Positions 1 to 32,444 of a stretch of 32,444 nucleotides of DNA are shown piece after piece. The notes beneath the pieces were generated by a model. The model saw only the letters and a program-made list of their open reading frames with translations. It did not search any database and had not been told where the DNA came from. Within the stretch, counting starts at the first letter, position 1. Every line of letters begins with the position of its first letter. The position numbers and the translations under genes are program-made. The DNA is from Acidobacteriota bacterium (lineage in GTDB: Bacteria; Acidobacteriota; Vicinamibacteria; Vicinamibacterales; CAVVIG01). The DNA lies in the NCBI GenBank assembly GCA_003222535.1, contig QHWJ01000239.1, positions 1-32,444 of the forward strand, written 5' to 3'.

Positions 1-445
1 TCCAGGGTTTCCATCACACTCATGCCAGCTGCGAAACTGGCAGGTGGGATCGAGGCGTCGAATCCCGTGATACGCCCGGCGGAATCCTGTCGACTCAGAG
101 CGAAGCAAATGTCTGGCCGGGTTCCGGTCGGCCAATCGATCGTCCCCCTGCCGGCTTGAGGACGCGATCACGCTACGGATTGTGCGGCTGCGCACTCTGC
201 CGACCGTTGTTTGCCCTCGCGCGGAGACATCCCCAGGAGCGGGACTCGGCCTGTAAGGAGACGTTCGTCTCCCTCGCGGGCGACTTTTGAATCGTCAGGC
301 CGCTCGGTCTAGCTCTAGCTCAGCTAAAAGCAACTGGAAGAGGCGCGTGCCTGATAAGGGGGCGCCTGTCGCACGGCGGCAAAACGCCAGCACCGTCGCC
401 CCGCGCGTGCGTGCCTCCGCCTTCCTGCACGAATCGGCGACGAGG
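1..445. other. Gene-free edge stretch
   Basis: No convincing gene was found in this stretch downstream of the Hsp70 operon. On the minus strand an ATG at 23-21 opens a frame (M-S-V-M-E-T-L) that runs off the window edge; it could be the start of a neighbouring gene, but no ribosome binding site precedes it. A GGAGAC/GTCTCC hairpin with a GTTC loop lies at 257-272 and is followed some 14 nt later by a short T run (286-289), so it could be a weak plus-strand terminator for a gene outside the window. Nothing else is recognisable. Confidence 0.4.
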
Positions 446-3279
<2,834 letters not shown>

Positions 3280-3283
<4 letters not shown>

Positions 3284-5127
3284 GAACTGGCGCATCGGAT
3301 GTTCAGTTCGAGCTTCCAGCGGTGGTCGCCGTCGCGCTCGCGGCACCACAGCTCGAGCGTGCCGATCTCGGTCACCTGGCTCTGGAGCGTGACCGGCACA
3401 ACGGTCCCTTCGGCTTTGCCCTCCTTCTCCAGCGTCACTTCGAGCGGGCTCAGTTCCTCGATATCGTCTCCCCAGTCTTCGATCAGCACTCCAGGCGGAT
3501 CGGTCTTGCGCACGGTCGACGTCAAGAACCGGAACTCCGCGGGCTCGCCGATGGCGAGCCCGAATTCGCGTCCGGCGATGTCCGCGCTCGTGCCTTCCTC
3601 CATGCCGAACGGGACGACGCAGAGCACTTTGATGGGTGACGGGAAGCCCGGCACCGCGGGGAGCGCGCTCTCGACGCCGATGTAGTAGCTGCGCGACGCG
3701 CCGCTGCGGATGCGAATGCCCCGGCCGCCGGCGCGCACGCGTCCGTAGTACGCGGCGCCGCGGGCCACCGCGTGATCCAGATCCTGCGGGTCGAGCACGT
3801 GCGCCCGGTCCAGCGCGGCGAATCCCTCGCGCTCGAGCCAGGTGTTCAGCACATCGACGATGCGCGTCCGGAGCGCTTCCGCTTTCATCACGCCGCCGTT
3901 GAAGAGGACGTGCGTGGGGCAGGCGAGCCCGCTCGGCCCGCGCCGAATCGCGGAGGCGCCCGCCGCCTGCTGGGCCAGGAACCGCGCGAGGTGACGCGTC
4001 ACGGCGGGATCGGCCGCGTAAGGGAGCCCGAGCTCCTGCAATCCCCCCGGCCGTCGGCGCGCAGGCGTCTCGTCGGCGCGCACCTTGGGAAAGAAGCCGT
4101 CGAGCAGGACCTGATCGAGGTCCGCGCGCCGGAGATCCGTGCGAATCGCGCCGCCGATGAGCCGGCTCCCCTTGCCGAGGACGGTGACGGGATGCGCATC
4201 GCGATCCGCATGCGCGAAGAGCACCTCTTTCGCCACGCGGCTCTGATGCCAGAGCGTCTGAAGCTGCCAGCGATCGATCCGGTGCCCGGCCTGCTCGAGC
4301 CGCTGCTCTGCTACGCGGGCGAGCGCCAGATCCATGTTGTCGCCACCGAGCAGGATGTGATCGCCGATCGCGACGCGTTCAAGCGCCAGATCGCCGTCCT
4401 GCTCGCCGACGAGGATCAGGCTGAAGTCGGTCGTGCCGCCGCCGACGTCGCACACGAGGAGCAGATCGCCATGGCGGACCTGCCGGCGCCAGACCTGGCC
4501 GGCGGCGTCGATCCACGCGTAGCAGGCCGCCTGCGGCTCTTCGAGGAGCGTGACGCCCGGCAGACCGGCCGCTTCCGCGGCGCGGAGCGTCAGCTCGCGC
4601 GCTTCCTCGTCAAAGGACGCGGGCACCGTGAGGAACACCTGCTGCTGTTCCAGACCGCTCGCAAACCGCGCGGTCCACGCATGGCTGAGATGCCGGAGGT
4701 AGTCCGCCGAGGCGGTCACCGGCGACAGTTTCGGCACCTCCTCGGGGGCGCCCCACGGCAGAATCGCCGCCGTGCGGTTGGCGCCCGCAAACGACAGCCA
4801 GGACTTCGCCGAAGCGACGAGCCGCGCGGGGCTCTCCGATCCGCGCTTCCGCGCCAGCTCACCGACCACGTGGCCGGAATCGTCCGCCCAGGGCAGCGTC
4901 AGGCTTCCAGCGGGGAAGTCCAGCTCGCCGGCCACGTACAGAAACGAGGGCAGGAGCGTCAGCGGCGCGACTTCGCCTGGCTCGACGAGCTGCGGGATCG
5001 GCAGCACCTCGATCGGCGGCGGGTCATCGCCAGCCGTGAGCGCGGCGGTGGCGACTGCAGAGTTCGTGGTGCCGAGATCGATCCCGACCGCAAAGCGGGC
5101 GTCGGGCTTCCTGGCCCCCTTCGCCAT
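3280..5127 (-). CDS. Hsp70-family protein (short form)
   Basis: This 615-residue DnaK-like ATPase has the phosphate-1 motif GIDLGTTNS at residues 15-23, phosphate-2 motif VCDVGGGTTDF at 225-235 and FNGGV at about 409-413. After the ATPase half, about 190 residues remain, ending in a beta-rich segment with EIGTLELWC, the same segment as in the downstream paralogue, where the protein continues for some 350 residues more. The usual DnaK substrate-binding domain with a helical lid and EEVD-like tail is absent. Its ATG shares its A with the TGA of the DUF2760 gene (TGATG), and its own TGA overlaps the ATG of the next gene, so the three are very likely translated as a coupled unit. It is probably an ATP-driven chaperone working with the larger paralogue; the role is not known. 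Confidence 0.9.
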
Positions 5128-5633
5128 CAGCCCACCTCGATTTCGGCTTGCGCGACGACCGTTCTGGCCGCGCCCGAACCGAGCGGCGGCAGCTCGATGC
5201 GCGCCGCGCGCCAGCCGCAGTGGAGGAGCGTCCCCCGCAGCGGAGGACGCCCTGCCAGGTTGCCGACCAGGCGGATCGACGCCGGATCGACTGCGCTCGT
5301 GATGTCGATCGGTCCACCCTCGGTGCCGGGAAGCACGGGCTCGAGCGTCAGATATCGCTCCAGCACCTTGCGTGAGCCCGCGTGAACATCGCGAACCGCG
5401 GCGCCGACCTGCGCGTCGCTATACGTCCCGAGATCCTCCATCAGAAAATCGACGAGACGGCCGTCACGCTGAAAGAGCGCAAGCATCTGCACGGCGCGAT
5501 CGTGATTCTCCGAAAGAACCTGCACCGGTGGTGGGGATGCAAGCGGCTGCAGCTCAGTCGGCACGCGACCCTGAAAGAGAATCGTGAAAAACGCCGCGAA
5601 GCCGAGCCTCAGTCGCGTCCACACGCTATCCAT
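5127..5633 (-). CDS. DUF2760 domain protein
   Basis: This is a 168-residue protein with one hydrophobic N-terminal helix (about residues 8-20, LGFAAFFTILF), then the DUF2760 core with the block ALFQRDGRLVDFLMEDLG and a following YSDAQVGAAVRDVHAG segment. The function of DUF2760 is unknown. The start at 5633 is chosen because GGAG sits 6 nt upstream of this ATG; a TTG at 5645 is in frame but has no such site. It is the first gene of the operon with the two Hsp70-like proteins and overlaps the next by one base. The hydrophobic helix suggests membrane attachment, so it could recruit the Hsp70 pair to the membrane or serve as their adaptor; that is inference from context only. Confidence 0.82.
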   Translation of the reverse strand: MDSVWTRLRLGFAAFFTILFQGRVPTELQPLASPPPVQVLSENHDRAVQMLALFQRDGRLVDFLMEDLGTYSDAQVGAAVRDVHAGSRKVLERYLTLEPVLPGTEGGPIDITSAVDPASIRLVGNLAGRPPLRGTLLHCGWRAARIELPPLGSGAARTVVAQAEIEVG

Positions 5634-5715
5634 TACACGCTCCAACCTTTGATTGTGTCACGACGGGAGCGCCCGGCTGTGAGCTGAGCAGGGCGCTTCA
5701 GGCATCGAACGCCCT

Positions 5716-5721
5716 CATAAT
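5716..5721 (+). promoter_or_regulatory. Putative -10 element (CATAAT)
   Basis: CATAAT matches the sigma70 -10 consensus at five of six positions and lies 12 nt before the ATG at 5734. Transcription starting about 7 nt downstream would leave a leader of about 6 nt, too short for a ribosome binding site, and none is visible. No clear -35 was identified. Confidence 0.4.
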
Positions 5722-5733
5722 AGTCATCAGCCC

Positions 5734-6150
5734 ATGGATGCACCGGAACGATACGAACAATTGATCGCGTTTCTCGAGTCGAACCTGCCGGCGCCGGTCG
5801 ATCGGCAGGAAACCCCCGACGGCTCGGTGCAGTTCATCAGCGGCGAGCCCGCCGAGGTCGTGGTCTCGCTCACTGAAACCAGCGTCCTGGTCTCTGAATT
5901 CTCGGGTGTCTGGGAATCACAGTTCACCTTCGCCGCGAGGCCGCGTCGTGTCGGCGTCTTGAAGTGGCGGCGGCTGCAGGAGACGGCGCTTTTCAATGCG
6001 CTGGCCGTACTGATCAAAGGCGCGCGGGAGATGCGGCTGTCGCGCTTTCAGGTGTGCCGCTATTGCGGCCGCAGCACGGCGCCCGAGTGGATGCACGACG
6101 ACGGCGTGTGCCAGGCGTGCGCGGACCAGCACAGCGGCGCGATTCATTAG
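5734..6150 (+). CDS. Conserved hypothetical zinc-ribbon protein
   Basis: I do not recognise a named family. The 138-residue protein has an alpha/beta N-terminal part of about 105 residues and ends with a compact zinc-ribbon: CRYCG at about 109-113 and CQAC about 17 residues later, i.e. two CxxC knuckles that should bind one zinc ion. The domain order resembles small regulatory or RNA/DNA-associated proteins, but nothing fixes the role. It is transcribed divergently from the Hsp70 operon, with 100 bp between the two starts, and convergently with uup. No signal peptide is present, so it is cytoplasmic. Confidence 0.72.
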   Translation: MDAPERYEQLIAFLESNLPAPVDRQETPDGSVQFISGEPAEVVVSLTETSVLVSEFSGVWESQFTFAARPRRVGVLKWRRLQETALFNALAVLIKGAREMRLSRFQVCRYCGRSTAPEWMHDDGVCQACADQHSGAIH

Positions 6151-6163
6151 AATTTCACACGCC

Positions 6164-6212
6164 AGGGCGACTCTTTCAGGGTCGCCGTTCCGGCGAGGCT
6201 AAAAGCCCCGCC
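6164..6212. repeat. Family-B hairpin repeat between convergent genes
   Basis: At 6164-6186 lies a copy of the family-B hairpin with core GCGACTCTTTCAGGGTCGC, followed at 6192-6212 by a second hairpin, GGCGAGGCT-AAA-AGCCCCGCC (one mismatch). They fill most of the 89-bp gap between the ends of the zinc-ribbon gene and uup, which converge here, and are well placed to act as transcript-end hairpins on both strands. No T tract follows, so intrinsic termination is not obvious. Confidence 0.7.
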
Positions 6213-6239
6213 CGGCGGTTTGAAGGGCTGCAGAGACGA

Positions 6240-8159
6240 TCAACGCCGCGAATCGAGGTCGTCCCATCGGGCGTAGGCGCCGGTCAGCTCGCACTGCAGC
6301 TCCTCGACGCGCGCGAGCGAAGCCTTGATCGCATCGGCGGACTCTTTGTAAAAATCGGCGCCGGCAATCCTCTCGGCGAGCGCGCGCTGCTCGGACTCGA
6401 TCGCCTCGATGCGGGGTGGCAGCGCCTCGAGTTCGCGCTGTTCTTTATAAGAGAGCTTCTTTCGTGCGGGGTCAGGCGCGCGGCCCCGCTGAAGCGGGGC
6501 CCTACTCGTGGGGTGAAGCGGGGCCTCATTCGTGGGGCGCCCCTTCAGGGGTGCCGTCTCGCCGCCCGACACGCCCCGCTGAAGCGGGGCCCTGCTCTGA
6601 CGCTGCCTCACCCAATCCTCATACCCGCCGACGAATTCCTGCACGCGGCCGTCGCCCTCGAACACGAACGTGCTGGTGACGACGTTGTCGAGAAACACCC
6701 GGTCGTGGCTGACGAGCAGCAGCGTGCCCGGCCACTCGATGAGCTGCTCTTCCAGAAGATCCAATGTTTCCAGATCGAGATCGTTGGTCGGCTCGTCGAG
6801 GATGAGCACGTTGGCGGGCCGCGTGAACAGCCGCGCGAGCAGCAGACGATTGCGCTCGCCCCCAGACAGCGCCTTCACCGGCGAGCGCGCGCGCTCGCCG
6901 GAAAACAGAAAGTCGCGCAGGTACGCATGGACGTGGCGCGTTCGGCCGTTCGCCGTCACCGTGTCGTTCCCCTCGCCCACCGTGTCGAACACGGTCCGCT
7001 CGGGATCGAGCTGCTCGCGCTGCTGGTCGTAGTACGCGATCTGGACGTTCGCGCCGTGCCGCACATCCCCTTGGTCCGGCTTCAGCTCCCCGAGCAGCAT
7101 TCGCAACAGGGTTGTCTTGCCCGCGCCGTTCGAGCCGATGAGGCCGATACGATCGCCACGCATCACCCGCACCGAGAAATCGCGCACCACACACGCCCCA
7201 CCGCGCCCCCCCTCACCCCGCACCTCCGCACCTCGCACTTCCCGCACTTCCCCACCCCGCACCTCACCGAAGGCCTTCGAGACGTGCTTCATTTCAAAGA
7301 CGAGCTTCGCCGACTGCTCCGCCTGCTCGACCTGCAGCCGGACGTTGCCCATCTGGCCGCGTCGCGCCGCGCGCTCCGCCCGCATCGCCTCCAGCGCCTT
7401 CACACGGCCTTCGTTTCTCGTCCGCCGCGCCTTGATGCCCTGGCGCAGCCACACTTCTTCCTCGGCGAGCTTCCTGTCGAACTTCTCCTGCAGCACGGCT
7501 TCGTTGGCGAGTGCCGCCTCCTTCCGCCGCAGGTACGTGGCGTAGTCGCCGGGCCAGGACGTCAGCTGACCGCGATCGAGCTCGACGATCCGCGTCGCGA
7601 GACGCTGGAGGAACGCGCGGTCGTGCGTCACGAACATCACCGCGCCGTCATAGTCCGCGAGGAAGCCTTCCAGCCAGGTGATGGCGTCGATGTCCAGATG
7701 GTTCGTCGGCTCGTCGAGCAGCAGCAGGTCCGGCTGGCCGACCAGCGCGCGCGCCATCAGCACACGCCGGCGCCATCCGCCCGACAGCGTGTCCACCATC
7801 GCGGCGGCCGGCAGCGCGAGTCGCGACAGCACGAGGTCCACGTGGTGCTCGCGCAGCCATGCTTCGTCCTCGTCGAGATGATGCGTGTGCCCTTCGGCGA
7901 CGACGTCGAAGACGGATCGGCTCGCCGAGAGCGGCACGTCCTGCTCGAGCCGCGCCACTCGAAGCGACGGCTGACGCCAGACGCTCCCGGAATCGACCGA
8001 CGTCTCGCCGCTGATGATCTTGAGGAGCGTCGATTTCCCGGCGCCGTTTCGCCCGATCACCGACACGCGCTCGCGCGGCTCGACCTGAAGCGCCACTTCA
8101 TCGAGCAGCGGCAGATGGCCATACGCGATCGACACGCGGTCCAGAGACACCAGAGGCAC
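6240..8159 (-). CDS. uup: ABC-F family ATPase Uup
   Basis: This is a cytoplasmic ABC-F protein of 639 residues with two ATPase domains and no membrane segments. ABC1: Walker A GRNGAGKS 36-43, signature LSGGW 125-129, Walker B LLLLDEP 145-151. ABC2: Walker A GSNGAGKT 342-349, LSGGERNR about 431-438, Walker B VLILDEP 451-457. The C-terminal coiled coil starts with LSYKEQRELEALP at about 569, typical of Uup, a ribosome- and DNA-associated member. Two insertions are odd. Residues about 299-323 are a Gly/Glu/Val/Arg-rich run from an iterated DNA word between the first strand and core of ABC2. Residues about 522-563 (repeated RAPLQRG) translate copies of the intergenic hairpin repeat between ABC2 and the coiled coil. 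The start is GTG 8159, with TACGTT 6 nt upstream and no ribosome binding site. Confidence 0.92.
   Translation of the reverse strand: MPLVSLDRVSIAYGHLPLLDEVALQVEPRERVSVIGRNGAGKSTLLKIISGETSVDSGSVWRQPSLRVARLEQDVPLSASRSVFDVVAEGHTHHLDEDEAWLREHHVDLVLSRLALPAAAMVDTLSGGWRRRVLMARALVGQPDLLLLDEPTNHLDIDAITWLEGFLADYDGAVMFVTHDRAFLQRLATRIVELDRGQLTSWPGDYATYLRRKEAALANEAVLQEKFDRKLAEEEVWLRQGIKARRTRNEGRVKALEAMRAERAARRGQMGNVRLQVEQAEQSAKLVFEMKHVSKAFGEVRGGEVREVRGAEVRGEGGRGGACVVRDFSVRVMRGDRIGLIGSNGAGKTTLLRMLLGELKPDQGDVRHGANVQIAYYDQQREQLDPERTVFDTVGEGNDTVTANGRTRHVHAYLRDFLFSGERARSPVKALSGGERNRLLLARLFTRPANVLILDEPTNDLDLETLDLLEEQLIEWPGTLLLVSHDRVFLDNVVTSTFVFEGDGRVQEFVGGYEDWVRQRQSRAPLQRGVSGGETAPLKGRPTNEAPLHPTSRAPLQRGRAPDPARKKLSYKEQRELEALPPRIEAIESEQRALAERIAGADFYKESADAIKASLARVEELQCELTGAYARWDDLDSRR
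6482..6590. repeat. Hairpin repeats inside uup coding sequence
   Basis: Four family-B copies lie in frame in uup. Full palindromes are GGCCCCGCTGAAGCGGGGCC at 6482-6501 and a near-identical one at 6573-6590, with GGCGCCCCTTCAGGGGTGCC at 6536-6555 and a half copy around 6509-6526. They encode the linker between the second ATPase domain and the C-terminal coiled coil. Confidence 0.9.
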
Positions 8160-8225
8160 TCAGGAAACGTACCACAGGGTGTGAGATTGCAGATTCTGAG
8201 CTACCATCGCCTGCGCCCGACCGTC

Positions 8226-8309
8226 GTGTCCGGCTTCAGTCGGATACTCAGCCGTGGGGTCCGAGTTCTGGCGGACACGCAGCCGTGGAGTCCGGCTTCA
8301 GCCGGACCC
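8226..8309. repeat. Family-A hairpin array, 31-bp period
   Basis: Three copies of the family-A hairpin start at 8226, 8257 and 8288, exactly 31 bp apart. The last is a perfect AGTCCGGCTTCAGCCGGACC; the first has TTCAG with one stem change and the middle one is degenerate. The spacer CAGCCGTGG is repeated between copies. They occupy the gap between the divergent uup and M29-like genes, directly upstream of the ribosome binding site of the latter. Confidence 0.85.
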
Positions 8310-8322
8310 TGGAGCCCGGAGC

Positions 8323-9492
8323 ATGCGACGCTTTCCCCTCGGCCTTCTCACGATCGCGTTCGCGGCGACGCTCGTTGCGCAGCCGCGCCTGACGTTGGAC
8401 TACCCCGCCATGGCGAGGAAGCTCGTCGGTCAGCTCGCGCTGAAGCGGGGCGAGCGCGTGATGTCGGTCGCGCATCCCGGCGTCTTCGACGATCTGCTCC
8501 CCTACATCCGCTATGAAGTGATGCGCGCCGGCGGCATCGATCTCGGCGTCGTCGAGGTGCTGCGCGAGCCGGTGCCCGAGTCGTTCGACGCCGCGGTGCT
8601 GCAGACAGGCGCGCGCGAATCGCGGGCGCATTACAAGGCGATGTTCCGCGACGTGGACGCCGCGATCATGATGCCGGGCGCGACCACCGCGCATCCCGCC
8701 TATCTCGCGATGCAGGACTGGCTGAAGGACGACCTCTCGGAACATCGCGGCCGGCGGACCGTGCACTTCCACTGGATCGAGAACGGGAGCGCGTACCCGA
8801 TCGCCGGTCAACCGCTGCCGTCCCGGTCCGCGATGGACGCGCAGTATCAGCGCGCGCTGCTCCAGACCGACTACAAGGCGCTCGCCGGCGCGGAGCGCCG
8901 GTTTGCGGCGGCTCTGCGCGAAGGCGAGGTGCACATCCTGTCGCCGGGTGGAACGGACCTTCGATTCCGCACCGGCGATCGGCCGGTGAACCTGCAGGAC
9001 GGCGACGCGTCCGCCGCGCGCGCCGCGCTGGGCAAGGTGCTCGTGGACAAGGAAGTGGAGCTGCCCGCCGGCGTCGTGCGCGTCGCGCCGCTCGAGGACA
9101 CGGTCGGCGGCATCATCGCGTTTCCGCCCTCGCAGTGGGACGGCCGGCCCGTGGAAGGACTGCGGCTGCGCTTCTCGAAAGGCCGCGTCGTCGAGATCAC
9201 CGCTTCGTCCGGCAGAGACGCGGTGGAAGCGGAGATACAGAAGGCAGGCGAGGCCGGCCGCGCGTTCCGCGAGATTGGCCTGGGATTCAACCCGCTGCTC
9301 GCGGTCGCCGAGCGCTCGCCCTGGATTCCGTACTACGGCTACGGCGCCGGCGTCGTGCGCCTGTCGCTCGGCGACAACACCGAGCTCGGCGGCACGGTGA
9401 CCGGCGGATACGTGCGCTGGAATTTCTTCACGGACCTGACCGTCACCGTCGGCGGCACCACGTGGGTCCGCGGCGGTAAGCTAGTGATGTAG
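8323..9492 (+). CDS. Secreted M29 aminopeptidase-like protein
   Basis: The 389-residue product starts with a signal peptide (MRRFPLG, then a hydrophobic run to LVAQ), so it is exported. The body resembles the thermophilic metallopeptidase family M29 (AmpS/AmpT). It has an N-terminal domain with an MxGATTAHPAY segment and a C-terminal half with VEGLRLRFSKGRVVEI, REIGLGFNP and LSLGDNTELGG. M29 enzymes bind two metals through Glu, His, Tyr and Asp residues. Here the usual His in the strand before LSLG is Arg (VVRLSLG), and the usual HxD near the C-terminus reads WNFFTD, so the canonical metal site appears incomplete. Start ATG 8323 is chosen for GGAG 8 nt upstream and the signal peptide. The stop TAG is the first three bases of a hairpin repeat. 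It may be a non-canonical or inactive peptidase. Confidence 0.7.
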   Translation: MRRFPLGLLTIAFAATLVAQPRLTLDYPAMARKLVGQLALKRGERVMSVAHPGVFDDLLPYIRYEVMRAGGIDLGVVEVLREPVPESFDAAVLQTGARESRAHYKAMFRDVDAAIMMPGATTAHPAYLAMQDWLKDDLSEHRGRRTVHFHWIENGSAYPIAGQPLPSRSAMDAQYQRALLQTDYKALAGAERRFAAALREGEVHILSPGGTDLRFRTGDRPVNLQDGDASAARAALGKVLVDKEVELPAGVVRVAPLEDTVGGIIAFPPSQWDGRPVEGLRLRFSKGRVVEITASSGRDAVEAEIQKAGEAGRAFREIGLGFNPLLAVAERSPWIPYYGYGAGVVRLSLGDNTELGGTVTGGYVRWNFFTDLTVTVGGTTWVRGGKLVM

Positions 9493-9551
9493 GGCGCCCG
9501 AATTCAGCGGTGTCGTCCAAAGTTTACGTAGGGCGCCCCTTTAGGGGTGCC
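9490..9551. repeat. Two family-B hairpin repeats
   Basis: A degenerate copy (TAGGGCGCCCGAATTCAGCG and on, 9490-9514) begins exactly at the TAG stop of the upstream gene. A better copy with core GCGCCCCTTTAGGGGTGC lies at 9529-9551, 9 nt before the start codon of the next gene. The second could form a hairpin next to the ribosome landing zone of that gene. Confidence 0.8.
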
Positions 9552-9560
9552 GTTCAAACC

Positions 9561-9860
9561 ATGGCTGACGACAAACCTCTCAAATCCTCGCTCGAGCTCG
9601 CGATGGAGCGTCTTCGCAAGGACGATGCGGACGCCGGCGTCGAGTCGCGCGCCATCACCGACGAACAGAAGGCGGCCATCGCCGAAGTCCGCAACTTCTA
9701 CGAGGCGAAGATCGCCGAGCACGAAGTGCTGCATCAGTCGCGGATACGCGCCACGCGCGATCCTGCCGAGCGCGAGACGCTCGCGCAGGAATATCGCATC
9801 GGCCGCGAGCGGCTCACGTCGGACCGCGAGTCGAAGATTGCAAAGATCCGTCATGGCTGA
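9561..9860 (+). CDS. Small charged helical protein, unknown function
   Basis: I do not recognise this 99-residue protein. It is rich in Glu, Arg, Lys and Ala with almost no hydrophobic core beyond heptad-like positions, and is predicted to be almost entirely alpha helical (for example ELAMERLRKDD, then EQKAAIAEVRNFYEAKIAEH), suggesting a coiled-coil dimer or hairpin. The start ATG at 9561 follows a hairpin repeat and lacks a clear ribosome binding site. The last residues (RHG) and TGA stop lie inside the left arm of a long inverted repeat. It sits between two exported proteins but has no signal peptide itself. Confidence 0.65.
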   Translation: MADDKPLKSSLELAMERLRKDDADAGVESRAITDEQKAAIAEVRNFYEAKIAEHEVLHQSRIRATRDPAERETLAQEYRIGRERLTSDRESKIAKIRHG

Positions 9861-9957
9861 TGGCTCATGGCTTATGGCTATGGTTGATGGCGGGCATTGT
9901 TGCCATCGGCCATTCATGATTAGCCACGAGCCATCAGCCATGAGCCATCAGCCATGA
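9851..9957. repeat. Perfect 22-bp inverted repeat spanning stop and next start
   Basis: The 22 bases at 9851-9872 are the exact reverse complement of 9936-9957. The arms are made of the iterated words GGCTGATGGCTCAT and its complement. The left arm contains the TGA stop (9858-9860) of the small helical gene; the right arm contains the ATG (9954-9956) of the DUF4159 gene. The 63 bases between carry further degenerate words (TTATGGCTATGG, TAGCCACGAG). Confidence 0.93.
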
Positions 9958-10754
9958 CGTTCGTCAGAAAGTTCACGACCGCCGCCGTCGTGATCGGATT
10001 CGCGATGGCGGCGCTGGCGCAGCGCCGGTACTTCGACGAGTTCGGTTACCGCGGGCGGGAGCCGGCGATCCGCAACGTCCCGTACGACGGGCAATTCACT
10101 TTCGTCCGCGTGAGGTACGAGACCGCTCCCGGCGGCTACTGGGCCGGCGGCCGGCCGGCCTGGATTCACGGATACCCGCTGGCCGAGCAGAACCTCATGC
10201 GGATCATGAACGACATCAGCTATCTCGGCCCGCGGCTCGACGACATCAACGTGCTGTCGCTGGACGACCCGGAGCTGGGCAGGTATCCGATCGCGTACAT
10301 CATCGAGGTCGGCTGGTGGACGCTCACCGACCGCGAAGCCGCGGCGCTGCGCGCGTACATCCAGAAGGGCGGCTTCGTCATCGTCGACGACTTCAAGGTC
10401 CTCGGCTGGCGAGGCATCGACAGCGGCGGCTGGGACCCGTTCGAGGCAAACATGAAGCGCGTCCTGCCGGACGTGCGCTTCGTCGACATGGACGCGTCGC
10501 ATCCCATCTTCCACTCGTTCTTCGAGATCAACACGCTGTACAATTTCCCGCAGGCCTACAACGCCGGCCGCCCCATCTTCCGCGGCGTCTTCGAGGACAA
10601 CGACCCGGGCAAGCGCCTCGAGATGATCGTGAACTACAACACGGATATCTCGCAGTTCTGGGAGTGGTCCGGCCGCGGACTGCGCCCGGTGGACGACACG
10701 AACGAAGCCTACAAGCTCGGCGTGAATTACCTCATGTACGGTATGACCCACTAG
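9954..10754 (+). CDS. Exported DUF4159 domain protein
   Basis: This is a 266-residue protein with a signal peptide (VRKFTTAAVVIGFAMAALA, cleavage probably near AQ) followed by the DUF4159 domain. Visible blocks are FTFVRVRYE, a WTLTDREAAALRAYIQKGGF segment and FVIVDDF. The DUF4159 fold is related to glutamine-amidotransferase-like or VWA-adjacent periplasmic domains; the biochemical role is unknown. In Acidobacteriota and related groups such genes often occur near MoxR/VWA clusters, which is not the case here. The start is odd: the ATG lies in the right arm of a perfect 22-bp inverted repeat, with no ribosome binding site. The signal peptide begins right after it, so no alternative start fits better. 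Confidence 0.85.
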   Translation: MTFVRKFTTAAVVIGFAMAALAQRRYFDEFGYRGREPAIRNVPYDGQFTFVRVRYETAPGGYWAGGRPAWIHGYPLAEQNLMRIMNDISYLGPRLDDINVLSLDDPELGRYPIAYIIEVGWWTLTDREAAALRAYIQKGGFVIVDDFKVLGWRGIDSGGWDPFEANMKRVLPDVRFVDMDASHPIFHSFFEINTLYNFPQAYNAGRPIFRGVFEDNDPGKRLEMIVNYNTDISQFWEWSGRGLRPVDDTNEAYKLGVNYLMYGMTH

Positions 10755-10787
10755 GACCTGGCTGGACGCGGGCGTCGGGCGGTTCTT

Positions 10788-10865
10788 GTCGACCCTGAAA
10801 GAGTCGACCTCCACCTTCCCGCGATTGGACCCCACCTAATGTAGGGCGACCCTTTCAGGGTCGCC
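10788..10865. repeat. Two hairpin repeats before the mgtC-like gene
   Basis: GTCGACCCTGAAAGAGTCGA at 10788-10807 is a family-B variant read from the other strand. A perfect copy with core GCGACCCTTTCAGGGTCGC lies within 10842-10865. They fill the gap between the DUF4159 gene and the MgtC/SapB gene and could act as a transcript-end or leader hairpin. Confidence 0.82.
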
Positions 10866-10887
10866 TGCAGCCGTGCGAGGATACGGC

Positions 10888-11328
10888 GTGCCTGCACTTG
10901 GTCTCGTCCTCCGGTTGATGCTTGCCGCCGGGCTCGGTGCGGCGATCGGGTTGGAGCGCGAGTACCGGCGGAAGCCGGCCGGGCTGCGCACCAACATCCT
11001 GATCGCGCTCGGGTCGGCGATGTTCACAATCATTTCGATTCAACTGGGACACGGCGGCACGCCCGATCGCATCGCGGCGCAGGTCGTCACGGGGATGGGG
11101 TTTCTGGGAGGTGGCACCATTCTACGGAGCGGAAACAGCGTGCACGGCATGACGACGGCGGCGACGATATGGGTGAATGCGGCGATCGGGATGGCCGCCG
11201 GCGCCGGCGAGTACGCGCTGGCTGCTGTCGTGGCCGTCATCACGCTGGTCGTGCTCGCCGTGCTGCCGCCGATCGAGACGTACTTCGAACGGCGCGCGGG
11301 CTTCACGCACGTCGACAATCATCCGTAG
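10888..11328 (+). CDS. MgtC/SapB family membrane protein
   Basis: The 146-residue inner-membrane protein has about four transmembrane helices. It carries the family hallmarks: LAAGLGAAIGLERE, KPAGLRTNILIALGSAMF, RIAAQVVTGMGFLGGGTILR and GMTTAATIWVNAAIGMAAG. MgtC/SapB proteins are linked to Mg2+ limitation, membrane potential and ATP-synthase modulation in other bacteria; this short form lacks the C-terminal ACT-like domain of true MgtC. Start GTG 10888 is chosen because GCGAGG precedes it by 7 nt; another GTG at 10873 is in frame but has no ribosome binding site. It follows a family-B hairpin and precedes the Xaa-Pro peptidase gene by about 100 bp. Confidence 0.88.
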   Translation: MPALGLVLRLMLAAGLGAAIGLEREYRRKPAGLRTNILIALGSAMFTIISIQLGHGGTPDRIAAQVVTGMGFLGGGTILRSGNSVHGMTTAATIWVNAAIGMAAGAGEYALAAVVAVITLVVLAVLPPIETYFERRAGFTHVDNHP

Positions 11329-11431
11329 AACAGGAGCGACGGCCCGCCTGAACGGCTCGCCCTCGTCCGAATGGAGCGCAAGTCTTTCAGCCGGGCGGGC
11401 GGAGAAGGCTCGAGGCTCAGGGAGTTGAGAG

Positions 11432-12853
11432 TTGAGCATGCGTACGCCGTTCGGTTTCCTCGTCGCCGGCCTGCTGGTGCTCGCGCAGGCACCGTCGGCC
11501 CAACCAGTCTTCACCGGTGCGGAGATCTTCCCGCCCGAGGAGTTCGCGGCGCGGCGTGCCCGCGTCATGGAACAAATCGGCGACGCCGTCGCGATCCTCC
11601 AGGGCACGACCGAGCGTCCCGGCGAGCAGCCGTTCCGGCAGAGCAATCAGTTCTTCTACCTCACCGGCGCATGCGAGCCGAGGGCGATCGTCACGATCGA
11701 CGGCCGCACCAGACGCACGACGCTCTTCCTGCAGCCGTTCAACGAGCGGCGGGAGAATCGGATGTTCGGTCCCGGGCTGCACCCCGGCGAGGAGGCGGTG
11801 AAGATGACCGGGGTCGACGCCGTGCTCCCGCGCGACCAGTTCTCGAGCGCGATCGCGGCCCTCGCCAGGGACGGCAGGACGATCTACACGCCGTTCCGGC
11901 CCGAGGTCCTCGGCGAGGCCTCGTCGGGCGATCCGCGGGCGCTCTGGCGCGCGACGAAGGACGACCCGTGGGACGGCCGCGTCTCGCGCGAGGAGGCGTT
12001 CATTGCCAAGCTCAAGGCGGCGGCTTCGCGGTCGGCGATCAGGGACCTCGACCCGATTGTGGATGCGCTGCGAACCACCAAGAGCCCGCGCGAGATCGCG
12101 GTCATCCGCGAGGCGACGCGGATCGCGGGACTCGCCATCATCGAGGCGATGCGCGACGCCCGGCCCGGCCTGCGCGAGTACGAGCTGCAGGCGGACGCGG
12201 AGTTCGTCTTCAAGAAGCACGGCGCCTACGGCGCGTCCTACTTCGCGCTGATCGCGACCGGCACGAACACGTTCTACTCGCACTACAACAAGAACACCGC
12301 GATGCTGCAGGACGGCGAGCTCGTCCAGTTCGACTACGCGCCCGACTACAAATACTACCAGTCGGACGTCACGCGCGTCTTTCCGGTGAACGGCACGTTC
12401 AACCCGCGCCAGCGCGAGCTCTACACGATCTACCTGCGGCTGTACCGGGCGCTGATGACCTCCATCAGAGCGCACGCATCGCCTCGAGACATCATCAGGG
12501 ACGCCGTCGTGAAGATGGACGCGGTGATGGCGTCGTTCGCCTTCACTGATGAGAAAATCAAGACCGCGGCGTCAGCGTTCGTGGATCGCTTTCGCACGAG
12601 CACCGCGAGCAGCCTCGGTCACGCGGTCGGCATGGAGGTACACGACGTCGGCCGGCCGTCGCCGACGCTCGAGCCCGGGCAGGTCTTCACGATCGAGCCG
12701 GCCCTGCAGCTTCCCGACGAGCACATCGGCATCCGGCTCGAGGACATGATCCTCATCACCGACGCCGGCTACGAGAACCTCTCGACGTTCGTGCCGATCG
12801 AGATCGACGCGATCGAAGCGACCATGCGCGAACGCGGGCGGCAGGAGAAATAG
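11432..12853 (+). CDS. Secreted Xaa-Pro aminopeptidase (M24B)
   Basis: The 473-residue product opens with a signal peptide (FGFLVAGLLVLAQAPSAQ), so the enzyme acts in the periplasm or outside. An N-terminal creatinase/prolidase-like domain (about 30-200, including QSNQFFYLTGACEPRA) is followed by the pita-bread M24 domain. All five dinuclear-metal ligands are visible: D301, D312 (YYQSDVTRVFPVNG), H397 (LGHAVG), E422 (FTIEP) and E437 (IRLED). It should remove N-terminal residues that precede proline. Two starts are possible: TTG 11432, with GGAG 7 nt upstream, and ATG 11438, with a 13-nt spacing; I kept the former for the spacing. The signal peptide is intact in both. Confidence 0.93.
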   Translation: MSMRTPFGFLVAGLLVLAQAPSAQPVFTGAEIFPPEEFAARRARVMEQIGDAVAILQGTTERPGEQPFRQSNQFFYLTGACEPRAIVTIDGRTRRTTLFLQPFNERRENRMFGPGLHPGEEAVKMTGVDAVLPRDQFSSAIAALARDGRTIYTPFRPEVLGEASSGDPRALWRATKDDPWDGRVSREEAFIAKLKAAASRSAIRDLDPIVDALRTTKSPREIAVIREATRIAGLAIIEAMRDARPGLREYELQADAEFVFKKHGAYGASYFALIATGTNTFYSHYNKNTAMLQDGELVQFDYAPDYKYYQSDVTRVFPVNGTFNPRQRELYTIYLRLYRALMTSIRAHASPRDIIRDAVVKMDAVMASFAFTDEKIKTAASAFVDRFRTSTASSLGHAVGMEVHDVGRPSPTLEPGQVFTIEPALQLPDEHIGIRLEDMILITDAGYENLSTFVPIEIDAIEATMRERGRQEK

Positions 12854-12886
12854 AACCGATCGCACCAACTCATTGGGAACGCGACG

Positions 12887-13031
12887 TTCCTGGTCCTTTG
12901 TTCCTGGCGCCCGGTCCGTTCCTGGTCCGTGGTCCGGCCTTGGTCCCGAGTCCTTGGTCCGCGCACCAAGGACCGAGGACGGACAAAGGACCACGGACGG
13001 ACGAAGCACGGAGGACCAGGAACCGAGGACC
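12887..13031. repeat. Iterated-word hairpin between convergent genes
   Basis: A GGTCC-rich left arm (12887-12962: TTCCTGGTCC, GGTCCGTTCC, GGTCCGTGGTCC, CTTGGTCC) is followed by a complementary GGACC-rich right arm (12963-13031). The apex is a perfect 9-bp stem, GTCCTTGGT (12950-12958) with ACCAAGGAC (12965-12973) around a CCGCGC loop. It separates the convergent ends of the Xaa-Pro peptidase gene and the small minus-strand gene, so it may serve as a two-way transcript end. Confidence 0.85.
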
Positions 13032-13041
13032 GCCGTTGGGC

Positions 13042-13335
13042 TCAGGGCCTGCCGAACGCCATCCGCGCCCGCTCCGCCTGCAGCTCGTGCAGCAGGCGCA
13101 TCACATTGTAGGCGGACAGCTCGACGAGCACCGTTGTGACCTTGGCATGCAGGTCGTCGCTCAGATCGGCTTCGAGGGTCTTCATCGCCGTAACAAGACG
13201 ATGTTCCTGGCCGCTCAGCTCCTTCTGCGACACCACCCCGTCCGCCAGGGCGCTGGTGAACGAGTCGAGCTTGGTGATCTGTTCCTGAATCATCGGGTGT
13301 TCCGCTGTGTCGTCGAACCAGCTGTGGCGCCGCAT
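13042..13335 (-). CDS. Small helical protein, unknown function
   Basis: I do not recognise this 97-residue protein. Its start is secure: AGGAGG lies 5 nt before the ATG at 13335, the strongest ribosome binding site in the window. The sequence is acidic and mostly alpha helical (EQITKLDSFTSALADG, then a long helix through DDLHAKVTTVLVELSAYNVMRLLHELQAERAR), suggesting a helical bundle. No signal peptide or membrane segment is seen. It lies upstream of, and on the same strand as, no close partner: the AAA gene that follows 5'-to-3' on the plus-coordinate side belongs to another operon separated by hairpin repeats. Confidence 0.78.
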   Translation of the reverse strand: MRRHSWFDDTAEHPMIQEQITKLDSFTSALADGVVSQKELSGQEHRLVTAMKTLEADLSDDLHAKVTTVLVELSAYNVMRLLHELQAERARMAFGRP

Positions 13336-13350
13336 GCGTCCCTCCTGTAG

Positions 13351-13487
13351 GGTCCGAATTCAGCCGGACCGTGATCTCGTACGTAGTGTCCCGCTTCAGC
13401 CGGACCGCGACGGTCCGCTTCAAGGCGGGCCCTGGCGTACGTTTGTGAGATGGCTTCAGCCGTAGGGCACCGCTTCAGCGGTGCCTA
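13351..13487. repeat. Mixed family-A/B hairpin array
   Basis: Family-A copies start at 13351 (GGTCCGAATTCAGCCGGACC) and 13387 (TGTCCCGCTTCAGCCGGACC), 36 bp apart and separated by GTGATCTCGTACGTA. A degenerate copy lies at 13411-13431. A perfect family-B copy, GGCACCGCTTCAGCGGTGCC, occupies 13466-13485 and extends into the TAG stop (13487-13485) of the minus-strand AAA gene. The spacer is the reverse complement of that in the 17414-17533 array, so whole 36-bp units, not only the hairpin, are copied. Confidence 0.9.
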
Positions 13488-15260
13488 GAGTTCCTTCACG
13501 ATTTGCTTGAGCGCGGTGAGCCTTGCCTGCAGCTTCCCGCGCCCGCCTTCGGCCGCCATCTTCTCGAGAATCGCCGGCGGCAAAAACTGACTGTCGGTGC
13601 ATTCCAGCATGGCCGCGGTTTCCTGGAGCTCGCGCTCGAGGCCCTGCGTGGACGGCATGAACGTCGCGACAACGTCGGCCAGCGCCTCGCGCGTCACATG
13701 ATCGGCGCCAGCCAGCAGCGACGTCCGCCAGGCGCGGCCCACCATGCCCTCGATGTCCGCGCCCGACAGCTGGCCGCGCTGCGGAATCGGCGGCACATCC
13801 TCGACCGACAGCTTCGATCCGAGCTTCCCGGCCAGGATCACGAACATCTGCCGGATTTCGCCGTCCTCGGTCGGGTAGAACAGCGGGACGTGCACCTCGG
13901 CCCGCCCCTGGCGCTTCAGATCGATCGGCAGCAGATCCGGACGTGCGGTGAGCAGCATCCAGATGATGCGGCCGCGGTACTGGGTGTCCCCCATCTGCGC
14001 GGCGATCATCCCGAACACGCGGCTGGACGTCCCGGAATCGCCCTCCTGCTCGCGGCTGCCGAGCGCCGCATCCGCTTCGTCGACGACAACCACCACCGGG
14101 CCCATCGCGCGAAGGACCGACAGCACGCGCTCGAGGTTGCCTTCCGTCTCGCCCACGTACTTCGATCGGAAATTCTTGAGGATCACGCACGGGACGCCGA
14201 TCTCGCCGCTCACGCACTGCGCGAGAAACGACTTCCCGGTCCCGACCGGGCCGCACAGCAGATACCCCATCGGCAGCGTGTCGAGCGCGCCGCGCTTGAG
14301 CAGCGCCGCGTCCTCGCGAAGCCGCGCCTTCGCCGCCGCGTGCCCGACGACGGTGTCGAGCGTCCATTTGGGCTCGATGAATTCGAGGAGCCCGCGGCAC
14401 TGTCGCTCGAGCAGACGCTTCTTGAGCGACCGGAAGACGAGCGCATCCAGCCGCTTCCCGCTCTCCCGCGCCGACTGGATCAACACGTTGAGATCGGTGA
14501 GCGAGATGCCGGCGGTCAGCTTCGCGAGCTCGGCCGCCCCGAAATCAGAGTAGTCCTTGAGCGACGATGCCGGTCCGCTCGACGCCTGAATGTAGGTCTC
14601 CCGCTCCTTCTCGCCTGGCAGCGGCACCTCGATCGTCGCCACGTGCGGGTTGCCGGCCAGCCGATCGCTCAAGTCCGCCAGTTTTTCGTCCACGAGCACG
14701 AACGCCATGTTCAGCCGCTTGACGTGCGGGCTCATCGCCCAGTTCAGCATGGTCACCAGCTCAGACGAGGCTTGCAGGCTCAGGCGTCCCGGCTCGCCCG
14801 ACGGAAAGATGTACGACGCTTGATCCATGATCACGGCGACGCTCAGGCGATCGTCTTCGGCGGCCATGATGTTGTTGCGGACGAAGCGATCGAGGATGGC
14901 GAAGGTCGCGGGCGGATCCTTGGAGAGCGCGCTGAGGTCGCCCACCTTGTTGTTCGCGAGGGCCACCATGTCCTTGAGCCGCTTTTCGTCGCGTCCGGCG
15001 AACGCGCGCAACCCCCGGCTGAGGTCGTAGTGCAGCACCAGCGACCAGCGGCCGAACAGCTGCTCGGCCAGAAACTCTGCGAGCACGCCGTACCGCACTC
15101 CGGCGTCGCCCGCCAGGCGAAAGAGGTCGTAGGTGTTGCCGTGGAGGATGAACGCGGCGGTCGTTCCCGAAAAGTACAGGTCCGCGAGCTGGGCCGCCCA
15201 GGCCGGAAACCACTCGGGCAGCTTCTCCGCGGAACGACGGGGCTCCTGATCAGGCGTCAT
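13485..15260 (-). CDS. Tandem AAA protein, Vps4/Ycf46-like motor domain
   Basis: This is a 591-residue cytoplasmic protein with two ATPase-like halves. The N-terminal half (about 30-250, FILHGNTYDLFRL, then VAVIMDQASYIFPSGEPG) looks like a degenerate P-loop domain as in Ycf46-type proteins and lacks a Walker A. The C-terminal half is a complete classic AAA module. It has Walker A GPVGTGKS 337-344, an aromatic pore-loop motif SKYVGETEGN just after, Walker B VVVVDEAD 390-397, a sensor segment LTARPDLLPIDLKRQGR with the arginine finger, and a helical lid. The SKYVGE loop is that of substrate-threading AAA unfoldases and ESCRT-III disassembling enzymes such as Vps4 (family knowledge). It overlaps the preceding membrane-protein gene by 11 bp and is last in the seven-gene unit containing PspA. 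Inference: it remodels the PspA polymer or extracts a membrane client. Confidence 0.87.
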   Translation of the reverse strand: MTPDQEPRRSAEKLPEWFPAWAAQLADLYFSGTTAAFILHGNTYDLFRLAGDAGVRYGVLAEFLAEQLFGRWSLVLHYDLSRGLRAFAGRDEKRLKDMVALANNKVGDLSALSKDPPATFAILDRFVRNNIMAAEDDRLSVAVIMDQASYIFPSGEPGRLSLQASSELVTMLNWAMSPHVKRLNMAFVLVDEKLADLSDRLAGNPHVATIEVPLPGEKERETYIQASSGPASSLKDYSDFGAAELAKLTAGISLTDLNVLIQSARESGKRLDALVFRSLKKRLLERQCRGLLEFIEPKWTLDTVVGHAAAKARLREDAALLKRGALDTLPMGYLLCGPVGTGKSFLAQCVSGEIGVPCVILKNFRSKYVGETEGNLERVLSVLRAMGPVVVVVDEADAALGSREQEGDSGTSSRVFGMIAAQMGDTQYRGRIIWMLLTARPDLLPIDLKRQGRAEVHVPLFYPTEDGEIRQMFVILAGKLGSKLSVEDVPPIPQRGQLSGADIEGMVGRAWRTSLLAGADHVTREALADVVATFMPSTQGLERELQETAAMLECTDSQFLPPAILEKMAAEGGRGKLQARLTALKQIVKEL

Positions 15261-16215
15261 GCCGCAGCACCTGGCGCAGATCGGTTTCGAGGATGGCCGG
15301 CGGTTCTTCGAGCTGGTCGGCCAGCCCGGTGAGATGCTGCAGCTCGCTGACCGCTTTCTCGGTCTGCCGCATGCTTTCGGCGGCCGAGTCCACCTGGCTG
15401 CTGAGGAAATCGGGGTCCTGCCGGTTCACCGACATCTCGGCGAGCGCCTGGATCTTTCCTTCGATGCGATCGAGCTCGATGGAGACGAAATCGGCGTTCT
15501 TCTTCGCGCGCCCGTAGTTGTCGAGACGCAGCTCACACATGGCGAGGCTGTCCTGCAGCGAGCGCACGATGCGGTCGTCACCGCCGCTCTTTTCCGGCTG
15601 GGCTGCCTGGGCGGCGGCGACGTTCTTTCGCAGCTCTGCGAGCCGTGTCGAGATCTCCTGCTCGTTCATCGTCCGCAGAAACCGATCGAGCGCGGCCTGC
15701 GAGAGCAGCAGCCGCAGGAACAGCCAGAGCAGCCGATCGAGGCCGGGCGTCCGGATCTCCTCGACGCTGCTGTTTTGATCGCCGGCCGCGCCGCGGACGC
15801 CGGCGGCGATGCCGCGCATCTCGAGGCAGCGCGCGTGCAGCCGCTCGAACCGTGTGCGCGCCTCGGGGGGCAGGCCTCCGAGCATGGAGACGACCGAGAC
15901 CGGCGGCGGCGGCGGCACCCCGGCGCCCGCGCCGGCCGCCTTTCCAGCGGCGTGGACCTTTGCGTCGATCGCCGCGCGGAATCTCGGAACCGACACCAGA
16001 CCCGTGAGGTAGGCCAGCTCGCCCGCCGCCACCAGCGGCAGCAGGACCGGCGCGAGCGGCGTCAACGCGGCAGCGGCGGTGCCGCCGAGCAGGAACAGCA
16101 GGTTCCACCTGAAGAGGAACGCTTCTTTCAGATAGTCCGACATTCCGGCGCCCTGCGGTGCCTGCGGAGCTGGAGCGACCTGCTTCGCCGGATCGTTACG
16201 AGTCGGTACGCTCAT
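15250..16215 (-). CDS. Two-helix membrane protein with cytoplasmic coiled coil
   Basis: I do not recognise a named family in these 321 residues. After a Pro/Ala-rich N-terminus, two hydrophobic helices form a hairpin (about 37-75, FRWNLLFLLGGTAAAALTPL then LLPLVAAGELAYLTGL). A proline-rich hinge follows (VPPPPP at about 99). The rest is helical, with a hydrophobic patch LLWLFLRLLL at about 163 and a C-terminal coiled coil (LDNYGRAKKNADFVSIELDR, later AESMRQTEKAVSELQHLT). The gene overlaps the AAA gene by 11 bp, so they are probably a functional pair, with this protein anchoring the AAA motor to the membrane. Start ATG 16215 lacks a clear ribosome binding site; ATG 16143 (MSDYLKEAF) is an alternative. 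Confidence 0.72.
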   Translation of the reverse strand: MSVPTRNDPAKQVAPAPQAPQGAGMSDYLKEAFLFRWNLLFLLGGTAAAALTPLAPVLLPLVAAGELAYLTGLVSVPRFRAAIDAKVHAAGKAAGAGAGVPPPPPVSVVSMLGGLPPEARTRFERLHARCLEMRGIAAGVRGAAGDQNSSVEEIRTPGLDRLLWLFLRLLLSQAALDRFLRTMNEQEISTRLAELRKNVAAAQAAQPEKSGGDDRIVRSLQDSLAMCELRLDNYGRAKKNADFVSIELDRIEGKIQALAEMSVNRQDPDFLSSQVDSAAESMRQTEKAVSELQHLTGLADQLEEPPAILETDLRQVLRHDA

Positions 16216-16252
16216 CAGACTGGAGTCATCGGAGAGTCCGGAGGCAACGGGT

Positions 16253-16515
16253 AAACACAGAGAAACGGAGCAACGGAGACACCACGGAGAAGACGCGTGC
16301 GACCAGAGGCCGGCGAAGCCGGCCGCCAGCGATCAGCACGAATCGCGTGCGAACACAAACTGGGGCACGAGAGGGTTTGTGCTCGCGCGCGATTCCTGCT
16401 GATCGCCGCCCGCGCTGCGGGCTGGTCGCACGCGACGCCCTCTGCTCCGTTTCGTCTCCGTATCTTCGTGTCTCCGTGTGAAACCGTTTCCTCCGCGGTC
16501 TCTGCGTCCTCTGGC
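16253..16515. repeat. Large iterated-word inverted repeat within the operon
   Basis: This element fills the 336-bp gap between the ABC ATPase gene and the membrane-protein gene. The left arm (ACACAGAGAAACGGAGCAAC, then GACACCACGGAGAAG, GCGTGCGACCAG, and GATCAGCACGAATCGCGTGC) pairs with the right arm (GATTCCTGCTGATC, CTGGTCGCACGCGACG, TCTGCTCCGTTTCGTCTCCG, TGTCTCCGTGTGAAACC). The apex lies near 16360-16372. No protein-coding gene is visible in this stretch. Confidence 0.85.
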
Positions 16516-16551
16516 AATTCACCGACGTCATTGGGGTTTTCGAGATAGCTT

Positions 16552-17379
16552 CTAGTCGCCGGCGCGCGTCGACGCGGCCAGGTTGTCCATGACGTCGCGG
16601 ATCTCGCACACGCGCTCGACGAAATCGTGTTCGCGCAGCATCTCCTTCGGCGGATGGGTCGGCGGCGGCACCGCCATCTCGCGGATGATCGTCCCCGGCG
16701 CCGACGAGAACACGTACACGCGGTCGCCGAGGTAGATGGCCTCTTCGATCGAATGCGTCACGAAAAACACCGTCGCCTGCGCTTCCTTCCAGAGATCGAC
16801 CAGCAATTCCTGCATGTGCAGCCGCGTCGTCGGATCCAGCGCCCCGAACGGTTCGTCCATGAGGATGATGCGCGGCGACAGAACCAGCGTGCGCGCGATC
16901 GCCACGCGCTGCCGCATGCCGCCGGACAGCTCGCTGGGGTACTTCGTGGCATCGCGCTTCACATCGAGGCCGACTCTGGCGATCCACGCGCGCGCCAGCT
17001 CGCGCCGTTCGGCCACCGGCATCCCGCGGCACTCGAGGCCGAACGCGACGTTGTCCTCGACCGTCCGGTTGTCGAACGAGGTGTAGTCCTGAAACACCAT
17101 GCTTCTGTCCGACCCGGGAGACACGACCGGCCTGCCGCCGACCAGGACCGTGCCTTCGGTGGCCGGGTAGTGCGGGCGCAGCCCCGCAATGAGTCGCAGC
17201 ACCGTCGATTTCCCGCAGCCGGACGGCCCCAGAATGGCGATGAACTCACCCTTGTCCGGCGCGTCCTCCACGGAGAACGTGACGTCGCGAACGACGGTCA
17301 ACGCGCCGAACCGTTTCGTCACCTTGTGGAAATCGACGACGTTGGGGGTGGCGCCGGTCGCGCCCGCTGGCTCGGTCAC
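16552..17379 (-). CDS. ABC transporter ATPase (SsuB/TauB/NrtD type)
   Basis: The 275-residue ATPase has every motif: Walker A GPSGCGKS 51-58, Q-loop MVFQDY about 94-99, signature LSGGMRQ 151-157, Walker B IILMDEP 171-177, and H-loop FFVTHS about 204. The insert-free length and DYTSFDNRTVEDNVAFGLE block fit the nitrate/sulfonate/taurine importer subfamily. It should energise the permease encoded upstream (17531-18352), 151 bp away across a family-A hairpin array. Start GTG 17379 is the only plausible one; no strong ribosome binding site is seen. The substrate is unknown because its partner binding protein is an unusual OmpA fusion. Confidence 0.92.
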   Translation of the reverse strand: MTEPAGATGATPNVVDFHKVTKRFGALTVVRDVTFSVEDAPDKGEFIAILGPSGCGKSTVLRLIAGLRPHYPATEGTVLVGGRPVVSPGSDRSMVFQDYTSFDNRTVEDNVAFGLECRGMPVAERRELARAWIARVGLDVKRDATKYPSELSGGMRQRVAIARTLVLSPRIILMDEPFGALDPTTRLHMQELLVDLWKEAQATVFFVTHSIEEAIYLGDRVYVFSSAPGTIIREMAVPPPTHPPKEMLREHDFVERVCEIRDVMDNLAASTRAGD

Positions 17380-17413
17380 GGTTTGCCGGAACCTGTCTCA
17401 TGAGAGAACGTGA

Positions 17414-17533
17414 TGTCCGCCTTCAGCCGGACCGTCATAGCCCGGCTGAAACCGGACATTGCGTACGAGATCACAGTCCGGCTGAAGCCCGACACTCCGC
17501 GCGAGATCGCGGTCCGGCTGAAGCCCGACACTA
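17414..17533. repeat. Family-A hairpin array, 36-bp period, inside operon
   Basis: Three direct copies begin at 17439, 17475 and 17511 (exactly 36 bp apart), e.g. AGTCCGGCTGAAGCCCGACA, with spacers of the type GCGTACGAGATCAC. One inverted copy, TGTCCGCCTTCAGCCGGAC, lies at 17414-17432. The array begins (minus strand) at the TAG stop of the permease gene and ends near the GTG start of the ATPase gene, so the operon mRNA would carry a row of hairpins between these two partners. Confidence 0.92.
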
Positions 17534-18352
17534 GTCCTCGACAACGCGGTACGGAAACAGCCCCCGCTGAAACCAGAACAGGAGGCGGTCGATGCCGTAC
17601 GCCAGCAGGCCGATGATGATGAGGATCAGGATGATGTGCTCCGACAGGCCGCGCCGCTGGCTCGTCATCAGCAGGTAGCCCAGGCCGTGCTCCGCGTTGA
17701 TCAACTCCGCGAGCATGATGTAGCCGAAGGCCAGGCCGAAGAGATGCCGCAGGCTGTTGTAGATCTCGGGCAGCGCGAGCGCCACGAGCACCTTCCTCAC
17801 GATCTGAAACGACGTCGCCCCGAGCGTCTGCGCCGTTTCGACGTAACGATCGGGCACGCTCGCGATCGCGGCGACCGCGTCCGAGTAGACGAACGGCACG
17901 GTGGCGATGAAGATGAACATCACCTTCTGGGTCTCGTCGATCCCGAACCAGAGGATCGTCAACGGAATCAGCGCGGCGACTGGCAGGTTGCGGCCGAACA
18001 ACGCGAGCGGCGCGGCGCCGGCCTCCGCCACGCGCCACGATCCGGCGATGATGCCGAGCGGGACGCCGACGGCGGTCGCGAGGCCGAACCCGATCAGGAC
18101 GCGCTTCAGCGTCGCCGCGATGCTCTGGAGGAGCGCGCGCTCGTTCAGCAGACTGGGAAAGCTGCGGATCACTTCAGCGGGACTCGGCAGGATGACCGGC
18201 GACACCAGCCGGTTCTCGGCGGCGACGCCGGCCGTCGCGAGCCACCAGATCAGCACGACGACCCCGATTGCCCCCGCGCCGACCAGGCGGCGCGTCATCG
18301 GAGGCGGCGGGATCCGGAGTGCGAACAGCGTCTGATGCGATTCGGGCGACAT
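17531..18352 (-). CDS. ABC transporter permease (SsuC/TauC type)
   Basis: This is a 273-residue inner-membrane permease with about six transmembrane helices, the first at about 23-42 (LVGAGAIGVVVLIWWLATA). The cytoplasmic coupling segment ETAQTLGATSFQIVRKVLVALALPEI carries the EAA-like loop that docks on the ATPase. Family resemblance is to sulfonate, taurine and nitrate importers. Its ATG at 18352 follows the TAG of the substrate-binding/OmpA gene with no spacer (TAGATG), implying coupled translation. Its own TAG stop is the first triplet of a hairpin repeat array. Confidence 0.92.
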   Translation of the reverse strand: MSPESHQTLFALRIPPPPMTRRLVGAGAIGVVVLIWWLATAGVAAENRLVSPVILPSPAEVIRSFPSLLNERALLQSIAATLKRVLIGFGLATAVGVPLGIIAGSWRVAEAGAAPLALFGRNLPVAALIPLTILWFGIDETQKVMFIFIATVPFVYSDAVAAIASVPDRYVETAQTLGATSFQIVRKVLVALALPEIYNSLRHLFGLAFGYIMLAELINAEHGLGYLLMTSQRRGLSEHIILILIIIGLLAYGIDRLLFWFQRGLFPYRVVED

Positions 18353-20089
18353 CTATTTGGGGGCCGCCGTCGCCTCCGCCGGGTAGACCTTGATCTCCAC
18401 CCGCCGGTTCTTCGCGCCGTTCTCCGGATCCGAGGGATCGCCCGGCCGGTCCCATCCGATGCCCGCGGTCGAGAACTGATTGGGCTGCAGCGACGAGAAC
18501 TTCCGGACGAGGGCTTCCTTCACGGCGTTCGCGCGGTTCAACGAGAGCTCCTGCACCAGGCTCTTCGGCACCTGCCCTCTCATCGATCCGTCGGTGTGGC
18601 CCTCGATGACGATGCGTGCCGCGCCGAATTGTCCGGCGAGCTTCCCGACTTCCTCGACGACGAAGGTGACGCTCGGATCGTAGAGCTCCTCCACTTCCTT
18701 GCCGTCCGTCGTGCGCGTGACCTTCTTGCCGAGATCCCACGAGTTCGGGAAGAAATGAATGACGACTGTTTTGGTGAGGATCTCGTTCTTCTCGCCCTGG
18801 ATTGATCCGGCGCTCGCCGGCGCGAAGCGGAAGTCGTACTCGTTCTTCTGGCTGGCGTACTTCGGCTCGGCGCCCAGCTTCTGGATGACGGTGAAATCCA
18901 GCACCTGATCGAACGGCGTCTGCTCGGTCACCGCGTTGATCTTCTTGTAGAGGAAGTACGACGTGGCCCAGGTGCGCTCGAAGTTGGTGGGGTTGTTCTG
19001 GTTGAGGAAGAAGTCGCGGTTCTCGGCGTAGTTCGTCGAGTGCGCGTCGCCGAGCATGCCGAGCGCGTCGCTCTCGGGAATCGAATAGCCGGCCGCCATC
19101 AGCTTGGCGACCTTCGCCTTCGCGTCCTGCCCTTTCAGCTCCTGCATCCCGTCGAAGATGCCGCGCGTCAGCCCCTCCATGATGTCCGCGTTGTCCGTGG
19201 CGAAGTCGGCCCGCGCGAACCACACGTCGGCGATCAGCTTATTGGCCGTCGACGTCGTGACGAGGACGCGGTTGCCCTTCACCTTCTCGAGGTTGTAGAT
19301 GTCGGGCGCCCAGCTCACCACCCCCGCGAGGCGCTTGTCGGCGTTGAACGCGGCCGCCGCCTGGAAGGCGTCCTGCGTGAACTTGAACTCGACTTCGGCC
19401 GGCTGGACGCCGGCGTTGATCAGCGCGTTCAGCACGAAGAAATGCGACGGCGAGTTCTGCGCCAGCACGATCGTTTTCCCTCGTAAATCCGCCATCGTCT
19501 TGATGGTGTCGCGCACGACGATGCCGTCGCCGCCGTTGGACCAGTCGACCTGCTGGTAGACCCGCGGCATGACGCGCGTGTCCTTGCGCAGCCCCTCGAG
19601 GAACAGCGGGAGCATGTCGAGCGTCGCCCAGCCGACGTGGAGATTCCCTGCGGCGTAGGCGTCGCGCATCGCGACCGGATCGTCGATCAGCACCAGCTCG
19701 ATCTTGAAGTCCTTCCCACCGGGGGTCTTCCACACTTTGCCGGGCTTGAAGCCGTTGTTCGCGAAAATGATCGGGCTCCAGCCTGCCCAGACGTTGATCG
19801 CGAACCGGACCGTGCGATCCGCCATCGGCTTGTAGCTGGAGATGCCTTTGACGGCGGGCAGCTTCGCGGTCGCGACGTACTTGTATTCCTTGACGGTCGT
19901 GATCCCCGAGCTGTCGGGCGCCTCGGCGCCGGACTTCATCTGCTTCAGCTCTTCGGTCGAGAACCGCCCGGCCTGTCCAAGGCCGCCGGGTCCGATCGCG
20001 CCGTAGCGCCAGAGCGCGAGGCCGACCAGGCTGATCACCACGAGCAGAACCGCGACGTAGAATGCCGGTCTGGGCTGTCCGTCTGCCAT
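18353..20089 (-). CDS. Membrane-anchored substrate-binding protein fused to OmpA domain
   Basis: The 578-residue protein begins with a single uncleaved-looking helix (AFYVAVLLVVISLVGLALW, about 9-27). Next comes a periplasmic NMT1/SsuA-like binding domain (about 90-330; RFAINVWAGWSPIIFANNGF, DDPVAMRDAYAAGNLHVGWA, DLRGKTIVLAQNSPSHFF). It ends with an OmpA-like peptidoglycan-binding domain with VIEGHTDGSM, LSLNRANAVKEALV and a final NRRVEIKVYP. OmpA domains of this type bind diaminopimelate in peptidoglycan through the Asp and Arg of these motifs. ATG 20089 is chosen for AAGGA 7 nt upstream; TTG 20107 is also in frame. The fusion would tie a solute receptor to both inner membrane and cell wall, which an ordinary importer does not need. 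It sits between the PspA gene and the permease gene. Confidence 0.92.
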   Translation of the reverse strand: MADGQPRPAFYVAVLLVVISLVGLALWRYGAIGPGGLGQAGRFSTEELKQMKSGAEAPDSSGITTVKEYKYVATAKLPAVKGISSYKPMADRTVRFAINVWAGWSPIIFANNGFKPGKVWKTPGGKDFKIELVLIDDPVAMRDAYAAGNLHVGWATLDMLPLFLEGLRKDTRVMPRVYQQVDWSNGGDGIVVRDTIKTMADLRGKTIVLAQNSPSHFFVLNALINAGVQPAEVEFKFTQDAFQAAAAFNADKRLAGVVSWAPDIYNLEKVKGNRVLVTTSTANKLIADVWFARADFATDNADIMEGLTRGIFDGMQELKGQDAKAKVAKLMAAGYSIPESDALGMLGDAHSTNYAENRDFFLNQNNPTNFERTWATSYFLYKKINAVTEQTPFDQVLDFTVIQKLGAEPKYASQKNEYDFRFAPASAGSIQGEKNEILTKTVVIHFFPNSWDLGKKVTRTTDGKEVEELYDPSVTFVVEEVGKLAGQFGAARIVIEGHTDGSMRGQVPKSLVQELSLNRANAVKEALVRKFSSLQPNQFSTAGIGWDRPGDPSDPENGAKNRRVEIKVYPAEATAAPK

Positions 20090-20153
20090 AACTGAATCCT
20101 TGATCAACGCTCAACGCTCAAGTGTCAACTCACACGCTGGGACTTGAGACTTG

Positions 20154-20915
20154 TCAGTTCGTCTGTTTCGCTGAGACCTTGTCCGTCGTCGCCGGTCCCA
20201 GATCCTTCGCCGTCTGGGACACGGGCGTCGTTTCGGGCGACCGCATCCCGAGCTCGACTTCGAAATCCTGGAGCGCCTGCTCGGCGAGCTGGCCCTGCAT
20301 GCGCTCTTCCGCTTTGATCTCGGCGATGCCTTTTTCCGACAGATCGGCCGCCACGCGCACCTTGCCGCGATTCTGATCGATTCTCTGCTGGATGACGCTT
20401 TCGATCTCGCCGAAATCGGTCGTCAGGTTCACGTCGAATGTCTCGGAGAGCTTCGCAATCTCCGCCTCGGCGGAGCTCATCTTCAGTTCCGCGTCGTACT
20501 TCTGGATCTTCTCGCGCAGCTCGATCAGCTTTTCGTTCGCGTGCTGGATCTTCTTCAGGCTGTTGCCGTACGCCGTCTCGTGCATGTTGAGCTGCTGCTC
20601 GTTGGCCGCCAGCTCGCCTTTGGCCTTCTGCAGCTCGAGCGCGAACTTCGACGCGGTCGCCCGATCGCCGGCCTTCAAGTACGCCTTGGTTTCCGCCTCG
20701 AGCTTCTGCACGTGCGATCGGTTGGCCGACACCTGACGCGTCACGCGCTCGACGAGACCGCGGTACTGCTCCAGGCCGCCCCGGCCCTCTTTGAGCTGCT
20801 CCACCGCGCGGTCGTACTCGTAGCGCATTTGCGCGACAGGATCCGCCTCCCAGAAGAGATTTGCGACTTTGTTGATCTGGGCAAGGAAGGACGACCAGAA
20901 CTTGTGAAGAATCAC
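20154..20915 (-). CDS. PspA/IM30 family protein (ESCRT-III-like)
   Basis: This is a 253-residue, almost fully alpha-helical protein. It has a short N-terminal helix (LHKFWSSFLAQINKVANLFW) that could insert into membranes, then long coiled-coil helices, e.g. AQMRYEYDRAVEQLKEG and KFALELQKAKGELAANEQQL. PspA and Vipp1 form helical rods and rings on stressed membranes and belong to the ESCRT-III superfamily (established knowledge). The N-terminus departs from canonical PspA, and the C-terminal tail (residues about 225-253) is Thr/Ser/Lys-rich, so this is a divergent branch. Start GTG 20915 has AGGAG 5 nt upstream. It follows the VWA lipoprotein gene by 27 bp and lies upstream of the binding-protein/OmpA gene. 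Confidence 0.87.
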   Translation of the reverse strand: MILHKFWSSFLAQINKVANLFWEADPVAQMRYEYDRAVEQLKEGRGGLEQYRGLVERVTRQVSANRSHVQKLEAETKAYLKAGDRATASKFALELQKAKGELAANEQQLNMHETAYGNSLKKIQHANEKLIELREKIQKYDAELKMSSAEAEIAKLSETFDVNLTTDFGEIESVIQQRIDQNRGKVRVAADLSEKGIAEIKAEERMQGQLAEQALQDFEVELGMRSPETTPVSQTAKDLGPATTDKVSAKQTN

Positions 20916-20942
20916 GGCGACTCCTTTGACACTACGACGTGG

Positions 20943-21716
20943 TTACTTCTTGACGGGTTCCCGTTCGCCGGCGTCCGGCGCCTCGGCGAGAATTCTTCCC
21001 TGATAGATCGCGTCGAGCGCGCGGCGAAGCTCCGCGCCGGTTCCGGCGCCGATGACGTCGCCGCCGGCGTCTTTCAGAAACGCGAACTTCTGGGGGCTCG
21101 TGTCGAACGCCACGAAATAGACCTGCACGGCGCCTTCGCTCTTGCGAAAGATCTCGCGCGCGACGCGCTCGGGGGGACGACCGCTCGTGTTCTCTCCGTC
21201 GGTCACCACCAGCAAATACTTGCGGAAGACGCCGGCGCGATAGAGATCCGGCCTGGCTTCGCCCAGCGCTTCGCCGATCGCCGTCCCGCCGCCGGGGCGT
21301 GGCAGGCGCGCCAGCGCGCCGCGGACCGCCGCACGATCGTACGGTCGAATCGACAACAGCAGCCGGACGTTGCTCGAGAAACTGTAGATGCCGATCTTGA
21401 TCGGGAAGTCCGGTCGCTTCGCGATGAACGCCTCGGTGGCGTCGAGCGTCGCCTCGATCGCCTCCTGCGCGACGACGTACTTGGGCCGGGAGTCGCCCGG
21501 CGCATCGTCGCGCATCGAGCCGGAGGTGTCGATCAGGATCGCGACGGCGGCGCCGAGACCCTCTTCGACCTCGGCTTGATACGAAGCGGCGGATTCGAAG
21601 TCCCCGCCGGAGCGTGCATCGGCAGACCGGTCACGCCGGCCGTTGGTCCGGCACGCCAGCGTCAACGTCACCAGGGCGGCCATCGCCAGCCCGACAGAGG
21701 CGGTGCGAAGTGGCAT
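20943..21716 (-). CDS. VWA-domain lipoprotein
   Basis: The product is about 257 residues. Its N-terminus is a lipoprotein signal ending LTLAC, so Cys at about position 22 should be acylated. A von Willebrand factor A domain follows, with a complete MIDAS: DTSGSM, a GGGTAIGEAL block supplying the Thr, and VVTDGENTSG supplying the Asp. Such domains bind partners through a divalent cation. ATG 21716 is chosen because it gives a normal-length lipoprotein signal; GTG codons at 21722 and 21731 are in frame and no ribosome binding site discriminates. It is the first gene of the seven-gene unit, divergent from the secreted protein at 21886. In this setting it may be a periplasmic sensor or adaptor. 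Confidence 0.87.
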   Translation of the reverse strand: MPLRTASVGLAMAALVTLTLACRTNGRRDRSADARSGGDFESAASYQAEVEEGLGAAVAILIDTSGSMRDDAPGDSRPKYVVAQEAIEATLDATEAFIAKRPDFPIKIGIYSFSSNVRLLLSIRPYDRAAVRGALARLPRPGGGTAIGEALGEARPDLYRAGVFRKYLLVVTDGENTSGRPPERVAREIFRKSEGAVQVYFVAFDTSPQKFAFLKDAGGDVIGAGTGAELRRALDAIYQGRILAEAPDAGEREPVKK

Positions 21717-21790
21717 GTCTACACGAGACACTAGTTGGCATGCGACGCAGCGTCAAGAGCCAGTGACCGGCCACCAGCGGAAGGGGACGC

Positions 21791-21844
21791 AGGGCGACCC
21801 TTTCAGGGTCGTCGAATCCGGCCGGCGGGCCTGAAAGGCTCGCC
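21791..21844. repeat. Family-B hairpins in divergent intergenic region
   Basis: A copy with core GCGACCCTTTCAGGGTCG lies in 21791-21813, and a second read from the other strand, GGCGGGCCTGAAAGGCTCGC, starts at 21824. They lie between the divergent VWA gene and the secreted-protein gene, upstream of the -10-like element of the latter. Confidence 0.8.
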
Positions 21845-21873
21845 CCGCACGCGATGCGTCAGTCGGCGAGCGG

Positions 21874-21879
21874 TATACT
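21874..21879 (+). promoter_or_regulatory. -10 element (TATACT) abutting a start codon
   Basis: TATACT matches the -10 consensus at five of six positions and ends exactly 6 nt before the ATG at 21886, which places the expected transcription start on or next to the start codon. No ribosome binding site and no convincing -35 are visible. Confidence 0.5.
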
Positions 21880-21885
21880 TCGGTC

Positions 21886-22413
21886 ATGGGTAAGCTGATG
21901 CTGCTGATTTCGCTGTGTCTGTGTTCGATCGGCGTCCTGGCCGAGTCCGCAGCCGGGGTGCGTTGGACGGCGCCCGCCGGATGGACGAATGAGGGCGCGC
22001 GACCCATGCGTGCGGCGACGTACCTCATCGGGCCCTCGTCCGGCGACAAGGCCGGCGCCGAATGCGCCGTCTACTTCTTTGGCGCCGGCCAGGGCGGCAG
22101 CGTCGAAGCCAACGTCGACCGCTGGAAGGGCCAGTTCAAAGGTCCCGGCGGAAAACCCGCGACGGCGAAACTCGCGAAGCGAACGGTCCATGGCCTGACG
22201 GTCACCACCATCGACGCCTCGGGTGAGTACTCGGGCATGGGCGGCCCGATTGCGGCCGCATCGCAAGGCGTCGCCGATTACCGGCTGATGGGAGCCATTG
22301 TCGAAGGTCCGGGCGGCAACGTGTTCGTCAAGTTCACCGGCCCGGCGAAAACGATCGCGGCGAACCAGCAGAAGTTCGAGCAGCTGGTGGCGTCATTTCA
22401 ACCGAACAAGTAG
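21886..22413 (+). CDS. Exported hypothetical protein
   Basis: I do not recognise this 175-residue protein with certainty. It has a clear signal peptide (MGKLMLLISLCLCSIGVLAES). The mature part starts VRWTAPAGWTNEG and contains a beta-rich body with VEANVDRWKGQFKG, GLTVTTIDASGEYSG and a C-terminal helix AANQQKFEQLVASFQ. The pattern (aromatic entry strand, RWxGQF, final helix with FxxLxxSF) resembles the PsbP/DUF1795 type of small alpha/beta exported proteins, but that is only a suggestion. The start codon sits 6 nt after a TATACT box, hinting at a leaderless message. The stop TAG is followed by GGCC. Confidence 0.75.
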   Translation: MGKLMLLISLCLCSIGVLAESAAGVRWTAPAGWTNEGARPMRAATYLIGPSSGDKAGAECAVYFFGAGQGGSVEANVDRWKGQFKGPGGKPATAKLAKRTVHGLTVTTIDASGEYSGMGGPIAAASQGVADYRLMGAIVEGPGGNVFVKFTGPAKTIAANQQKFEQLVASFQPNK

Positions 22414-22427
22414 GGCCGGTTCGGGGT

Positions 22428-22454
22428 TCAGCTTCATGATCGATCAGAAGCTGA
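22428..22454 (+). terminator. Hairpin after the exported-protein gene
   Basis: TCAGCTTC at 22428-22435 pairs perfectly with GAAGCTGA at 22447-22454, and the loop itself contains the palindrome TGATCGATCA. It lies 15 bp after the stop at 22413. No T tract follows, so it is at best a factor-assisted terminator or an mRNA-stabilising hairpin. Confidence 0.45.
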
Positions 22455-22605
22455 GCGTCCGCGAGACATACCCGCCGCGGGCGTGAGGCCCGGCCAGCAG
22501 CGGGATCGATCGGTGCGCGCCGATTTCTTCGTCGCGGATGTTCACGGTCCAGACAAATTGCAGAACCTGCGCGGGTACAGCGCTGGACGCGTTGCTGTTT
22601 CTGCG
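22444..22605 (-). pseudogene. C-terminal remnant of an unidentified gene
   Basis: On the minus strand an open frame of 53 codons runs from just after a TGA (22608-22606) to a TGA at 22444. It has no start codon, yet the codon choice is like a real gene and the protein looks genuine: SSAVPAQVLQFVWTVNIRD, then HRSIPLLAGPHARGGYV, ending TLSF. The terminal aromatic residue preceded by alternating residues resembles the last strand of an outer-membrane beta barrel. I read it as the tail of a gene whose front part is lost; the identity is uncertain. Confidence 0.35.
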
Positions 22606-22718
22606 TCACGGTGGGACCGCGATTCTCGAAAGGCCTGACAAAAGACACCGGAATGTTCCGGCACACTCCCTGCTCGTAACGTTGAGAGACGATGTTAGAC
22701 TCGTCGAAAGGCGGAGCG

Positions 22719-23348
22719 ATGCCCGACGGGATGGACAAGCTCACCGAACGCGTTCAAGTGGTCGAAGTGAAGGTGGACCACCTGACGGAGCGCGTTCAAG
22801 TCGTCGAACTGCACGTGGCCCACCTGACGGAGCGCGTTCAAGTCGTCGAACTGAAGGTTGACGACCTGTCCACGTCGCTGAATGAACTGTCAGCGTCCGT
22901 GGACGAGCGGTTCGACCAGGTGGACGCGGCGCTCGGCGAGCAGCGCCAGTACACCGAGTTCGCCTTCTCGCGGCTCGACGCGAAGATGGACGCCGGCTAT
23001 GCGCGGCTCGAAGCGAAGATGGACGCCGGCTATGCCCAGCTCGACGCGAAAATGGACGCCGGCTATGCCCAGCTCGACGCGAAAATGGACGCCGGCTACG
23101 CCCGGCTCGATAGGAAGATGGACGCCGGCTATGCACGGCTCGAAGCGAAAATGGACGCCGGCTACGCCCGGCTCGATAGAAAGATGGACGCCGGCTATGC
23201 GCAGCTCGACGCGAAGATGGAAGCCGGCTTCTCCCGCATCGAGCGCAAGCTGGACCAGTTCATCGACGTGCAGCTCCAGACGAACGAGCTCGTCGATCGC
23301 CGGCTAAGCGCGCTGGAAGAAACTCGCGCGCCCGACGCGCAGCCGTAA
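22719..23348 (+). CDS. Coiled-coil protein of 14- and 11-residue repeats
   Basis: The 209-residue protein has no globular domain. The N-terminus holds three near-identical units of LTERVQVVEVKVDH type (heptad-based, 14 residues). A linker containing SASVDERFDQVDAAL follows, then eight consecutive 11-residue units (RLDAKMDAGYA, RLEAKMDAGYA, QLDAKMDAGYA, RLDRKMDAGYA) and a closing unit RIERKLDQFID. Hendecad repeats form slightly right-handed coiled coils, so it should be a long oligomeric rod. No signal peptide or membrane helix is present. ATG 22719 is preferred over ATG 22692 because AAAGG lies 7 nt before it. The function is unknown; such rods act as spacers, tail-fibre-like stalks or cytoskeletal scaffolds. 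Confidence 0.8.
   Translation: MPDGMDKLTERVQVVEVKVDHLTERVQVVELHVAHLTERVQVVELKVDDLSTSLNELSASVDERFDQVDAALGEQRQYTEFAFSRLDAKMDAGYARLEAKMDAGYAQLDAKMDAGYAQLDAKMDAGYARLDRKMDAGYARLEAKMDAGYARLDRKMDAGYAQLDAKMEAGFSRIERKLDQFIDVQLQTNELVDRRLSALEETRAPDAQP
22971..23234. repeat. 33-bp in-frame tandem repeat, eight copies
   Basis: Eight units of 33 bp start at 22971 and repeat every 33 bases, each encoding an 11-residue coiled-coil unit with the invariant block GATGGACGCCGGCTA (the last copy has one change). Units alternate between three variants, so the array has grown by duplication of multi-unit blocks. The repeat length is a multiple of three, so gain or loss of units keeps the reading frame. Confidence 0.95.
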
Positions 23349-23473
23349 CCATCAGTCGATCAGCTGCCCGCGACGACCACTCTCAAGGCTCAACTCCAAA
23401 GGCCGACGGCAATCGCGCCGCCGTTCACGTTGAGCCGATCGTCGGGAATGCGAGACCGGCGGGCCGTCTCGAA

Positions 23474-23479
23474 TACACT
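23474..23479 (+). promoter_or_regulatory. -10 element (TACACT) abutting a start codon
   Basis: TACACT ends 6 nt before the ATG at 23486, the same spacing as for the genes at 21886 and 28849. The expected transcription start falls at the start codon and there is no ribosome binding site. Confidence 0.45.
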
Positions 23480-23485
23480 TGTCCG

Positions 23486-23986
23486 ATGAAGAAGCGCGAA
23501 GAAAAAACCGACGCGTCCGACGCCGATGCCTTCGCGCGCGAGATGGCGAACGTCGTCCCCCTTGTGGCTGATCCGCGCGGGCGGATCCGCGCCGTCCCGC
23601 CCGTCAGCCCACCCCCGGCGACGACCCCGTCCGCCAGCCACTCCGATGAACCAGACGCTGGCTTCGCCGCGCATGGCGTGGACCGTCGCGAGATCAAAAA
23701 ACTGAAGCGCGCGCAGTACGTCGTCGGAGATCGGTGCGACCTGCACGGCTTGACGGCGGCGGACGCATGCGCGAGGGTGAGGCGGTTCATCGACAGCAGC
23801 CGTCACGCACGGCATCGGTGCGTCTGCATCGTGCACGGGCGCGGCCTGCACTCGGAACAGAACCTGTCGGTCCTGAGGACCCGTGTGCGGGAGTCCCTCA
23901 GGTCGCATCGGTCTGTGCTTGCCTACGCCGACGCGCCGCCGGGCGACGGCGCAGCCGGCGCCGTTTACGTGTTGCTGCGTCGATAG
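23486..23986 (+). CDS. Smr-domain protein
   Basis: This 166-residue protein has an unstructured Pro/Ala/Ser-rich N-terminus (about 1-60), a basic helix (EIKKLKRAQYVV) and a C-terminal Smr domain. Diagnostic motifs are DLHG at 85-88, HGRG at 117-120 (IVHGRGLHSE) and the closing AYADAPPGDGAAGAVYVLL. The Smr domain, also found at the C-terminus of MutS2, is a nuclease or nucleic-acid-binding module acting on DNA junctions or stalled-ribosome mRNA. Stand-alone Smr proteins such as SmrB cleave mRNA at collided ribosomes in E. coli; the N-terminal extension here is not like SmrB, so the exact role is open. It is probably transcribed alone from a promoter abutting the start codon. Confidence 0.9.
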   Translation: MKKREEKTDASDADAFAREMANVVPLVADPRGRIRAVPPVSPPPATTPSASHSDEPDAGFAAHGVDRREIKKLKRAQYVVGDRCDLHGLTAADACARVRRFIDSSRHARHRCVCIVHGRGLHSEQNLSVLRTRVRESLRSHRSVLAYADAPPGDGAAGAVYVLLRR

Positions 23987-24147
23987 GTCACTCACGAAGC
24001 GGACGCGTCAGGTGCGGCTGCCGCGGAACACCTCTCGGGCGGCTGAATCGTGCCCTCTTCTTTGCACAGAACGGCACAGAAAAGGCGCCTCACAGGGTAC
24101 CTTCCCCTCTTTGGACTAACCGGCGGCCCTGCTTTCAAGCTACACTG

Positions 24148-24173
24148 TGTCATATACTGACATACATTGTCAG
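24148..24173 (+). promoter_or_regulatory. Overlapping dyad operator before the TonB receptor gene
   Basis: Two overlapping dyads share a half-site: TGTCA-TATAC-TGACA at 24148-24162 and CTGACA-TACAT-TGTCAG at 24157-24173. Half-sites thus alternate every 10 bp, one helical turn, so two protein dimers could bind the same face. A -10-like TATACT lies at 24153-24158 and a second, TACATT, at 24163-24168, both inside the dyads, so a bound regulator would block RNA polymerase. The ribosome binding site AAAGGA follows at 24174-24179. The cognate regulator is not in the window. Confidence 0.65.
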
Positions 24174-24190
24174 AAAGGATGCTTCTTTAG

Positions 24191-27094
24191 ATGTCACGGC
24201 AAAAACTCTTCTTCGCGGTCGCGGGCCTCATCATCGCCGCGCTCCCAGTCTTCGCGCAAACCTCAGCCGGCACGATCGGCGGCCGCGTCATTGACGCCAC
24301 AGGCCTCTCGATGCCCGGCGTAACAGTCACTGTACGGGGCGTGGACCTGACCCAGGCTTTCGTCACTGACGGCGACGGCCGGTTCCGCTTTCTCGATCTC
24401 GCGCCCGGGCGGTACAGCGTGACCTCCACTCTCGAGGGCTTCGCGACGAACGTTCGCGAGAACGTCGTCCTCGATCTCGGCAAGCACGTCGATCTGCCGG
24501 TAACCATGCAGATCAGCGCGTTGTCGGAGACTGTGACCGTCACGGCCCCGTCACCGATGGTCGACGCGAAGCAGACCGGCACCGCGACGAACTTCACCAT
24601 CGACGAGCTGTCGAAGATTCCGACCTCCCGCGACCCGTTTTCGCTGTTGCGCTCGGTCCCGGGCGTGCTCGTGGATCGCGTCAACGTCGGCGGCAACGAA
24701 ACCGGTCAGCAGTCGAACTTCGTGACGAAAGGGACCCGGCCGCAGGACGCTGTCTGGACGGTGGACGGCGTGGCGATCACCGACATGGCGCTCACCGGAT
24801 CCTCGCCGACCTATTTCAACTACGACAACTTCGACGCAATCCACGTGGCCACCACCGGACAGGCGATCACGCAGCAGACCGGCGGCGCCGGCCTCAACTT
24901 CGTCGTCAAGCGCGGCACCAACCTGTTCCACGGCGGTGTCCACGCGTACTTCGACAACGACGCGATGGAAGCGTCGAACGTGCCCGCCGAACTGACGGCC
25001 AGGGGCGTCACTTCCGCGACGGCCGACCACACCAGGCAGATCTCTGACTACGCGGGCGACGTCGGCGGGCCCCTTGTCCGCGACACCGCGTGGTTCTATG
25101 CGTCGTACTCGGTTCAGGATGTACGCCTGGTGCGCCGCGCCGGAGCCCTCGTCGACCGCACGCAGCTCGAGAATCCGAACGTCAAGGTGAACTGGCAGGC
25201 GACCCGCAAGGACATGGTCGGCTTCCTGTATTTCGACGGGCTCAAGATCAAGGACAACCGCAGTCCCGGAACATCCGGCATCACCTTCGACGCGCCGACC
25301 GCGACGTTCCATCAGGACAACGCCTACACGGGCACACCGCTTCACGGTCTGTGGAAGCTCTCGGACGACCGCGTGATCGCGCCGAACATGTTCTTGTCGG
25401 CGAAGTACGCGTACTACAACACCGGGTTCCTGCTGACGCCCGAGGGCGGCATGAGCCTGCCAGCCGGGCGCGACCTCACGACCGCGCGGTCGTACGGCTC
25501 CACCGTGCAGAGCTCGAACGTCCGTCCGCAGATGAGCGTCAACCTGGATCTCAATTCGTTCCTGAACGGGCCCGGCGCCGCGCACGACTTCCACTACGGC
25601 TTCGGCTGGCGACGGGTGAACGCCACGACGGGCACGCTGTGGCCCGGCAACGGCATCCTCGCGCTCGCGCAGACGCCGACGACGCAGTTCGCGCAGATCT
25701 TCCGCGAGGGCAGCGGCACGAATCGCACGTCGTACATGGATGTCTACGCGGGCGACACCATCTCGCGAGGCCGCGCGACGATCGACCTCGGCGTTCGCTT
25801 CGACCGTCAGGGCGGCGAGGCGCTGCCGAGCGCCACCGCGGCCAACCCCGCGTTCCCGGCGGTGGTGCCCGGGTCGAACTTCTCTGGCTACGCCGCGCCG
25901 TTCAGCTGGAACAACGTGTCGCCGCGCGCGGGCTTCACCTACGCGCTGGACGAAGCGCGGAAGACCGTGGCGCGCGCCAGCTACAGCCGGTTCGCGGGTC
26001 AGCTCGACTCGGCCAGCGTTGGTTACATGAACCCGAGCTCGTCGGCCGGCGTGGCGGTGTATCGGTGGCTCGACGTGAACAGCGATCATCTCGCGCAGGC
26101 CGACGAAGTGCAGCTGAATCAGTTTGTCGCCGCGGCAAACGGGTTCAACCCGGCGAATCCGACGGCGGTGACGTCGGCGAACCGGATCAATCCGGACCTC
26201 AGGGCTCCGGTGACGCAGAGCGTCGTGGCCGGCCTCGATCGCGAGCTGCGTGCGAACCTCGCGGTGCAGGTCAACTACACCTACACGAAGACGACGAACC
26301 TGCTCGGCAACGCGACGTTTTCGGTGACGCCGCGCGTCGGCGTGTCGATCTCTGACTACGCGGCCGGGCCGACGCTGACGGGCCTGCTGCCCGACGGCAG
26401 CAGCTACGGCATTCCGACGTTCATCGCGAACCAGGCGAAAGTGACGGCGGGTGGGAGCGGATTCCTGCTGACGAACTGGAACGGCTATTACACCGACTAT
26501 CATGGCCTCGAGATCAGCGCGGTGAAGCGGCTGTCGAATCGGTGGATGGGACGCGTGGGCGCCTCGTTCAACAACGCCCGCGAGCACTACGCGCCTGAGG
26601 CGATGTATGACACCAACGGCAACCCCACTCGGACGGTCACGGAGCCGCTCGTCGATGGCGGTCAGTTCGCGCCGCAGAGCACCGGCAACGGCTCGGGGAA
26701 CGTTTACGTCAACGCCAGGTGGCAGTTCAACGCGAACGCGATGTATCGGGCGCCCTACGGCATCGAGGTTGCCGGGAACGTGTTCGGACGGCAGGGATAC
26801 CCGTTCCCGCTGTTCCGCACGCAGGCGCTCGGCGCCGACTCAGGGCTGAGCGTTCTGGTGACGCCCAAGATCGACACGTTTCGGTACGACAACGTCTGGG
26901 ACACGGACCTTCGTGCCGCCCGGACGTTCACGTTCCACACGGTGAGCCTGCGGCTCATCGGCGACCTGTTCAATGTGATGAATGCCAACACGGCGCTGGT
27001 CCGGAACAACAACGTCCTGTCGACGTCCTTCACCGCGCTCGGGCAGAACCTCAGTCCGCGGATCTTCAGAGCCGGGCTCGTCGTCGGGTTCTAA
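24191..27094 (+). CDS. TonB-dependent receptor with carboxypeptidase-regulatory-like domain
   Basis: This is a 967-residue outer-membrane protein. The signal peptide (KLFFAVAGLIIAALPVFA) is followed by an N-terminal carboxypeptidase-regulatory-like beta sandwich (about 27-105, TIGGRVIDATGLSMPGVTV, GDGRFRFLDLAPGRYSV). A plug domain (about 115-250, TSRDPFSLLRSVPGVLVDR, GGAGLNFVVKRGTN) precedes a large beta barrel ending in the terminal Phe of VVGF. This architecture is hugely expanded in Acidobacteriota and probably takes up glycans, peptides or other large ligands with TonB energy. No partner lipoprotein or TonB gene is nearby, so it is an orphan receptor. It has its own promoter-operator region and ends at a large hairpin. 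The ribosome binding site AAAGGA is 11 nt from the ATG. Confidence 0.95.
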   Translation: MSRQKLFFAVAGLIIAALPVFAQTSAGTIGGRVIDATGLSMPGVTVTVRGVDLTQAFVTDGDGRFRFLDLAPGRYSVTSTLEGFATNVRENVVLDLGKHVDLPVTMQISALSETVTVTAPSPMVDAKQTGTATNFTIDELSKIPTSRDPFSLLRSVPGVLVDRVNVGGNETGQQSNFVTKGTRPQDAVWTVDGVAITDMALTGSSPTYFNYDNFDAIHVATTGQAITQQTGGAGLNFVVKRGTNLFHGGVHAYFDNDAMEASNVPAELTARGVTSATADHTRQISDYAGDVGGPLVRDTAWFYASYSVQDVRLVRRAGALVDRTQLENPNVKVNWQATRKDMVGFLYFDGLKIKDNRSPGTSGITFDAPTATFHQDNAYTGTPLHGLWKLSDDRVIAPNMFLSAKYAYYNTGFLLTPEGGMSLPAGRDLTTARSYGSTVQSSNVRPQMSVNLDLNSFLNGPGAAHDFHYGFGWRRVNATTGTLWPGNGILALAQTPTTQFAQIFREGSGTNRTSYMDVYAGDTISRGRATIDLGVRFDRQGGEALPSATAANPAFPAVVPGSNFSGYAAPFSWNNVSPRAGFTYALDEARKTVARASYSRFAGQLDSASVGYMNPSSSAGVAVYRWLDVNSDHLAQADEVQLNQFVAAANGFNPANPTAVTSANRINPDLRAPVTQSVVAGLDRELRANLAVQVNYTYTKTTNLLGNATFSVTPRVGVSISDYAAGPTLTGLLPDGSSYGIPTFIANQAKVTAGGSGFLLTNWNGYYTDYHGLEISAVKRLSNRWMGRVGASFNNAREHYAPEAMYDTNGNPTRTVTEPLVDGGQFAPQSTGNGSGNVYVNARWQFNANAMYRAPYGIEVAGNVFGRQGYPFPLFRTQALGADSGLSVLVTPKIDTFRYDNVWDTDLRAARTFTFHTVSLRLIGDLFNVMNANTALVRNNNVLSTSFTALGQNLSPRIFRAGLVVGF

Positions 27095-27101
27095 CTCCTG
27101 A

Positions 27102-27239
27102 CCTGAAACACGAAACGGACGAAACGGACGAAACGCACGAAACGCACGAAACGCACGAAACGCGAAGAAGAGAATTCTCTTTTTCGTGTTTTTCGTGTTT
27201 TTCGTGTTTTTCGTGGTTTTCGTGGTTTTCGTGTTCAGG
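27102..27239. terminator. Iterated 9-mer inverted repeat, likely two-way terminator
   Basis: The left arm (27102-27174) iterates ACGAAACGG or ACGAAACGC about seven times; the right arm (27175-27239) iterates TTTTTCGTG about six times. The outer ends CCTGAA and TTCAGG pair, and the apex is the perfect palindrome AGAGAATTCTCT at 27169-27180. It spans the gap between the convergent receptor and YgjP-like genes and includes the latter's stop codon. The T-rich right arm gives the plus-strand transcript a U-rich end. Confidence 0.85.
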
Positions 27240-27831
27240 CGCGGGATACCTGTCGCAGCCAGCGGCGCGCGTCCTGATACTCCGGGCACGCCTCCTTCAC
27301 CAGCTTCCAGAATCGCGGCGAGTGGTCCATCCGCTCGAGATGCATCAGCTCGTGGAGCATCACGTAATCCCGCACCCAGTCCGGCATCGTCACCAGCCGC
27401 CAGTTCAGACAGATGTGGCCGTTGCGGTTGCACGATCCCCAGCGCCAGCGCTGATTCCTGACGCTGACGCGCGAGACGGAGAGGTCGTGCCGCGCGGCGA
27501 GCTCCAGCAGGCGCGGCGGCAGCTCTTTTTTGGCGCGCTCTCGAAGCGCGTGCTGGTCGGCGGGCTGCGGCCGCCCGGCCGGCTCGCCGTTCGTGGTGCC
27601 TCGTTCGCGCTCGCCTCGCTCGCGCTCCGCCTCCGCGCGGCGCTGCTGTTTCTCGATCCACGCGCGCTCGCGCTCGGCGAACGCCTCGGCCTCGCGCTTC
27701 GATCCCCACCGCGGCACGGTGACGCGCACCCTTCCGTTCTCCGCGACGCGAATGATGTAGCGGCGTGCTGTCCGATGCCGCACGAACTCGTAGGGCGAGA
27801 CTTTCCCACCTTCGCTCGCCGGTGGACCCAT
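27235..27831 (-). CDS. YgjP-like (M48/DUF45) metallopeptidase
   Basis: The 198-residue protein has the YgjP/WLM-like layout. An N-terminal RxxRYIIRV strand with VRVTVPRWGSKREAEAF is followed by a charged helix, then RWGSCNRNGHICLNWRL and the zinc motif HELMHLERMDHSPRFW, in which the two His of HExxH and the later His bind zinc and Glu is catalytic. The substrate of this family is unknown. The frame is open upstream to ATG 27945, but those 38 residues are Arg/Pro-rich, derive from hairpin-repeat-like DNA and do not fit the family. ATG 27831, with GGAG 4 nt upstream, is preferred. The gene converges on the TonB receptor across a large hairpin. Confidence 0.88.
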   Translation of the reverse strand: MGPPASEGGKVSPYEFVRHRTARRYIIRVAENGRVRVTVPRWGSKREAEAFAERERAWIEKQQRRAEAERERGERERGTTNGEPAGRPQPADQHALRERAKKELPPRLLELAARHDLSVSRVSVRNQRWRWGSCNRNGHICLNWRLVTMPDWVRDYVMLHELMHLERMDHSPRFWKLVKEACPEYQDARRWLRQVSRA

Positions 27832-27953
27832 CGAGCTCCGGCGCGGCTCGCCGAAGCGCCTCCGGCGCGGGGGCGGCAGCCGAGCATCGGGGCTCCCGGT
27901 TGCGTTCCGCTCGACTGAAAGGCTCGCGCCCCTTCGTGGTTGCATTTGTGTGA

Positions 27954-28259
27954 TCAGTGTCCGCCGTAGACGGTGAAGCCGCGCTTGCGCAGGCTGTCGG
28001 CGAGCGCGACCTCCATCTCCAGCGCTTTCGCGTAGGGCATCGGGTTCAGGTGGGCGTACAGGCGCGGCACGAGCCGCTCGCCGCAGCGTTTCACCACGCC
28101 CGCGGCCTTGATACCCTGCTTGTGGTTCTTGAACCGCTGCACCGGCGCGAGGCCCGTCATGCCGACGTAGTAGCCAGCCTTGCCGTCGCCTTTGGGATTA
28201 CGAAGATACACGACGTACACACTATGGTGGTCACGACTCGCCTTAGAAGGCCTGCGCAT
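27954..28259 (-). CDS. GIY-YIG-like nuclease domain protein
   Basis: This is a small protein of about 101 residues whose body matches the GIY-YIG fold: VYVVYL (the GIY-like strand), YYVGMT (the YIG-like strand), an Arg-x-x-x-His helix (VQRFKNHKQG) and a later ALEMEVAL helix with the conserved Glu. Stand-alone GIY-YIG proteins (UPF0213/YhbQ-like) are putative structure-specific nucleases. Start ATG 28259 lies 17 bp inside the end of the VapC gene; a GTG at 28220 just before the first strand is a tighter alternative. Its overlap with the toxin gene suggests co-transcription with the toxin-antitoxin pair, an unusual companion. Confidence 0.72.
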   Translation of the reverse strand: MRRPSKASRDHHSVYVVYLRNPKGDGKAGYYVGMTGLAPVQRFKNHKQGIKAAGVVKRCGERLVPRLYAHLNPMPYAKALEMEVALADSLRKRGFTVYGGH

Positions 28260-28623
28260 CGAAGACATGGCCCAGCCTGCGATCGAGGGTGACGAGCGGA
28301 ACGCCGAGCGACCGCGCGAGCCAGAGATAGCTCGCATCGTACGCCGTCAGTCCGGTTGCGAGCCCGAGCTCGACGACCCCGCGGCGGTCCACGCCACGAT
28401 AGTGCACCTCCAACTCCGCCATGATTTCCAGCGACTCGAGAAACAGGGCAGTCGCCGCGGTCTGCTTCCGTGCCCGCTTCCACACGACGTTCATCAGCTC
28501 GAAAGCGAGCAACTCGGGCGCGTGCAGGCGGTGGCCATCGATCTCGTCGAGAACCAGACCAGCGCCCGTTTCGGCGAATACGAGCGCCGCCATGGCGGAC
28601 GCGTCAATCACCTTATCGCGCAT
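28243..28623 (-). CDS. vapC: PIN-domain toxin VapC/FitB-like
   Basis: This 126-residue PIN-domain ribonuclease has the four acidic metal-binding residues in the expected places: D7 (VIDASAM), E42 (AFELMNV), D96 (AYDASYLWLA) and D114 (LVTLDRRL). VapC toxins cleave tRNA or rRNA and are held inactive by the cognate VapB-type antitoxin encoded just upstream. The start overlaps the antitoxin's stop by 11 bp, the usual coupled layout, and its end overlaps the GIY-YIG gene. All catalytic residues are present, so the toxin is probably functional. Confidence 0.92.
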   Translation of the reverse strand: MRDKVIDASAMAALVFAETGAGLVLDEIDGHRLHAPELLAFELMNVVWKRARKQTAATALFLESLEIMAELEVHYRGVDRRGVVELGLATGLTAYDASYLWLARSLGVPLVTLDRRLGHVFDAQAF

Positions 28624-28849
28624 CGCGCATCTTGCGGATGAGATCCACCGAGCTCGGTCCTTTCGGCAGATTCAGTTTCTTGATCCGTTCGTACACGTCC
28701 CGGGCCGAGAGGAGGGGGGGTTCCTGTGCGGCGCGCTCGACAACATCGAGCAGTTCACCCTGGAGCGACCGCCGGTTTCGTTTTGCGCGCTCCCGAAGAC
28801 GGTCAACGACCGCCTCGGGCACGTTCTTGATGGAGAGGCTGACGGACAT
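28613..28849 (-). CDS. vapB: Ribbon-helix-helix antitoxin (FitA/VapB-like)
   Basis: The 78-residue antitoxin begins SVSLSIKNVPEAVVDRLRER, the ribbon-helix-helix strand and first helix of FitA-type antitoxins, followed by NRRSLQGELLDVVERAAQ. The C-terminal half (LPKGPSSVDLIRKMRDAR) should wrap around the toxin. It probably binds operator DNA to repress its own operon. ATG 28849 is chosen because the ribbon starts directly after it and a perfect TATAAT lies 6 nt upstream; the frame stays open to 28942, but that part is low-complexity. Confidence 0.9.
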   Translation of the reverse strand: MSVSLSIKNVPEAVVDRLRERAKRNRRSLQGELLDVVERAAQEPPLLSARDVYERIKKLNLPKGPSSVDLIRKMRDAR

Positions 28850-28855
28850 GGTTCC

Positions 28856-28861
28856 ATTATA
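28856..28861 (-). promoter_or_regulatory. Perfect -10 (TATAAT) abutting the antitoxin start
   Basis: On the minus strand TATAAT occupies 28861-28856, 6 nt (GGAACC) before the ATG at 28849. A -35-like TTGGCC at 28884-28879 has the ideal 17-nt spacing. The transcript should start on or next to the start codon, so the toxin-antitoxin message is probably leaderless. Confidence 0.7.
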
Positions 28862-28988
28862 TATCCAAAACGGAACTGGGCCAACAGCCGTGGGGCCTGC
28901 TAAAGGCTCCAGGCCGGCGGCTGGGGCGGCACTCGACGACAAGGCGGCCCGAGGGGCTGCCGTGCGGCCGCCCGCACGTACAATCCGG

Positions 28989-29138
28989 CGTTGAGAACGT
29001 GACGCGGCCTGCGGGACGCGCCGCCTCGGCGCAACGCGTCAGAATCTCCTGCGCCTCACGACCGGGCCAGTCGCTCAGCACACTCTTCAGGAGATAGAGA
29101 TCGGCGCCGGCCGGCAGCGGGTGAAAGAAGCCGTGCCC
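28989..29138 (-). pseudogene. Remnant of an O-methyltransferase gene
   Basis: About 50 codons read GHGFFHPLP, AGADLYLLKSVLSDWPGREA and ILTRCAEAARPAGRV, the SAM-binding end of plant/bacterial-type O-methyltransferases (family pattern: F-F-x-P-L-P-x-GAD-x-Y-LLK-x-VL-x-DW-x-x-x-x-A-x-x-IL-x-x-C). Sequence on both sides is lost: upstream the frame runs into the end of rmuC at its TAG (29138-29140), and downstream it degenerates into Arg/Pro/Ser-rich noise. There is no start codon and no catalytic C-terminus, so it is a dead fragment. Confidence 0.75.
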
Positions 29139-30448
29139 TAGTGTCCCGCTGTGACCGGGTCGTCGACATCCTCACCCGCTGAAAATGGGAGGCCGTCGAT
29201 GAGCTCGGGAGCCTGAAGCATGCGGGGGACGCGGTCGATCGGCTCGAGGGGCTTGATCTCTTCGCCGCCATTGGCCGCCTGCAGATCCTTGAACTTGCGC
29301 GCCTTTACGAGGACGTTGCCCTCGAGCGATCCGACGGCTTCGTTGTACGCCTCGAGGCTGGACTTCAGGCGCAGGCCGAGCGTGTCGAAGCGGGCGCCCA
29401 ATGTGCGGACCGCCTCGTAGAGGTTCTTCCCGAGATCGCCGATTTTGCGGGCGTTCTCCTCCATTGCTTCCTGCTGCCAGCCGTACGCCACCGCCCGCAG
29501 CAGCGCGATCAGCGTCGTCGGGCTCGCGGGAATGACGCGCTTCTCGACGCCGCACTCGATGAGGGACGGATCCTGCTCGAGCGCCGCGCTGAAGAACATC
29601 TCGCCCGGCAGGAACATGACGACGAGCTCGGGCGTCGACGTCACCTTCTCGAAGTAATTCTTCGCGGAGAGCTGGGAAATGTGCGCCCGCACCTGGCGCG
29701 CGTGCTCGCCGAGCAGATTCTGGCGCGCCGTTTCGTCGGGCGCGTCGAGCGCCCGCAGGTAGGCGTCGAGCGGCGCCTTCGCGTCGATGACGACCTGCTT
29801 TCCGCCCGGCAGCCGCACGATGACGTCCGGGCGAATGCGCCCTTCGTCGTCGCCCCCTTGAATCGTGCGCTGCTCGGTGAAGTCGCAGTGCTCGATCATC
29901 CCGGAGAGCTCGACAACGCGCTTCAGCTGGAGCTCGCCCCAGCGTCCGCGGACGCCGGGACGTTTGAGCGCGTCGGTGAGGCGGCGCGTCTCGTCGCGAA
30001 GCCCCTGACCTGCAGTGTCGAGCGACGCGATCGTCTGCATGAGCCGGGCACCGGTCTCGGCGCGGCGGCGCTCGGAGTCCCTGATCTCGCGGTCCACCTG
30101 CTCGAGCGTCTTCGCCATGGGCGCGAGCAGATCCTCGATCGCCTTCCTGCGCGCGTCGATGTCGCCGGCCGCCTCGGTGCGTGCTTCGCGCAGGCGCGTT
30201 TCGGCCAGCGAGAGGAACGCCTCGTTGTTGGCGTTGAGGGCGTCAGCACTGAGCGCCTGGAACGCGTCGCGCAGCTTGGTTTCGGCGTCGTTGTACGCCT
30301 TCAGCCGCTCGGCGTGGACGGCGCGATCCTTCTCGAGCTCGGTTCGAAGACGGGTCCGTGCGGGCCGGGACGCGAGCCAGCCAATCATCGCGCCGACAGC
30401 GAGACCCAAAGTGAGCGTGAGGACGAGGGCGGAAAATCCGATGGACAT
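29138..30448 (-). CDS. rmuC: RmuC family protein
   Basis: This 436-residue protein has an N-terminal membrane anchor (ALVLTLTLGLAVGAMIGWLA, about 6-25). A long coiled coil follows (about 35-160, LKAYNDAETKLRDAFQALSA, DIDARRKAIEDLLAPMAKTL). The RmuC core contains GRWGELQLKRVVELSGM, RPDVIVRLPGGKQVVIDAKAPLDAY and VVMFLPGEMFFSAALEQDP. The D-x-K of VIDAKAP is the PD-(D/E)XK-like nuclease motif. RmuC limits inversions at short inverted repeats in E. coli, which is notable in a genome so rich in inverted repeats. ATG 30448 is chosen because the anchor follows it directly; GGAG lies 12 nt upstream. Its stop adjoins the methyltransferase remnant. Confidence 0.93.
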   Translation of the reverse strand: MSIGFSALVLTLTLGLAVGAMIGWLASRPARTRLRTELEKDRAVHAERLKAYNDAETKLRDAFQALSADALNANNEAFLSLAETRLREARTEAAGDIDARRKAIEDLLAPMAKTLEQVDREIRDSERRRAETGARLMQTIASLDTAGQGLRDETRRLTDALKRPGVRGRWGELQLKRVVELSGMIEHCDFTEQRTIQGGDDEGRIRPDVIVRLPGGKQVVIDAKAPLDAYLRALDAPDETARQNLLGEHARQVRAHISQLSAKNYFEKVTSTPELVVMFLPGEMFFSAALEQDPSLIECGVEKRVIPASPTTLIALLRAVAYGWQQEAMEENARKIGDLGKNLYEAVRTLGARFDTLGLRLKSSLEAYNEAVGSLEGNVLVKARKFKDLQAANGGEEIKPLEPIDRVPRMLQAPELIDGLPFSAGEDVDDPVTAGH

Positions 30449-30505
30449 CAGTATCGCTTTCTCCGCAGCAACCAGCCGGAGCGGAGGCGGAAAGCCGGAC
30501 ACGAC

Positions 30506-30590
30506 CGGGACACTTCTTATCGGGACACTTCCTATCGGGACACTTCTTATCGGGACACCCCTTATCGGGACACCTCTTATCGGGACACCA
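30506..30590. repeat. 15-bp tandem repeat at a gene end
   Basis: Five full units of CGGGACACTTCTTAT type (15 bp) start at 30506, 30521, 30536, 30551 and 30566, followed by a partial sixth (CGGGACACCA). The TAA stop (30579-30577) of the upstream minus-strand gene is inside the fifth unit. The array fills most of the gap before rmuC. Confidence 0.95.
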
Positions 30591-31119
30591 CGAACGGCAG
30601 CCACGCGTCCGGAAGCTGGATCTCCGCGGCGTGCATCGCCGCGCCCATCGCCTGCGCCACAACGGCCGGCGCGAGCCGGCGTGCCTTCAGGCCGGCGGCG
30701 ATCTGCTGCAGCGCGCGGCGCGCGGCGATCTGCGCCTGGCGCCGCTTGTCCACGTACTGGCTGACGCCCAGCTCGGCCGCCGTGCGCTCGGCCGACCGTT
30801 CCACCTTCAGTATCTCGAGCCGCCCTCGGTTGACACGCTCGAAGGGCAACTGCGACTGGAAGCGCGCGGCGGACGCCGTGTTCAGGTCGCCGGCAGCCTG
30901 CAGCGCGCGCTCGCGATCGAGGTCGACGCGATAGCACTGGAAGCAAAGCGGGCGTGACGTGCGAGGGTGCGAGGTGCGAAGGGACAATCGTGCGCCCGCT
31001 TCGCGCTCCAGAGCTTCACGGCAGGCGGGGCACAGAGCCCTTGGGCGTCTACCTTCCAGCTCGCCACCGGGAAAGCTCACCCACTCCTTTGAAGCAACTT
31101 GGGTGTCTTGATTCGCCAT
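30577..31119 (-). CDS. Conserved hypothetical protein with split zinc knuckles
   Basis: I do not recognise a named family. The 180-residue protein has CPAC at about 30-33 and CFQC at about 59-62, two CxxC knuckles that probably bind one zinc. A long Arg/Ala/Gln-rich helical region follows (RERALQAAGDLNTASAARF, DKRRQAQIAARRALQQIAAG), probably nucleic-acid or protein binding. Between the knuckles, the Arg/Ser/Thr/Pro-rich stretch LSLRTSHPRTSRP is encoded by an iterated word (GTGCGAGG) like that inserted in uup, so this loop looks like a later insertion. The stop codon lies in a 15-bp tandem repeat. It is upstream of rmuC on the same strand. Confidence 0.7.
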   Translation of the reverse strand: MANQDTQVASKEWVSFPGGELEGRRPRALCPACREALEREAGARLSLRTSHPRTSRPLCFQCYRVDLDRERALQAAGDLNTASAARFQSQLPFERVNRGRLEILKVERSAERTAAELGVSQYVDKRRQAQIAARRALQQIAAGLKARRLAPAVVAQAMGAAMHAAEIQLPDAWLPFVVSR

Positions 31120-31127
31120 AGGCGAGC

Positions 31128-31133
31128 AGTGTA
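31128..31133 (-). promoter_or_regulatory. -10-like TACACT close to a start codon
   Basis: On the minus strand TACACT occupies 31133-31128, 8 nt before the ATG at 31119. The expected leader is only one or two bases and no ribosome binding site is seen. Confidence 0.4.
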
Positions 31134-31168
31134 GGCGAGAGGTGTGACAGGGGAGGTCACTCAGAGAT

Positions 31169-31190
31169 GGGACTGGGGACTGGGGACTAG
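31169..31190. repeat. GGGGACT triplicate at the proX-like stop codon
   Basis: Three consecutive GGGGACT units (the first lacks one G) end in ACTAG. The TAG stop of the minus-strand deacylase gene (31189-31187) is the reverse complement of the CTA inside this repeat. Confidence 0.85.
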
Positions 31191-31678
31191 ACGCTCACGT
31201 AGTGCACCCGGTTTCCGCAGGCGTCGAGAAATCTGGCGAAGTCGGCGGACGCGATCGTGAACGTCACGGTGTTGATGTTCGGGTGGAACATCAGGCGCGT
31301 CGCGGCCTTCAGATCCCGGTCGAGGACGAGGCGGACAGCGTGATCCCGATTGTTGATCAACCCGAACGGTGAGACCGATCCGGGCGTGAGGCCGAGATGC
31401 GTCATCAGGCGCTCAGGCGATCCGAAGCTCAGTCTGCCATCGCCGATCTGATCGGCCAATGCCCTCAGATCCGCCTTCTTCGATGCCCTCAGCACGACCA
31501 GGTAGTGCCTGCTGCCCTTCTGGTTCCGCAGAAACAGGTTCTTGCAGTGCGTCGCGTCGATGCCGCGCCAGTGCGGCTCGGCCTCCTCGACGGTGACGAC
31601 GGGAGGGTGCTCGTGACGAGTGTAGGCGATGCCGAGCTCGCCCAGCCTGGCAGCAACACCCGCCTCCTGCTCTGTCAT
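31187..31678 (-). CDS. YbaK/ProX-type prolyl-tRNA deacylase
   Basis: This 163-residue free-standing editing domain hydrolyses mischarged tRNA, for ProX typically Ala-tRNA(Pro). Family features are YTRHEHPPVVTVEEAE, THCKNLFLRNQKGSRHYLV with the conserved Lys, LTPGSVSPFGL, a block like DRDLKAATRLMFHPNINTVT, and a final beta hairpin. The start is certain: ATG 31678 overlaps the TGA of the dehydrogenase gene (ATGA). The coupling with an alcohol dehydrogenase has no obvious metabolic logic. Confidence 0.9.
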   Translation of the reverse strand: MTEQEAGVAARLGELGIAYTRHEHPPVVTVEEAEPHWRGIDATHCKNLFLRNQKGSRHYLVVLRASKKADLRALADQIGDGRLSFGSPERLMTHLGLTPGSVSPFGLINNRDHAVRLVLDRDLKAATRLMFHPNINTVTFTIASADFARFLDACGNRVHYVSV

Positions 31679-32444
31679 GCGTCGATGGTGAGAACGGCCG
31701 CGCCTTCCAGGCGACCCTCGCGCATGTCGGCGAGCGCACGGTTCGCGTCGGCGAGCTCGTAAGTCTGCACGTAGGTTTTCACCGGGACGGTCGGCGCAAG
31801 CGCCAGAAACTCCCGCGCATCGGCGCGGGTGAGGTTCGCGACGGATCGGATCATCCGCTCTTCCCACAGGTGACGGTACGGAAACGACGGGATGTCGCTC
31901 ATGTGGATCCCGGCGCAGATGACGACGCCGCCGGCCGCCACGCGCGCCAAAGCCTCGGGAACGAGGCGGCCGACCGGCGCGAAGATGATTGCAGCGTCCA
32001 GCGGCGCGGGCGGCTGCTCGGTGGACGCGCCGGCCCACGGGCATCCCAGGCTCCGCGCGAACTGCTGCTTCACCTCGTCGCCCGGCGAGGTGAACGCGTA
32101 CACCTCGCGGCCCTGATGCACGGCGACCTGCGCGATCACATGCGCAGCGGCGCCGAACCCGTACAACCCAATCCGAACGCCCTCGCCCGCCATGCGATAC
32201 GCGCGATACCCGATCAGTCCGGCACACAGGAGCGGCGCGGCCTCGGCGTCGCTGTAGCCCTCGGGGAGCTTGAACACGTAGCCTGCGTCGGCGACGGCGT
32301 ATTCCGCATAGCCGCCGTCCATGTGATAGCCGGCGAAGCGGGCGTTCGGACACAGGTTCTCGCGCCCGCCTTTGCAGTAGTCACACTCGCCGCACACGTA
32401 GCCGAGCCATGGGATGCCGACGCGGTCACCGACGGCCAGATGCG
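31675..32444 (-). CDS. Zinc-dependent alcohol dehydrogenase (partial)
   Basis: The gene runs off the window edge, so its N-terminus is missing; about 255 residues are seen. The structural-zinc lobe is present (VCGECDYCKGGRENLCPN, four Cys), then a GHM-like segment AGYHMDGGYAEY. The Rossmann domain carries IGLYGFGAAAHVIAQVAVHQ, a glycine-rich NAD(P)-binding turn. The C-terminus is REGRLEGAAVLTIDA. It belongs to the medium-chain dehydrogenase/reductase superfamily, in the AdhP-like subgroup with G-F-G-A-A-A-H. Substrate probably small aliphatic or aromatic alcohols; not determinable. It is translationally coupled to the downstream prolyl-tRNA deacylase gene. Confidence 0.93.
   Translation of the reverse strand, partial: HLAVGDRVGIPWLGYVCGECDYCKGGRENLCPNARFAGYHMDGGYAEYAVADAGYVFKLPEGYSDAEAAPLLCAGLIGYRAYRMAGEGVRIGLYGFGAAAHVIAQVAVHQGREVYAFTSPGDEVKQQFARSLGCPWAGASTEQPPAPLDAAIIFAPVGRLVPEALARVAAGGVVICAGIHMSDIPSFPYRHLWEERMIRSVANLTRADAREFLALAPTVPVKTYVQTYELADANRALADMREGRLEGAAVLTIDA

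Follow-up and report, generated by a model that had tools for sequence, protein, structure and literature searches.

Ravi et al. (2024) report in their main text operons that bring together PspA, a TM-containing Snf7 homologue, a two-domain AAA protein with an inactive N-terminal copy, an ABC ATPase, a permease and a PBPB-OmpA protein (example protein OGG56892.1), and propose that they remodel membranes in an ATP-dependent way, in connection with solute transport (PMC11237479). In a literature search, the full combination of components was found in this main text alone. The neighbourhood and the remodelling idea are thus already published in outline and are not new. In the same year, a structural study suggested that chaperones or PspF might disassemble PspA polymers, by analogy with Vps4 (PMC11746142).

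The locus described here lies in a 32,444-nucleotide stretch of acidobacterial DNA, which we call the window. As in the operons described in the main text of Ravi et al., a PspA_IM30 protein is encoded beside a two-domain AAA protein with a degenerate N-terminal copy, and an ABC ATPase, a permease and a solute- and peptidoglycan-binding protein are common to both.

Results

Gene content and junctions

The original prediction, made from the letters of the window, described a unit of seven co-directional genes. An ORF and Pfam check found all seven at the positions given below, each on the minus strand, and all but the coiled coil gave matches, to VWA_2, PspA_IM30, OmpA and NMT1, BPD_transp_1, ABC_tran and AAA. 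The Pfam domains were those expected for a PspA/IM30 protein, a solute-binding protein fused to OmpA (SBP-OmpA), an ABC pair and an AAA protein. An eighth conserved gene, also on the minus strand (13042-13335), had been overlooked. It encodes a 97-aa helical protein directly downstream of the AAA gene in the window and in relatives, and homologues come after the AAA gene in a total of 28 loci from acidobacteria and planctomycetes. The 97-aa protein had no Pfam match, and a fold search with its model found nothing.

Most junctions are short or overlapping, as proposed: 27 bp separate VWA and PspA, 46 bp PspA and SBP-OmpA, and 0 bp SBP-OmpA and the permease, while the coil and AAA genes overlap by 11 bp. 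The exceptions are the permease/ATPase and ATPase/coil gaps (151 and 336 bp), which would be compatible with chance neighbours or with several unrelated operons run together. Both gaps are shorter or missing in most close relatives compared, which argues against that reading. They measure just 7 and 6 bp in L033 and are replaced by overlaps in L093, and throughout the seven genes no gap in these two relatives exceeds 34 bp, some junctions being overlaps. The long gaps of the window are lineage-specific.

The permease/ATPase gap contains a REP-like palindrome array (17415-17529) that is no conserved part of the unit. Palindromic GTCCGGCTTCAGCCGGAC elements lie in both this gap and the one between the AAA and 97-aa genes; REP-like sites occur in the window at 8228-8307, 13352-13405 and 17415-17529, two of them within operon gaps. 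There are 13 near matches to GTCCGGCTTCAGCCGGAC in the window versus 0.11 expected, and 99 exact copies in the 8.06-Mb genome versus 0 for a reversed control. Other repeats in the window include two facing 9-bp arrays directly after a TonB-type receptor gene (24191-27094), CACGAAACG x6 and TTTTTCGTG x6 (27109-27163 and 27180-27235), which are nearly reverse complements and could form a long hairpin. An ORF at 22692-23348 (218 aa) consists mostly of 11-residue repeats (RLDAKMDAGYA), encoded by 33-bp tandem DNA repeats, and is coiled-coil or apolipoprotein-like.

Conservation of the neighbourhood

Is the gene set kept together in other genomes? We scanned one-genome-per-species contigs with SBP-OmpA as the sole query and obtained 55 loci from at least 8 phyla, distributed among Acidobacteriota, Planctomycetota, Deltaproteobacteria/Myxococcales, Hydrogenedentota, Hinthialibacterota, Sumerlaeota/BRC1, Rifleibacteriota, Kiritimatiellia and two gammaproteobacterial MAGs. 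Partners were counted only in the 27 loci flanked by 5 kb or more on each side, a fair test because the loci were picked by SBP-OmpA alone. The permease, the ATPase and the coiled coil were each present in 26 of the 27, PspA in 25, the AAA protein in 24, the 97-aa gene in 15 and VWA in 6, and every partner ORF match (148/148) lay on the strand of the SBP gene. Three loci have no adjoining AAA gene: G352 and G353, with an AAA gene elsewhere in the genome, and one 8-Mb MAG with neither PspA nor AAA in its genome.

Like content on one strand in the large majority of well-flanked loci, in distant phyla, refutes chance adjacency; the adjacency of these genes is not chance, and we give the reading of chance neighbours or merged operons practically no credence. 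The co-occurrence outside this genome on which the original prediction depended is therefore found for PspA, SBP-OmpA, the ABC pair, the coil and the AAA protein. It is weak for VWA, a variable member of the unit. Among related genomes, 13 of 61 encode a full SBP-OmpA and all 13 encode PspA, versus 2 of the 48 genomes without a full SBP-OmpA; the AAA protein has the same distribution as this set, plus G004 and minus G025 (short contig).

Two further arrangements were seen. In two Riflebacteria loci (L080 and L084), PspA is flanked by two SBP-OmpA genes within the unit. In L123, L124, L126 and L127, a more distant AAA relative is accompanied by VWA, permease, ATPase and several SBP/OmpA-like proteins, and PspA seems to be missing; unlike the other three, L127 has no permease or ATPase match.

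Receptor and ABC transporter

SBP-OmpA (584 aa, 18353-20107, minus strand, as for all unit features below) is composed of an N-terminal TM anchor, an NMT1/TauA-type domain and a C-terminal OmpA domain (18386-18721). Across 50 homologues its D506 and R525 never vary; they line up with the Asp of GHTD and the Arg of LSxxRA in A. baumannii OmpA, in which these positions, D271 and R286, were shown to bind diaminopimelate (PMC6572160). With the diaminopimelate-binding Asp and Arg of peptidoglycan-binding OmpA-like domains, the domain is predicted to bind the cell wall. Searched against the PDB, the OmpA stretch alone gave nothing at 1e-6, and the full protein obtained an OmpA match. The SBP domain is of the TauA/SsuA type, with TauA (6ssy) as the closest structure and many invariant residues in the solute-binding region.

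The permease (273 aa, 17531-18352) is assigned to the SsuC/TauC type (BPD_transp_1) by Pfam and NCBIfam, and the ATPase (16552-17379) to the TauB/SsuB type, with Walker A, signature, Walker B and H-loop intact. All NCBIfam equivalog scores of the unit lie far below the SsuABC/TauABC cut-offs (40 versus 304 bits for the taurine receptor, 113 versus 342 for TauC and 198 versus 357 for TauB). The ABC pair and the SBP seem fully equipped for ordinary transport. The locus could be a dedicated NitT/TauT-type importer, in which a wall-tethered receptor catches a scarce solute and PspA, the coil and the AAA protein serve as maintenance factors that shield the membrane where the transporter leaks or is crowded. 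The resemblance of the SBP to taurine, sulfonate and urea-type receptors, the conserved catalytic motifs of the ATPase, the invariant solute-binding region and the link to solute transport suggested in the main text of Ravi et al. (PMC11237479) all speak for an importer; the variants described next speak against it.

A probable core and optional parts

We searched outward from the AAA protein, which is present in 48 of 297 Acidobacteriota genomes, and read 33 neighbourhoods. They form a graded series of full units, units without the ABC pair and trios. Across all the neighbourhoods examined, the following features were seen: (i) L091 and L092 keep SBP-OmpA with no ABC pair adjoining; (ii) PspA, coil and AAA occur alone as trios in L139, L142, L143, L145, L146 and L147; (iii) in the only genome whose SBP-OmpA is an orphan, PspA, AAA and the small gene are clustered separately; (iv) in L208 and in the planctomycete gene order, PspA and AAA are together, apart from the coil and the ABC genes; and (v) a SBP_bac_3-LysM fusion with an N-terminal TM segment (L117:3761-4915) lies near a PspA-coil-AAA set, with an amine oxidase gene between it and the AAA gene.

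The last case is an apparent non-orthologous replacement of SBP-OmpA by a TM-SBP_bac_3-LysM protein, seen once. We therefore read PspA, coil and AAA as the probable core, the ABC pair as optional and the wall-tethered receptor as exchangeable, the receptor swap coming from L117 alone; the exchangeable-receptor reading needs more examples because L117 is a single case and the amine oxidase gene intervenes. The original prediction made ABC ATP hydrolysis a driver of the machine. Since no ATPase or permease adjoins the unit in L091, L092, L117 or the trios, ABC hydrolysis is probably not what chiefly drives the machine. Against the importer reading, PspA, coil and AAA are found with neither the ABC pair nor the receptor adjoining, SBP-OmpA is found without the ABC pair, and the receptor fold is swapped in L117. 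We consider an importer improbable.

AAA protein

The AAA protein (591 aa, 13485-15260) combines a degenerate N-terminal AAA-like part with a classic C-terminal AAA domain. In the C-terminal domain, Walker A and B are intact, the arginine-finger residues are invariant and the pore loop, FRSKYVGE in the window, follows an aromatic Y/W pattern in 37/39 proteins. In the N-terminal part, LHGN stands where Walker A would be and Walker B is degenerate; Walker A is missing there in 38/39. The SKYVGE loop had been taken as the mark of a Vps4-type enzyme, and it proved not to be specific to Vps4: among solved structures VCP/Cdc48 match best, and in NCBIfam CDC48 and PAN do. Neither MIT nor Vps4_C was detected at the Pfam level (E 0.05). 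Because its nearest solved relatives are VCP/Cdc48 and no MIT is seen at that level, we do not class the protein as Vps4; it may nevertheless work like Vps4. Separately, PADLOC gave no strong match to a defence system, its ZorB and IetA matches reflecting the OmpA and AAA domains.

What is the substrate of the AAA protein? Cdc48-like AAA proteins form a class that extracts membrane proteins, and the coil and AAA genes overlap at the AAA start, both in the window and in close relatives. The AAA protein might thus be an assembly or quality-control chaperone for a coil-ABC-receptor complex, with PspA as a passive membrane scaffold and not its substrate. We find this unlikely, as PspA and AAA are paired away from the coil and ABC genes in L208 and in the planctomycete order, trios exist without the ABC pair, and a motif in the PspA tail tracks the AAA protein.

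PspA and its C-terminal tail

The PspA of the unit (253 aa, 20154-20915) is a divergent PspA/IM30 protein of the ESCRT-III superfamily. Its PspA_IM30 Pfam score exceeds the cut-off (38 versus 33.9 bits) and the A5 profile of PspA matches the Vipp1 and sll0617 structures (E about 2e-4 to 5e-4), which supports the proposed ESCRT-III-like nature; a PDB search with the window PspA sequence alone gave no match. A second, classical PspA is encoded in the same genome on contig 225 (L095, 18335-18910), where the match ends at model position 191 in an 826-aa open frame, possibly through a frameshift or fusion.

The C-terminal tail of the unit PspA carries KDLGP (residues 237-241, 20193-20207), a candidate AAA-engagement motif. 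In A5, [KR]x[LIM]G is found in the variable C-terminal tail of 38/38 PspAs, mostly with P next. We counted the strict form, [KR]x[LIM]GP, because the relaxed one also catches a helix-end RQMG in some rows, and found it in 44 of 56 AAA-linked PspAs, in 4 of 4 PspAs with an AAA gene elsewhere in the genome (three from one genus) and in 0 of 32 other PspAs. This count leaves out the PspAs of L104-L107 (30%-identity branch), which end in QKTL, the motif being reduced to a terminal KTL although the AAA gene is present. The motif is also missing in L117 and L147 despite the presence of the AAA gene.

How much does this association mean? In the PspA tree, AAA-linked PspAs fall nearly all on one side, with 2 label changes, and the association therefore rests on few independent events. 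The value of the Fisher test (p 1.5e-19) is not taken as a probability because the association is nearly one tree split and the counts are not independent. The tail motif could reflect clade inheritance. L209, from the linked clade, has lost both link and motif, and L117 has kept the link without the motif. A stronger argument for a functional motif is that it is kept down to about 22% identity; its persistence over more than 75% sequence divergence, in several phyla, is suggestive.

Coiled-coil and VWA proteins

The membrane-anchored coiled coil (P0006; 321 aa, 15250-16215) belongs to no Pfam family. Its AF2 model (pLDDT 87) shows an N-terminal helical hairpin followed by long helices. Foldseek returned nothing below E 0.001 for this model (best match the BAR-type Lsp1, 0.11; CdvB2 at rank 49), a second look with VIA gave only middling helical matches, and a profile comparison of the coil with PspA gave 0.6% probability. 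The coil occupies the position of the TM-Snf7 protein in the operon given in the main text of Ravi et al.; neither Pfam nor the profile and fold searches linked it significantly to ESCRT-III. The sole PDB match of its profile, pneumococcal surface protein A, was rejected as a coincidence of names.

The VWA protein (262 aa, 20943-21731, with an alternative ATG start at 21716) is an optional part. It has an N-terminal hydrophobic segment followed by Cys27, a DTSGS MIDAS motif and a VWA_2 match of 51 bits. It had been described as a lipoprotein, and its lipobox is imperfect in the window (TLA-C). Relatives have a better lipobox in several cases and lack the Cys in a few.

Discussion

What is the function of the unit? 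We propose, at about even odds, that the genes of the locus together specify an ESCRT-III-like machine that remodels bacterial membranes, has a motor of its own and is fitted with a receptor tethered to the cell wall. The divergent PspA would polymerise on the inner membrane near the membrane-anchored coiled coil, and the two-domain AAA protein would engage its flexible C-terminal tail (KxLGP); the C-terminal AAA ring would then thread or remodel PspA subunits, leading to filament turnover. Held in the inner membrane by its anchor and at the peptidoglycan by OmpA, the SBP domain would report a periplasmic ligand or the state of the envelope, a signal that would usually pass through the dedicated ABC pair. 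The VWA and 97-aa proteins would be accessories.

The proposal builds on what the sequences display: gene content, conservation, peptidoglycan-binding residues, intact ABC and AAA catalytic motifs and a conserved tail motif. What we infer is action of the AAA protein on PspA, contact through the tail and gating of the system by the receptor. Of the envelope sensor with AAA-driven PspA recycling first predicted, ESCRT-III/AAA remodelling with a wall-binding receptor is still the best reading, whereas ABC hydrolysis is an unlikely core driver, the AAA protein is not classed as Vps4 and membrane damage is a putative trigger. More tentatively, and with some doubt, we suggest a bacterial parallel to the ESCRT-III/Vps4 cycle, in which the KxLGP tail would resemble a MIM and recruit the Cdc48-like AAA protein, which would disassemble PspA polymers under the control of an exchangeable wall-fixed receptor (SBP-OmpA or SBP-LysM). 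The mechanism proposed for this putative remodelling machine is sharper than before, and testable.

The unit offers a specific, widely conserved candidate motor for the disassembly of bacterial PspA polymers together with a short PspA motif to mutate, which opens the question of PspA disassembly to direct tests. The unit further suggests that membrane remodelling can be coupled to a wall-anchored receptor that spans the envelope.

The main text of Ravi et al. does not include the VWA protein, the 97-aa gene, the PspA tail motif, receptor forms without the ABC pair or the SBP_bac_3-LysM receptor; all but the first are additions of the present analysis to that text, as is the reading of PspA, coil and AAA as a core that is also found by itself. 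The classical Psp system (PspFABC) shares a PspA_IM30 protein at the inner membrane. In contrast to it, the AAA protein of the unit is not PspF, none of PspF, PspB and PspC is among the Pfam matches of the unit proteins, and the unit PspA falls in a divergent clade marked by a tail motif. Importers of the SsuABC/TauABC (NitT/TauT) kind have receptor, permease and ATPase of the same families, whereas the receptor of the unit is membrane-anchored and OmpA-fused and scores are far below the NCBIfam equivalog cut-offs. With ESCRT-III/Vps4 (CdvB/CdvC), the unit has in common an ESCRT-III-superfamily protein, in the unit a putative polymer, with a short C-terminal motif and a classic AAA motor with an aromatic pore loop. 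It differs in that its AAA protein has no detectable MIT, carries a degenerate N-terminal AAA domain and is nearest to Cdc48/VCP among solved structures, and in that it adds a wall-tethered receptor and an ABC pair.
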